Shown piece after piece: positions 1-61,002 of a stretch of DNA of 61,002 nucleotides. The DNA is from Burkholderia sp. Ac-20379 (lineage in GTDB: Bacteria; Pseudomonadota; Gammaproteobacteria; Burkholderiales; Burkholderiaceae): positions 1 to 61,002 of the forward strand of contig NZ_JAAGPF010000006.1 of assembly GCF_017104645.1 (NCBI RefSeq). The letters run 5' to 3'. The translations under genes and the position numbers were made by a program. The notes under the pieces were generated by a model, which saw only the letters and a program-made list of their open reading frames with translations, did no database searches and was not told the DNA's origin. The first letter of the stretch is position 1. Every line of letters starts with the position of its first letter.

Positions 1-907
1 GCCGCGCGCGCTCGCCCTCGGCCAGCCCGCTGTGCAGCGTGACGATCGCGCCGGGCGGCAGCACGGCCGCGAAGCGCGCGCGAAACGCCGCCTCGAACTG
101 CGGCGTCAGGTTGATTTCGGGAACCATCACCAGCGCCTGCGCGCCGGGCCGTTCGTCGAGCAGCGCGGCGAGCGCGTGCAGGTAGACCTCGGTCTTGCCG
201 CTGCCGGTCACGCCGTGCAGCAGGAACGGCGCGAAGCCGCGCGCGGCGCGGATCGCATCGAGCGCATCGGTCTGCTCGGCGTTCAGCGCCGGGGGCACAG
301 GCGCGGACACCCGGTTATCCACCGCTTGTCCACCGGCGTCGGCCACCGGGATTTCGTCGCAGGCGGCCCAGCCCGATTCGCACCAGGCGTCGAGCGTGGC
401 CTGCGCCTTCGGATGCAGCGCACGCAGTTCGGGCAACGTCAGCGAGGCTTCGTCGCGCAGTGCCTCGGCGAGCCGGCGCAGCGCGGCGGCGCGCGCGGGC
501 AGGGCGTCGGGCAAGGCCTCGCGGCCGGCCGGCAGCAGGCGGTAACGGATTTCGGGAGCGAGCAGGCGGCCCCAGCGCGACGCATCGCGCAGCGCCTGCG
601 GCAGCGCCGGCAGCGCCACTTCGCCGCGCCCGCGCTGGTAGTAATCGGCCGCGAACGCGACCAGATCGAGCCACGCATCGGCCAGCGGCGGCAGCTCCGC
701 GCAGAGCTCGGCCACGTCGCGCAGGCGGTTCGCGGGCACCTCGGTGTGAGTGGCGACTTCGCAGACAAGCCCCACCGCCAGCCGCTTTCCGAACGGCACC
801 TGCACCAGCATGCCGACCTGCGGCGGCACCGCGCCGCGATAGCGGTAGTCGAACAGCGTCTGCAGCGGATGATCGAGCGCGACGCGCACGTAGAGATCCC
901 TGCTCAT
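1..907 (-). CDS. priA: Primosomal protein N' (replication restart helicase PriA), N-terminal part
   Basis: PriA is the 3'-5' superfamily 2 helicase that reloads the replisome at stalled forks. Reading leftward from the ATG at 907, the protein begins MSRDLYVRVALDHPL, followed by the usual PriA DNA-binding N-terminus. A helicase Walker A, GVTGSGKTEVY, lies near residues 229-239, followed by a VMVPEINLTPQ segment typical of PriA. The frame stays open to the window edge, so about 302 residues are visible and the helicase C-terminus and zinc module are missing. It lies 480 bp downstream of hemE on the same strand, so it may have its own promoter. Confidence 0.95.
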   Translation of the reverse strand, partial: MSRDLYVRVALDHPLQTLFDYRYRGAVPPQVGMLVQVPFGKRLAVGLVCEVATHTEVPANRLRDVAELCAELPPLADAWLDLVAFAADYYQRGRGEVALPALPQALRDASRWGRLLAPEIRYRLLPAGREALPDALPARAAALRRLAEALRDEASLTLPELRALHPKAQATLDAWCESGWAACDEIPVADAGGQAVDNRVSAPVPPALNAEQTDALDAIRAARGFAPFLLHGVTGSGKTEVYLHALAALLDERPGAQALVMVPEINLTPQFEAAFRARFAAVLPPGAIVTLHSGLAEGERAR

Positions 908-1390
908 CGGCCGCCCAGCGTGCCTGACGAAGCCATCGATGGCGCGATCGACGGCCGGCTCTCGGCCGGCGACGCGAAGTTAAAGTAAAACATCACTTTC
1001 GGCGCTAAGTTTCGGATTCTGATTAGGAATCGGCGGAAGCCGGCCCGGCCTGTGGATAACTTTGTTGAGAACTCGATCTTGACTGTCTCAAACTGGCCTC
1101 TCCGCGTACCGGACGCTGCTTTTCGGGGCATCGGACCGCCTGTCGCGGAGCCTTGTCCAGCAAGGCTGCTATCCGATTTTCAACGCAATAGCATGGGCAT
1201 TTTGTGGATGGGGCGCTCTACCGCGCCGCAACGAGCAAAATGTGCATAAGTCAAGTCTTGACAAGCCGGGAAGTGCCGCTCGGCGGGCACCTGCGCCCCG
1301 ATTACGCCGGCAGGCCCGGCCGCCGCGCGCTGCGGCGCAGCATCGCGGCCCGCCGATCGAACCCGTGCGGGGCCGCCCCTCGGCCGGCGT
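908..1390. other. hemE-priA intergenic region with one DnaA box
   Basis: No convincing gene is seen in these 483 bases. A perfect DnaA-box 9-mer, TGTGGATAA, sits at 1051-1059. Another copy with one mismatch lies at 315-323, inside priA. The region is slightly AT-richer than its neighbours and is probably where the leftward priA transcript begins. I could not pick a -35/-10 pair with confidence. Confidence 0.5.
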
Positions 1391-2485
1391 TCAGCCCAGC
1401 GAACCGGCGCGCAGCGTGCGGCTATGGCGATGCACTTCGTCCACCAGCTCCGCGACGCTTTCGGGCGGCGTGAACTGCGAAATGCCGTGGCCCAGGTTGA
1501 AGATGTGGCCCGGGTGATTGCCGTAGCTGTCGAGCACCGCGCGGGCTTCCATGCGGATCGTCGCCGGCGGCGCGAACAGGATGGTCGGATCGAGGTTGCC
1601 CTGCAGCGCCACCGAGCCGTTCACGCGCGCGCGGGCCTGGCCGAGATTGACCGTCCAGTCGAGGCCGACCGCATCCACGCCGCTGGCCGCGATGTCCTCG
1701 AGCCAGAGGCCGCCGCCCTTGGTGAAGGTGATGACCGGAATCTGTTCACCGTCGTGGTTGCGCTTGAGCTGGGCCACCACGCGTCGGATCGGATCGAGCG
1801 ACAGGCGCTGATACGCGCCGTCGGCCAGCGCGCCGCCCCAGGTGTCGAAGATCATCACGGCCTGCGCGCCCGCTTCGATCTGCGCGTTCAGGTAGGCGGC
1901 CACCGCGTCGACGTTGACGTCGAGGATCTGCTTCATCAGGTCGGGCCGCGCGTAGGCCATCGATTTCACGGTGCGGAAATCGTCCGAGCCGCCGCCTTCC
2001 ACCATGTAGCAGGCGAGCGTCCACGGGCTGCCCGAGAAACCGATCAGCGGCACGCGCTGGCGGCCCTGCGCATCGGTCAGCGCGCGGCGGATCTCGCGCA
2101 CGGCGTCGGTCACGTAACCGAGCGTCGCGCCGATGTCGGGCACGGCGAGCTTGGCGACGTCGGCTTCGGTGCGCACCGGGTGCGCGAATTTCGGCCCTTC
2201 GCCCTGCAGGAACTCGAGGCCGAGACCCATCCCGTCGGGAATCGTCAGGATGTCGGAGAACAGGATCGCGGCGTCGAGCGGGTAGCGCTCGAGCGGCTGC
2301 AACGTCACTTCGGTCGCGTATTCCGGGTTCTTCGCGAGGCCGAGGAAGCTGCCGGCGCGCGCGCGCGTCGCGTTGTACTCGGGCAGGTAACGGCCGGCCT
2401 GGCGCATCAGCCAGATCGGCGTGTAGTCGGTCGGCTGGCGGCGAAGCGCGCGCAGGAAGGTGTCGTTGAGCAGGTTATGAGCCAC
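1391..2485 (-). CDS. hemE: Uroporphyrinogen decarboxylase HemE
   Basis: HemE decarboxylates the four acetate side chains of uroporphyrinogen III to give coproporphyrinogen III, a cytoplasmic step of haem synthesis. The N-terminal signature [15 protein letters not shown], the [13 protein letters not shown] segment, IFDTWGGAL and the C-terminal FNLGHGI are all present. I chose the GTG at 2485 because the protein then begins [10 protein letters not shown] and is 364 residues, as in other Burkholderia. An ATG at 2518 would add eleven residues and has no better ribosome site. The gene is divergent from the PheC-like gene, and the two starts are 143 bp apart. Confidence 0.96.
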
Positions 2486-2628
2486 GATATGAGCGACGAA
2501 GCGTGTGCAAACGCGCATTCTACCGGAGCCGCCCGCCGGCGGCGGCGGCCCGCTATCATCGGGCCACAGACGACACACGACGAAAGGCGCGCCGCACGCC
2601 GCCCTTCGCCGCTTCCGGAGACAGATCG

Positions 2629-3468
2629 ATGATTCCCGCCCGCCGCGCTTCCATGTTCGCGTCAACGCGCCTGGCCGCCTGCGCACTGGCCGCCTGCGCC
2701 ACGTTCGCCGCCGGTGCGGCCCATGCCGCGACCGACGCCGATTCCGCCGCCCCGGCCGCCGCCCCCGCCTCGCGGCTCGACGCGGTGCTCGCGCGCGGCA
2801 CGCTGCGCGTCTGCACCACGGGCGACTACCGGCCCTATACGTATTACCGGCCCGACGGCCGTTTCGAAGGCATCGACATCGACCTGGCCGAATCGCTCGC
2901 GCGCTCGCTCGGCGTGAAGACCGCGTTCGTCAAGACGAGCTGGCGCACGCTGACCGACGATTTCGTCGCGCGGTGCGACATCGCGGTGGGCGGCATCTCC
3001 ACCACGCTCGACCGCCAGCGCCGCGCGTTCTTCACGCAGCCCACCGTCAAGGACGGCAAGACGCCCATCGTGCGCTGCGCCGACGCCGCGCGCTTCCAGC
3101 GCGTCGATCAGATCGACCAGCCGTCCACGCGCGTGATCGTGAACCCGGGCGGCACCAACGAGCGTTTCGCGCGCCAGTACCTCACGCACGCGCAGTTGAC
3201 CGTCTACCCGGACAACGTGACGATCTTCCGCCAGATCCTCGACGGCCACGCCGACGTGATGGTGACCGACGCATCCGAAACCCTGCTGCAGCAGAAGCTC
3301 AACCCCGGCCTGTGCTCGGTGCACCCGGAGCAGCCGTTCCAGTTCGGCGAGAAGGCGTACATGGTGCCGCGCGGCGACGTGGTGTTTCAGCAGTACGTCG
3401 ATCAATGGCTGCACCTCGCCCACGAAACGGGCGAATTCCAGGCCGTGACGGACACCTGGCTGAAGTGA
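2629..3468 (+). CDS. pheC: Periplasmic cyclohexadienyl dehydratase-like protein (PheC family)
   Basis: The 279-residue protein has a periplasmic solute-binding fold. An N-terminal signal peptide ends near AAHA. The mature part begins with [15 protein letters not shown] and carries [21 protein letters not shown] and [14 protein letters not shown]. These blocks match PheC, the periplasmic enzyme that converts prephenate to phenylpyruvate and arogenate to phenylalanine. A glutamate in TDASETLLQ aligns with the catalytic glutamate region of Pseudomonas PheC. I chose the ATG at 2629 because GGAG lies at 2617-2620 and it gives a clean signal peptide; a second ATG lies eight codons later. A plain amino-acid-binding protein is the alternative. 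Confidence 0.85.
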
Positions 3469-3886
3469 GCGCGCAAATCGCGCATCGGCGGCCGCCGCGC
3501 TCTGTTTCCGTTCCTTACGACGCCCGGCGAACGTAACGGCGCGGGCGGCGGCGGCCGGCCCCCGTCGGCGCGTTCCTGCTGCAAGACTTGCCGCAGTCTT
3601 GCAGCGTTCGCAAGCGTCGCCCCGAACGTGTCGCAAGCCGGCAATTTGCCCGCTCCGGCCAGCCCGATTGCGCACCGCTGCGATGCATTGGCCGATCGGC
3701 AGGATTGTTTCCCTTCGAAATATGAGGGATTATCCTCATGCACCAAATTAAAAATTTGCTCAGTGCGGGAACGACTATTCAGCACCGCATGAAAAAACAA
3801 AATAATTAACAAAAAGATCGGCGGAAAAGACGGTAAAAATGACCCCGATTTTAGCCCTCCGGCGGAGTAAAAAATCCCGCATCGCC
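3469..3886. other. Intergenic region with inverted repeat and AT-rich patch
   Basis: No gene is supported. A perfect 11-bp inverted repeat (GCTGCAAGACT at 3578-3588, loop TGCCGC, second arm 3595-3605) follows pheC by 110 bases. It lacks a T-run, so it is only a possible 3' end. From about 3710 to 3880 the DNA is markedly AT-richer than the rest of the window, including runs such as ATGAAAAAACAAAATAATTA. This may be a trace of transferred DNA or a promoter region. Confidence 0.5.
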
Positions 3887-4039
3887 TTATCTGGCGGGCG
3901 TTACAACCGGATACACTTTGTTACCGCATAGGCCCTCTAATTCGCCCACAATGGCTCTCACGGTTTCAACACGGATGTGGTCTTTCTTGTGCGGCGTGTG
4001 AGCGGATACGATGCGCAGCGAATAGTCCGTCGGTTTCAT
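3887..4039 (-). CDS. Small hypothetical protein, 50 residues
   Basis: I do not recognise this protein. The frame starts at the ATG at 4039, is preceded by an AGAAGGGA ribosome-binding site about six bases upstream, and ends at TAA at 3887-3889. It starts MKPTDYSLRIVSAHTPHKKD and is basic with no membrane segment, cysteine pair or signal peptide beyond a single Cys. It sits in an AT-richer stretch between pheC and the acyl-CoA ligase. It could be a phage or mobile-element remnant, or simply a chance frame. A candidate plus-strand transcript covers the same bases. Confidence 0.4.
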   Translation of the reverse strand: MKPTDYSLRIVSAHTPHKKDHIRVETVRAIVGELEGLCGNKVYPVVTPAR

Positions 4040-4138
4040 ACCGAATCCCTTCTCAGGGGCATCCTTGTTGGAATCGTGATCGGCGCAAGCCGATTGCTTC
4101 CACCTTTGGTCTCCTCGCGCTAACCCCGTAGCGTGTGG

Positions 4139-4170
4139 TTTTTAGCGGACTCTTAAGTCCGCTTTTTTTC
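4139..4170 (+). terminator. Intrinsic terminator, plus-strand orientation
   Basis: A perfect stem AGCGGACT (4144-4151), loop CTTA, AGTCCGCT (4156-4163) is followed on the plus strand by seven Ts. On the minus strand the stem is followed by As, so it does not end the leftward acyl-CoA ligase transcript in the usual way. No plus-strand gene is annotated just upstream. Confidence 0.75.
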
Positions 4171-4197
4171 GTCCATAGCAAACGCAAGCGCCGGCCT

Positions 4198-6030
4198 TCA
4201 GGCCGTTTTCTGCTGCGTCAGCCCCAGTTCGTCGATCATCGCCTCGCGCATCACGAACTTCTGCACCTTGCCCGTCACGGTCATCGGCAAGGCATCCACG
4301 AAGCGCACATGGCGCGGCACCTTGTAGTGCGCGATCTGGCCGTCGCAATAGGCGCGCAGCTCGGCTTCGTCCATCGTCGCGCCCGCGCGCAGCACGATCC
4401 ACGCGCACACCGCCTCGCCGTATTTCGCATCGGGCACGCCGAACACCTGCGCGCTCTGCACCTTCGGATGACGGAACAGGAATTCCTCGATCTCGCGCGG
4501 ATAGATGTTCTCGCCGCCGCGGATCAGCATGTCCTTGAGCCGTCCGACGATGTTGCAGAAGCCGTCCGCGTCGAGCGTGGCGAGGTCGCCGGTGTGCATC
4601 CAGCCGTCGACGATCACCTCCTGCGTGCGCGCCGCGTCACCCCAGTAGCCCGCCATCACCGAGTAGCCGCGCGTGCAGAGTTCACCCGTTGCACCGACCG
4701 GCACGACCGCGCCGCTCGCATCGACGATCTTCGCCTCCAGGTGCGGCTGGATCCGGCCGACCGTGGTGGTGCGCTTTTCGAGCGAATCGGTGGTGGTGCT
4801 CTGGAACGACACGGGGCTGGTTTCCGTCATGCCGTAGGCGATCGTCACCTCGGCCATGTGCATCTCGGCCACGACGCGCTTCATCGTCTCGATCGGACAC
4901 GGCGAGCCGGCCATGATGCCGGTGCGCAGCGAGCGCAGGTCGAAGCGGCCGAATTCGGGATGATCGAGCTCGGCGATGAACATGGTCGGCACGCCGTGCA
5001 GCGCGGTGCAGCGTTCCGCCTCGACGGCCTCGAGCGTGGCGAGCGGATCGAACGCCGCGCCGGGGAACACCATCTTCGCCCCCACCGACACGCAGGCCAG
5101 CACCGCCAGCACCATGCCGAAGCAGTGATAGAGCGGCACCGGGATGCAGAGCGCGTCCTGCTCGGTGAGTTGCATCACGCTGGCGATCGCGCGCGCGTTG
5201 TTGACGATGTTCCGGTGCGTCAGCGTCGCGCCCTTGGGGCTGCCGGTGGTGCCGCTGGTGAACTGGATGTTGATCGGATCGGTATCGGCGAAGCCCGCGC
5301 CGAGCACGTCGAGCCCGGCGTGTGCGCGCAAGGTCCGGCCGTGCGCGAGCAGATCCGCGAAGCGCAGCATGCCGGCCGGCGCCGCCTCGCTCATCGACAC
5401 CACCGTGCGCAGCGTCGGCACGCGTGCGGCGCGCAGCGCGCCCGGCGCGTGCGTGTCGAGTTCCGGCGCGAGCGTGCGCAGCATCTGCGTGTAGTGCGAG
5501 GTCTTGAACGATTCGGCCGCGATCAGCAACTTGCAGCCGACCTGGTTCAGCGCGTAATCGAGCTCGGCGAGCCGGTAGGCGGGATTGATGTTGACGAGGA
5601 TCGCGCCGATACGGGCCGTGGCGAACTGCGTCAGCAGCCATTCGACGCGGTTCGGCGCCCAGATGCCGACGCGCTCGCCCGGTGCGATGCCCAGCTCGAT
5701 CAAAGCGGCGGCCAGCGCGTCGACCGCCTCGCCGAACTCGCGCCAGCTCCAGCGCACGCCCTGCTCGCGGAACACCACGGCCGGGCGTTCGGGGAAGCGT
5801 GCGATGGTATCGGCCAGGAAGCGGCCCACGGTGGCGTGGCTCAGGGCGGGCGTGGCCGCGCCGCGAACCTGGGAGAGGCCGTCGAGCGGAGCGATGCCGT
5901 TCTCGCGGCGCTCGCCGCCCTTGCCTGCCTGATCCAAGCCGTTTGGCCGATCGTCGCTGTGCAGGCGGCCGGCGCCGTCTGACGCGCCGTCGCTGCCTCG
6001 ATCGCCCGGGTTCGCCGCCATCGTCGCCAT
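4198..6030 (-). CDS. AMP-dependent fatty acyl-CoA ligase (FadD/ACSF2-like)
   Basis: This adenylate-forming enzyme should activate a carboxylic acid, probably a medium or long fatty acid, to its CoA thioester. The AMP-binding loop [10 protein letters not shown] is near residue 257, YGMTETSP near 397, and the hinge/A8 region [20 protein letters not shown] near 493. The catalytic lysine is in VTGKVQK near the C-terminus. I chose the ATG at 6030 because GGAG precedes it at a good distance; an ATG at 6090 lacks one. The result is 610 residues. About the first 55 residues form a Gly/Asp-rich extension not usual for the family. The substrate is not evident from sequence. Confidence 0.9.
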
Positions 6031-6137
6031 CGCTGTCTCCGACCGTGCCTTGAGCGAGCGATTCTGCCCTGCCTGACAGTCGGCTGACATCAGGGTTAGC
6101 GCGCCTGTACATCGGCGGCGATGCGCCGGCGCCGGGC

Positions 6138-6164
6138 GAAAAAAAAGCAGCCCGAAGGCTGCTT
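6138..6164 (-). terminator. Intrinsic terminator of the atp operon
   Basis: Read leftward, the stem AGCAGCC-TTCG-GGCTGCT (plus-strand arms 6146-6152 and 6157-6163) is followed by eight Ts. It lies about 30 bases beyond the atpC stop codon and ends the ATP synthase transcript. Confidence 0.92.
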
Positions 6165-6194
6165 CTTCCTGCCTGCGCGCAAGGCGCGGGCGTG

Positions 6195-6620
6195 TCAGTT
6201 CTTGCTGCGGATCTTCGCGAGACGCTGGATCGCTTCGAGCTGCGCCATGGCCGTCGCGAGTTCCGACTGGGCCTTGGCGAGGTCGATGTCCGACTTCGCG
6301 TTCTGCAGCGTTTCCTCTGCACGGCGCTTGGCTTCTTCCGCCTTCGCGCTGTCGAGATCCTTGCCGCGGATCGCGGTATCGGCGAGCACGGTCACGGCGC
6401 CCGGTTGCACCTCGAGGATGCCGCCGGCCACGAACACGAACTCGTCCGCGCCGCTTTCCGACTCGATGCGCACCGCACCCGGACGGATCCGGGTGATGAG
6501 CGGCGTGTGGCCCGGCAGAATGCCCAGCTCACCCGATTCGCCCGGCAGCGCGACGAACTTCGCCTGGCCCGAGAAGATCTGCTCTTCCGCGCTGACGACG
6601 TCTACTTTGATGGTTGCCAT
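6195..6620 (-). CDS. atpC: ATP synthase subunit epsilon
   Basis: Subunit epsilon sits on the central stalk of F1, where it couples rotation to catalysis and restrains ATP hydrolysis. The 141-residue protein has the N-terminal beta-sandwich ([25 protein letters not shown]... pattern, with [11 protein letters not shown]) and a C-terminal helical hairpin rich in Ala, Glu and Lys. AGGAG lies five bases upstream of the ATG at 6620. It is the last gene of the operon. It is separated from atpD by 147 bases holding three hairpins, whereas most other atp spacings are shorter. Confidence 0.97.
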
Positions 6621-6633
6621 ATGGACTCCTGTC

Positions 6634-6755
6634 GGCGGGAGCTACTGCTTCGGCACTTGCTCCCGCCCCATGCCGCAATTGGCAAGCGTTGGCGCTTCAG
6701 CGCCTATTCTTGCCTTGCGGCGGTCGACGGGAGCAAGCGCGTCAGCGCTTGCTCC
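6634..6755 (-). repeat. Three inverted repeats between atpD and atpC
   Basis: Three stems are visible: GGAGCAAGCGC (6730-6740) with GCGCTTGCTCC (6745-6755); a nested stem GGCAAG/GGCGC (6681-6686, 6691-6695) with GCGCC/CTTGCC (6700-6704, 6709-6714); and GGCGGGAGC (6634-6642) with GCTCCCGCC (6659-6667). The last ends a few bases from the atpC ribosome site. None is followed by a T-run, so they are more likely mRNA-stability or translation-control structures than terminators. Confidence 0.7.
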
Positions 6756-6767
6756 GATCCTGCACCC

Positions 6768-8234
<1,467 letters not shown>

Positions 8235-9113
8235 TTAAACAGCGGCGGCACCGCCGACGATCTCAGACAGTTCCTTCGTGATCGCTGCCTGGCGGCTCTT
8301 GTTGTACGACAGCTGAAGCTCGCTGATCACGGTCTTCGCATTGTCGGACGCAGCCTTCATCGCGACCATTCGCGCCGATTGCTCGGACGCCATGTTTTCC
8401 GCCACGGCCTGATACACGAGGGCCTCGACGTAACGCACCAGCAACTCGTCCACCACTGCCTGCGCATCCGGCTCGTAGATGTAATCCCACGAGGTCGAAG
8501 GCGTGCCGTCTTCGCCGTTCTCGAAGTGCTGGGGTGCCAGCGGCAGCAGCTGCTCGATCACCGATTCCTGCTTCATCGTGTTGATGAAGCGCGTGTAGGC
8601 GATGTAGACAGCCGACAGCTTGCCTTCCGAGTACGCGTCGAGCTGCACCTTGACCGCGCCGATCAGCGCGTCGAGATGCGGCGTGTCGCCCAGATGGACG
8701 ACCTGCGAGACCACCTTGCCGCCGAAGCGGTTCAGGAAGCCGAGGCCCTTGCCGCCGATGGCGGTGGCTTCGAACTTCTGGCCTTGCTTCTCGAGTTCCT
8801 TCAGCTTGCTGACCGTCGCGCGCAGAACGTTCGTGTTCAGACCGCCGCACAGACCCTTGTCGGTCGTGACGAGGATCAAACCGGCCGTCTTGGCATCTTC
8901 GTTCGCCACCATGAACGGGTGGCGGTATTCCGGGTTCGCGCGGCTCATGTGCGCAGCAATCGCGCGGACCTTGTCGGCGTACGGACGGGCTGCGCGCATG
9001 CGCTCCTGCGCGCGGCGCATCTTCGACGCCGCGACCATTTCCATCGCCTTGGTGATCTTGCGCGTGTTTTGCACGCTCTTGATCTTGCCGCGAATTTCCT
9101 TCATTCCAGCCAT
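8235..9113 (-). CDS. atpG: ATP synthase subunit gamma
   Basis: Gamma is the rotating central stalk. The protein (292 residues) begins [20 protein letters not shown], the conserved N-terminal helix, and ends with the conserved C-terminal helix region [14 protein letters not shown] followed by [23 protein letters not shown] is six bases upstream of the ATG at 9113. It lies between atpA and atpD in standard order. Confidence 0.98.
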
Positions 9114-9185
9114 TGCTTGCTCCTTGACCGAAGCAGTGCGTCAGCGCTTACGCGCGTCGCACCGCTTCGAGGTGTCCCTCGCGGA

Positions 9186-10727
<1,542 letters not shown>

Positions 10728-10771
10728 ATTCGCTCCTGATGTTCAATTCTGTTGCGTGCCGGCTGCGGCGC

Positions 10772-11311
10772 TCAGGCGGTCAGTGCGGCTTGCATGCTGG
10801 CGAGCCGCGCACGGACCGAGGTATCGAGCACTTCGTCGCCCACCGTCACGCGCACGCCGCCGATCAGCGACGCGTCGATGTCGACCGTGGCTTTCAGCGT
10901 GCGACCGAACTTCCGTTCGAGGCTCGCGACCAGCTCGGCGAGCTGCGCGCCTTCGAGCGGGAACGCGCTGACGATGCTCACGTCCGCCGCGCCTTCGCGC
11001 GCGTTCTTCAGTGCGTCGAATTGCTCCGCGATTTCCGGCAGCAGCACGATGCGGTGATTGTCGACCAGCATCTGCACGAAGTTCTTCGCTTCCGCGCTGC
11101 CGGCGAGCGGCGACTTCACCGCGGCGAGCAGCAGTTCGGCGATCTGAGCACGCCCGACCTTCGGGTTCGACGCGACAGACAGCACTTCGGGCAGTTGCGC
11201 AACCTGGGCCAGCTCTCCTGCGAGCGTGGACCAGGCGGCGACGTCACCAGCCTCGGCCACGCGAAACAGCGCTTCTGCGTAAGGGCGGGCAATGGTTGCA
11301 AATTCGGCCAT
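10772..11311 (-). CDS. atpH: ATP synthase subunit delta
   Basis: Delta joins the peripheral stalk to the top of F1. The 179-residue protein begins [16 protein letters not shown] and contains the C-terminal family motif [20 protein letters not shown]. Its ATG at 11311 lies two bases after the atpF stop, so the two are probably translationally coupled. Confidence 0.97.
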
Positions 11312-11313
11312 GA

Positions 11314-11784
11314 TCAGAGCTCGGCTTTCAGTTGAGTCAGCAGTTCGGCGTGTGCCGCCTGGTCGACTTCGCGCTTCAGGATCTGTTCGGCGCCCTTGAC
11401 GGCCAGCGTCGCGACATCCGCGCGCAGCAGTTCACGAGCCTTCACGATTTGCTGTTCGGCGTCGGCTTTTGCCTGGGCGACGATGCGGGCGGCTTCTGCC
11501 TGCGCATTCGTCTTGATTTCTTCGGCAACGGCGAGCGCGCGCTTTTCAGCGTCGGCGATTCGCTGCTGGCCGTCGGTGCGAGCCTGTGCGAGTTCCTGGT
11601 CGGCGGCCTTGTGTGCCGCTTCGAGTTCCGCCTTGCCCTTTTCCGCAGCGGCCAAGCCGTCGGCAATCTTCTTCGCGCGTTCGTCGAGTGCGTTGATCAG
11701 CGGCGGCCACACGAACTTCATCGTGAACCACGCGAGGATCAGGAACACGACCATTTGCGCAAACAGGGTTGCGTTGAGATTCAC
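11314..11784 (-). CDS. atpF: ATP synthase subunit b
   Basis: Subunit b forms the membrane-anchored peripheral stalk as a dimer. The protein (156 residues) starts [20 protein letters not shown], a single N-terminal membrane helix, followed by [20 protein letters not shown] and a long Ala/Glu/Lys coiled coil. Position between atpE and atpH is standard. Confidence 0.97.
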
Positions 11785-11914
11785 GGTGTTTCCTTAGTCT
11801 GCTATCCGGGAAAATGAAACGGTAAGGCGCTCATCGAGTTGCATCCGATCAGCGCCCGGGATCTCCGTTCCGCCCTGCGCCCGCCATGTGCGAGCGCAAA
11901 ATTTCCGGTGAACC

Positions 11915-12220
<306 letters not shown>

Positions 12221-12260
12221 TTAAAAAACCGAAAAACGAAAACTGCCGCCCGTCGCGCAC

Positions 12261-13202
<942 letters not shown>

Positions 13203-13266
13203 TCAGACCTGCGATACTGGCGTATGCTGCATCGCAACGTGTCTTCCGGTTTGCCGCAAAATGCTG

Positions 13267-13794
13267 TTACCGCCAGGCGAGCGCGAGCCAGTATGTCTTC
13301 AACGCAACGAGGTAGGTGACGAGAAGCGGCACCCAGTGCACGTCCGGAAACCGGACCGCCACCGCGGTGAACATCGCGATCGTCAAACCCAGCTTCAGCG
13401 CTTCGCCGAACATCCAGCCCATCACCGTGTTCGCGCCGCCGAACCTCAGTCTCGCTGCGAACACCGCACTCGGTACCCAGCCAATCGCTCCGCCCAACAA
13501 TGCCGATTGCGCAGCAGCGCCTGGTGACTTCGAAAACAGCCACCACGCCAGCGTTGCAACCAGGGACAGGACCATTTGCGCGATCACCACCCGAAACGGG
13601 GTAACGCGCGATGGCCGACTCACGTCCGGACCGAACAGCGCTTGCGCCTCGGCCCGCGTGAGCGGAACGATATTGTTATCTTGCTGCTCGACATCCCACG
13701 TGTCTGCCCGTGGAGCGCCGTGCTGCTGCCCGGCAGCGACATGCTGCGCGTGGGGATGTTCGTCGTGCCTGTTGTTCGGCGCCTGACTCGCCAT
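13267..13794 (-). CDS. atpI: ATP synthase subunit I (AtpI)
   Basis: AtpI is the first gene of the operon and is thought to help assemble the c ring; it is dispensable in several bacteria. The 175-residue protein has a hydrophilic His/Gln-rich N-terminus of about 60 residues. Four hydrophobic segments follow, including FRVVIAQMVLSLVATLAWWL and LGGAIGWVPSAVFAARL. I chose the ATG at 13794 because GGAAG lies six bases upstream; an ATG at 13800 would touch that site. The 154 bases to atpB hold no gene. Confidence 0.9.
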   Translation of the reverse strand: MASQAPNNRHDEHPHAQHVAAGQQHGAPRADTWDVEQQDNNIVPLTRAEAQALFGPDVSRPSRVTPFRVVIAQMVLSLVATLAWWLFSKSPGAAAQSALLGGAIGWVPSAVFAARLRFGGANTVMGWMFGEALKLGLTIAMFTAVAVRFPDVHWVPLLVTYLVALKTYWLALAWR

Positions 13795-13872
13795 CGCCAT
13801 CTTCCGCAAAATCGCTGTAAGCCTTCAGCTTTCCACAAGCTTTCAGGGCTACCGTGCTAACAAATCCCGGCG

Positions 13873-13901
13873 ATTGTAAGCGATAGCCGCATGCGATTCA
13901 A
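13873..13901 (-). promoter_or_regulatory. Sigma-70-type promoter of the atp operon
   Basis: Read leftward there is a -35 TTGAAT (plus 13896-13901), a 17-base spacer and a -10 TACAAT (plus 13873-13878). This leaves a leader of about 70 bases before atpI. Both hexamers differ from consensus at one or two positions and the spacing is ideal. Confidence 0.75.
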
Positions 13902-13981
13902 GGTTTTGGACGCGACAAAAACACGACGAAAACGATGTGACGCGAGGGAAAAATCGCGTCATTTTCCGACGTCTGACAACA

Positions 13982-14014
13982 GTTGAAAGCAATGGCCGGC
14001 GGTCAGCTTTCAAC
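13982..14014 (-). terminator. Possible 3' hairpin of the SLC13-type permease gene
   Basis: A 9-bp inverted repeat GTTGAAAGC (13982-13990) / GCTTTCAAC (14006-14014) with a 15-base loop lies 34 bases beyond the permease stop. No clear T-run follows, so termination here is uncertain. Confidence 0.35.
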
Positions 14015-14048
14015 ACCATGCCGCCCGCCCGAATCGGCGCGACTTAGC

Positions 14049-15179
14049 TCAGACGAAATGCAGCCACAGCGCGCCGAGTGCGTAGGCGATCAAACCGAAC
14101 GGCACGCAGACCAGATGGAACGGCCCCCAGATGCCGGGCGTTTTCGCGAGCCGCACCGCGATCAGGTTCGCCAGCGAGCCGATCGCGAAGCCGAAACCGC
14201 CCACGCTGACGCCAAACGCGAGCGCCCGCCAATCGCCGCCGAACTCCGAAAGCAGGATCGCGGCCGGCACGTTGCTGATGCCCTGGGACAGGACGGCGCC
14301 CGCTGTATAAAGGCGCAGCGGGGCATCGAGCCCGAGTTGCGCAACCGCACCATGCACGGCGGGCAGCGCCGCGGCGCCGCGCAACACCACGAACATCAGC
14401 ACGAAGATCAGCAGCAGCAGCCAGTCGATCTTCAACACGGCGTCGCGCCGCACGGCCGCGAACACCAGCGCCACCGCGATCACGCCGGGCACCGCGAAGT
14501 GCAGATCGGCCGCCACCACGAACGCCGCGAACAGCACCGCGGCCGTCAGCGCGAGTGGCCGGCGCACCGCATGCGGCTCGCTGTCGCCCGAAAAATCGAG
14601 CGGTTTGGCGCGGAACAGACCGGCCGCCAGCACCAGCAACATGGCCATCGTCATCAACGCGAGCGGTGCCAGTTCGATCACGAAGCGACCAAATGACGCA
14701 CCACTGCGCTGCCAAAGAAACAGGTTCTGCGGGTTGCCGAGCGGCGTGGCGATCGAGCCGGCGTTCACGGCGATCGCCAGACAGATCACGAGGCGCTTGA
14801 TCGGCAACGGCGTGAGCCGCTGCAGCGACACCACGAGCGGCACGGCGACGAACAGCGCCACGTCGTTGGTCAGCCAGGTGGCGAGCACGGCGGCGAACAC
14901 GATCAGCAGCATCGCGAGCGAGCGCTCGGTGCGCACGCGATGCACGATCCGGTGTGCGAGCCACATCAGGAAGCCCGACAGCTCGAGCGCCTTGGTCACC
15001 ATCAACAGGCCGGCGAGCGTCGCCACCGTCTGCCAGTCGACCAGCCCGGCGAGCGCGGCCAGCGGCCGCGGCCGCGCGATCTGCAGGATCGCCAGCGCGA
15101 CGACGAGGATGGACAGCACCGGCTCGCTCGCAACGAACGCCAGCCATTTGCGCGGAGCCACCCCGCTCACCTGACTCAT
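14049..15179 (-). CDS. SLC13/ArsB-like anion permease
   Basis: A membrane protein of 376 residues with about ten hydrophobic segments, of the citrate/arsenite (ion transporter) superfamily. Family-like features are ATWLTNDVALFVAVPLVVSL in the first half, SIATPLGNPQNLFLW, and the second-half repeat ISNVPAAILLSEFGGDWRAL. The substrate (dicarboxylate, sulfate, arsenite or other anion) cannot be told from sequence. I chose the ATG at 15179, eight bases after the parB stop and preceded by GAGGCG. It therefore looks like the last gene of a parA-parB-permease operon, although no functional link to segregation is obvious. Confidence 0.85.
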   Translation of the reverse strand: MSQVSGVAPRKWLAFVASEPVLSILVVALAILQIARPRPLAALAGLVDWQTVATLAGLLMVTKALELSGFLMWLAHRIVHRVRTERSLAMLLIVFAAVLATWLTNDVALFVAVPLVVSLQRLTPLPIKRLVICLAIAVNAGSIATPLGNPQNLFLWQRSGASFGRFVIELAPLALMTMAMLLVLAAGLFRAKPLDFSGDSEPHAVRRPLALTAAVLFAAFVVAADLHFAVPGVIAVALVFAAVRRDAVLKIDWLLLLIFVLMFVVLRGAAALPAVHGAVAQLGLDAPLRLYTAGAVLSQGISNVPAAILLSEFGGDWRALAFGVSVGGFGFAIGSLANLIAVRLAKTPGIWGPFHLVCVPFGLIAYALGALWLHFV

Positions 15180-15186
15180 CGGCGCC

Positions 15187-16074
15187 TCAGGCGGCGATAT
15201 TGCCGCGCAGGCGCAGGAGGATGCCCTCGAGCGCATCGAGATCGCCGAAGTCGATCGTCAACTGCCCGCGGCCACGGCGGCCCAGCTTGATCTTGACGTT
15301 CGAGGCGAGCATGTCGGACAGCTCCTCCTCGAGCCGGCGCGTGTCGCGGCCGCCGTCTTCCTTCGACTTGGCCTTCAGCGTCGGCGCTTCCTTGGTGGTG
15401 TGCGCAACCAGTTTCTCGGTTTCGCGCACCGACAGGCGGCGGTTGACGACCTGATGCGCCAGCGTGATCTGCGTGGCGGCATCGACGGCCAGCAGCGCGC
15501 GCGCGTGGCCCATGTCGAGATCGCCGGCCAGCAGCATGGTCTGCACCGGTGCGGCGAGGTTCAGCAGGCGCAGCAGGTTCGACACCGCGCTGCGCGAGCG
15601 GCCCACCGATTCGGCGGCCTGCTCGTGGGTGAAGTTGAATTCGTCGAGCAGGCGCTGGATGCCGTGCGCCTCTTCGAGCGGATTCAGATCCTCGCGCTGG
15701 ATGTTCTCGATCAGCGCCATGGCCGCCGCGGCCTGGTCGCTGACCTCCTTGATCAGCACCGGCACTTCCGTCAGCCCGGCCAGACGCGAGGCGCGGAAAC
15801 GCCGCTCGCCCGCGATGATCTCGAAGCGATCGGCGCCGACCGGGCGCACCAGGATCGGCTGCATCACGCCCTGCGCACGAATGCTCGACGCCAGCTCCTG
15901 CAGCGCGCCCTCGTCCATCCTCGTGCGCGGCTGGTATTTGCCGGCCTGCAGCTTGTCGAGCGGCAGCGTATTGAGCGCGCCCTCGATCTTCACGGCTTCG
16001 GTGATGTCGGCGCTGCCGCCGAGCAGGGCTTCGAGCCCGCGTCCCAGGCCTTTCTTCTTTGCTACCGCATTCAT
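15187..16074 (-). CDS. parB: Chromosome partitioning protein ParB
   Basis: ParB is the CTPase clamp that loads on parS and spreads along DNA. The 295-residue protein has the ParB N-domain with the CTP-binding region IIAGERRFRASRLAGL. The ENIQREDLNPLEEA box follows, then a helix-turn-helix (THEQAAESVGRSRSAVSNLL) and a C-terminal dimer domain (VKIKLGRRGRGQLTIDF). GAGGGA precedes the ATG at 16074. It sits 38 bases after parA in the same transcript, with parS sites 2-7 kb upstream. Confidence 0.98.
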   Translation of the reverse strand: MNAVAKKKGLGRGLEALLGGSADITEAVKIEGALNTLPLDKLQAGKYQPRTRMDEGALQELASSIRAQGVMQPILVRPVGADRFEIIAGERRFRASRLAGLTEVPVLIKEVSDQAAAAMALIENIQREDLNPLEEAHGIQRLLDEFNFTHEQAAESVGRSRSAVSNLLRLLNLAAPVQTMLLAGDLDMGHARALLAVDAATQITLAHQVVNRRLSVRETEKLVAHTTKEAPTLKAKSKEDGGRDTRRLEEELSDMLASNVKIKLGRRGRGQLTIDFGDLDALEGILLRLRGNIAA

Positions 16075-16112
16075 CGACTTTCCCTCGTTCGATAGTCCGC
16101 TGGAACGACGCG

Positions 16113-16883
16113 TCAAAGCGTCTGCACCCGTTCGATCATCTCGGCGCCGAATTGCAGGTAGGCCTGCGCGCCGCGCGATGCGCGATCGAACACCACGCCC
16201 GGCAGCCCGTAGCTGGGCGCCTCGGCGAGCCGCACGTTGCGCGGGATCACCGTGTCAAACACCTTGTCGCCGAAGTGCGCCTTCAACTGATCCGACACCT
16301 GCTGCTGCAGCGTGATGCGCGGGTCGAACATCACGCGCAGCAGGCCGATCACCTTCAGCTCGCGGTTCAGGTTCGCGTGGATCTGCTTGATGGTGTTGAC
16401 CAGATCGGACAGGCCTTCGAGCGCGAAGTATTCGCACTGCATCGGGATCACCACGCCGTGCGCCGCGCACAAGCCGTTCAGCGTCAGCAGCGACAGCGCC
16501 GGCGGGCAATCGATCAGCACGAAATCGTACTGATCCTCGATCTTCTCGATCGCCGCCTTCAGTTGACGCTCGCGATTCTCGACGTCGACCAGTTCGATTT
16601 CCGCACCGGCCAACTCGCGGTTGGCAGGCAGCACGTCGTAGTCGAGCGACTCGGGGCGCACGCGCGCCTGCTCGATCGATACGCCGTCGACGAGCACTTC
16701 GTAGACGGTCGATTCGCAGGTGGCCTTGTCGATACCGCTACCCATGGTGGCATTGCCCTGCGGGTCCAGGTCGATCAGCAGGACACGCTGTTGCTGGGCG
16801 GCGAGGCTCGCGGCGAGATTGACCGTCGTGGTCGTCTTGCCGACCCCACCCTTCTGGTTGGCCACACAGAAGATTTTTGCCAT
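16113..16883 (-). CDS. parA: Chromosome partitioning ATPase ParA
   Basis: ParA is the Walker-type ATPase that moves ParB-parS complexes over the nucleoid. The 256-residue protein starts MAKIFCVANQKGGVGKTTTT, with the deviant Walker A KGGVGKTT, and has VLLIDLDPQGNATMG and the Walker B region FVLIDCPPALSLLT. There is no N-terminal DNA-binding extension, as is usual for chromosomal ParA. The ATG at 16883 is preceded by GAGGGAC. rsmG lies 56 bases upstream. Confidence 0.98.
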   Translation of the reverse strand: MAKIFCVANQKGGVGKTTTTVNLAASLAAQQQRVLLIDLDPQGNATMGSGIDKATCESTVYEVLVDGVSIEQARVRPESLDYDVLPANRELAGAEIELVDVENRERQLKAAIEKIEDQYDFVLIDCPPALSLLTLNGLCAAHGVVIPMQCEYFALEGLSDLVNTIKQIHANLNRELKVIGLLRVMFDPRITLQQQVSDQLKAHFGDKVFDTVIPRNVRLAEAPSYGLPGVVFDRASRGAQAYLQFGAEMIERVQTL

Positions 16884-16939
16884 CGTTGGTTTGTCCCTCA
16901 ATCAAAACATCGGGTGCGGCTTGGCGCACCCTTCATCAT

Positions 16940-17629
16940 TCAATGTGCTTCGGCAACGCCGACTTCGATCAGATGGCGCTCGGCATCGAGTGCCGGCACC
17001 GCAAGCCGGATCGTCTGGCGAACTTGCGAGCCTTCCGGCAAACGGGCGATTTCGTCGTCGGGCTGCACGCCCTTCATCGCCCAGATTGCCCCGCCCGGCG
17101 CCACCAAGTGCCGGGCAAGGGCGACGAAATCCGACAGGTCGGCAAACGCGCGCGACACGATCACGTCGAACTGGCCCGGCACTTCGTGGCCCGGACGCAG
17201 CGTCTCGACGCGGCCCGTGACGACCGACAGGTTCGCGAGCTTCAGCTCGGCCTTGGCTTGCGTCTGGAATGCGGACTTCTTGTGGACGATATCGTTGAGC
17301 GTGACCTGCCAGTGCGGAAACACGATGGCCAGCACGATGCCGGGCAACCCGCCGCCCGAGCCGACGTCGAGCGCCGTCGTGGCCTTCAGGCCGCGCAGAT
17401 GCGGCACGATCGACAGCGAATCGAGGATGTGCTGAATCATCATCTGGCGCGGATCGCGGATCGCGGTCAGGTTGTAGACCGCGTTCCACTTGCCGAGCAG
17501 TGCGACGTAGTCGAGCAGCTTCGTCACCTGAGCCTCGTCCAGCGCGATGTCGAGCGAGGCAAGTCCTTCGGTCAGCAGCGCGTGCAGCGCATCGCGGGAG
17601 CCCCCCGCCATTGCGTTACGCCCCGTCAT
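16940..17629 (-). CDS. rsmG: 16S rRNA (guanine-527-N7)-methyltransferase RsmG (GidB)
   Basis: RsmG methylates G527 in the 530 loop of 16S rRNA using S-adenosylmethionine. The 229-residue protein has [20 protein letters not shown], the cofactor motif [16 protein letters not shown] and [15 protein letters not shown]. Its ATG at 17629 overlaps the mnmG stop codon (ATGA), so translation is likely coupled. Confidence 0.97.
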
Positions 17630-19596
17630 TGCTGCGTCGGGACGTTGTTGCCCCCTGCTTCGCCGGACGTCGAACCAGCTGCCGCGCCGCGACGGCCGAG
17701 GCCGCGCTTCAGATGCACCATCAACAGCGAGATGGCGGCCGGCGTGATGCCGGAAATCCGCGATGCCTGGCCGACCGTTTCAGGCCGATGCTGCTCGAAT
17801 TTCTGGCGCGCCTCGAACGACAGACCACGCACTTCCGCGTAGTCGATGCCTTCCGGCAGTCGCGTGTTCTCGTGCGCACCGTTGCGTTCGATCTCGCCAG
17901 CCTGGCGCTCGATATAGCCCTGGTACTTGATGCCGATCTCAATCTGTTCTTCGATCTGGGCAAGCAGCACCGGATCGTCGGCCAGCGCTTCGGCCGGGCC
18001 GCATTCGCCGCCACGCAATCCGCACACGCCGGCATAGCTGATGCCCGGACGGCGCAGCAGTTCGGCGAGGCTGTATTCGTGATCGATCGCCTTGCCGAGC
18101 AGCGCTTCCGCTTCGTCGGCCGGCAACGTCTTCGGCGTCACCCAGGTCTTGCGCAGGCGTTCTGTTTCACGTGAAACAGCATCGCGCTTGCGACAGAACG
18201 CGTCCCAGCGGGCGTCGTCGATCACGCCCAGTTCGCGGCCTATTTCGGTCAGGCGCATGTCGGCGTTGTCTTCGCGCAGGCTCAGACGATATTCGGCACG
18301 GCTCGTGAACATGCGATACGGCTCGGACACGCCTTGCGTAACCAGGTCGTCGACGAGCACGCCGAGGTAAGCCTGGTCGCGGCGCGGGCACCATGCTTCC
18401 TTGTCCTGCGCATAGCGGCCGGCGTTGATCCCGGCCAGCAGACCCTGTGCGGCCGCTTCTTCATAGCCGGTCGTGCCGTTGATCTGGCCCGCGAAGAACA
18501 ACCCGTCGATCACCTTGGTTTCCAGCGATGCCTTCAGGCCGCGCGGATCGAAGTAGTCGTACTCGATCGCATAACCGGGCCGCAGGATGTGCGCGTGCTC
18601 GAGCCCGCGCATCGAATGCACGAGGTCGAGCTGCACGTCGAACGGCAGGCTGGTGGAGATTCCGTTCGGGTAGAACTCGTGGGTGGTCAGCCCTTCCGGC
18701 TCCAGGAAGATCTGGTGCGAATCCTTCGAGGCGAAACGATGAATCTTGTCTTCGATCGACGGGCAGTAGCGCGGGCCGACACCGGCGATCACACCCGTGT
18801 ACATCGGCGAACGATCGAGGCCGCCGCGGATGATGTCGTGCGTGCGCTCGTTGGTATGCGTGACCCAGCACGGCATCTGGCGCGGGTGCATATCGGCGCG
18901 GCCGAGAAACGAGAACACCGGCACCGGATCGAGATCGCCCGGCTGCTCCTCGAGCTTCGAAAAGTCGATCGAGCGACCGTCGATACGCGGCGGCGTACCG
19001 GTCTTGAGGCGGCCTTGCGGCAGCTTCAGTTCCTTGAGACGCGACGACAGCGTGACTGCCGCCGGGTCCCCTGCCCGCCCGCCGGTGTGGTTGTTCAGGC
19101 CGACGTGGATCTTGCCGTCCAGGAACGTGCCAGCCGTCAGCACCACCGCGCGCGCGCGGAAGCGGATGCCGATCTGCGTAACAGCGCCCACCACTCGCTC
19201 GCCCTCGACGATCAAATCGTCCACGGCTTGCTGGAACAACCAGAGGTTCGGCTGGTTTTCGAGGCGGCTGCGGATCGCCTGCTTGTAGAGCAGACGGTCG
19301 GCCTGGGCCCGCGTGGCGCGCACGGCCGGGCCCTTCGAGGAGTTCAGGATCCGGAACTGGATGCCCGATTCGTCGGTGGCGATGCCCATGGCGCCGCCCA
19401 ACGCATCGACTTCCTTGACCAGATGGCCCTTGCCGATCCCGCCAATCGACGGGTTGCAGCTCATCTGCCCGAGTGTCTCGATGTTGTGCGTCAGCAGCAG
19501 CGTTTTCACGCCCATGCGCGCGGACGCCAAAGCGGCTTCCGTACCGGCATGACCGCCGCCAACGACGATCACGTCAAATTCAGTGGGATAAAGCAT
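17626..19596 (-). CDS. mnmG: tRNA uridine 5-carboxymethylaminomethyl modification enzyme MnmG (GidA)
   Basis: MnmG, a FAD protein, works with MnmE to add cmnm5 to the wobble uridine U34 of several tRNAs. The 656-residue protein starts [20 protein letters not shown] with its FAD-binding motif. It also has [20 protein letters not shown] and the tRNA-contacting GCGLRGGE-type stretch near the C-terminus (seen here as [11 protein letters not shown]). A perfect parS lies inside it at 18163-18178, where it encodes AVSRET. A strong -10 lies about 50 bases upstream of the ATG. Confidence 0.97.
18163..18178. promoter_or_regulatory. parS centromere site 1 (perfect)
   Basis: The 16-mer TGTTTCACGTGAAACA is a perfect palindrome identical to the widely conserved ParB-binding site. 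It lies inside the mnmG coding region, 2.1 kb upstream of parB. ParB should bind here and spread. Confidence 0.93.
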
Positions 19597-19647
19597 TGCG
19601 GATTTCGCGTCAGAACGATCGCGAACCTAGAGAGAAGTATGGGGCGA

Positions 19648-19653
19648 ATTATA
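19648..19653 (-). promoter_or_regulatory. Perfect -10 element upstream of mnmG
   Basis: Read leftward the hexamer is TATAAT, 52 bases before the mnmG ATG. The -35 at 17 bases (ATTCGG) is weak. A parS palindrome lies 57 bases further upstream, so ParB bound there could touch this promoter. It probably drives mnmG-rsmG-parA-parB. Confidence 0.55.
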
Positions 19654-19709
19654 GCGGGTTCGCTTTTGGCCCGAATATCGTCCGAATGGACGAGGCGCAA
19701 AAATCGCTG

Positions 19710-19725
19710 TGTTTCACGTGAAACA
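19710..19725. promoter_or_regulatory. parS centromere site 2 (perfect)
   Basis: A second perfect TGTTTCACGTGAAACA lies in the mnmG-livF intergenic gap, 1547 bases from site 1 and just upstream of the mnmG promoter. Confidence 0.93.
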
Positions 19726-19756
19726 CGCCGCATTTTTCCAACAGACCGGCCGCCGA

Positions 19757-20503
19757 TCAGCCGGATTTGCGGGTCAAGCCAAGGTAGCTGTCGATCACGC
19801 GAGGGTTCTGCGCCAGTTCGGCTGCCGGCCCGTCGAGCACGAATTCGCCAGTTTCGAGCACATAGCCGTGGTCGGAAATCTGCAGCGCCGCCCGCGCATT
19901 CTGCTCGATCAACAGGATGGCGACACCCGTTTCACGCAGCGCACTGACGATGTGGAAGATCTCTTTCACGATCAGCGGCGCCAGCCCGAGGCTCGGTTCG
20001 TCGAGCATCAACAGATCGGGCTTGCCCATCAGCGCGCGGCCCAGCGCGAGCATCTGCCGCTCGCCGCCGGACAGCGTGCCGGCCGCTTGCCTGCGCCGCT
20101 CCTTCAAGCGCGGGAACAGCGCGAACACCGGATCGAGCTGGTCGAGATAGTGCGCCTCGCCTGCCTGCTTGCGGCGGTACGCACCCAGCACGAGGTTGTC
20201 TTCGACCGTCATCGATCCGAACAGCTCGCGCTTTTCCGGCACCAGGCACATACCGCGCACGACGCGCTGTTCCACCGGCAAGGCCGCCACCGTTTCACCG
20301 CGATAACGCACTGCGCCGCTGGCCCGCCCGGTAGCCGGCAACGCGCCCATGATCGCGTTCAACAGCGTCGACTTCCCTGCCCCGTTCGGGCCGATCACGC
20401 TGACGATCTGCCCCGGTGCGACGCGGATCGACGCGCCGTGCAGCGCCTCGACCTTGCCGTAACGCACCGACAAGCCGTCGACTTCGAGGATCGCCGCCAT
20501 CAT
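19757..20503 (-). CDS. livF: Branched-chain amino acid ABC transporter ATPase LivF
   Basis: LivF is the smaller of the two ATPases of the high-affinity branched-chain amino acid importer. The 248-residue protein has Walker [10 protein letters not shown], signature [15 protein letters not shown] and Walker [14 protein letters not shown], with lysine intact. Its ATG at 20503 overlaps the stop of the upstream livM-livG fusion (ATGA). It closes the first liv operon. The true substrate could be another amino acid or amide. Confidence 0.94.
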
Positions 20504-22299
20504 TCCACCCCGCCGAGATAGGCTTCGAGCACGGCCGGATCGCGCCTGACTTCGTCCGGCGGCCCCTCCGCGATGCGTGCGCCGAACTCCATGACGACGA
20601 GTCGATCGGCCAGATTCATCACGAAATCCATGTCGTGCTCAACCAGCAACACGCTGATGCCCTCGTCGCGCAGCCTGTGCAGCAGCTCGGCCAATTGCTG
20701 CTTTTCCCGATAACGCAGCCCGGCCGCCGGCTCGTCGAGCAGCAGCAACGTCGGATCGCAGCATAGCGCGCGGGCAATTTCGACGATCCGTTGCTGCCCC
20801 AGCGCCAGGCTGCCCGCCTCGTCATGCATCTGTGCGCCCAGGCCCACGCGCTGCAATTGCGTGGCCGCTTCAGCCAGCAACCGTGCTTCCTCACGCGCAT
20901 TGAGCCGCGCGACGCTGCGCCAGACACCGGCCGAGCCGCGCAAGTGCGCGCCAATCGCGACGTTCTCCAGCACCGTCATACCAGGCACCAGCTTCACATG
21001 CTGGAAGGTGCGGCCGATCCCGCGCCGAACGATTTCACGTGAAACCATCAAATCGATCCGCTCGCCACGGAAGCGGATGGCGCCGCCCGTCGCTCGCGAC
21101 ACGCCCGTGACGAGGTTGAACGTGGTGGATTTACCCGCGCCGTTCGGGCCGATCAGGCCGACGATCTGTCCCGCTTTGACCTCGAAGCTGATGTCGTTGA
21201 CGGCGACCAGCCCGCCGAACGTCTTGGTCACCCGCGCCACTTCCAGCAGCGATTCGCCGGCCACGGGCCGCGCACGACGCGGCAACGGCTCGGCCGATTC
21301 CGGCACCCTCGCCTGCGGGCCGTGCGACGGAAAGCGTCCGATCCAGCGCCGTGCGAGAAACGGCCAGACGCCGTCGCGCGCCGTCTGCAACAGCACCACC
21401 ATCAGCACGCCGAACACGATGATCTCGAAGTTGCCGTCCTGGCCAAGCAGCTTCGGCAGCAGCGATTGCAGCCAGTCCTGCAGGATCGTGAGGATGGATG
21501 CGCCAAGCACCGCACCCCAGACATGCGCGGCCCCGCCCACTACCGCCATGAACAGGAACTCGATGCCGTGATTGAGCCCGAACGGGGTCGGATTCACGGA
21601 TCGCTGCAAGTGCGCGTAGAGAAAGCCCGACACGGCTGCCAGCACGGCCGCATAGACGAAGATCGTCACGCGCAGCCACGCCGTGTTCACACCCATCGCC
21701 TCGGCCATCGCGGCGCTGCCGCGCAGCGCGCGGATCGCCCGGCCGGGCCGGCTGTCCAGCAGATTGCGCACCGACACGATGGCCGCCAGCACCACGAGCC
21801 AGATCAGGTAATAGAAGCTGCGGCCGGTGTCGAACGTGAAGCCCGGCACGTGCAGCGCCGGGATGCCGTTGATGCCGTCGTACTTGCCGAGCCACGCCAG
21901 ATTGCCGAACAGATAAAACAGCGCAAGGCCCCAGGCGATCGTGCCGAGCGGCAGGAAATGCCCGGACAGCCGCATCGTCACGGCGCCGAGCACCAGCGCG
22001 ACGAGCGCGGTCAGCACCACGCCGGCCACCAGACCGAGCCACGGCGAGAGGCCGCAGGCGGTGCTCAGATAGGCCGTGGCGTACGCACCGATGCCGACGA
22101 ACGCGGCTTGTCCGAAGCTCGTCATGCCACCAATGCCGGTCAGCAGCACCAGGCCGATCGCGACGATCGCATCGAGGCCAATCGTGTTCAGCAGCGTGAT
22201 CCAGAACTCGGGAATCCGCAGCGCGCCGGGCAGCACCGGCAACGCGAACAGCACGACCGCGAACGCCGCGAACAGGCGATGGCGAAGCCGCATCTTCAT
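20500..22299 (-). CDS. livMG: Fused branched-chain amino acid permease-ATPase (LivM-LivG)
   Basis: One 599-residue protein carries a LivM-type permease (about residues 1-315, eight or more hydrophobic segments, with [18 protein letters not shown]). A short Pro/Arg-rich linker follows, then a LivG-type ATPase (about 345-599: Walker [36 protein letters not shown], and VEHDMDFVM). There is no stop or frame break between halves. A degenerate parS (21031) lies in the ATPase part. It starts four bases after the livH stop. In many bacteria these are two genes. Confidence 0.94.
21031..21046. promoter_or_regulatory. Degenerate parS-like site 3
   Basis: The palindromic core TTTCACGTGAAA (21033-21044) is perfect, but three of the four flanking bases differ from the 16-mer consensus, giving 13 of 16 matches. 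It lies in the coding region for the fused transporter, where it encodes VSREI. Binding is likely weaker than at sites 1 and 2. Confidence 0.55.
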
Positions 22300-22303
22300 C
22301 GCG

Positions 22304-23359
22304 TCAGCCCTCCTCGTCGTCGTTCTGCGGCGACGCGAGGCTGCGCCAGAGCAGCACCGGGATGATCAGCGTGAACACGATCACCTCCTTGTACGCGCTG
22401 GCCCAGAACGACGCATACGATTCGAGCAGGCCCACCAGCACGGCGCCGGCCGCAGCAAGCGGGTAACCGACCAGCCCGCCGATGATCGCGCCGACGAACC
22501 CCTTCAGCCCGATCAGGAAACCCGAGTCGTAATAGATCGTCGTCAGCGGCCCGACCAGAATGCCGGACAGCACGCCAAGCGCCGACGACAGCGTGAACGC
22601 GAGCCGCCCCGCCTGCGTCGTGCCGATCCCGACCAACTGCGCGCCGAGCCGATTCACCGAGGTCGCACGCAGCGCCTTGCCCGCGATCGTCCGGCCGAAG
22701 TACAACGCCAGCGCGGCGATCATCGCCAGCGCCGTGACGATCACCACCACGCTCTGCATCGAGATCGTCTGCGCGCCGAGCGCGATCTGTGCATCGGAGA
22801 ACGCCGCCGTGCGCGAGCCTTCCGCGCCGAACATCACGAGGCCCAGCCCGACCATCGCGAAGTGCACGGCCACCGACACGATCAGCAGCACGAGCGTGCT
22901 GGCCTCGGCGATCGGCTGATAAGCGAGCCGGTAGACGAACGGCCCCATCGGCACGACGATCGCCAGCGTCAACGCGATCTGGGCCAGCATCGGCAACGCG
23001 GTGTTCGCCGTCGCATGCGCCACGGCGAACACCGCGACAGGCATCAGCACGCAGCGGCCGGCCAGCGTCGTCAACGTGCGGCCAAGCGCGTGGCGGTGTT
23101 CGCGATGCCGGAGCAACGCCGCCACGTCGAGCACGAAGCTGGCGATGCCGAGCACGACGAGCAGCCAGCAGGTCGCGGGCACCTTCTGCGCCTGCAACGC
23201 CGCCAGCGTCAGCGCGCCATAGGCCACGAACTCGCCTTGCGGGATGAAGATCACGCGCGTCACGGAAAACACCAGAACCAGCGCCAGCGCGAGCAGCGCA
23301 TAGATCGCACCGGTCGTGATGCCGTCCTGCGCGAGAATCAGCGCAATCGAAAGATCCAT
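22304..23359 (-). CDS. livH: Branched-chain amino acid ABC permease LivH
   Basis: Inner-membrane permease of 351 residues with about eight hydrophobic segments. Family landmarks are [20 protein letters not shown] near the N-terminus and [21 protein letters not shown] with [17 protein letters not shown] near the C-terminus. I chose the ATG at 23359 ([13 protein letters not shown]). The longer frame upstream is only the translation of a 12-base tandem repeat rich in Pro and Leu. It follows livK after 167 bases containing a hairpin. Confidence 0.92.
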
Positions 23360-23394
23360 GCGATCGAATCCGGTTGGGTCGGGAAGCGGAGATC

Positions 23395-23466
23395 GAAACG
23401 GTGGCAGAAGCGGCGGCAAAAGCGGTGGCAGAAGCGGCCACGAAAGCGGAGGCAAACGCGGGCGGC
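23395..23466. repeat. Imperfect 12-base tandem repeat, six units
   Basis: Six consecutive 12-base units follow the pattern RAARCGGNGGCA (for example GAAACGGTGGCA, GAAGCGGCGGCA, AAAGCGGTGGCA). They differ at one to four positions. They sit between livK and livH in the untranslated spacer. Confidence 0.8.
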
Positions 23467-23486
23467 GCCCGCCAGGCAAGGCAAGC

Positions 23487-23516
23487 GCCGCGATGTTTCA
23501 CATGAAACATCGCGGC
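23487..23516. promoter_or_regulatory. Near-perfect parS inside a 14-bp hairpin after livK
   Basis: TGTTTCACATGAAACA (23494-23509) matches the parS 16-mer at 15 of 16 bases (A for G in the core). It is embedded in a longer inverted repeat with 14-bp arms (23487-23500 and 23503-23516) separated by CA. It begins ten bases beyond the livK stop, so in RNA it would form a very stable hairpin, and in DNA it may bind ParB weakly. Confidence 0.65.
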
Positions 23517-23526
23517 CGGCGGCCAA

Positions 23527-24684
23527 TCAATCGGCCTGCAGCTTCCACCTGCCGTCGACGATCTGCACCATCACGCGGGCGCGGGCATCGAAGCCGTTGT
23601 GATCGGACGGCGACGTGTTGAACACGCCGTGCGACGCCGGCAGGTTGCGGAGGTTTTCGAGCGCCGTGCGCAACGCTTCGCGGAATGCGGGCGTGCCCGG
23701 CTTGCCGGCCTTCAGCGCTTCGGGAATCGCCCGCTGCAACATCAGCCCGGCGTCCCACATATGGCCGCCGAAGGTCGACAGCGAGCCTGCGCCATACGCC
23801 GTCTCATAGGCCGCCTTGTAGGCCAGCGCGGGCGTCTTCACGGGGTTGGAATCGGGCAACTGGTCGGCCACCAGCACCGGGCCGGCCGGCAGCAATTCGC
23901 CGTCGCAATCCTTGCCGCAGACGCGCAGGAAATCGTTGTTGGCCACGCCGTGCGTTTGATAGACCTTGCCCGCGTAGCCGCGCTCCTTGAGCGTCCTGGC
24001 CGGCAACGCGGCCGGCGTGCCGGCCCCGGCGATCAGCACCGCGTCGGGCCGCGTGGCGAGCAGCTTGAGCACCTGCCCCGTCACGGATGTGTCCGGGCGG
24101 TTGTAGCGCTCGTTGGCGACGATCCGGATGCCGTTCGCGGCGGCGGCCGCCGTGAACACGTTCGACCAGCCGTCGCCGTACGCATCGGCGAAACCGATGA
24201 AGCCGACCGTCTTCACGCCGTGCTTGGCCATGTAGCTCGCGATCGCGTCGGCCATCAGCCGGTCGTTCTGCGGCGTCTTGAACACCCACGCGCGCTTGGC
24301 ATCCATCGGGGAAATGATCTGCGCACTGGCGGCCAGCGAGATCATCGGCGTGCGGCCCTGCGCGGCCACGTCGATCATGGCCAGCGAGTTCGGCGTGATC
24401 GTCGAGCCGACGACCGCGTCGACACGATCCTCGTCGATCAGCTTGCGGGTGTTCTGCACGGCGCGGCTCGAATCCGATGCGTCGTCGAGCACGATGTAGC
24501 TGATGGTTTGGCCGCCGATCGTTTTCGGCAGCAGCGAAACCGTATTCTTCTCGGGGATGCCGAGCGACGCGCCCGGCCCCGTGGCCGACACCGACACGCC
24601 CACCTTCACCTGCGCCGCCGCGGCCGTCACGCCGCAGGCCAGGCTCGCCGCCAGCATCGCTCGCGTCCATCGCTTGATCGTCAT
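23527..24684 (-). CDS. livK: Branched-chain amino acid ABC transporter substrate-binding protein (LivK-like)
   Basis: Periplasmic leucine-binding-protein family member, 385 residues. It has a signal peptide (MTIKRWTRAMLAASLACG, cleavage near AAAAQ), then VKVGVSVSATGPGASLGIPE and KLIDEDRVDAVVGSTITPNS. A ligand-pocket motif SLAASAQI and FADAYGDGWSNVF follow. The ATG at 24684 has an AGGG-containing purine tract upstream. It is the first gene of the livK-livH-livMG-livF operon. The ligand is likely a branched-chain or other hydrophobic amino acid, but such proteins also bind aromatic compounds or amides. Confidence 0.93.
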   Translation of the reverse strand: MTIKRWTRAMLAASLACGVTAAAAQVKVGVSVSATGPGASLGIPEKNTVSLLPKTIGGQTISYIVLDDASDSSRAVQNTRKLIDEDRVDAVVGSTITPNSLAMIDVAAQGRTPMISLAASAQIISPMDAKRAWVFKTPQNDRLMADAIASYMAKHGVKTVGFIGFADAYGDGWSNVFTAAAAANGIRIVANERYNRPDTSVTGQVLKLLATRPDAVLIAGAGTPAALPARTLKERGYAGKVYQTHGVANNDFLRVCGKDCDGELLPAGPVLVADQLPDSNPVKTPALAYKAAYETAYGAGSLSTFGGHMWDAGLMLQRAIPEALKAGKPGTPAFREALRTALENLRNLPASHGVFNTSPSDHNGFDARARVMVQIVDGRWKLQAD

Positions 24685-25521
24685 GCCCTGTCTCCCCACG
24701 TTGTTCGTTGTCGTCGATATCGTCGTGGCGGCCACCGGCCGGCCGATCGCCCGTTGCGCATGCAATAAAAAGGCGCGCCTCGAAGCACGCGTCCTGTTCG
24801 AGCGATTGACCGATCGCCGCGGCCGCGGCGCCGGCCGGTGCTGGGAAACGTCCGCCGCCCTTGCAACGGCAGCGGCTACTTCCGCCGACAGGCTGCTTAA
24901 AAGGCCCGCCACGCCCCTCGCCGTGCGCATCCAAGGTCAGGGCCTTGGACGCGCCACCCGCGGCCCGGCAAACACACGCAACCGCTCCGGCGATTGATCC
25001 CGAGCACCCTGCCCACCCGGCGCGGAACGAGCCCTGATCGGCCCATGAGCGCGCCCGCGAATCGCGCGGCGTCACCGCGCCGAATGCTTGGCGAAAGCGA
25101 GTGTAGCGGGCGCCACGAGCGCGCGACAAACCGGGTAAACGGCAAGACACCGAAACCGGAGAACGATGGAAATTCAGGGAAAACGAAACAGGAAGGGATG
25201 CGGAAAAACCGGATGCGCGAACCGCCGCGCCAAATGAAAAAGCGCTGTTGGATTCCGTCCAACAGCGCTTTGGGGCCGGGCACTTTGTGCCTCGATTGTC
25301 TCCTCGTTCTCCACCTGCAAAATCTGTGTTCGCGGTGCATCAGAACTGGAACGAAGATTAAACAAGCGTGGAATTACGAGCAACCTAGCATTTACCCCTA
25401 TGGTGCATCGCCGCACGGAAATTGGGCACAATTCCCGGCAACGAGGCGTCCATTTGACGGGCGTTCGCGGCCGTTTCACGCTGCGTACACCCTGCGCCGG
25501 CCAGCGCTTTGACGCTGCGCA
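24685..25521. other. Long intergenic region between the two liv clusters
   Basis: No gene is supported. An apparent plus-strand frame across 24994-25512 has no start site, composition or family features of a protein. The first 200 bases should contain the livK promoter, which I could not place. The stretch 25150-25400 is AT-richer than the surroundings and contains a clear leftward terminator (25235-25271) for the second liv cluster. Confidence 0.5.
25235..25271 (-). terminator. Intrinsic terminator after the second liv cluster
   Basis: A perfect 14-bp stem (arms 25239-25252 and 25258-25271, five-base loop) reads leftward as AAAGCGCTGTTGGA ... TCCAACAGCGCTTT followed by a T-run TTTTTC. It lies 250 bases beyond the livM stop at 25522. 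Confidence 0.85.
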
Positions 25522-26496
25522 TCACGACGTGCCGAGCGGCTTCACGCGCGCCACGATCTCGCCCACGATGCCGCGCCGGAACGCCAGCACGCAGGCAATG
25601 AAGATCAGGCCGGTGACGATCGAGGTCGATTCGCCGAGCGAGCGGAACCAGTCGACGCCCGTGACCGACGCGAGCCCACTGCCGATATCGCCGAGCCGCT
25701 CCTCCAGCGCGACGATCAGCGCCGCGCCCAGCAACGGGCCGAACAGCGTGCCCATGCCACCCACCAGCGTCATCAGGATCACGAGGCCGGACATCGTCCA
25801 GTAGGCGTCGCCGAGCGTCTCGAAGCCGAGCACCACCACCTTCAGCGCGCCGGCCAGCCCGGCCAGCGCTGCCGACAGCACGAACGCCAGCAGCTTGAAG
25901 CGATCGGTGTCGTAGCCGAGCGAGATCGCGCGCGGCTCGTTCTCCTTGATCGCCACCAGCACCTGGCCGAACGGCGAATGGACGATCCGCACGATGCCCA
26001 TCGCCGCGAGCGCCACCACCACCAGCACCACGTAGTAGAGCGTCAGGTCCTGCGACAGATCGAGCAGGCCGAACAGCCGGCCGCGCGCGACGCCCTGCAG
26101 GCCGTCCTCGCCGTGCGTGAACGGCGCCTGCAGGTAGACGAAGTAGATCATCTGCGCGAACGCCAGCGTGATCATCGCGAAATAGATGCCCTGCCGACGG
26201 ATCGCGAACAGGCCCACCACCAGCCCCACCAGCGTGGCCGCCGCGGTGCCGGCCGCCACGCCCAGCTCGGGCGTGAAGCCGAGCGTCTGGATCGTGTAGC
26301 CGGTCAGGTAGCCGGCCGTGGCAAGGAACATCGCATGGCCGAACGACAGCAGCCCGGTATAGCCGATCAGCAGGTTGAAGGCGGCCGCGAACAGCGCGAA
26401 GCACATCACCTTCATGACGAACAGCGGATAGACGCCGACGAACGGCGCGCACGCGAGGCCGGCCAGCAGCAGGCCATAAAGCACTTTTCTCTGCAT
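25522..26496 (-). CDS. livM: Branched-chain amino acid ABC permease LivM (second cluster)
   Basis: Permease of 324 residues with about nine hydrophobic segments. It has NLLIGYTGLLSFGHAMFLAT, the LivM signature loop, and RRQGIYFAMITLAFAQMIYF. The ATG at 26496 overlaps the livH stop (TGATG); an ATG three bases earlier is also possible. An AAGGA lies in the end of livH. It is the last gene of the cluster and is not fused to an ATPase, unlike the first cluster. Confidence 0.94.
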   Translation of the reverse strand: MQRKVLYGLLLAGLACAPFVGVYPLFVMKVMCFALFAAAFNLLIGYTGLLSFGHAMFLATAGYLTGYTIQTLGFTPELGVAAGTAAATLVGLVVGLFAIRRQGIYFAMITLAFAQMIYFVYLQAPFTHGEDGLQGVARGRLFGLLDLSQDLTLYYVVLVVVALAAMGIVRIVHSPFGQVLVAIKENEPRAISLGYDTDRFKLLAFVLSAALAGLAGALKVVVLGFETLGDAYWTMSGLVILMTLVGGMGTLFGPLLGAALIVALEERLGDIGSGLASVTGVDWFRSLGESTSIVTGLIFIACVLAFRRGIVGEIVARVKPLGTS

Positions 26497-27380
26497 CATC
26501 TTTCCTTGCCGAACAGGCCCGCCGGGCGGACCAGCAGCACCAGCGCCATGATCACGAACACCACGGTGGCCGATGCCTCGGGATAGAACACGCGCGTGAA
26601 GCCCTCGATCACGCCGAGCAGCAGGCCCGTCACGATCGAACCGAGGATCGAGCCCATCCCGCCGATCACCACCACGGCGAACACGGTGATGATCATCGGC
26701 TGCCCCATCAATGGCGACACCTGAATCACGGGCGCGGCGAGCACGCCCGCGAACGCGGCCAGCGCCACGCCGAAGCCATAGGTGAGCGTGATCATGCGCG
26801 GCACGTTCACCCCGAACGCCTCGACCAGCTTCGGGTTCTCGGTGCCGGCGCGCAGGTAGGCGCCCAGGCGCGTCTTCTCGATCACGAACCAGGTGACGAG
26901 GCACACCGTCAGCGACGCCACCACCACCCAGGCGCGGTAGTTCGGCAGGTACATGAAGCCGAGATCGGTCGCGCCGGTCAGCAACGCGGGCACGTCGTAG
27001 GGCTGGCCCGACGCGCCGTAGATCGAGCGGAACACGCCCTCGATCACCAGCGTCAGGCCGAACGTCAGCAGCAGGCCGTACAGGTGATCGAGCCGGTAGA
27101 GCCAGCGCAGCATGGTCTTTTCGATCAGGATCCCGAACAAGCCGACGATCAGCGGCGCGATCGCCAGCATCGCCCAGTACGGCAGGCCGAAATAGTTGAG
27201 CCCCATCCACGCGAGCATCGCGCCCAGCATGAACAGCGCGCCGTGCGCGAAATTGATCACGTTGAGCAGCCCGAAGATCACCGCGAGCCCAAGGCTCAGG
27301 ATCGCGTAGAACGAGCCGTTGACGAGGCCGAGCAGCAACTGGCTCAGCATCGCCGACAACGGAATGCCAAAGATGTTCAT
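26496..27380 (-). CDS. livH: Branched-chain amino acid ABC permease LivH (second cluster)
   Basis: Permease of 294 residues. Family marks are GLVNGSFYAILSLGLAVIFG near the N-terminus, NFAHGALFMLGA and VVIGGMGSILGSIVTGLLLG near the C-terminus. It starts at the ATG at 27380 with a weak ribosome site. It follows livK after a 100-base gap that contains a perfect 12-bp hairpin, which suggests lower expression than the binding protein. Confidence 0.94.
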   Translation of the reverse strand: MNIFGIPLSAMLSQLLLGLVNGSFYAILSLGLAVIFGLLNVINFAHGALFMLGAMLAWMGLNYFGLPYWAMLAIAPLIVGLFGILIEKTMLRWLYRLDHLYGLLLTFGLTLVIEGVFRSIYGASGQPYDVPALLTGATDLGFMYLPNYRAWVVVASLTVCLVTWFVIEKTRLGAYLRAGTENPKLVEAFGVNVPRMITLTYGFGVALAAFAGVLAAPVIQVSPLMGQPMIITVFAVVVIGGMGSILGSIVTGLLLGVIEGFTRVFYPEASATVVFVIMALVLLVRPAGLFGKER

Positions 27381-27413
27381 CGAATCTGCCGTCTGTTAAG
27401 GGTGCGCGACACA

Positions 27414-27448
27414 TGCGCCGCCGGCTCACCGTGGTGGCCGGCGGCGCA
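27414..27448 (-). repeat. Strong hairpin between livK and livH (second cluster)
   Basis: TGCGCCGCCGGC (27414-27425) pairs perfectly with GCCGGCGGCGCA (27437-27448) across an 11-base loop. There is no T-run. In binding-protein operons such structures commonly shield the upstream mRNA and allow more binding protein than permease. Confidence 0.8.
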
Positions 27449-27480
27449 CGCGCATCACCGGACGCTGCGAACGAGCCGGC

Positions 27481-28683
27481 TCACTTCCACAACGCGCAGC
27501 GCGATTCCTGCTTGGTGCCGTAGGCCTGATCGCCCGGGATCGTCGCGAGGATCTTGTAGTAGTCCCAAGGTTCCTTCGATTCCGACGGCTTCTTCACTTC
27601 CATCAGGTACATGTCGTGGATCATGCTGCCGTCCTGGCGCACGTAGCCCTTCGCGTAGAAGTCGTCGATCTTGGTTTTCTTCAGTTGCGCCATGACCTTG
27701 TCGGCGTCGGTCGAGCCCACCGCCTGCACGGCCTTCAGATAGGTCGTCACCGACGAATAATCGGCGGCCTGCAGGCTCGACGGCATCTTCTTGGTCTTCG
27801 CGAAATAGCGCTGCGCCCACTTGCGCGAGGCGTCGTCGCGGTTCCAGTACCAGCTGTCGGTCAGCACCAGGCCCTGCGTGGTGTCGAGGCCGAGGCTATG
27901 GATGTCGTCGATGAACACCAGCAGCGCGGCGATCTTCATGCTCTTGGTGATGCCGAACTCCTTGGCGGCCTTGATCGCGTTGACGGTGTCGCCGCCCGCG
28001 TTGGCCAGGCCGAGGATCTGCGCCTTCGAGGCCTGCGCCTGCAACAGGAACGACGAGAAATCCGACGCCGAGAGCGGATGGCGCACCGCGCCGAGCACCT
28101 GCCCGCCGTTGGCCTTGACCACGTCCGAGGTGTTTTTCTCGAGCGCCTTGCCGAACGCGTAATCGGCGGTCAGGAAGAACCAGGTCTTGCCGCCCTGCTT
28201 CGTGACGGCCGAGCCGGTGCCCTTGGCCAGCGCCATCGTGTCGTAGGCGTAGTGCACCGTGTACGGCGTGCACTGTTCGTTGGTCAGCGTGTCGGCGCCG
28301 GCGCCGATGTTGATGTACACGCGCTTCTTCTCGGCCGCGACCGAATTCATCGACAGCGCCGTGGCCGAATTCGTGCCGCCCACCAGCAGGTCCAGGCCGT
28401 CACGATCCATCCACTCGCGCGCCTTCGAGGCAGCGATGTCGGCCTTGTTCTGGTGATCCGCATACACCAGCTCGATCGGCTTGCCGTTCACCTTGCCGCC
28501 GAAATCCGCGATCGCCATGCGGATCGCTTCGAGCCCGCCCTGCCCGTCGATATCGGCGTACAGCCCGGACAAATCGGTGATGAAGCCGATCTTCACGGCA
28601 TCGGCCGCGTGCGCCGGGCCGGAGGCGGCCGCGGCGGCGAACGCGGTGACGAGACAGGCGCGCGCGAGGGTGCTCAGTTTCAT
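27481..28683 (-). CDS. livK: ABC transporter substrate-binding protein (LivK-like, second cluster)
   Basis: Periplasmic leucine-binding-protein family member of 400 residues. The signal peptide ends near GPAHA. The mature protein begins ADAVKIGFITDLSGLYADID, with LVYADHQNKADIAASKAREW and LVGGTNSATALSMNSVAAEK. AGGAGA precedes the ATG at 28683. The GQGGLEAIRMA variant is typical of the group often annotated as amide, urea or aromatic-acid binding, so the ligand may not be a branched-chain amino acid. Confidence 0.92.
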   Translation of the reverse strand: MKLSTLARACLVTAFAAAAASGPAHAADAVKIGFITDLSGLYADIDGQGGLEAIRMAIADFGGKVNGKPIELVYADHQNKADIAASKAREWMDRDGLDLLVGGTNSATALSMNSVAAEKKRVYINIGAGADTLTNEQCTPYTVHYAYDTMALAKGTGSAVTKQGGKTWFFLTADYAFGKALEKNTSDVVKANGGQVLGAVRHPLSASDFSSFLLQAQASKAQILGLANAGGDTVNAIKAAKEFGITKSMKIAALLVFIDDIHSLGLDTTQGLVLTDSWYWNRDDASRKWAQRYFAKTKKMPSSLQAADYSSVTTYLKAVQAVGSTDADKVMAQLKKTKIDDFYAKGYVRQDGSMIHDMYLMEVKKPSESKEPWDYYKILATIPGDQAYGTKQESRCALWK

Positions 28684-28762
28684 TGACGTCTCCTGGTGTG
28701 ATGCACTTGTGGTTATGGAGCGCGCCGCCGCCGCGCGTGGCGGCCGCGGCGCGCCCGGCACG

Positions 28763-29566
28763 TCAGACGCCGAGCAGCGCGTGCAGCGCGGGCATCTTGT
28801 CGTCGAGTTGCGCCGCCTCGACATGCTCGACGATGCGGCCGTGCTCCATCACGTAGAAGCGGTCGGCGAGCGGCGCGGCAAAGCGGAAGTTCTGTTCGAC
28901 CATCACGATCGTGTAGCCGCGCGCCTTCAGCGCGACGATCATGCGCGCGAGCGTCTGCACGATCACGGGCGCGAGGCCCTCGGAAATCTCGTCGAGCAGC
29001 AGCAGGTTCGCGCCGGTGCGCAGGATGCGCGCCACCGCCAGCATCTGCTGCTCGCCGCCCGACAGCCGCGTACCCTGGCTGTGCCGGCGCGTCGCCAGGT
29101 TCGGAAACAATGCGTAGATTTCGTCGAGCGACATCGCGTTCTCGCGCGGCCCGACCGCCGGCGGCAGCAGCAGGTTCTCCTCGCACGACAGGCTCGAGAA
29201 AATGCCGCGCTCTTCCGGGCAATAGCCCACGCCGCCGTGCGCGATGCGGTGCGTGGGCAGCGCGATGGTTTCGCGGCCCGCGATCCGGATCGAGCCGCGC
29301 CGCCGGCCCGTCAGGCCCATGATGGCGCGCAGCGTGGTGGTGCGGCCCGCGCCGTTGCGGCCCAGCAGCGTGACCACCTCGCCGCGCCCGACCGTCATCT
29401 CCACGCCGTGCAGGATGTGCGATTCGCCGTACCAGGCTTCGAGATCGTGGATCGCCAGCGCCGGCGCGGCCTGCGCGTCGGCCACCTTCAGCGACGCGTC
29501 GAACGCCGCGGCCGCGCCGTGCATCGAGCCGGCCAGCGCCGGTTCCCGCCGTTCGCCCGCGCTCAT
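28763..29566 (-). CDS. livF: ABC transporter ATPase LivF with arginine in Walker A (second cluster)
   Basis: ATPase of 267 residues with a 35-residue N-terminal extension. The P-loop is GRNGAGRTTT (residues 69-78), so the invariant Walker A lysine is Arg75, encoded CGC. The signature LSGGEQQMLAVARIL, the Walker B glutamate in LLLLDEISEGLAP and the switch histidine region are otherwise as expected. Its ATG at 29566 overlaps the livG stop. Because LivG here keeps its lysine, the pair may be an asymmetric ATPase. Confidence 0.92.
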   Translation of the reverse strand: MSAGERREPALAGSMHGAAAAFDASLKVADAQAAPALAIHDLEAWYGESHILHGVEMTVGRGEVVTLLGRNGAGRTTTLRAIMGLTGRRRGSIRIAGRETIALPTHRIAHGGVGYCPEERGIFSSLSCEENLLLPPAVGPRENAMSLDEIYALFPNLATRRHSQGTRLSGGEQQMLAVARILRTGANLLLLDEISEGLAPVIVQTLARMIVALKARGYTIVMVEQNFRFAAPLADRFYVMEHGRIVEHVEAAQLDDKMPALHALLGV

Positions 29567-30342
29567 CCGTGCGCTCCCGTCAGCCCGGCGTCGGCGCTGC
29601 CCATGTAGGCCTCGATCACCAGCGGATTCTTCGATACTTCGGCGTACGTACCTTCGGCCAGCACCTCGCCGCGTTGCAGGACGGTGATGGTGTCGGAGAT
29701 GCCGGCGATCACGTTCATGTTGTGCTCGACCATCAGGATCGTGCGCCCGGCCGAGACTTTCTTGATCAGCGCCGTGACGCGATCGACGTCCTCGTGGCCC
29801 ATGCCCTGGGTCGGCTCGTCGAGCAGCATCAGTTCGGGCTCCATCGCGAGCGTGGTGGCGATCTCGAGCGCGCGCTTGCGGCCGTACGCCAGCTCGACGG
29901 TGCGCACATGCGCGAAATCGGTCAGGCCGACCTGGGTCAGCAGATCCATCGCACGGTCGTCGAGGCGGCGCAGCGAACGCGCGCTGCGCCAGAAATGGAA
30001 CTCGCTGCCGAGCGTGCGCTGCAGGCCGACGCGCACGTTCTGCAACGCCGTCAGATGCGGGAACACCGCCGAGATCTGGAACGAGCGAATGATGCCGCGC
30101 CGCGCGATCTGCGAGGGCCGCTCACGCGTGATGTCGAGGCCGTTATAGACGATCTGCCCTGACGTGGGCTTGAGGAACTTGGTGAGGAGATTGAAGCAGG
30201 TGGTCTTGCCCGCGCCGTTCGGGCCGATCAGCGCATGGATCGAGCCGCGCCGCACGCGCAGGTTGACGCCGCCCACCGCGGTGAAGCCGCGGAATTCCTT
30301 GGTCAGCCCGCGCGTCTCGAGAATCGTGTCGCCGAGAATCAT
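29563..30342 (-). CDS. livG: ABC transporter ATPase LivG (second cluster)
   Basis: ATPase of 259 residues and the first gene of the cluster livG-F-K-H-M. Walker A GPNGAGKTT is intact. IRSFQISAVFPHLTALQNV and LLDEPTQGMGHEDVDRVT follow. The ABC signature is ELAYGRKRALEIATTLA, with no LSGG, as is common in LivG. GGAAG precedes the ATG at 30342. The longer frame upstream lacks family features. Confidence 0.93.
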   Translation of the reverse strand: MILGDTILETRGLTKEFRGFTAVGGVNLRVRRGSIHALIGPNGAGKTTCFNLLTKFLKPTSGQIVYNGLDITRERPSQIARRGIIRSFQISAVFPHLTALQNVRVGLQRTLGSEFHFWRSARSLRRLDDRAMDLLTQVGLTDFAHVRTVELAYGRKRALEIATTLAMEPELMLLDEPTQGMGHEDVDRVTALIKKVSAGRTILMVEHNMNVIAGISDTITVLQRGEVLAEGTYAEVSKNPLVIEAYMGSADAGLTGAHG

Positions 30343-30771
30343 GTCCGCTTCCGTCCGATATGACGCGAAACACCGCAAAAATCTCGCGCGAGCCACTGCG
30401 CCGCCGCGTGCCGATGCGACCTGCCCCCGAGCCAGGCGCGGGCATCCGGCAGCGACGCGCGTGCGTCGGCACGCATGCCTGCTGCGCAGCATTGTCGCGC
30501 CGTTGGTGCAGTGCATTCATCGGGATTTGCACTAAGAGATCGCATTGCGCGCGGGCGCGCCGGTTGCGATGGCGCGCCGCGGCATTGCCGGAAACCTCGA
30601 TTGCGGGACGGATTGTGGTGCGCTATCGCGAGCGTGGTCGGCGGTCGGCGGTCGGCGGTCGGCGGTCGGCGGTCGGCGGTCGGCGGTCGGCAGTCGGCAG
30701 TCGGCAGTCGGCAGTCGGCAGTCGGCAGTCGGCAGTCGGCAGTCGGCAGTCGGCAGTCGCGACAGCGTCGA
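30343..30771. other. livG-GMC oxidoreductase spacer with heptamer repeat
   Basis: No gene is supported. The left half (30343-30630) should hold the promoter of the leftward livG cluster. The right half is a heptanucleotide repeat array ending 18 bases from the stop of the GMC oxidoreductase gene. Confidence 0.5.
30636..30754. repeat. Heptanucleotide tandem repeat, 17 units
   Basis: Eight exact copies of GGTCGGC (30636-30691) are followed directly by nine exact copies of AGTCGGC (30692-30754), then a broken unit AGTCGCG. The single G-to-A change defines two homogeneous blocks. The array is outside any supported gene and lies in the 3' region of the GMC oxidoreductase transcript. Such arrays vary in copy number among Burkholderia strains. 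Confidence 0.97.
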
Positions 30772-32463
30772 TCAGATGGCAGTGGCGGCGGTCACCGTCG
30801 GCGGCACCGGCGCGATCACGGTCTCGACCGCCCCGCCCGCGCGCCGGTCCGCGCGGATCATGTCGCTCGCGCGCTCGGCGATCATCAGCGTCGGCGAATT
30901 GGTGTTGCCCGACGTGATCAGCGGCATCACCGATGCATCGACGATCCGCAACCCCGCCACGCCGCGCACGCGCAGGCGGCTGTCGACCACGGCCTGCGGA
31001 TCGTCGGCGCGGCCCATCCGGCAGGTGCCGACCGGATGGAAGATCGTCGTGCCCACCGCGCCGGCCGCCTCGGCCAGTTCGGCCTCGGTTTGATAGCGCG
31101 TGCCCGGCAGCACTTCCTCGGGCCGGTAGCGCGCGAGCGCGGGCGCGGCCGCGATGCGACGCGTGAGGCGCAGCGCGTTGGCGGCCACGCGCCGGTCCTC
31201 GTCGGTCGACAGGTAGTTCGGTGCGATGGCGGGCGCCGCGAACGCGTCGGGCGACGCGATGTGGATGCTGCCGCGCGAGGTCGGCCGCAGGTTGCAGACC
31301 GACGCGGTGAACGCGTCGTAGCGGTGCAGCGGCTCGCCGAAACGCTCGAGCGACAGCGGCTGCACGTGATATTCGAGATCGGCGCGCGCCATCGACGGAT
31401 CGGAGCGCGTGAACACGCCGAGCTGCGACGGCGCCATCGCCATCGGCCCGCTTTGCCGCAGCAGGTATTCCGCGCCGATCGCGAGCTTGCCCCACCAGTG
31501 CGCCGACAAGGTATTCAGCGTGCGCACGCCCGACACGCGAAACGCGCTGCGCAATTGCAAGTGATCCTGAAGATTCTCGCCGACGCCGGGCAGGTCGCGC
31601 TGCACCGCGATGCCGAGCGCGCGCAGGCGCTGCGCGTCGCCGATGCCGGACAGCTCCAGCAGCGCCGGCGAATTGACCGCGCCCGACGCGACGATCACCT
31701 CGGCGCGCGCGTTCGCGACGAACGCCTGGCCGCCGCCGCGATATTCGACGCCGCGGCACCGCGCGCCCTCGAACACGAGCCGCTCGGCCTGCGCGCCGGT
31801 GATGATCGTGAGGTTCGAGCGCGACAGCGCGGGCCGCAGGAACGCCTTCGACGCATTCCAGCGCACGCCGCGTTTCTGGTTCACCTCGAAATAGCCGACG
31901 CCGGTGTTGTCGCCGCGGTTGAAATCGTCGGTGGCCGGCACGCCGGTTTGCTGCGCGGCCTGCGAGAACGCCTCGAGGATCTCCCAGCGCAGCCGCTGCT
32001 TCTCGACGCGCCACAAGCCGCCCGCGCCGTGCATGTCGCTCGCGCCGCCGTGGTGATCCTCGCTGCGCCGGAACACCGGCAGCACGGAATCCCAGGCCCA
32101 GCCCGCGTCGCCCGTCAGGCGCGCCCAATCGTCGTAATCCTCGCGCTGGCCGCGCATGTAGATCATGCCGTTGATCGACGACGAGCCGCCCAGCACCCGC
32201 CCGCGCGGATACGACAGCGCGCGGCCGTTGAGGCCGGCTTCCGGTTGCGTTTTATAGAGCCAGTCGGTGCGCGGATTGCCGATGCAGTAGAGATAGCCGA
32301 CCGGGATATGGATCCAGTGGTAATCGTCCTTGCCGCCCGCTTCGAGCAGCAGCACCGACACGTCGGGATCCTCGCTGAGGCGGTTCGCCAGCACGCAGCC
32401 TGCCGTGCCCGCGCCGACGATCACGTAATCGAATTCGCCTTCGAGCGTGCGGGGGGATGTCAC
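30772..32463 (-). CDS. GMC-family FAD oxidoreductase (choline/alcohol dehydrogenase-like)
   Basis: The 563-residue protein belongs to the glucose-methanol-choline oxidoreductases. The FAD-binding motif VIVGAGTAGCVLANRLSE is at the N-terminus. GMC signature 1 (YPRGRVLGGSSSINGMIYMRG region) and signature 2 (GAVNSPALLELSGIG) are present. The C-terminal active-site region has HPVGTCRMG and GNTNSPTLMIAERASDMI, with the His-Asn pair. I chose GTG at 32463 because AAAGGAG lies nine bases upstream. The substrate, an alcohol, is not evident. The divergent LysR gene probably controls it. Confidence 0.92.
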   Translation of the reverse strand: MTSPRTLEGEFDYVIVGAGTAGCVLANRLSEDPDVSVLLLEAGGKDDYHWIHIPVGYLYCIGNPRTDWLYKTQPEAGLNGRALSYPRGRVLGGSSSINGMIYMRGQREDYDDWARLTGDAGWAWDSVLPVFRRSEDHHGGASDMHGAGGLWRVEKQRLRWEILEAFSQAAQQTGVPATDDFNRGDNTGVGYFEVNQKRGVRWNASKAFLRPALSRSNLTIITGAQAERLVFEGARCRGVEYRGGGQAFVANARAEVIVASGAVNSPALLELSGIGDAQRLRALGIAVQRDLPGVGENLQDHLQLRSAFRVSGVRTLNTLSAHWWGKLAIGAEYLLRQSGPMAMAPSQLGVFTRSDPSMARADLEYHVQPLSLERFGEPLHRYDAFTASVCNLRPTSRGSIHIASPDAFAAPAIAPNYLSTDEDRRVAANALRLTRRIAAAPALARYRPEEVLPGTRYQTEAELAEAAGAVGTTIFHPVGTCRMGRADDPQAVVDSRLRVRGVAGLRIVDASVMPLITSGNTNSPTLMIAERASDMIRADRRAGGAVETVIAPVPPTVTAATAI

Positions 32464-32558
32464 GATCTGTCTCCTTTCGTTTTTGGCGCTGCGCGGGCAG
32501 CTTGCCGGCAGCGAATGCATCGAAGCGTACCCGCGCCCCGCGATCCGAATCCAATGAG

Positions 32559-32583
32559 TTATGCTGAACAGCTTTATAAGCAT
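32559..32583. promoter_or_regulatory. Candidate LysR operator in the divergent promoter
   Basis: An interrupted inverted repeat ATGCT-N13-AGCAT (32561-32583), overlapping TTAT-N13-ATAA, lies just upstream of the lysR start in the 135-base divergent region. LysR-type regulators bind such interrupted dyads near their own start. No binding data are implied. Confidence 0.4.
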
Positions 32584-32598
32584 CGCTAATATCGCTCG

Positions 32599-33498
32599 AT
32601 GGATCTGATCCTGCTCCGTGCGTTCGCCACGGTGGCGCGCGAAGGCAACCTGACGCGCGCGGCCGCACGCCTGTGCCTGACGCAGCCCGCCGTCAGCCTG
32701 CAGATCAAGCATCTGCAGCAGACGCTCGGCGTGGTGCTGTTCACGCGCACCTCGCGCGGGCTCGTGCTGACGCGCGACGGCCAGGCGCTGCTGCCGCACG
32801 CGGAGCGCGCGCTGTCGGCCGCCAGCGACGTGCAACGCGCGGCCAGCGCGCTGCGTCAGGAAGTGCGCGGCCGGCTGCGGATCGGCACCGTGCTCGATCC
32901 CGAATTCCTGCGTCTGGGCGGCTTTCTGCGGCAGCTCGTCGAAACCTATCCGCAGATCGAAACCGAGCTGCGCCACGGCATGTCGGGCTGGGTGCGCGAG
33001 GCCGTGCGGGCGCGCGAGCTCGACGTCGGCTATTCGATCGGCCGCCCCGACGACGACGATCCGCTCGACGGCGTGCTGTTCCACACGCTCACGCTGACGC
33101 GCTACCAGTACCGCGTGATGGCGCCGGCCGGCTGGAAGGAGCGCGTGCAGCGCGCCCGCGACTGGCGCGCGCTGGCCGCGCTGCCGTGGATCTGGACGCC
33201 GCCCTCGTCGGCCCATCACCGCCTGCTGTCGCGCCGCTTCGCCGAGGCCGGCGTGCAACCGGTGAAGGTGGCCGAGGTCGATCAGGAACCGTCGATGCTG
33301 GATCTCGTGAAATCGGGCGTGGGCTTGTCGCTGGTGCGCGATTCGATCGCGCTGCGCGAGGCGCACGCGCACGCGCTGGTGATCGTCGAGCCGGTCAGCG
33401 TGCCGACCGAGCTGACGTTCATGACGCGCGCCGACCGGCGCGAGGAACCGGTGATCGCCGCGGCGCTGCGGCTCGTCGAGCAACAATGGGCCGGATAG
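32599..33498 (+). CDS. LysR-family transcriptional regulator
   Basis: Regulator of 299 residues. The N-terminal winged helix-turn-helix reads FATVAREGNLTRAAARLCLT followed by QPAVSLQIKHLQQTLGVVLF, the standard LysR pattern. A periplasmic-binding-like effector domain fills the rest. It is transcribed divergently from the GMC oxidoreductase gene, a typical LysR arrangement, so that gene is its likely target. Confidence 0.93.
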   Translation: MDLILLRAFATVAREGNLTRAAARLCLTQPAVSLQIKHLQQTLGVVLFTRTSRGLVLTRDGQALLPHAERALSAASDVQRAASALRQEVRGRLRIGTVLDPEFLRLGGFLRQLVETYPQIETELRHGMSGWVREAVRARELDVGYSIGRPDDDDPLDGVLFHTLTLTRYQYRVMAPAGWKERVQRARDWRALAALPWIWTPPSSAHHRLLSRRFAEAGVQPVKVAEVDQEPSMLDLVKSGVGLSLVRDSIALREAHAHALVIVEPVSVPTELTFMTRADRREEPVIAAALRLVEQQWAG

Positions 33499-33547
33499 CG
33501 CCAAAGCCCCGCCAGGCAAGGCGGTGTATTCGAAATTCCGGGAATTT

Positions 33548-33612
33548 CCTCACCTTTAAACGGTGAGCACAATGAATGAAAAATCCTCACCTTCCGGATT
33601 TTTCCTCACCTT
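33548..33612. repeat. Three direct repeats CCTCACCTT and a small dyad
   Basis: CCTCACCTT occurs at 33548-33556, 33585-33593 and 33604-33612. The first is also the left arm of CTCACC-N7-GGTGAG (33549-33567). They lie 115-180 bases upstream of the CYTH gene in an AT-richer stretch and could be regulator sites. Confidence 0.45.
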
Positions 33613-33727
33613 TCGCGGTAACCGTTTTCCTGGCCTTTCGGCCAGCGTCACGCCACGGACTCCGACTTTTTGCTAGATTCTTCCTCCCAACCCAAGCGAT
33701 TCGATCGCCCAGAACGAGGAGAACTGC

Positions 33728-34258
33728 ATGGCACGCAATATCGAGATCAAGGCCCGCGTCAGCGACTTTGACGCCCTGCGCGACAAGGCGGCATCGCTCG
33801 CCACCGAAGCTCCGCTGTTCTACCGTCAACAGGATTTCTTCTACGACGTGCCGCGCGGCCGGCTCAAGCTGCGCCGCTTCGACGACAACACCCCGCCCGA
33901 GCTGATCTTCTACCAGCGCGACGACCGCGACGGCCCGAAGGTGTCGTACTACACGCGCAGCCCGGTCACGAACCCCGAAGCGATGCACGCGCTGCTGGCC
34001 ACCGCGCTGACCACGCGCGGCATCGTCAGCAAGGAGCGTCACGTCTATCTGGTCGGCCGCACGCGCATCCATCTGGATCGCGTCGACGGGCTCGGCGATT
34101 TCATCGAGCTGGAAGTGCTGCTGGCCGAGGACGACGAGGAAGCCGGCGGCGAGGCCGAGGCGCACGAGCTGTTCGCCAAGCTCGGCGTGCCGGCCGAGGC
34201 GCTGGTGGCGGTGGCCTATGTGGACCTGCTGGCCGCGCCGGCGGCGGAAGCGGCCTGA
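33728..34258 (+). CDS. CYTH-domain protein (class IV adenylyl cyclase / thiamine triphosphatase-like)
   Basis: CYTH enzymes act on triphosphates with a metal-filled beta tunnel. The protein, 176 residues, begins MARNIEIKARVSDFDALRDK with the EIKARV motif. Further acidic and basic strands follow (KLRRFDD, ELIFYQRDD, HIHLDRVDGLGDFIELEVLL-like region). GAGGAG precedes the ATG at 33728. Small CyaB-like CYTH proteins may be cyclases or tripolyphosphatases; sequence does not decide. Confidence 0.88.
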   Translation: MARNIEIKARVSDFDALRDKAASLATEAPLFYRQQDFFYDVPRGRLKLRRFDDNTPPELIFYQRDDRDGPKVSYYTRSPVTNPEAMHALLATALTTRGIVSKERHVYLVGRTRIHLDRVDGLGDFIELEVLLAEDDEEAGGEAEAHELFAKLGVPAEALVAVAYVDLLAAPAAEAA

Positions 34259-34283
34259 ACCCGGCAACCAAGCGTCAGCAACA

Positions 34284-34308
34284 GCCGGGCGGGCGCGCTC
34301 CGCCCGGC
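34284..34308. terminator. GC-rich hairpin between convergent genes
   Basis: A perfect 9-bp stem GCCGGGCGG (34284-34292) / CCGCCCGGC (34300-34308) with a seven-base loop lies between the CYTH gene and the convergent Lrp-family gene. No T-run follows on either strand, so it is a possible bidirectional 3' end. Confidence 0.45.
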
Positions 34309-34330
34309 GTCGCGATCCGGCGCGCCCCGC

Positions 34331-34822
34331 TCAGGCGGGCGCCGCGCCCGGCTCCAGATGCGACAGCGGCAGCGGCCCGTTGCGCTTGAAGGTGGTCAGC
34401 ACGATGTTCGAGCGCACGCTGTCCACGCCCGGCACGCGCATCAGCTTCTTCATCACGAACGACGACAGCGCGTTCAGGTCCGGCGCCACGATCCGCAGCA
34501 GATAATCGGCATCGCCCACCACCGCGTGGCATTCGAGCACCTCGGCCAGCACGTCGATCTGCTGCTGGAACTGCTCGATGATCGAATCGCCGTGATGCTT
34601 GAGCTTCAGGCTCGTGAACGCGGTCACGCCAAGCCCGAGCCGCTCGGGGCGCAGCACCACGCGATAGCCGTCGATCACGCCGGCCGATTCGAGCCGCTGC
34701 AGGCGGCGGCCGATCTGCGACGGCGACAGCGGCACCTGCTCGCCGAGCTGCTGGTGCGTGGCGCGGCCGAAGCGCTGCAGCACGTCGAGCAGCGCCAGAT
34801 CGAAGTGATCGAGTTCCAACAT
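34331..34822 (-). CDS. Lrp/AsnC-family transcriptional regulator
   Basis: Regulator of 163 residues with an N-terminal helix-turn-helix (LDVLQRFGRATHQQLGEQVP, then LSPSQIGRRLQRLESAGVI) and a C-terminal RAM ligand-binding domain. GGAG lies seven bases upstream of the ATG at 34822. It is divergent from phenylalanine hydroxylase, 139 bases away, and is therefore its likely phenylalanine- or tyrosine-responsive regulator. Confidence 0.92.
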   Translation of the reverse strand: MLELDHFDLALLDVLQRFGRATHQQLGEQVPLSPSQIGRRLQRLESAGVIDGYRVVLRPERLGLGVTAFTSLKLKHHGDSIIEQFQQQIDVLAEVLECHAVVGDADYLLRIVAPDLNALSSFVMKKLMRVPGVDSVRSNIVLTTFKRNGPLPLSHLEPGAAPA

Positions 34823-34837
34823 GAAAATTCTCCGCGT

Positions 34838-34881
34838 GAATTGTGATTTTGATGCGCGATTATCGCATTAATCGGCAATTC
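34838..34881. promoter_or_regulatory. Candidate Lrp-type operator between lrp and phhA
   Basis: The divergent region contains GAATTG (34838-34843) facing CAATTC (34876-34881) and, between them, the dyad GCGAT-T-ATCGC (34855-34865). Overlapping AT-rich dyads in a divergent promoter suit an Lrp-family regulator. Confidence 0.35.
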
Positions 34882-34961
34882 CACGTCGAGATTGCGCCCT
34901 TCCCGCGCGTTGTCCGCTCTACACTGGCATTCATCGTCACCGATCGAACAGAGAGCCAGTC

Positions 34962-35873
34962 ATGTCCACCGTCGTCACCGCGAAGCTGCAGGAGCAGTTC
35001 GACGCGGGTCTCGAAACCCGCGCCGATTTCACGATCGATCAGCCGCTCGACCGCTACGGCCGGGTGGATCACGCGGTGTGGGCGGAACTCTATGCGCGCC
35101 AGACGGCGCTGCTCGAAGGCCGCGCGGCCGACGCGTTCGTGGCCGGCATGAAGCGCCTGACGCTGCCGGCCGATCGCGTGCCGTCGTTCGCGGACGTGAA
35201 CCGTCAACTGAAGCCGGCCACCGGCTGGGAAATCGTCGCGGTGCCGGGCCTCGTGCCGAGCGACGTGTTCTTCACGCATCTGGCGAACCGCCGGTTTCCC
35301 GTGACCTGGTGGATGCGCCGCCCCGATCAGCTCGATTACCTCGAGGAACCGGATTGCTTCCACGATCTGTTCGGCCACGTGCCGCTGCTGATCGATCCGG
35401 TGTTCGCCGACTACATGCACGCGTACGGCCAGGCCGCGCTGGCCGTGATCGACGATCCGGAGGCGCTCGCGCTGCTCGGCCGGCTCTACTGGTACACCGT
35501 GGAATTCGGGCTGATCCGCAGCCAGGACGACCCGGATACGCTGCGGATCTACGGCGCCGGCATCGTGTCGAGCCGCGGCGAATCGGTCTACAGCCTCGAA
35601 AGCGCGGCGCCGAACCGGATCGGCTTCGATCTCGATCGCGTGATGCGCACCGCCTACCGCATCGACACGTTCCAGAAGACCTACTTCGTGATCGACGATT
35701 TCGCGCAGTTGTTCGCGCTGGCCAAGGTCGATGCGCGCGCGCTGGCGCGCCGCCTGGCCGAGCTCGGCGAGCACCCGGCCGGCGCGGTGCTCGAGGGCGA
35801 CCGCGTGTTCCATCGCGGCACCGGCGAAGGCTGGGCCGAGGACGCCGACGCAAGCGATCGCGTCGCGGCCTGA
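34962..35873 (+). CDS. phhA: Phenylalanine-4-hydroxylase
   Basis: A pterin-dependent, non-haem iron monooxygenase that turns phenylalanine into tyrosine. The protein (303 residues) has the metal-ligand motif [19 protein letters not shown], with the two iron histidines near residues 134 and 139 and a glutamate near 180 in WYTVEFGL. The start at 34962 ([16 protein letters not shown]) follows a purine-rich AGAGAG. It is followed after 97 bases by phhB, which recycles its cofactor. Confidence 0.96.
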
Positions 35874-35970
35874 CGCGCGATCAAATCCCGCATCGCGCAA
35901 ATATGGAAGAATGTCCGGATCGGCGCGCCGCCTGCTGCGGGCGCGCCCCATCCGCAAGCGAGGCCATCGA

Positions 35971-36276
35971 ATGATTCACAAGCTCACATCGGACGAACGC
36001 AAGACGCAACTCGCCACGCTGCCCCACTGGTCGGCCGTTCCGGGCCGCGACGCGATCCAGCGCAGCCTGCGCTTCGCCGATTTCAACGCGGCGTTCGGCT
36101 TCATGACGCGCGTCGCGATCAAGGCGCAGGAAATGAATCACCACCCCGAGTGGTTCAACGTCTACAACCGGGTCGACATCACACTGTCCACGCACGATGC
36201 CGACGGCCTGACCGAACGCGACATCGCGCTCGCCCGCTTCATCGATCAGGCCGGCAGCGGCGCCCAGCTCGGTTGA
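35971..36276 (+). CDS. phhB: Pterin-4a-carbinolamine dehydratase PhhB
   Basis: PhhB dehydrates the 4a-hydroxy-tetrahydropterin made by phenylalanine hydroxylase, so the cofactor can be reduced again. The 101-residue protein has the family core [20 protein letters not shown] followed by [19 protein letters not shown], with the conserved His-His pair. GAGG lies nine bases upstream of the ATG at 35971; longer in-frame extensions lie inside phhA and are not real. Confidence 0.95.
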
Positions 36277-36427
36277 TCGGGAGCCCGAACGTTCGCGCCG
36301 AACCCGACACCTGGCCGACAGACACCTGACATCCTCAAGACAAGCTGCAAGGCGCACCGCGCGAGCGTCATACTGATAGGGTTCCGACGTTCCGCATCCG
36401 TCATACGAACCGCCGGATCGCAGCGTG

Positions 36428-36470
36428 CAAAAACGGAACGCGCGTCAACGCCGAAGCGTGGACGCGCGTT
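36428..36470 (-). terminator. Intrinsic terminator of the DUF3717 gene
   Basis: A 10-bp stem AACGCGCGTC (36437-36446) / GACGCGCGTT (36461-36470) contains an inner ACGC-CGAA-GCGT stem. Read leftward it is followed by a T5 run (36429-36433). It lies about 40 bases beyond the DUF3717 stop and may also stop the rightward phhB transcript. Confidence 0.75.
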
Positions 36471-36508
36471 GCTTGATTCAGAAAGATTGCGCGAAGCCGC
36501 GCCGGCTG

Positions 36509-36739
36509 TCAGTTTTCCAGGCCGCTCGTGAGGCGCGTGTAAGACTCCCAGGCACGACGTGCGATGGGGTCCAAACCTTCCAGTTTCAGTGCGCTTTGCC
36601 GCTGTACAATCAGCAACGCATACGGCTTGGAAAGCGCGCTCGCTTCTTCGCACAATCTGAGTTCGTCGCCGCTGGACGGCGAACGGGCGCGCCAGAAATT
36701 GATCGCGGCTTCGAGTTCGTAGATCGAGATGTCGGACAT
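36509..36739 (-). CDS. DUF3717 family protein, 76 residues
   Basis: Small cytoplasmic protein of unknown function, starting MSDISIYELEAAINFWRARS. The N-terminal YELEAAINFWR and the pattern ELRLCEEASALSKPYALLIV match the DUF3717 family found in Burkholderia and relatives. I chose the ATG at 36739. It is divergent from the response-regulator gene, 107 bases away. No catalytic motif is visible. Confidence 0.88.
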   Translation of the reverse strand: MSDISIYELEAAINFWRARSPSSGDELRLCEEASALSKPYALLIVQRQSALKLEGLDPIARRAWESYTRLTSGLEN

Positions 36740-36846
36740 AGTTGGAATTTCGTTCGCTAGCCGCCTTGCTGTCGTCGGCCACGCGACATGCTGTTGGAAA
36801 CGGCGTCGTGCTGTCCCAGCCAACCCATTGTACTTGAGCGAATCCC

Positions 36847-37539
36847 ATGCGACTCCTCCTCATCGAAGACGACCGCCCCATCGCACGCGGCATCCAGAGC
36901 AGCCTCGAACAATCCGGCTTCACGGTCGACATGGTTCACGACGGCATTTTCGCCGAGCAGGCGCTCGCGCAGAATCGCCATGAGCTGGTGATCCTCGACC
37001 TGGGCCTGCCCGGCATCGACGGCATGACGCTGCTCTCGCGCTTCCGTCAGACCAATCGCCACACGCCGGTGATCGTGCTGACCGCCCGCGACGAACTGAA
37101 CGACCGCGTGCAGGGCCTGAATTCGGGCGCCGACGACTACATGCTCAAGCCGTTCGAGCCGGCCGAACTCGAGGCGCGCATCCGCGCCGTGATGCGCCGC
37201 AGCGGCCCGCACAGCGACATGCCGCGTCCGGAAGTCTCGCTCGGCGGCGTGCGCCTGTCGGGCGTCGATCGCCGCATCTTCAACGACGACAAGCCGCTCG
37301 AACTGTCGCCGCGCGAATTCGCCGTGCTCGAAATGCTGCTGCTGCGCCACGGCCGCGTGGTCAGCAAGGCCCAGTTGCAGGATCACCTGACGCACTTCGG
37401 CGGCGATCTCGGCGACACCGCGATTGAAGTCTACGTGCACCGCGTGCGCAAGAAGCTCGAACAGTGCCGCGTGGAAATCGTCACGGTGCGCGGCTTCGGC
37501 TACCTGCTGCAGGAAATCCGCCAGCCGGCGAGCGTCTGA
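36847..37539 (+). CDS. OmpR-family response regulator (TctD/QseB-like)
   Basis: Two-component response regulator of 230 residues. The receiver domain has the acidic pocket IEDD (residues 6-9), the phosphoacceptor Asp51 in VILDLGLPGIDG, and the conserved lysine in DDYMLKPF. The C-terminal winged-helix output domain (LSPREFAVLEMLLLRHGRVV and IEVYVHRVRKKLE) binds DNA. It precedes its sensor kinase by 118 bases. Confidence 0.95.
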   Translation: MRLLLIEDDRPIARGIQSSLEQSGFTVDMVHDGIFAEQALAQNRHELVILDLGLPGIDGMTLLSRFRQTNRHTPVIVLTARDELNDRVQGLNSGADDYMLKPFEPAELEARIRAVMRRSGPHSDMPRPEVSLGGVRLSGVDRRIFNDDKPLELSPREFAVLEMLLLRHGRVVSKAQLQDHLTHFGGDLGDTAIEVYVHRVRKKLEQCRVEIVTVRGFGYLLQEIRQPASV

Positions 37540-37657
37540 CGCCCGCCCCGCCTCCGGGCGCGCAGGCGGCATGCCCGCCGCGTTCCCGCCGGCACGCTTG
37601 CGAACACCGCGCCCGGCCCGCTCGCCGGGCGCTTCCTTTTGACGGTTGACCGACGCG

Positions 37658-39214
37658 ATGTCCACTGACCCGGCCGCTTCCAGCCTGCGCCGCTCGCTGC
37701 TGCGCCGCCTTGCCGCCCCGCTGTCGATGCTGGCGCTGATGAGCGGCCTGATCGCCTACTGGCTCGCCTGGCAATACACGCAGCACGTGATCGACCGCTC
37801 GCTGGCCGATCTCGCCACCGCCATCTCCAAGCAGATCCAGATCGCCGGGCCGGACGCGCCGTTCACGGTGCCGCCGCTCGCGCAGGCGATGTTCTCCGAT
37901 CCGGCCGAGCAGCTGATCTACCGCATCAGCGACGGCGAGCACGAACTGGCCGGCGATTCGCGCCTGCCGCTGCAGGGCACCAGCGTGCGCCGGATGCACT
38001 ACGCCTACGTGTTCGAGGCCGATTACGAGGGCCAGGCCGTGCGCGTGGCCCAGGTGCGCGTCGAGCAGACCGACAACGGCAATCCGATGATCGTCGAGGT
38101 CGCGCAGCCGGTGCGGCACCGCTATCAGATCGCCGCCGAGTTCCTGGTGGCGATCATGATGCCGCTGTTGTTGCTGCTGCTGGCCGGCTGGGGGATCGTC
38201 TGGCGCGTCGTGAACCAGCAGCTCGGGCCGCTCACGCATCTGGCCGATTCGCTGAACCGGCAGACGCACACGTCGCTCGAACCGGTCGACGAAACCGAGG
38301 TGCCGCTCGAAATCCGGCCGCTGACGAGCGCCATGAACGCGCTGCTCGGCCGCCTGAAAACCGCGCTCGACGCGCAGCGCAAGTTCATCGCCGACGCCGC
38401 GCACCAGTTGCGCACGCCGCTGACGGCCGTGAAGCTGCACGCCGAACAGGCCGCCGTCGCGCGCGATCCGCAACAGACGCTGACGGCCGTGCACGAGCTG
38501 CGCGCCGCGGCCGATCGCGCGGTGCGGCTGTCGAATCAGTTGCTGTCGCTGGCGCGCGCCGAGCCGGGCGAACAGGCGGCCCGCTTTGTCGACGTGGATC
38601 TGGCCGCGCTGGCGTTCGAAACCGGCGCCGAATGGGTGCCGCGCGCGCTGGCCGCGCACGTCGATCTCGGCTTCCAGACCTGCGACGACAGCGCCGCCGC
38701 TCGGGATGGCCAATCGATCCACGCCAACGGCGACGACGTGGACGCCGACGATCTGCCACCCGACGAATTCGACCTGGCCAACGTGGAACCGCTCGTGGTG
38801 CGCGGCAACCCGGTGCTGCTGCGCGAGGTGATCGCGAACCTGCTCGACAACGCACTGAAGTACGTGCCGCTGGCGCGCCCCGACGGCGCGCGGATCACCG
38901 TGAACGCCTCGCAGGTCACGCTGCCGAACGGGCGCCTGGCCGGCGAGATCGTGGTGGAAGACAACGGCTCGGGCGTGCCGCAAGGCCAGCAGGCGGACCT
39001 GTTCAAGCGCTTCTTCCGCGGCGATGCGCAGAGCGGCAACGGCGTGGAAACGGGCGCGGGCCTCGGCCTCGCGATCGTCTACGACATCATCGCGATGCAC
39101 GACGGCGACGTGCTGTACGCCGATGCGCCGGAAGGCGGCTCGCGCTTCATCGTGCGGATCCCGCTGGCGAGCAAGCCGGTGGCGGCCCCGGCCACCGATC
39201 CGCAGCACGGCTGA
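37658..39214 (+). CDS. Sensor histidine kinase (TctE-like)
   Basis: Membrane sensor kinase of 518 residues. A first membrane helix (about residues 28-46), a periplasmic 2CSK_N-type domain and a second helix (about 160-180) are followed by HAMP. The H-box ADAAHQLRTPLTAVKLHAEQ has His near 249, and the ATPase domain has NLLDNALKYVP, EDNGSGVP and GAGLGLAIVYDI. An Asp-rich insert (DDVDADDLPPDEFD) precedes the N-box. I chose the ATG at 37658; a TTG 12 bases upstream is possible. The family often senses tricarboxylates or metals; the ligand is unknown. Confidence 0.94.
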   Translation: MSTDPAASSLRRSLLRRLAAPLSMLALMSGLIAYWLAWQYTQHVIDRSLADLATAISKQIQIAGPDAPFTVPPLAQAMFSDPAEQLIYRISDGEHELAGDSRLPLQGTSVRRMHYAYVFEADYEGQAVRVAQVRVEQTDNGNPMIVEVAQPVRHRYQIAAEFLVAIMMPLLLLLLAGWGIVWRVVNQQLGPLTHLADSLNRQTHTSLEPVDETEVPLEIRPLTSAMNALLGRLKTALDAQRKFIADAAHQLRTPLTAVKLHAEQAAVARDPQQTLTAVHELRAAADRAVRLSNQLLSLARAEPGEQAARFVDVDLAALAFETGAEWVPRALAAHVDLGFQTCDDSAAARDGQSIHANGDDVDADDLPPDEFDLANVEPLVVRGNPVLLREVIANLLDNALKYVPLARPDGARITVNASQVTLPNGRLAGEIVVEDNGSGVPQGQQADLFKRFFRGDAQSGNGVETGAGLGLAIVYDIIAMHDGDVLYADAPEGGSRFIVRIPLASKPVAAPATDPQHG

Positions 39215-39240
39215 ACCGCCGAATCGGCGAAGCGTCCCGC

Positions 39241-39275
39241 AAAATGCAAGACGGCGCTTCGCGCGCCGTCTTTTG
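39241..39275. terminator. Bidirectional terminator between kinase and SET genes
   Basis: A perfect 10-bp stem AAGACGGCGC (39248-39257) / GCGCCGTCTT (39263-39272), with a five-base loop, ends in TTTT rightward and has TTGCATTTT leftward. It separates two convergent genes. Confidence 0.8.
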
Positions 39276-39301
39276 CTGCCTGCCGCCGGTGATCCCGGCG
39301 C

Positions 39302-39841
39302 TTACTTCTTCTTGCCCTTCTCCTTGCGCTCGGCCTTGGCTTCCTTCTCGGCCTTGGCCTTCTTCGATTTCTTCTTTTTCTTCTTGTCCGATTCGTCGTT
39401 GACGGCCAGCAGCGTGCCGCGGCACGTGCTTGCGCCGCAATGGCACGCGTACTCGCGCTTCAGTTCCTTGGTCAGCTTCTCGTCGATCACGAGGCCGTAG
39501 TCGTAAAACAGCTCCTCGCCGGCTTCGAGGTCGCGCAGCGCGCGGATATGCACGCGGCCGGCGGTTTCCTCGGCTTCGCAGTTCGGCGCGCACGAGTGGT
39601 TGATCCAGCGCGCGCTGTTGCCGTCGACCTTGCCGTCGATCACGTCGCCGCCCTCGAGCGCGAAGTAGAACGTGTGATTCGGATCGCTCGGATCGTGCGG
39701 ATGACGGCGCAGCGCCTCCTTCCAGGAGATCCGCTCGCCCTTGTACTCGACCACGCGCTCGCCCGTCTTGATCGGCGCGGCCGCGAATACGCCCTTGCCG
39801 TGAACGCCGGAACGGCGCACGACGATCCTGCGTGAACTCAT
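39302..39841 (-). CDS. SET-domain protein lysine methyltransferase with Lys-rich tail
   Basis: The 179-residue protein has a compact SET domain: GKGVFAAAPIKTGERVVEYK, then the cofactor/substrate motif ARWINHSCAPNCEAE and the tyrosine motif ELFYDYGLVID. A post-SET cysteine cluster CHCGASTCRGTLL follows. The last 30 residues are almost all Lys, Glu and Ala, with a KKKKKK run, resembling a nucleolar or nuclear localisation sequence. I chose the ATG at 39841 (MSSRRIVVRRSGVHG). Known relatives include Burkholderia thailandensis BtSET, reported to act on host histone. The native bacterial substrate is not known from sequence; a DNA-bound bacterial protein is possible. Confidence 0.92.
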   Translation of the reverse strand: MSSRRIVVRRSGVHGKGVFAAAPIKTGERVVEYKGERISWKEALRRHPHDPSDPNHTFYFALEGGDVIDGKVDGNSARWINHSCAPNCEAEETAGRVHIRALRDLEAGEELFYDYGLVIDEKLTKELKREYACHCGASTCRGTLLAVNDESDKKKKKKSKKAKAEKEAKAERKEKGKKK

Positions 39842-40110
39842 CGATGAATCCTTGTGAAGACGATGGATGACGCGAAGGCGGCGGCAAGCCGGCCGCCGTC
39901 CGCATGCGGCGCGCGATCTGCGTCGCGCGCGCGGAGACGTCGAAGCGACGCGCCCGCGACGGGCCAACCGCATGCTACACGTTCGGGCTTGCTTCGTTCA
40001 ACCGATCATGCGCGAACGGCATGGATCGGCGCGAATCGACACGGCAACGGGCGGCTTGTCGCGTCGATCCGGCTTCATGGCTCGCAGCGCGTGCGAGCGC
40101 GCGGCAGGCG

Positions 40111-41223
40111 TCAGCGCTGGCCGAACGACACGTCGCCGAACAACGCCTTCTGCTCGCGCGGTTGCGAGCGCCAGTATTGCGGCGGCGCCGTGACGCTGGC
40201 GCCGAGTTCGGCGGCCGCGTGCCACGGCCAGCGCGGGTCGTAGAGCATCGCGCGGGCCAGCGCGACGAAATCGGCATCGCCGTCGGCCACGATCTTCTCG
40301 GCCTGCGCGGCTTCGGTGATCAGGCCGACCGCGAACACGGGCAGATCGGCCGCATGACGCACGGCGCGCGCGAACGGCACCTGGTAGCCCGCCGACAGCG
40401 GAATCTTCTGCAGCGGCGAGACGCCGCCCGACGACACGTCGATCCAGTCGCAGCCGCGCGCCTTCAGCGCCTTCGCGAATTCGATGGTTTCGTCGAGCGT
40501 CCAGCCGCCCTCCACCCAGTCGGTGGCCGACACGCGCACGCCCACGGGCCGGTCGGCCGGGAACGCGGCGCGCACGATGTCGAAGATCTCCAGCGGAAAG
40601 CGCATGCGGTTTTCGAGCGAGCCGCCGTATTCGTCGTCGCGCCGGTTGGCCAGCGGCGACAGGAACTGGTGCAGCAGATAGCCGTGCGCGGCATGCACTT
40701 CGAGCGCGTCGACGCCGAGCCGCGCAGCACGCTTGGCGGTGGCCTCGAACGCACGGCGCACGCGATTCAGCGCCGCGGTGTCGAGCGCCAGCGGCGGCGT
40801 CTCGCCATCCTTGTGCGGCACGGCGGACGGCGCGTGCGGCAGCCAGCCGCCGTCGGCCACCTCGATCAACTGGCCGCCTTCCCACGGCGCCTGGCTCGAT
40901 GCCTTGCGGCCCGCGTGGCCGATCTGCATCGCCACGCGGATCGGCGAATGCCGGCGAATCGCGGCCAGCAGCGGTTCGTAGGCAGCCTCGGTGGCGTCGT
41001 CCCACAAGCCCAGATCGCCCGGCGTGATGCGGCCGTCCGGCTCGACGGCCACCACTTCGGTGCACAGCATCGACGCGCCCGACAGCGCGAGGCTGCCGAG
41101 GTGAATCGTGTGCCAGGCCGTCGGCTCGCCGCGTTCGGCCGAGTACTGGCACATCGGCGACACGACGATACGGTTCGGCAACGTGATGCCGCGCAAGGTG
41201 AAGGGAGAAAACAGGACGCTCAT
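40111..41223 (-). CDS. NADH:flavin oxidoreductase, Old Yellow Enzyme family (YqjM-like)
   Basis: FMN-dependent ene-reductase of 370 residues, reducing activated C=C bonds with NAD(P)H. It begins MSVLFSPFTLRGITLPNRIV and has VVSPMCQYSAERGEPTAWH. The Cys in SPMCQYS is typical of the thermophilic-like YqjM branch. It also has QIGHAGRKASS, the substrate-binding HAAHGYLLHQFLSPLANRRD and the FMN phosphate region GLITEAAQAEKIV. The ATG at 41223 has only a weak ribosome site. Physiological substrate unknown. Confidence 0.94.
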   Translation of the reverse strand: MSVLFSPFTLRGITLPNRIVVSPMCQYSAERGEPTAWHTIHLGSLALSGASMLCTEVVAVEPDGRITPGDLGLWDDATEAAYEPLLAAIRRHSPIRVAMQIGHAGRKASSQAPWEGGQLIEVADGGWLPHAPSAVPHKDGETPPLALDTAALNRVRRAFEATAKRAARLGVDALEVHAAHGYLLHQFLSPLANRRDDEYGGSLENRMRFPLEIFDIVRAAFPADRPVGVRVSATDWVEGGWTLDETIEFAKALKARGCDWIDVSSGGVSPLQKIPLSAGYQVPFARAVRHAADLPVFAVGLITEAAQAEKIVADGDADFVALARAMLYDPRWPWHAAAELGASVTAPPQYWRSQPREQKALFGDVSFGQR

Positions 41224-41365
41224 CGCAGGCTGGCTCGCAACGGGGGGACGGAAGCGAACGAGGTTAGCACGCAGCGCACAAGGCTGCTGACGCCGCTCCG
41301 GGCGGCTTGCCGGGGCTCTGCCCTGCCGAACCGCTGGCGAAGCCGTCAGCGGCTCGCTCAAGCGA

Positions 41366-41400
41366 AATAAAGCAAAACGGCACGCGCTGGCGTGCCGTTT
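41366..41400 (-). terminator. Intrinsic terminator of the glutamine amidotransferase gene
   Basis: Read leftward, AACGGCACGC-CAGC-GCGTGCCGTT (plus arms 41376-41385 and 41390-41399) is followed by TTGCTTTATTT. It lies 26 bases beyond the stop at 41426. Confidence 0.8.
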
Positions 41401-41425
41401 CGTGGAGGATGCCGCAGGCTGGGGA

Positions 41426-42136
41426 TCAGAGCCCGACCGAGCCGAGCCATTCCGAGAACATGCGCGCCGCGGCCGGTTCGAGCACCGGGCCGTGCAGCGC
41501 CGTGGCCGAACGCAACTGCTTCGCGTCGACGCCGGGCGCCGAACCGATTTCGCTGGCATGGCCGATCAGCCAGGCTTCGAAGGTTTCGGTCGAGACTTCC
41601 GGGTGGCATTGCAGCGCGAGGACATGCTGCCCCCACGAGAACGCCTGGTGCGCGCAATCGGGCGTGGCGGCCAGGTGGATCGCGCCGGGCGGCAGATCGA
41701 ACGTGTCGCCGTGCCAATGCAGCATCGAGGTGTGCGCACCGGACAGATGCCGCAGCGGCGACGCCTCGCCGGCCGCCGTCAACGCGAGCGGCGTCCAGCC
41801 GATTTCCTTCGCCTTGCCCGGATACACGCGCGCGCCGAGCGCCCGTGCGATCAATTGCGCGCCGAGACAGATGCCGAGCGTCGGCAGCCCGGCATCGATA
41901 CGCTGGCGGATCAGTTCGACGAGCGGCGCGGTGGTGGGATACAGATCGTCGTCGTAGGCGCTGATCGGGCCGCCGAGCACGACGAGCAACGACGGCTCGC
42001 AAGCGTCGAGCACCTCGACGCGCGAGGTGCCGACATCGACATAACGGACGCGCCGGCCGCGTGCGCCGAGCACGCGCTCGAAGCTGCCGAGATCCTCGAA
42101 GTGGACGTGGCGGATCGCTACGACTTCTGCATTCAT
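41426..42136 (-). CDS. Class I glutamine amidotransferase-like protein
   Basis: The protein has 236 residues and the GMP-synthase-type amidotransferase fold. The nucleophile elbow is LGICLGAQL with Cys90, and HPEVSTETFE carries the catalytic His and Glu. LVVLGGPISAYDDDLYP is the usual oxyanion region. GGAG precedes the ATG at 42136. Stand-alone members hydrolyse gamma-glutamyl compounds or partner a synthetase; none is adjacent. It is followed by no other gene in the transcript. The MarR gene lies 40 bases upstream on the same strand, so the two may be co-transcribed. Confidence 0.9.
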   Translation of the reverse strand: MNAEVVAIRHVHFEDLGSFERVLGARGRRVRYVDVGTSRVEVLDACEPSLLVVLGGPISAYDDDLYPTTAPLVELIRQRIDAGLPTLGICLGAQLIARALGARVYPGKAKEIGWTPLALTAAGEASPLRHLSGAHTSMLHWHGDTFDLPPGAIHLAATPDCAHQAFSWGQHVLALQCHPEVSTETFEAWLIGHASEIGSAPGVDAKQLRSATALHGPVLEPAAARMFSEWLGSVGL

Positions 42137-42176
42137 CAAACCGGGCTCCGTCTGGCGCGCCACGCGCGGCGCCTTG

Positions 42177-42818
42177 TTACAGCTGCGCGAATATCTTCCA
42201 GGTCTTCTTCTGCGTCAGTGCGTCCGCTTCTTCATGAACGGAGCAGTCGAGACGCAGATCGCTGTCGGCCATCGTCAGATTCAGCAGCGCGCAGCGGTAG
42301 CTTGCCTTGCGGCCGGCCTTGGCCGGCTCGAAGTGCTTGCAGGTCACGCACATGCGGTGTTGCGGCGCCTGGCCGGCCACCTGCAGTTCGCGCATCACCT
42401 TCAGCAGCGCGCGGTACAGCGCGCCTTGCTCGTCGCCGCCCAGAACGCCGACTGCCTTCGAGAGGAAGTCGGGCCATTGCAGCGCCTTCTTGGCCGCGGT
42501 GCGGCCACGGGCGCTGAGGCGAACGGCGAGTGCGCGGCCGTCGTCGAGCGCACGGCGCTTTTCGACGAGACCCTTGGTTTCGAGCGTGCTGACCGCATCG
42601 CTGGTGGTGGCCGCGGTCAACTGGGTTTCCCGGGCGATCTCGCCGAGACGCATCGGGCCCTTGCGCTGCAGCAGCAGCACGAGGATTTCGCCCTGCGTCG
42701 GCGTCAGACCCGCGCCTTCCGCCCAATTCCATGCTTCGCTCCGCATGGCCGTACTCAATCGCAACAGGCTGTGGGTCACACGACCCGCTGCCTCGTTCCC
42801 GTAAACGCCTTCGCTCAT
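42177..42818 (-). CDS. MarR-family regulator with a C-terminal four-cysteine domain
   Basis: Regulator of 213 residues. The winged-helix core is LTPTQGEILVLLLQRKGPMR, then LTAATTSDAVSTLETKGLVE and the wing DDGRALAVRLSARG. About 60 extra residues at the C-terminus carry Cys157, Cys160, Cys176 and Cys192 (CVTCKHFEP, YRCALLN, LDCSVHEEA). This could bind zinc or an iron-sulfur cluster or sense redox state. The start ATG is at 42818. It is probably autoregulated, and it may control the downstream amidotransferase. Confidence 0.9.
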   Translation of the reverse strand: MSEGVYGNEAAGRVTHSLLRLSTAMRSEAWNWAEGAGLTPTQGEILVLLLQRKGPMRLGEIARETQLTAATTSDAVSTLETKGLVEKRRALDDGRALAVRLSARGRTAAKKALQWPDFLSKAVGVLGGDEQGALYRALLKVMRELQVAGQAPQHRMCVTCKHFEPAKAGRKASYRCALLNLTMADSDLRLDCSVHEEADALTQKKTWKIFAQL

Positions 42819-43333
42819 AGTCTTTTCGCTGTTGCCGGCCTCGGTTCGAACCGATGGCCTTTGTGGGGAGATCCGTGTCCGGGTCTGTCATCGAGCATCG
42901 AGATGCAGTGTCCGGAACGGCGCACCGATGCCCGTTCACCATGACTGATACGCCACGAACCGGCCTGCCAACGCAGTGCTATCCGGCACCGTCGTTCGCA
43001 AAGCCGACATTCTAAGCGAGAGCAGAAAATCGCACAGCTAAGTTATCCAAATAAGTCTGTGGATAAATCCGGGATAACTAAACGATCCGCCTGTGCCATT
43101 AAGAACGACTCTCATGTGCACGCACGCAACTGCTTTCAATCGACAAACAGGCAAGCACGGCAGGAGAGCGAAACGATCGTGCGCGGGACGCGCAGAGCCT
43201 TGAGTTTGCTGGGAAAGCGCCGGTTATCCACAAGCGCCCGGGGGAAATTGATTCAGACTACTACATTTGTCCGGCCGGCCCGAAAGCCGGTCGGACTTTC
43301 TGCCGCAGATACCGGCGGCGGAAATAGTCTTTT
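42819..43333. other. Intergenic region with two perfect DnaA boxes
   Basis: No gene is supported. DnaA-box 9-mers lie at 43058-43066 (TGTGGATAA) and 43224-43232 (TTATCCACA), with a one-mismatch TTATCCAAA at 43043-43051. A near-perfect 11-bp inverted repeat at 43269-43296 lies just beyond the YbdK-gene stop. The first 150 bases should contain the marR promoter. The region is AT-richer than adjacent coding DNA. Confidence 0.6.
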
Positions 43334-44506
<1,173 letters not shown>

Positions 44507-45721
44507 TCAGCTTGCGTCGCGCCGTTCGCCCACCGCCGACAGGCTGCGATAGACGAAGGCCGGACCGACAAGCTGCAGCAGCACGATCGAACACATCACG
44601 ACCGCGCGCAGATGCGGATCGAAGTTCGGATACATCTGATAGGTGTCGTCGACGAGCAGGTAGGCCAGCGCCGACATCGGCGCGAGCGACAGGCCCAGCG
44701 CCACGCCCTGCTTCACGTTGATGCCGCTCTTCCTGGCGAACGCCACCACGCCGATCAGCTTGGCGACGATGCGCGTGGCGATCAGCACCAGCGCGATCAG
44801 CCCGCCGGTGGCGAGGTCGTGCCAGGTGAATGAGGTCAGCGTCAGCACGAACAGAATGACGGTCAGCAACCAGCCGGCCGTGCCGAAATGCTCGGGCCAG
44901 AGTTGCGGACGCGCTTCGAGATTCTTCACGACGATGCCGGCCAGCAGCAGCGTCAGCACGGTCGACAGCTTGAGCGCCTGGGCGATCGCGATCGCCAGGA
45001 CCACCAGGCCGAACAGCGCGACGAACGAATGCTCGTCGCGCATGGCCGGCGCGATGTGACGGAACAGGTAATTGCAGGCGCGCGCGAGCAGGTACGCGAG
45101 GAGCATCGAGCCGGCGATCAGATACAACGGCTGCAGGATCGTCGCGAACACGTTGCCGTATTCCTCCTGGTGCAGCCAGCTTGTCAGCAATTTCGTCAGA
45201 ACCACCGAATACACGCTGTTGAGCGCGGTCAGCGTCAGCAGACGCTGCGAGACCTGCCCTTCCGCGCGCAGTTCGGTCTTCAATTGAATGGCCATGGCGG
45301 GCGACGTCGCCACGGCGATCGCCGCCAGCACGATCGACACCATCGCCGGCACGTTCAGCACGAGCAGCACCGTGAGCACCAACGCGAACGTCAACGTGGC
45401 TTCGGCCACGCTGGTGGCGATCAGCCAGGGGTTGCGGCGGATCCAGCGCAGATCGAGCCGGCTGCCGAGTTCGAACAGCAGCAGGCCGAGCGCGACGTTG
45501 ATCAGGAGGCGCGCGGTGTCGCTGGTGCTGGCGTCGATCGCACCAAATCCGGCCGAGCCGGCGATCAGGCCGATCACGGCATAGCCGGTGACGCGCGGCA
45601 AGCGCCAGGCGCGGTAGCAGAGTTCGCCGCACAGGCCCGCAGCGAACAGCGCGATGCCGGCCCAGAACACGGCGTCGGGTACGAGCGGCCAATTCGGTAG
45701 AAACGAGAATGCCGACTTCAT
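44507..45721 (-). CDS. Monovalent cation/proton antiporter (CPA2-like)
   Basis: Integral membrane protein of 404 residues with about eleven hydrophobic segments, of the sodium/potassium-proton exchanger family (KefB/GerN-like membrane part). LPRVTGYAVIGLIAGSAGFG at the N-terminus, LLLFELGSRLDLRWIRRNP and AIAVATSPAMAIQLKTELRA match the family. No TrkA-N regulatory domain follows, so it is a membrane-only form. I chose the ATG at 45721, preceded by AGGAG; the upstream frame has no family match. It is the first gene to the left of the candidate oriC. Confidence 0.9.
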   Translation of the reverse strand: MKSAFSFLPNWPLVPDAVFWAGIALFAAGLCGELCYRAWRLPRVTGYAVIGLIAGSAGFGAIDASTSDTARLLINVALGLLLFELGSRLDLRWIRRNPWLIATSVAEATLTFALVLTVLLVLNVPAMVSIVLAAIAVATSPAMAIQLKTELRAEGQVSQRLLTLTALNSVYSVVLTKLLTSWLHQEEYGNVFATILQPLYLIAGSMLLAYLLARACNYLFRHIAPAMRDEHSFVALFGLVVLAIAIAQALKLSTVLTLLLAGIVVKNLEARPQLWPEHFGTAGWLLTVILFVLTLTSFTWHDLATGGLIALVLIATRIVAKLIGVVAFARKSGINVKQGVALGLSLAPMSALAYLLVDDTYQMYPNFDPHLRAVVMCSIVLLQLVGPAFVYRSLSAVGERRDAS

Positions 45722-46204
45722 CGAGGTGAACTCTCCTATACGAAGGCAACCGGCTGCGACGCTGGGTCGAGCGTGTCGAACGAAATGGCGCGCTGGCTTG
45801 GCTGGTTGCCCCGTTGTTGTTGTGTGCTGGATCAGGGCGTCAGGACACGGGATTTCCCGATTCGCGGCGCTTGAGGATGCCGCTCGGGCAACGGCCGATC
45901 TGACTGCCGGCCTGGCGTGACGGAAACAGCGCGATCTCTCATCCTCAGATTCCGATTCGCTTGAACTGTTCCTGGTGTGCTGCACCGGTGGCATCCCGGT
46001 ACAGCGCGGTGGTGTCCGATTGTGCCACATCTATTTCGCACCGGATCGGATTTATCCGAGCGCTGGCCGGCCGGCGGATGCCATGGGTTTATAACCACAG
46101 GTTTACCTGTATGTATACGTAGTAGTAGTTAACAACAGCACCGATTTTCTGTGGATAACCCCGGTAAACCTCACAGATTCATGGATTTGCCAAACTCATA
46201 AGAC

Positions 46205-46368
46205 GCCGCACAGCCTGTGTGCTCGCACAGTGATTCACAGAACAACTTTTGCTGTGCTGTGCGGCCGCCTCAAGTTACCCCGTTTACGTCCACTGTGGTT
46301 ACACAGAGAACTCACGGGGAATCCGTGTGCTTATCCACAGATGCCGGTGGATAAGCTGCGCCGCACAG
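46205..46368. repeat. Repeated GCCGCACAG motif within the candidate origin
   Basis: GCCGCACAG occurs at 46205-46213 and 46360-46368, and inverted (CTGTGCGGC) at 46257-46265. The first and inverted copies can pair across 43 bases. Confidence 0.7.
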
Positions 46369-46393
46369 CCGCCGTTTTCGGGGCGGCTGTGCG
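46362..46393. repeat. 12-bp inverted repeat at the origin/mnmC boundary
   Basis: CGCACAGCCGCC (46362-46373) pairs perfectly with GGCGGCTGTGCG (46382-46393) across eight bases. It could be the 3' hairpin of the leftward mnmC transcript, though no T-run follows, or a structure belonging to the origin. Confidence 0.75.
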
Positions 46394-46474
46394 CAATCGT
46401 GCTGGCGTAAGCGGGGATGGGTGAAGGCGGGGATGCCGTGCGGCGCACCGTTGGCGCGGCAGGCGGACGGCGTT

Positions 46475-48448
46475 TCAGCCGGCGCGGCCCTGGCGCAGGG
46501 CGCGGAGCAGGAAGCGTGCGGGATCGATCGCTTCGGCCAGCTCGCGTTCGATCGGCCAGGGCTCGCCGTCGAGCTGCGAGGCGATCAGTTCGGCGCACAA
46601 CGCGGCCCAGATGAACCCGCGCGAACCGAAGCCGAATGCGCCGTAGAGGCCGGCCGCACGCGGCACGTCGCGTGCCTGCGCGCCCGATAGCGCGGCGGCT
46701 CGGGCGGCCGCTTCGGCTTCGTCGCCCAGCTCGCCCGCCATCGGCAGGCGGTCGCTCGCCACGCAGCGGAACGCCACGCGGCCGGCCAGCGTGGCCGGAT
46801 CCGCCATGGCGGCTGTATCGATGTTGCTGCATGGCAGCAGCGCGGCGAGCCGGGCCAAGTTCTCGCGATGGCCGCTGGCGCGCAGGGCCGGATCCGCGTC
46901 GTCGGGATCGTAGGTCGCACCGGTCAGGGCGGTGCCGTCGGCGAATGGAATCAGGTAGCCGTCGCCGATCGCCGGCAGCGCGACGGCGGGTGCGACGCCA
47001 GCCGGCAGCACGGTCAGTTGGCCGCGCACGATCTGCACCGGCGCATGACGCAACTGCGCGACGCGCGGCGCGTCGGCCGCATTGGCGACGATCGCCACCG
47101 ACGCCTCGGCCAGCGTCTTGCCCGCGGCATCGACGGCGCGCCAACCGCCGCCGTCGCGCGGCACGAGCTGCGCGACCGCCACGCCATGCAGGCGCGTGAG
47201 CCGCTCGCCCGCCATCGCGCACGCAGCGCTCGCGAGCGCCGCCGGATCGAGCGAGCCGCCGTGCGGAAAGAACCATCCGCCGTGCGCCGTAGCGGTGTGC
47301 AGGCGCTCGGCCGCCTGGTCGCGCGTGAGCAGAACGGCCAGCGTTTCCGGCATGCCGAGCGCGGCCGCGGCCGCCTGCATGCGTTCGAACTCGTCGTCGT
47401 TGCAAGCCAGTTGCAGCAGGCCGTTCGCGCTGCGGGCGAAGTCGTGACCGGCTGCCTCGAACGCACGCCAGCGCGACAGCGCATACAGATAGCCGGCGCG
47501 CGACAGCCGTGCGCCGAAGTTGTCGTCGATCGCGACGAGCGGATGAAACACGCCGGCCGGATTGCCCGACGCTTCGCCTGCCACGTCGTCGCGACGTTCG
47601 ATCAGCGTGACGCGCCAGCCGCGCGCCGTAAGACGCTCGGCAAGCGCGCTGCCGGCAAGCCCGGCGCCGATCACGATCGCATCGCGTGCCGCGACGTCGC
47701 AAGCGCGCGGCGGCTCGTGGCGGCGCACCTTCCAGCGCGGCGCGAAAATACCCGCACGATGTTCTTCCCGATACGAAAAGCCCGCGTTTTGCAGGGCTTT
47801 TCGCATCGCGTCGTCGATCGTATCGATGGCGAACGTGGCATCTTCATCGGCCAGCTTGGCGAGCGCGCGACATGCGGCGTCGGCATTGCCGCCGCGATTG
47901 TTCCGGACTGCGAAGGTATCGAGATGGAACGCATCGGCGCGCAGCACGAGCGACGACAGCATCGCATCGGGATCGCCGAACGCGAGCGTCAGGATCACGC
48001 CGCCGGCATCGAATTCCAGGCGATGCAGGCCCGGCGCGAGGATCGGCCACGCGCCGGCAAGCGCATCGATCAGGCGTTCGAATTCCGATGTCATAGTGGT
48101 TGCATTCGCAACCATACGTTCGGCGGCCCGGCGCAGATCGTCGCGTGAAAACGGATGCGCCTCGATTGCTACGTAGTGCAGACGTTCGCTTCGAGCCGGA
48201 TCGGCGCGCCACGCGGCCCAGGTGGCGAGAAAGCGCCATCCGGCGCCGAAGCCGGTTTCGACGATCGTGAAGCTGCGCCGCCCGCGCCAGCGCTCGGGCA
48301 GCCCGTTGCCGTGCAGGAAGCCGCTGCCGGCTTGCGCTGGCGCAGCATATGTTTCGGTTGCGGCAGGCTGCAGAGCGCCATGAACGGACGAAACGAGCGC
48401 GCCGTTTTCGCGGAGCTCGAGCGTGGCAGGGATCAGTCGGTCGGTCAT
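46475..48448 (-). CDS. mnmC: MnmC: tRNA U34 modification enzyme with degenerate methyltransferase half
   Basis: MnmC normally removes the carboxymethyl of cmnm5U34 (C-terminal FAD domain) and then methylates nm5U34 (N-terminal domain). In this 657-residue protein the FAD half looks intact: AIVIGAGLAGSALAERLTAR, GEASGNPAGVFHPL, GDGYLIPFADGT and GLYGAFGFGSRGFIWAALCA. The methyltransferase half keeps GFGAG (66-70) and Asp177, but the usual LDGFAPxKNPxMW block reads LDTFAVRNNRGGN. The segment between it and FAPRWKVRRHE also appears shortened relative to relatives I recall. I chose the ATG at 48448. The frame is open throughout. Confidence 0.9.
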   Translation of the reverse strand: MTDRLIPATLELRENGALVSSVHGALQPAATETYAAPAQAGSGFLHGNGLPERWRGRRSFTIVETGFGAGWRFLATWAAWRADPARSERLHYVAIEAHPFSRDDLRRAAERMVANATTMTSEFERLIDALAGAWPILAPGLHRLEFDAGGVILTLAFGDPDAMLSSLVLRADAFHLDTFAVRNNRGGNADAACRALAKLADEDATFAIDTIDDAMRKALQNAGFSYREEHRAGIFAPRWKVRRHEPPRACDVAARDAIVIGAGLAGSALAERLTARGWRVTLIERRDDVAGEASGNPAGVFHPLVAIDDNFGARLSRAGYLYALSRWRAFEAAGHDFARSANGLLQLACNDDEFERMQAAAAALGMPETLAVLLTRDQAAERLHTATAHGGWFFPHGGSLDPAALASAACAMAGERLTRLHGVAVAQLVPRDGGGWRAVDAAGKTLAEASVAIVANAADAPRVAQLRHAPVQIVRGQLTVLPAGVAPAVALPAIGDGYLIPFADGTALTGATYDPDDADPALRASGHRENLARLAALLPCSNIDTAAMADPATLAGRVAFRCVASDRLPMAGELGDEAEAAARAAALSGAQARDVPRAAGLYGAFGFGSRGFIWAALCAELIASQLDGEPWPIERELAEAIDPARFLLRALRQGRAG

Positions 48449-48828
48449 GCGAAACATTCGAAATGGGCCGGCATCGGCCTGGAAGCCCCGCCCCGCTTGG
48501 CGTTGGCAAAAACCAACGTCGCCGCGCGAGGCCAGGTTCGCACGCTTGACAAGGCCGTACGGTGCGCGGCAAAAATGCGGGCAACGGCGCTGGAATCCGG
48601 CAAAATCCGGATGAAAATCTTTGAAACCCTTGTCGTTATTGGGTTTGCGCTGCGCTATCATAGCAAGCGCCGTAAAGCGGAAGCGCCTCAGGCGCCTTCG
48701 CTGTTACGAGGCGCGGCGCGGTCCGACTGCGCCCTGCCGTCGCCGCGAACTGCGATGCAACGGTAGGCGTACGTATAATCGGCGCGTCCGCGCTGTTCGT
48801 GTCAACTTAACCTGAGAAAGGAACCTTA
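48449..48828. other. mnmC-hup divergent region
   Basis: No gene is supported. The plus-strand hup promoter probably lies here: a perfect -10 is annotated at 48774, and a second TATCAT (48656-48661) lacks a good -35. The leftward mnmC promoter must lie in the first 150 bases but is not clear. Confidence 0.5.
48774..48779 (+). promoter_or_regulatory. Perfect -10 element upstream of hup
   Basis: TATAAT lies 50 bases before the hup ATG. The -35 at 17 bases (TGCGAT) is weak. AAAGGA at 48818-48823 is the ribosome site for the ATG at 48829. Confidence 0.55.
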
Positions 48829-49107
48829 ATGAACAAACAGGAACTGATCGACGCCGTCGCCGCACAGACGGGCGCCAGCAAGGCACAAACCGGCGAAACG
48901 CTGGACACGCTCCTCGAAGTGATCAAGAAGGCCGTGTCGAAAGGCGACGCGGTTCAGTTGATCGGCTTCGGCAGCTTCGGCTCGGGTAAGCGTGCAGCAC
49001 GTACCGGCCGCAACCCGAAGACGGGCGAAACCATCAAGATTCCGGCAGCCAAGACCGTCAAGTTCACGGCTGGCAAGGCATTCAAGGATGCAGTGAACAA
49101 GCGCTAA
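48829..49107 (+). CDS. hupB: DNA-binding protein HU (beta type)
   Basis: Nucleoid protein of 92 residues that bends and compacts DNA as a dimer. It starts [20 protein letters not shown]. The DNA-binding arm is [20 protein letters not shown], with the conserved RTGRNP tip, and the C-terminus is [13 protein letters not shown]. Strong ribosome site and terminator suggest high expression. It lies 2.4 kb from the candidate origin. Confidence 0.98.
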
Positions 49108-49126
49108 GTTCTGCGTTTGTGAACGG

Positions 49127-49155
49127 AAAAACCCGCCTTTCGGCGGGTTTTTTTT
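49127..49155 (+). terminator. Intrinsic terminator of hup
   Basis: AAAACCCGCC (49128-49137), loop TTTC, GGCGGGTTTT (49142-49151) followed by more Ts, twenty bases after the hup stop. The A-run before the stem makes it potentially usable leftward too. Confidence 0.92.
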
Positions 49156-49202
49156 CGTCCCCGGCATGACGCCGGGGCGCGGTTGCGCAGCAGGATGCGC
49201 GC

Positions 49203-50510
<1,308 letters not shown>

Positions 50511-50751
50511 GGCGATGGGTACCCCGGAAAAAGACGAAAGCGGCCGCCCGCGCGAGCGCATGGCGGCATGAAAGCCGCATTGTGCATCAAACGCGCGGGT
50601 GGGCGGACTTGCCGGGCAGGCTGGAGGGGAATCGGGCGGGAGAAGCAGGCAGGAGAAGCGGGGGGACAACGAGGACAACGGATGGACGGCTGCCGGGAGA
50701 CGGCGGCCCGACGGTGCGTTCGCGCCACGGCCCGAACGCACCGCTCGCGAC

Positions 50752-51207
50752 TCAGTGCGGTTCGTTCGCCGTCGGCAGCAGGCGCCATTTGGCCAGGATC
50801 GCCGCGATCTGCCGCGCGTATTTATCCCGCAGCGACGGCGTTTCGGAGTGATAGGCGCCGACCGCCGCCCAGGTGTTGCCGAACTTGTTCATCTTCTGAC
50901 GCAGGTGCCACGCCGCAATATAGACGTTCTTGCACGGCTGCATCAGCGTGTCCTTGGTGATCCCGTATTGGGACAGCCGCGACAGATGGATCGAGTTGAT
51001 CTGCATGATCCCGTAATCGGTCGAACCGTTCGCATTCCGGTTGATCGCGTCGGGTGTGTTGTGGGATTCCTGCCACGCGATGGCGCGAAGGATCAGCGGA
51101 TTGACCTTCTGATACTTGGCGGCTTCGTCGTAACAGTCGGCATGCGCGGGGGCGCTGAAGCCGGCTGCGGCAAGCCACGACACGAGAAGAAAACACCTAA
51201 TTTGCAT
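50752..51207 (-). CDS. Small periplasmic lytic transglycosylase (SLT/IagB-VirB1 type)
   Basis: Peptidoglycan lyase of 151 residues with a signal peptide ending at AHA. The catalytic glutamate is Glu47 in [30 protein letters not shown] is the typical substrate-groove motif and AVGAYHSE the third motif. Two cysteines (25 and about 92) may form a disulfide, as in IagB-like enzymes that open the wall for secretion machines. It is divergent from gspD, 366 bases away, so it may help the type II secretin cross the wall (inference). Confidence 0.9.
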
Positions 51208-51573
51208 TAGGAAGCCTTCAAATAGCTGGAAAAACGGGAAATCGGGGCGGGAAAACCCCCAACGCGGAAAGCGGGCGCAGGCGCTGCGCCGCCCGTATCA
51301 TACCGGTGCCTTGGCGCATCCTGCCACCGCCAGCGGCGGATGTTGCGGGCAGCGGACACGGACTTTTCCGGGGCTTTTTATTTAGAAATCTTGCGAAAAC
51401 TTGCTAAAAAAATAGGCCGATCCGCAGCTCTTGTGACCGAAATGCAAAAAGCGAGAGCCCTCTCGACCAATGTGATATTTCGGACACGAAAAGCTGATAA
51501 TGTCCGTTTTTTGATTTCCGCAACCACGCTCTACCGTCGGATACGGCCTTACCCGGCATCGACTACCCACCAC
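51208..51573. other. Upstream region of gspD
   Basis: No gene is supported. The stretch 51370-51520 is AT-rich and should contain the gsp promoter; TGATAT-N17-GATAAT (51473-51501) is a weak candidate. CGGACA (51481-51486) and TGTCCG (51501-51506) followed by six Ts could form a small attenuator-like hairpin. Confidence 0.45.
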
Positions 51574-53931
51574 ATGACAACCACTCGTTTTGCTATGCGG
51601 CGCGCTGCAAAAGCGCTCGTCGTCGCCGGAATCGTCGCGTCCCAGATCGCGGTCGCGCATGCTCAGGTCACGCTCAATTTCGTCAATGCCGACATCGATC
51701 AGGTCGCCAAGGCCATCGGTGCCGCAACCGGCAAGACGATCATCGTCGACCCGCGCGTGAAGGGGCAACTGAACCTGGTTTCCGAAAAATCGGTGCCCGA
51801 GGATCAGGCGCTCAAGACGCTGCAATCGGCGCTGCGCATGCAGGGTTTCTCGCTGCTGCAGGATCACGGCGTCCTGAAGGTCGTGCCGGAGGCCGACGCC
51901 AAGCTGCAGGGCGTGCCTACCTATATTGGCAACGTGCCGCGCGCCTCGGGCGACCAGATCGTCACGCAGGTGTTCGAGCTGCATAACGAATCGGCCAACA
52001 ACCTGCTGCCGGTGCTGCGTCCGCTGATCTCGCCGAACAACACCGTGACCGCGTATCCGGCGAACAACACGCTGGTGGTCACCGATTACGCCGACAACGT
52101 GCGCCGCATCGCCCAGATCATCGCGGGCGTGGACAGCGCGGCCGGCAACCAGGTGGTGGTGATGCCGCTGCGCAACGCCAACGCGATCGACGTGGCCAGC
52201 CAACTCGGCAAGCTGCTCGATCCGGGCTCGATCGGCAACACCGACGCCACGCTGAAAGTCAGCGTCACGGCCGATCCGCGCACCAATTCGATCCTGCTGC
52301 GCGCCTCGAACGGCTCCCGGCTGGCCGCGGCCAAGCGGCTCGTGTCGCAACTCGACGCGCCGAGCGGCGTGCCGGGCAACATGCACGTGGTGCGCCTGCG
52401 CAACGCCGACGCCGTGAAGCTTGCAAAAACCCTGCGCGGCATGCTGGGCAAGGGCGACAGCAGCAGCTCCAGCTCCACGAACGACGCCAATTCGTTCAAT
52501 TCGGGCAGCGGTTCCGGCGGCGGCAGCAACTTCTCGACGGGCACGGCCGGCACCGCCCCGCTGCCGTCGGGTTCGTCGTCGCTGACCTCCGGCTCGGGCT
52601 CCGGTTCGGGCAGCAGCCTCGGTGGCGGCAGCGGCGGCAAGAACGACGGCTTCCTCAGCAGCGACAAGGACAAGAGCGACGACAACCAGCAGGGCGGCAT
52701 GATCCAGGCCGATTCGGCCACCAATTCGCTGATCATCACCGCGTCGGATCCCGTCTACCGGAACCTGCGCGCCGTGATCGACCAATTGGACGAGCGCCGC
52801 GCGCAGGTCTATATCGAGGCGCTGATCGTCGAACTGAATTCCACGACCTCGGCCAACCTCGGTATCCAGTGGCAGGTCGCGAACAACGCGCTGTACGCGG
52901 GCAGCTCGCTCGGCACCAACGTGTCGGGCCTCGGCAACACCATCACCGGGCTGACGTCGTCGGCCGCGCAGGGCGCCGCGAGCGGCCTCAACGGCGGTGC
53001 GGCGGCGGCCGCCGCGCTCACGCCGGGCCTCAATATCGGCTGGCTCAAGAACATGTTCGGCATCACCGGCCTCGGCGCGCTGCTGCAGGCGTTCTCCGGG
53101 TCGAGCGACGCGAACGTGCTGTCCACGCCGAATCTGGTCACGCTCGACAACGAGGAAGCCAAGATCGTGGTCGGCCAGAACGTGCCGATCGCCACCGGCT
53201 CGTACTCGAACCTGACGAGCGGCAACAGCAACAACGCGTTCAACACCTACGACCGCCAGGACGTCGGCCTGACGCTGCACGTGAAGCCGCAGATCACCGA
53301 AGGCGGCATCTTGAAGCTGCAGATCTACACCGAGGATTCGGCGGTGCTGCCGAGCACCACGTCGTCGTCCAGCACGATCGGCGTGCCGACCTTCACGAAG
53401 CGCTCGATCCAGTCCACCGTGCTGTGCGACAACGGCGAGATCATCGTGCTCGGCGGCCTGATGCAGGACAACTACCAGGTCGGCAACAACAAGGTGCCGC
53501 TGCTCGGCGACATTCCGTGGATCGGCCAGTTGTTCCGCTCGGAAGGCAAGCAGCGCCAGAAGACCAACCTGATGGTGTTCCTGCGCCCGGTGATCCTGAG
53601 CGACCAGGCCACCACGCAGGCCGTCACGGCGAACCGCTACGACTATATCCAGGGCGTGCAGGGCGCGTACAAGTCGGACAACAACCTGATCAAGGATCGC
53701 GACGATCCGGTTGCGCCGCCGATGCCGATCGGCCCGAGCGACGGCGGTGCGCCGGCCGCGAACCTGTTCGACCTGTCGCGCATGACGCGCCGCCCCGGCT
53801 ATCCGCCGAATCCGGCCAGCGCGCCGGCCGCCACCGCGCCCACCTCGGGCGTGGCCGCGCCGGTGCCGGCGCCGGTCGTTCAGCCGGTGCCCGCCCAAGG
53901 CGTGACCACCCAGCCGGGAGCGCAGCCGTGA
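51574..53931 (+). CDS. gspD: Type II secretion secretin GspD
   Basis: GspD forms the outer-membrane channel of the type II system. The 785-residue protein has a signal peptide (MTTTRFAMRRAAKALVVAGI, cleavage near AHA), an N0 domain (LNFVNADIDQVAKAIGAATG), several N repeats and the secretin core ending PLLGDIPWIGQLFRSEGKQR with KTNLMVFLRPVIL. A Gly/Ser-rich linker of about 75 residues interrupts the last N-repeat region. The C-terminal 40 residues are Pro/Ala-rich. I chose the ATG at 51574. No lipobox is seen. Confidence 0.97.
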   Translation: MTTTRFAMRRAAKALVVAGIVASQIAVAHAQVTLNFVNADIDQVAKAIGAATGKTIIVDPRVKGQLNLVSEKSVPEDQALKTLQSALRMQGFSLLQDHGVLKVVPEADAKLQGVPTYIGNVPRASGDQIVTQVFELHNESANNLLPVLRPLISPNNTVTAYPANNTLVVTDYADNVRRIAQIIAGVDSAAGNQVVVMPLRNANAIDVASQLGKLLDPGSIGNTDATLKVSVTADPRTNSILLRASNGSRLAAAKRLVSQLDAPSGVPGNMHVVRLRNADAVKLAKTLRGMLGKGDSSSSSSTNDANSFNSGSGSGGGSNFSTGTAGTAPLPSGSSSLTSGSGSGSGSSLGGGSGGKNDGFLSSDKDKSDDNQQGGMIQADSATNSLIITASDPVYRNLRAVIDQLDERRAQVYIEALIVELNSTTSANLGIQWQVANNALYAGSSLGTNVSGLGNTITGLTSSAAQGAASGLNGGAAAAAALTPGLNIGWLKNMFGITGLGALLQAFSGSSDANVLSTPNLVTLDNEEAKIVVGQNVPIATGSYSNLTSGNSNNAFNTYDRQDVGLTLHVKPQITEGGILKLQIYTEDSAVLPSTTSSSSTIGVPTFTKRSIQSTVLCDNGEIIVLGGLMQDNYQVGNNKVPLLGDIPWIGQLFRSEGKQRQKTNLMVFLRPVILSDQATTQAVTANRYDYIQGVQGAYKSDNNLIKDRDDPVAPPMPIGPSDGGAPAANLFDLSRMTRRPGYPPNPASAPAATAPTSGVAAPVPAPVVQPVPAQGVTTQPGAQP

Positions 53932-55409
53932 ACGACGCCGTCCAGGACGCGCAGGGCGACGCCGGCCCGTCGGCGATCGCCGCGCGCCTGCTGCCCTACG
54001 GCTTCGCGAAGGCCGGCCAGATCCTCGTCGCGCAACAGGACGGCGAGGCGATCGAGGTGTGGATCAGCGAGCGCACGACCGATGCGGCGCTGGCCGAGGT
54101 CGCCCGCAATTTCGGCGCGCTGACGGCGCGCCGCCTGCCCGCCGACGAGCTCGCGCAGGCGATCAACACCGCGTATGCGCGCCAGGACGGCAGCGCGGCG
54201 CAGGTGGTGGGCGAAGTGGAAGGCGAAGTCGATCTGTCGCGCCTGATGCAGGACATCCCCGAGGTGGAGGACCTGCTCGAATCGGAAGACGACGCGCCGA
54301 TCATCCGCATGATCAACGCGCTGCTGACGCAGGCCGCGCGCGAGCAGGCCTCGGACATCCACATCGAGCCGTTCGAGAACGCCTCGGTGGTGCGCTTCCG
54401 CGTGGACGGCACGCTGCGCGACGTGGTGCGCCCGAAGAAGGCGCTGCACGGCGCGCTGATTTCGCGGATCAAGATCATGGCGCAGCTCGACATCGCCGAG
54501 AAGCGCCTGCCGCAGGACGGCCGGATCACGCTGCGCGTGGGCGGCCGCCCGGTGGACGTGCGGGTGTCGACGCTGCCGACCGGCCATGGCGAGCGCGCCG
54601 TGCTGCGTCTGCTGGAAAAGGATTCGAAGCGCCTCAATCTCGAAGCGCTCGGCATGGGCGGCGACACGCTCAGGCAGTTCGACAAGCTGATCGCGCGGCC
54701 GCACGGCATCGTGCTGGTGACCGGCCCGACCGGCTCGGGCAAGACCACCACGCTCTACGCGGCGATGTCGCGGCTCGAAACGGCCACCACCAACATCATG
54801 ACGGTGGAAGATCCGATCGAATACGACCTGTCCGGCATCGGCCAGACGCAGGTGAACGAGCGGATCGGCATGAACTTCGCGCGCGCGCTGCGCTCGATCC
54901 TGCGTCAGGATCCGGACGTCATCATGATCGGCGAAATCCGCGACCTCGAAACCGCGCAGATCGCCGTGCAGGCTTCGCTGACGGGCCACCTGGTGCTCGC
55001 CACGCTGCACACCAACGACGCCGCGTCGGCCGTCACGCGGCTGACCGACATGGGCGTCGAGCCGTATCTGCTGGCGTCGTCGCTGCTCGGCGTGCTCGCG
55101 CAGCGTCTGGTGCGCCAGCTGTGCCCGCACTGCAAGACGCCGCGCGAGGAAGACGGCCGCACCCTCTATCACCCGGTCGGCTGCGAGAAATGCGGCCATT
55201 CCGGCTACACCGGCCGGCGCGGCGTGTACGAGCTGCTGACGATCGACGACGACATCCGCTCGCTGGTGCATCGCAACGCGCCCGATTCGGAAATCCTCGC
55301 CTCGGGCCGCGCCCGGGGCATGCGCACGCTGCGCGACGACGCCGAACGCTGGCTCGAACAGGGCAACACGTCGCTCGAGGAAGTGCTGCGCGTGACGGGA
55401 GGCGCATAG
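53928..55409 (+). CDS. gspE: Type II secretion ATPase GspE
   Basis: Cytoplasmic hexameric ATPase that powers pseudopilus assembly; 493 residues. Walker A GPTGSGKTTTLYAAM lies near residue 265. The Asp box ASDIHIEPFENASVVRFRVD, Walker B DVIMIGEIRDLETAQIA and the His box TGHLVLATLHTNDAASA follow. A zinc site CPHC...CEKC begins near 398. GTG start at 53928 overlaps the gspD stop (GTGA) and has GGGAG upstream. Confidence 0.97.
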   Translation: MNDAVQDAQGDAGPSAIAARLLPYGFAKAGQILVAQQDGEAIEVWISERTTDAALAEVARNFGALTARRLPADELAQAINTAYARQDGSAAQVVGEVEGEVDLSRLMQDIPEVEDLLESEDDAPIIRMINALLTQAAREQASDIHIEPFENASVVRFRVDGTLRDVVRPKKALHGALISRIKIMAQLDIAEKRLPQDGRITLRVGGRPVDVRVSTLPTGHGERAVLRLLEKDSKRLNLEALGMGGDTLRQFDKLIARPHGIVLVTGPTGSGKTTTLYAAMSRLETATTNIMTVEDPIEYDLSGIGQTQVNERIGMNFARALRSILRQDPDVIMIGEIRDLETAQIAVQASLTGHLVLATLHTNDAASAVTRLTDMGVEPYLLASSLLGVLAQRLVRQLCPHCKTPREEDGRTLYHPVGCEKCGHSGYTGRRGVYELLTIDDDIRSLVHRNAPDSEILASGRARGMRTLRDDAERWLEQGNTSLEEVLRVTGGA

Positions 55410-55413
55410 CGCG

Positions 55414-56631
55414 ATGCCGGCATTCCGTTTCGAAGCGATCGACGCAGGCGGCCGCCCTCAGAAAGGCGTGATCGAGGCCGACAGCGCGCGCGCCGCGCGC
55501 GGCCAGTTGCGCATTCAGGGCCTCACGCCGCTGGTGGTCGAGCCGGCCGCGAAACGCTCGGCCGGGCAGCGCAAGCAGCGCCTGTCGATCGGCCGCAAGA
55601 TGTCGCAGCGCGAGCAGGCGATCCTGACGCGCCAGCTCGCCAGCCTGCTCACTGCCGGGCTGCCGCTCGGCGAGGCGCTGGCGGTGCTGACCGAGCAGGC
55701 CGAACGCGATTACATCCGCGAGCTGATGGCGGCGATCCGCGCCGAGGTGCTGGGCGGCCATTCGCTCGCCAGTGCGCTGGCCGAGCATCCGCGCGATTTC
55801 CCCGAAATCTATCGCGCGCTGGTGGCGGCCGGCGAACACACCGGCAAGCTCGGCCTGGTGCTGTCGCGCCTGGCCGATTACATCGAGCAGCGCAACGCGC
55901 TCAAGCAGAAGATCGTGCTGGCGTTCACCTACCCCGGCATCGTCACGCTGATCGCGCTCGGCATCGTCACGTTCCTGCTCAGCTACGTGGTGCCGCAGGT
56001 GGTCAACGTGTTCGCGAGCACCAAGCAGCAGCTGCCGGTGCTGACGGTCGTGATGATGGCGCTGTCGGCGTTCGTGCGGAACTGGTGGTGGGCGATCCTG
56101 ATCGGCGTGGCGTTCGTGGTGTGGGCCGCGAAGGCCACGCTGTCGCGCGACGGCCCGCGCCTCGCGTTCGACCGCTGGCTGCTCGGCGCGCCGCTGGCCG
56201 GCAAGCTGGTGCGCGGCTACAACACGGTGCGCTTCGCCAGCACGCTGGCGATCCTGACCGCGGCCGGCGTGCCGATCCTGCGCGCGCTGCAGGCCGCGGG
56301 CGAAACGCTGAGCAACCGCGCGATGAGCCGCAACATCGAGGACGCGATCATCCGCGTGCGCGAAGGCACCTCGCTGTCGCGCGCGCTCAATCACGTCAAG
56401 ACGTTCCCGCCCGTGCTGGTGCACCTGATCCGTTCGGGCGAGGCCACCGGCGACGTGACCACCATGCTCGACCGCGCGGCCGAAGGCGAGGCGCGCGAAC
56501 TCGAACGCCGCACCATGTTCATGACGAGCCTGCTCGAACCGCTGCTGATCCTGGCGATGGGCGGCATCGTGCTGGTGATCGTGCTGGCGGTGATGCTGCC
56601 GATCATCGACCTGAACAACATGGTGCAGTGA
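55414..56631 (+). CDS. gspF: Type II secretion inner-membrane platform protein GspF
   Basis: Polytopic inner-membrane protein of 405 residues with two GspF domains. It starts MPAFRFEAIDAGGRPQKGVI. It has REQAILTRQLASLLTAGLPL and, in the second half, RFASTLAILTAAGVPILRAL and PVLVHLIRSGEATGDV, with three hydrophobic segments. GGAGG precedes the ATG; the gap to gspE is four bases. Confidence 0.97.
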   Translation: MPAFRFEAIDAGGRPQKGVIEADSARAARGQLRIQGLTPLVVEPAAKRSAGQRKQRLSIGRKMSQREQAILTRQLASLLTAGLPLGEALAVLTEQAERDYIRELMAAIRAEVLGGHSLASALAEHPRDFPEIYRALVAAGEHTGKLGLVLSRLADYIEQRNALKQKIVLAFTYPGIVTLIALGIVTFLLSYVVPQVVNVFASTKQQLPVLTVVMMALSAFVRNWWWAILIGVAFVVWAAKATLSRDGPRLAFDRWLLGAPLAGKLVRGYNTVRFASTLAILTAAGVPILRALQAAGETLSNRAMSRNIEDAIIRVREGTSLSRALNHVKTFPPVLVHLIRSGEATGDVTTMLDRAAEGEARELERRTMFMTSLLEPLLILAMGGIVLVIVLAVMLPIIDLNNMVQ

Positions 56632-56675
56632 GGCGGCAGGCGCTTGGGCAAGCGCTCGGCATGGGCAAGACACGC

Positions 56676-56700
56676 AAAACGGGCCGCACGATGCGGCCCG
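56676..56700 (-). terminator. Hairpin between convergent gspF and gspC
   Basis: CGGGCCGC (56680-56687) pairs with GCGGCCCG (56693-56700). Leftward it is followed by TTTTGCG, so it most likely ends the gspC transcript; rightward there is no T-run. Confidence 0.6.
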
Positions 56701-56782
56701 CTTGCGGCATGAACGGCAGGCCCTGAAGCGGGCGGCCCCGATCGCGTGACTGGGGCGGCGCCTGCTTCAGGGCAGCGGCGGC

Positions 56783-57193
56783 TCAGCGTACGTAGATGGT
56801 GGCGCCGGGCGCGTTGGCCGGCAGGAAGATTTCGGTGTGCGCGCCGTTGCGGTCGATCACGATCGAGCGGGCGCGGACTTCGGCGAGTTTCGTGCCTTGC
56901 ATGATGTCGCTGCCCAGCGAGATCGCGCGAGCCGGTTCGCCGCCCGCGCCGATGATCGCGGCGGCGCCCTGACGCAGGGCGAGGATGCCGAACAGGTGGA
57001 TGTCCTGTACCGGGTTGTGCGTGAGCTGCCCGCCGAACAGCGCGGCAGCGTCCTCCGTGCGCAAGGGTGCGCGCGCGGCGGCGGCGGGTAACGGGGCCTG
57101 ATGCGCCGAGAGCGTGATGGCCCAATAAGTGGCCGTCGCGCACAAAGCCGCGAAGAGGGCGAGGGAGAGGATCCGGATCGAGAGCGCGTTCAT
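56783..57193 (-). CDS. gspC: Type II secretion protein GspC
   Basis: GspC links the inner-membrane platform to the secretin. The 136-residue protein has an N-terminal cytoplasmic stub, a membrane helix (ALFAALCATATYWAITL) and a periplasmic HR domain: DAAALFGG, HLFGILALRQGAAAIIG and LGSDIMQGTKLAEVRARSIV. It ends soon after the HR domain and lacks a PDZ domain, as in short GspC forms. It is transcribed opposite to the other gsp genes, the known Burkholderia arrangement, and shares a 151-base divergent region with gspG. Confidence 0.9.
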   Translation of the reverse strand: MNALSIRILSLALFAALCATATYWAITLSAHQAPLPAAAARAPLRTEDAAALFGGQLTHNPVQDIHLFGILALRQGAAAIIGAGGEPARAISLGSDIMQGTKLAEVRARSIVIDRNGAHTEIFLPANAPGATIYVR

Positions 57194-57344
57194 GCGGGCT
57201 ATTGTACGGACGATTATGTGAAATTTGCGTTGGGTGAAAGCCCGAAGCAGGGGCCGTCTTACAATGCGGCTTCGCTGGGCGGGCGGTGTGCCCGCCGGCG
57301 CCATTCAATGTTGACTGACTGTTTTTGAAAGAGAGGTTTCACCC

Positions 57345-57806
57345 ATGCAAACGTGGATCAATCGTCGCTCGCAGGCCGTGCGTCGCCAGAACGGCCAACG
57401 CGGCTTCACGCTGATCGAGATCATGGTCGTGATCGCGATTCTCGGCATTCTCGCGGCGCTGATCGTGCCGAAGATCATGAGCCGCCCGGACGAAGCGCGC
57501 CGCGTCGCCGCCAAGCAGGACATCGGCACCGTGATGCAGGCGCTGAAGCTGTATCGCCTCGACAACGGCCGCTACCCCACTCAGGAGCAGGGCCTGCAGG
57601 CGCTGATCGCCAAGCCCACCACCGATCCGGTGCCGAACAACTGGAAGGACGGCGGCTATCTCGAACGCCTGCCGAACGACCCGTGGGGCAACCCGTACAA
57701 GTACCTGAACCCGGGCGTGCACGGCGAGATCGACGTGTTCAGCTACGGCGCCGACGCCAAGGAAGGCGGCGAGAACAACGACGCCGACATCGGGTCCTGG
57801 CAGTAA
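57345..57806 (+). CDS. gspG: Type II secretion major pseudopilin GspG
   Basis: Main subunit of the pseudopilus; 153 residues. Prepilin peptidase site [20 protein letters not shown] (Gly before Phe, Glu at +5). [20 protein letters not shown] and the C-terminal calcium-site region [20 protein letters not shown] and DADIGSWQ are typical. GAGAGG lies upstream of the ATG at 57345. Confidence 0.97.
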
Positions 57807-57857
57807 CGTCCCGCGCGGCCGACCGACCGATACCGACCCCATTCCCCTTCGTTTGTC

Positions 57858-58349
57858 ATGCGAACCACCGGCACCACCCCGCTGCGTTCTCCGCCCCGGC
57901 GGATGCACGGCTTCACGCTGCTCGAGATGCTGGTCGTGCTCGTGATCGCGGGGATCCTCGTGACGGCGGCCACGCTCACCATGCGCCGCAATCCGCGCAC
58001 CGACCTCCACGAGGAAGCGGTGCGCGTGTCGCTGCTGCTCGAGAGCGCCGGCGACGAGGCCCAGGTTCGCGCCCGGCCGATCGCCTGGCAGCCCACCGAG
58101 CACGGCTTCCGCTTCGACATCCGCGGCCAGGACGGCTGGCGCACGCTGCGCGACGATCTGCTGCGTCCGCGCGATTGGGACGGCGGCGTGACCGGCGCGA
58201 GCATCGATTACCCCGGCTCCGATACCCAGGTGAACCGGATCGTCTTCGGCACCGAACCGATCGACGTGCCGGTGCGCGTCACGCTCTATTCCGCGATCGG
58301 CAGCGCGACGATCGTCGGCACCGGCAACGGCCGCTACGAGGTGCGCTGA
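57858..58349 (+). CDS. gspH: Type II secretion minor pseudopilin GspH
   Basis: Minor pseudopilin of 163 residues with cleavage site HG|FTLLEMLVVLVIAGILVT after a 17-residue leader. The beta-rich C-terminal part carries the RTDLHEEAVRVSLLLESAGD helix typical of GspH/FimT. Third gene in the gspG-L run, 51 bases after gspG. Confidence 0.93.
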   Translation: MRTTGTTPLRSPPRRMHGFTLLEMLVVLVIAGILVTAATLTMRRNPRTDLHEEAVRVSLLLESAGDEAQVRARPIAWQPTEHGFRFDIRGQDGWRTLRDDLLRPRDWDGGVTGASIDYPGSDTQVNRIVFGTEPIDVPVRVTLYSAIGSATIVGTGNGRYEVR

Positions 58350-58351
58350 TC

Positions 58352-58750
58352 ATGTCCGCCCGGCTCACCTTTGCTCCGCGCGAGCGCGGTTTCACGATGA
58401 TCGAGGTGCTGATCGCGCTGGCCATCATCGCGATCGCGCTGGCCGCGTCGATCCGCGCGGTCGGCACGCTCGCCAGCAATTCCGGCGCGCTGAACGACCG
58501 CCTGCTCGCGAGTTGGAGCGCCGACAACGTGCTCGGCCAGTTGCGCCTCGCGCACGCCTGGCCCGAGGTCGGCGAGCAAACCTTCGATTGTTCCCAGGGC
58601 AATCTCGAACTGAGCTGCACGCAGCGCGTCAAGACCACGCCGAACCCGGTGTTCCGGCGCGTCGAGGTGTCGGTTAGCAAGACCGGCGAGAAAGGCGTGC
58701 TCGCGCAGATGGTGACGGTGGTGGCGAATGAAACCAATCGTTCGCTCTGA
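58352..58750 (+). CDS. gspI: Type II secretion minor pseudopilin GspI
   Basis: Minor pseudopilin of 132 residues with site RG|FTMIEVLIALAIIAIALA. The GspI features WSADNVLGQLRL and a cysteine pair (FDCSQGNLELSC) are present. The ATG at 58352 follows the gspH stop within five bases, and its 3' end overlaps gspJ by 23 bases. Confidence 0.94.
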   Translation: MSARLTFAPRERGFTMIEVLIALAIIAIALAASIRAVGTLASNSGALNDRLLASWSADNVLGQLRLAHAWPEVGEQTFDCSQGNLELSCTQRVKTTPNPVFRRVEVSVSKTGEKGVLAQMVTVVANETNRSL

Positions 58751-59393
58751 GCGCCGCGCGCGCGGCTTCACGCTGATCGAGCTGCTGATCGCGATCGCGA
58801 TCATGGCGGTGCTCGCGCTGCTGTCGTGGCGCGGGCTCGATCAGGTGATCCGCGGCCGCAACCACGTCGAAGCCGTGATGGAGGACGAGCGCACGTTCGC
58901 GCAGATGTTCGACCAGATGCGCATCGACGCGCGCCGCGCCGTCAGCGACGACGAAGCCGGCCAGCCGGCCGTGCGCGTATCCGGCAACACCTTGCAGATC
59001 GTCCGCTATTTCGACACGCCCGGCGGCGCGCCGCGCCTGCAGATCGTGCGCTACCTGATCGCGTCGGGCCGCGTGGTGCGCCACGCCTCGCCGCCCATTT
59101 CGGATGCGCGCGTGCTGCGCGGCATGCTGAACAGCGGCAGCGTGGACGGCTGGAGCAGCGTGCCGCTGATGCGCGGCGTCGGCTCGATCACGGCGCGCAT
59201 CTACGTGCCGAAGGTGGGCTGGACCATCAACATGCCCACCGCCGACGACGCGCTCGCCAAGAACACCCAGGCGCTGAAGCAGCCGATCGTCGGCAACGGG
59301 CCGCCCGAGCGTTCGGTGACGGGGCTCGAGGTGGGCATCGGCGCCACCTCGCTGCACAAGCCGATCCGGCGCGTGTTCCTGATCGGGGAATGA
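58728..59393 (+). CDS. gspJ: Type II secretion minor pseudopilin GspJ
   Basis: Minor pseudopilin of 221 residues with site RG|FTLIELLIAIAIMAVLA, then LLSWRGLDQVIRGRN and DERTFAQMFDQMRIDARRAV, typical of GspJ. It begins inside the last codons of gspI in another frame, suggesting coupled translation. With GspI and GspK it forms the pseudopilus tip. Confidence 0.94.
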   Translation: MKPIVRSERRARGFTLIELLIAIAIMAVLALLSWRGLDQVIRGRNHVEAVMEDERTFAQMFDQMRIDARRAVSDDEAGQPAVRVSGNTLQIVRYFDTPGGAPRLQIVRYLIASGRVVRHASPPISDARVLRGMLNSGSVDGWSSVPLMRGVGSITARIYVPKVGWTINMPTADDALAKNTQALKQPIVGNGPPERSVTGLEVGIGATSLHKPIRRVFLIGE

Positions 59394-59395
59394 CG

Positions 59396-60505
59396 ATGCG
59401 CACCTCCTCGCCCCTTCCGCCCGCCTCTCGCGGCGCCCGCCGCCAGCGCGGCGTCGCGATCATCAGCGCGCTGCTGGTGGTGGCGCTCACCGCGATCCTC
59501 GTGTCGGGCATGCTCTGGCGCCAGCAGGTGCAGATTCGCCGCATCGAGAACCAGCGCCTGCTGATGCAGGCGCAATGGGTGGCGCGCGGCGCGCTCGACT
59601 GGACCCGCATGATCCTGCGCTCGGAAGGCGACACCTCGCCCGGCGTCACGTATCTGGGCGGCATCTGGGCCGTGCCGATCGCGAAGACGCGGCTGTCCGA
59701 TTTCCTCGGCAAGATCGGCATCACCGATGTCTCGGGCGACGACGACACCTACCTGTCCGGCGACATCGAGGACGCGCAGGCGCGCTTCAACCTGCGCAAC
59801 CTCGTGACCACGCCCGCGCCCGGCGTGCTGCAGATCAACGCGTCGGCGGTCGGCACGCTCAAGCGGCTGCTGACGTCGCTGTCGATCGATTCGCAACTGG
59901 CGCTGCGCATCGCGCGCCAGATGCGCGCCGCGCTGCGCAATTCGTCGCAGCGCTTCCAGATGGCCAACGCGCCCGGCACCGCCGGCGTGCCGGCGCCCAC
60001 CGGCGGCAATACCAACGCGGGCCAGCCCGATCCCGGCTTCGAGAGCGACGACGGCGGCACCGACGCGAGCCAGGGCGCGTCGCCGATCGTGCCGATCAGC
60101 GTGGCCTCGCTGCTCGACGTGAACGGCGTGACGCCCGAGGTCGTCGAGCGGCTGCGGCCGTTCGTGACGGTGCTGCCCACCGTCACGCCGGTCAACCTCA
60201 ATACCGCGCGCGCCGAAGTGATCGCGGCGCTGCTGCCGGGGCTGTCGGTATCGTCGGCGCAAACGCTCGTGGCGCGCCGCGAGAACGTGTTTTTCCGCAA
60301 CGTCGGCGACGCGCAGCTCGCGCTGCAGGCCACCGGCGTGCCGAATACGCTGCTGGATCCCACCCAGATCGACGTGACCAGCAGTTATTTCATCGTTCAC
60401 GGGCATATTGAGCATGGGCGCGCGGAGATCGACCGCAATTCGCTCGTGTATCGCGATTCGATGACGCACACCACGCGCGTCGTGCGGATATCCGACCAGC
60501 TATAA
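59396..60505 (+). CDS. gspK: Type II secretion minor pseudopilin GspK
   Basis: Large tip pseudopilin of 369 residues. The site is RG|VAIISALLVVALTAILVS, lacking Glu at +5 as GspK proteins do. A large inserted helical domain of the SAM type follows, with LNTARAEVIAALLPGLSV near the end and an Asp/Gly-rich insert with GFESDDGGTDA. I chose the ATG at 59396 because GGGGA is six bases upstream; an ATG at 59390 overlaps the gspJ stop. Confidence 0.93.
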   Translation: MRTSSPLPPASRGARRQRGVAIISALLVVALTAILVSGMLWRQQVQIRRIENQRLLMQAQWVARGALDWTRMILRSEGDTSPGVTYLGGIWAVPIAKTRLSDFLGKIGITDVSGDDDTYLSGDIEDAQARFNLRNLVTTPAPGVLQINASAVGTLKRLLTSLSIDSQLALRIARQMRAALRNSSQRFQMANAPGTAGVPAPTGGNTNAGQPDPGFESDDGGTDASQGASPIVPISVASLLDVNGVTPEVVERLRPFVTVLPTVTPVNLNTARAEVIAALLPGLSVSSAQTLVARRENVFFRNVGDAQLALQATGVPNTLLDPTQIDVTSSYFIVHGHIEHGRAEIDRNSLVYRDSMTHTTRVVRISDQL

Positions 60506-60528
60506 CAACGCCATTCGGGAGAGGTGTC

Positions 60529-61002
60529 TTGAGCACGTTGATTGTTGTTTTGCCGCCGCGCGAACCGGCCGTGCCGCTGCCGGAATGGCAATGGCCCGAC
60601 TTGTCGTTCGCGCTCGTCGACAAGGCCGGGCACACGCAACGCGCCGGCCGCGCGTCGCTTGAGACGCTGCCGCAGGCCGCCGCCACGGTGCTGGTGGTGG
60701 CCGCCCGCGACCTGCTGCTGCTGGCCGCCGCCGTGCCCGCCGTGAAGGGGCCGAAGCTGCGCCAGGCGCTGCCGAACATCGTCGAGGACTACCTGATCCA
60801 GGATCCGCAGGCCTGCCACATCGCCGTCGATCCGGTCGCGCTGCCCGACGGGCGGCGCGTGCTGGCCGTGATCGACCGCGAGTGGTTCCGCTTCGCGATC
60901 GACGCGTTCACGGCGGCCGGCCATCGCGCGATCCGCGCCGTGCCGGCCATGCGCTGCCTGCCGGTGCCCGACGGCGTGCCGCTCGCGCCCGCCGCCGAGC
61001 CG
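60529..61002 (+). CDS. gspL: Type II secretion protein GspL, N-terminal part
   Basis: GspL is the inner-membrane protein that anchors GspE. The visible 158 residues are the cytoplasmic actin-like domain, with ALVDKAGHTQRAG, GPKLRQALPNIVEDYLIQDP and IDREWFRFAIDAF. The start is TTG at 60529 (protein begins MSTLIVVLPPREPAVPLPEW), preceded by GGGAGAGG. The frame is open to the window edge, so the membrane helix and periplasmic domain are cut off. Confidence 0.92.
   Translation, partial: MSTLIVVLPPREPAVPLPEWQWPDLSFALVDKAGHTQRAGRASLETLPQAAATVLVVAARDLLLLAAAVPAVKGPKLRQALPNIVEDYLIQDPQACHIAVDPVALPDGRRVLAVIDREWFRFAIDAFTAAGHRAIRAVPAMRCLPVPDGVPLAPAAEP

What the first reader, a model, noticed from the sequence alone, without database searches (positions are those of the whole stretch)
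46475..48448. MnmC with a degenerate methyltransferase half and an intact oxidase half
The catalytic block of the N-terminal methyltransferase, LDGFAPxKNPxMW in relatives, reads LDTFAVRNNRGGN here. Asp177 remains, but the Gly, Pro, Lys-Asn-Pro and Trp positions are lost. The cofactor loop is also altered (GFGAGWRF for GFGTGxNF). The C-terminal FAD domain keeps its motifs and the frame is open. If the methyltransferase is dead, wobble uridines would stop at nm5U rather than mnm5U, or the substrate may have changed.
Basis: partly seen in the sequence, partly recalled or inferred. Interest (0 to 1): 0.7.

Follow-up and report, generated by a model that had tools for sequence, protein, structure and literature searches.

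The report
Half-dead MnmC tRNA enzyme, repeatedly evolved
A two-part tRNA-modifying enzyme in this Burkholderia appears to have lost its methyl-transfer half while keeping its oxidase half, and the same half has decayed in many relatives, so a textbook methyl mark on some of their tRNAs is probably missing or made by another enzyme.

Summary
Window 46475-48448 (-) is a full-length open MnmC with a normal oxidase half and an eroded methyltransferase (MTase) half: 18 of 79 conserved MTase-half positions are changed (0 of 79 in each of the three nearest relatives), against 3 of 89 in the oxidase half (relatives 2-3). Asp178, Gly68, Gly70 and Glu101 remain (E. coli numbering); Asn72, Gly179, Pro182, Trp189 and the RNA-binding Lys236 are gone.

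It is not a one-off. 35 of 65 Burkholderia genomes have an eroded MTase half. The other 34 eroded halves form one clade while their oxidase halves do not: living and dead MTase halves appear to have been exchanged between species. The half is also eroded in Caballeronia and other genera; 23 of 40 Caballeronia genomes carry a stand-alone MTase instead. Searches found neither that nor MnmM in the 65 Burkholderia genomes.

Best reading: a working oxidase, a retained but inactive MTase fold, and U34 ending at nm5(s2)U unless an unknown enzyme methylates it. Inactivity and the nucleoside are inferred, not shown. NCBI's family rule still calls such proteins bifunctional.

The parts
46475..48448 (-). 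mnmC, 657 aa, full-length open frame; start chosen at 48448 because relatives align from there (an in-frame ATG at 48661 would add 71 aa)
47714..48448 (-). N-terminal MTase half (residues 1-245), eroded
48230..48259 (-). SAM loop ETGFGAGWRF (residues 64-73); Asn72 is Arg
   Evidence: E. coli residue roles from PMC3648344
48161..48163 (-). Glu96 = E. coli Glu101 (SAM ribose contact), kept
47885..47923 (-). LDTFAVRNNRGGN block (residues 176-188); Asp177 kept, Gly/Pro/Lys/Trp positions lost
47756..47767 (-). site of the 24-base in-frame deletion that removes the GFxGKRAML loop with Lys236
46475..47689 (-). C-terminal FAD oxidase half (residues 254-657), intact: TIGR03197 389 bits, cut-off 174
17626..19596 (-). 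mnmG, which acts upstream in the same pathway (TIGR00136 match at 17704-19578)

Best explanation
This is an MnmC whose N-terminal MTase half has lost its catalytic and RNA-binding residues but keeps the fold, joined to a working FAD oxidase half. MnmE, MnmG and MnmA are present, so U34 of the relevant tRNAs would be made cmnm5(s2)U, the oxidase half would cleave it to nm5(s2)U, and the last methylation to mnm5(s2)U would not happen. Shown by sequence: residue losses, normal constraint on the oxidase half, open frame, upstream enzymes, no detectable MnmD or MnmM. Inferred: that the half is inactive, that it is kept because it supports the protein or holds tRNA, and the final nucleoside. The state is one case of a wider pattern: in Burkholderia dead and living MTase halves were exchanged between species, and in Caballeronia a stand-alone MTase derived from the same kind of fused gene has taken over in many genomes.
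Against: No activity or nucleoside was measured. Asp178, Phe67, Gly68, Gly70 and Glu101 are all kept, so SAM binding is not excluded, and PF05430 still scores over its gathering cut-off (39 against 22 bits). dN/dS of the eroded halves is below 1, so they are not drifting freely. The scaffold role is not shown: E. coli MnmC(o) folds and works alone. An unrelated replacement enzyme cannot be excluded; only two families were searched for.
Confidence: 0.68

Rival explanations
1. The MTase half is dead but an unrelated, undescribed enzyme methylates nm5(s2)U in Burkholderia, as MnmM does in Firmicutes; decay followed its arrival.
For: In Caballeronia and two other genomes (G016, G017) the decay goes with a separate MTase gene, so replacement happens in this family. 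MnmM shows that an unrelated protein can do the job (PMC9976899, passages).
Against: No second PF05430 enzyme and no PF06962 in the 65 Burkholderia genomes. Four weak PF05430 matches over the cut-off (22-31 bits, in G299, G155, G234, G283) lie in proteins that score higher as spermidine-synthase-like; they occur with intact and with eroded mnmC, and not in the own genome. Some eroded Caballeronia (14 of 40) have no stand-alone match either.
Confidence: 0.2
2. The MTase half is still active, with an altered pocket or a new substrate.
For: SAM-site residues Phe67, Gly68, Gly70, Glu101 and Asp178 are kept in the window protein; dN/dS below 1; fold predicted intact.
Against: Gly179, Pro182 and Lys236, reported as over 98% conserved in 140 bifunctional MnmC (PMC3648344), are lost together with Asn72 and Trp189; eroded relatives also lose Asp178 (14 of 38 other eroded rows lack Asp). 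Changes are scattered and differ between lineages, unlike a shared new site.
Confidence: 0.09
3. Sequencing or assembly artefact, or a pseudogene.
For: Draft genome in 826 contigs.
Against: Open frame over 657 codons, codon substitutions plus one in-frame deletion rather than frameshifts, normal oxidase half, and the same state in 34 other species genomes.
Confidence: 0.02

Closest known systems
Bifunctional MnmC of E. coli and Yersinia (MTase half MnmC2/MnmD, oxidase half MnmC1)
   Same: Same length, domain order and predicted fold of both halves; oxidase half over its curated cut-off.
   Different: SAM-site and RNA-binding residues Asn72, Gly179, Pro182, Trp189, Lys236 lost; MTase model under its cut-off.
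E. coli mnmC(m)-G68D mutants
   Same: Predicted phenotype: oxidase active, MTase inactive, nm5(s2)U accumulates (PMC3936742, passages).
   Different: A laboratory mutant by one substitution; here a natural, heavily eroded half, with Gly68 itself kept.
Stand-alone MnmD (PF05430), as in Caballeronia
   Same: Does the step that the eroded half is expected to have lost; derived from the same kind of fused gene.
   Different: Absent from the own genome and, by PF05430 search, from the 65 Burkholderia genomes.
MnmM (PF06962) of Firmicutes
   Same: Unrelated enzyme for the same methylation (PMC9976899, passages).
   Different: Not found in 65 of 65 Burkholderia genomes.

Membership tests
MnmC, whole protein (NCBIfam NF002480) | Full-length match over curated cut-off | tested here: met
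   655 bits, cut-off 540
MnmC oxidase half (TIGR03197) | Domain over curated cut-off, conserved positions kept | tested here: met
   389 bits, cut-off 174; 3 of 89 conserved positions changed, as in the nearest relatives
MnmC MTase half (NCBIfam NF033855) | Domain over curated cut-off | tested here: not met
   106 bits, cut-off 136
MnmC MTase half (Pfam PF05430) | Domain over gathering score | tested here: met
   39.4 bits, cut-off 22: homologous, but far below intact copies (96-125 bits)
MnmC MTase half | SAM-site residues Phe67, Gly68, Gly70, Glu101, Asp178 | tested here: met
MnmC MTase half | Asn72, Gly179, Pro182 and RNA-binding Lys236 | tested here: not met
   Arg, Thr, Val and a deletion in the window protein
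MnmC MTase half | Methyl transfer to nm5(s2)U34 | not testable with these tools
   needs enzyme assay or tRNA nucleoside analysis
Stand-alone MnmD in the own genome | A second PF05430 gene | tested here: not met
   Only MnmC at E 0.001; next match 11.6 bits at E up to 10
MnmM in the own genome | A PF06962 gene | tested here: not met

The most novel reading that the evidence does not exclude
In Burkholderia the MTase half of mnmC is an exchangeable module: a living and a dead allele of this one domain pass between species by recombination whose edges fall near the gene start and the domain boundary, so that methylation of wobble U34 is a trait that species lose and may regain, while the oxidase half stays constant.
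Probability: 0.4. Interest if true: 0.72.

Novelty: new variant of a known kind. Interest (0 to 1): 0.6.

Why it matters
If true, mnm5(s2)U34 is not a fixed end product in Burkholderiaceae, and about half of the Burkholderia genomes sampled are wrongly annotated as having the methyltransferase (NCBI's whole-protein rule names the eroded copies bifunctional). The group offers natural pairs of close species with living and dead MTase halves on nearly the same gene, which makes the question of what the last methyl group is for directly testable, and it shows a bifunctional enzyme coming apart in stages: decay alone, or decay beside a stand-alone copy.

Tried and rejected
Rejected: compensated frameshift as the cause of the odd block (one search shows substitutions and one in-frame 24-base deletion). 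Rejected: the own N half as a plain import from the eroded clade of other Burkholderia; it shares long exact DNA with G303 beside the block and falls with the G303/G311/G304 trio (support 92, not starred). But a single clade of own plus the other eroded N halves is not rejected by the AU test (p 0.32), so two losses in the genus are likely, not proved. Rejected: the four weak PF05430 matches in Burkholderia as replacement enzymes. Led nowhere: literature search for tRNA nucleosides of Burkholderia and for a described inactive MnmC half (in the held library none of the listed titles or passages I saw describes it, which is not proof of absence). Not done: dating, direction of exchange between living and dead halves, a species tree, phylogenetic profiling for an unrelated enzyme.

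Limits: trees are the 'quick' kind with SH-aLRT only; dN/dS is pairwise (NG86 with Jukes-Cantor); groups of intact and eroded rows were chosen by me with the rule 'DGF[AS]P and a Trp in the block', which counts the partly eroded B. ambifaria-type copy (L011, 96 bits, 6 of 79 positions changed) as intact. L067 (G319, cut by a contig end) was left out of dN/dS; pairs with dS outside 0.1-1.2 were dropped (1 of 528 and 1 of 190, none of 45). L245 gave no readable N half. In one search minus-strand loci were read on the wrong strand; one search replaced it.

Full report
What is there. The frame 46475-48448 (-) codes for 657 aa without a stop and matches MnmC from end to end: 655 bits to NCBI's bifunctional rule (cut-off 540), 389 bits to the oxidase domain (cut-off 174), but only 106 bits to the MTase domain (cut-off 136).

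Which residues. By my mapping of E. coli numbers through the alignment, the window protein keeps Phe67, Gly68, Gly70, Glu101 and Asp178 and has lost Asn72 (Arg), Gly179 (Thr), Pro182 (Val), Lys184 (Asn), Trp189 (Asn) and Lys236 (deleted). Kim and Almo (PMC3648344; background section, parts 1 and 2 of 5 read) list Asp178, Gly179 and Pro182 as SAM-binding and Lys236 as RNA-binding, each over 98% conserved in 140 bifunctional MnmC.

More than divergence. Against positions at least 96% conserved in 48 intact rows (the nearest trio left out of the reference), the window protein changed 18 of 79 in the N half and 3 of 89 in the C half; the trio changed 0, 0, 0 and 3, 3, 2. On trees the own end branch is 0.67 in the N half (motif columns removed) and 0.19 in the C half, while its nearest relative has 0.09 and 0.16. 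GC3 falls to 0.72 in the own N half against 0.85 in the C half. DNA around the block shows substitutions and one 24-base in-frame deletion, not a frameshift.

Spread in the genus. All 65 Burkholderia genomes held have mnmC, 64 in one piece and one split by contig ends. I read all 65: 35 eroded, 30 intact. PF05430 scores fall apart in the same way, 96-125 bits against 31-69 (own 43). Named eroded copies include B. cepacia, B. cenocepacia, B. lata, B. arboris, B. seminalis, B. territorii, B. puraquae, B. aenigmatica; intact ones include B. ubonensis, B. dolosa, B. stagnalis, B. latens, B. metallica, B. singularis (record names as given; 80 loci kept of 233 relatives). An independent trace: COG4121, the MTase, is listed as present in all nine B. 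multivorans and exclusive of the six B. cenocepacia genomes compared in PMC5400248 (passages); that paper does not discuss it in the passages I saw.

Exchange of the half. With the motif columns removed, the 34 eroded N halves other than the window's form one clade (SH-aLRT 99) and the state needs 2 changes on the tree; on the C-half tree it needs 9, and holding the 34 together on the C half is rejected (p-AU 1e-49). In 8 hand-picked pairs of intact and eroded copies, DNA identity falls to 63-89% over the first 750 bases of the gene and is 79-98% in the oxidase half and mostly over 85% in the flanks; two eroded-eroded pairs and one intact-intact pair show no such block. Fast protein change alone would not raise synonymous divergence: dS N/C is 2.24 (median) for 8 intact copies against their nearest eroded copy, 1.16 for 33 eroded-eroded and 1.21 for 13 intact-intact nearest pairs; five further intact copies, which branch outside the mixed part of the C tree, give about 1.2-1.7 (these five ratios are mine from the printed values). 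So living and dead halves were exchanged on a common backbone. The direction is not known.

Other genera and a replacement. Of 40 g10 genomes, 32 gave a readable N half and two more a fragment; none has DGFxP; one locus (L245) was unreadable and 5 genomes were not read. 23 of the 40 have an uninterrupted stand-alone PF05430 gene (105-126 bits, all with DGFAP), 3 have partial or broken pieces (G256, G209, G238), 14 have none; G016 and G017 have one too, G037, G053, G085, G150 and G002 have none. The stand-alone genes fall inside the Paraburkholderia-type fused N halves on the tree (a starred group of 33 rows holds all 25 of them and 8 fused rows); a single origin is neither shown nor excluded (support 22). 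In 8 named Caballeronia they lie on replicons of 0.6-2.0 Mb; no Burkholderia is among the 40 of 104 plasmid records listed. So decay of the fused half can follow a stand-alone copy, but in Burkholderia no such copy is found: PF05430 gives only mnmC and a few weak matches, four of them over the cut-off at 22-31 bits; these four proteins (G299, G155, G234, G283) score higher as spermidine-synthase-like and have no DGFxP. MnmM is absent in 65 of 65.

How it most likely works. MnmG (in this window), MnmE and MnmA are present in the own genome. The expected course is cmnm5(s2)U by MnmEG, nm5(s2)U by the oxidase half, and no methylation. E. coli with an MTase-defective mnmC accumulates nm5s2U (about 85/15 over cmnm5s2U) and pays a cost mainly in competition or without MnmA (PMC3936742, passages). 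Whether the window's species does so needs nucleoside analysis.

Known or new. The family is known; natural, repeated decay of one half of MnmC with allelic exchange of that half was not described in the papers I found (searches; listings and passages only). I rate it a new variant of a known kind.

Noticed in passing
window 42000-46400: Minimum of cumulative GC skew near 42-43 kb with four exact TTATCCACA-type DnaA boxes at 43058, 43224, 46150 and 46331: a likely chromosome origin region close to mnmC; mnmG, rsmG and a parA-like gene lie at 16-20 kb.
   Followed up: partly
window 48829-49107: A HU-type DNA-binding protein gene (PF00216, 119 bits) lies divergently upstream of mnmC; the corresponding 5' flank is 97-100% identical between the Bcc-type species pairs compared, right beside the exchanged MTase half.
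   Followed up: partly
NCBIfam NF002480: The whole-protein rule (cut-off 540) names eroded copies bifunctional MTase/oxidase (655-730 bits in the four eroded Burkholderia copies scanned), although the MTase domain rule is not met: a likely systematic mis-annotation.
   Followed up: yes
L011 (G063; named twin L119, B. ambifaria RZ2MS16): MTase half in an intermediate state: block DGFAPAKSPDPW, loop EMGFGAG, 96 bits to PF05430 and 6 of 79 conserved positions changed.
   Followed up: partly
L207 (G256), L208 (G209), L209 (G238): Stand-alone MTase pieces in three Caballeronia-group genomes: split over two frames, at a contig end, or partial; the replacement gene itself may be decaying in some.
   Followed up: no
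G216, G174, G117, G198, G161, G147, G133, G228, G109, G239, G101 (g11) and G244 (g10): The mnmC match is reported with one stop codon inside the aligned stretch (TGA, TAG in G109), mostly in one genus; position and cause not examined.
   Followed up: no
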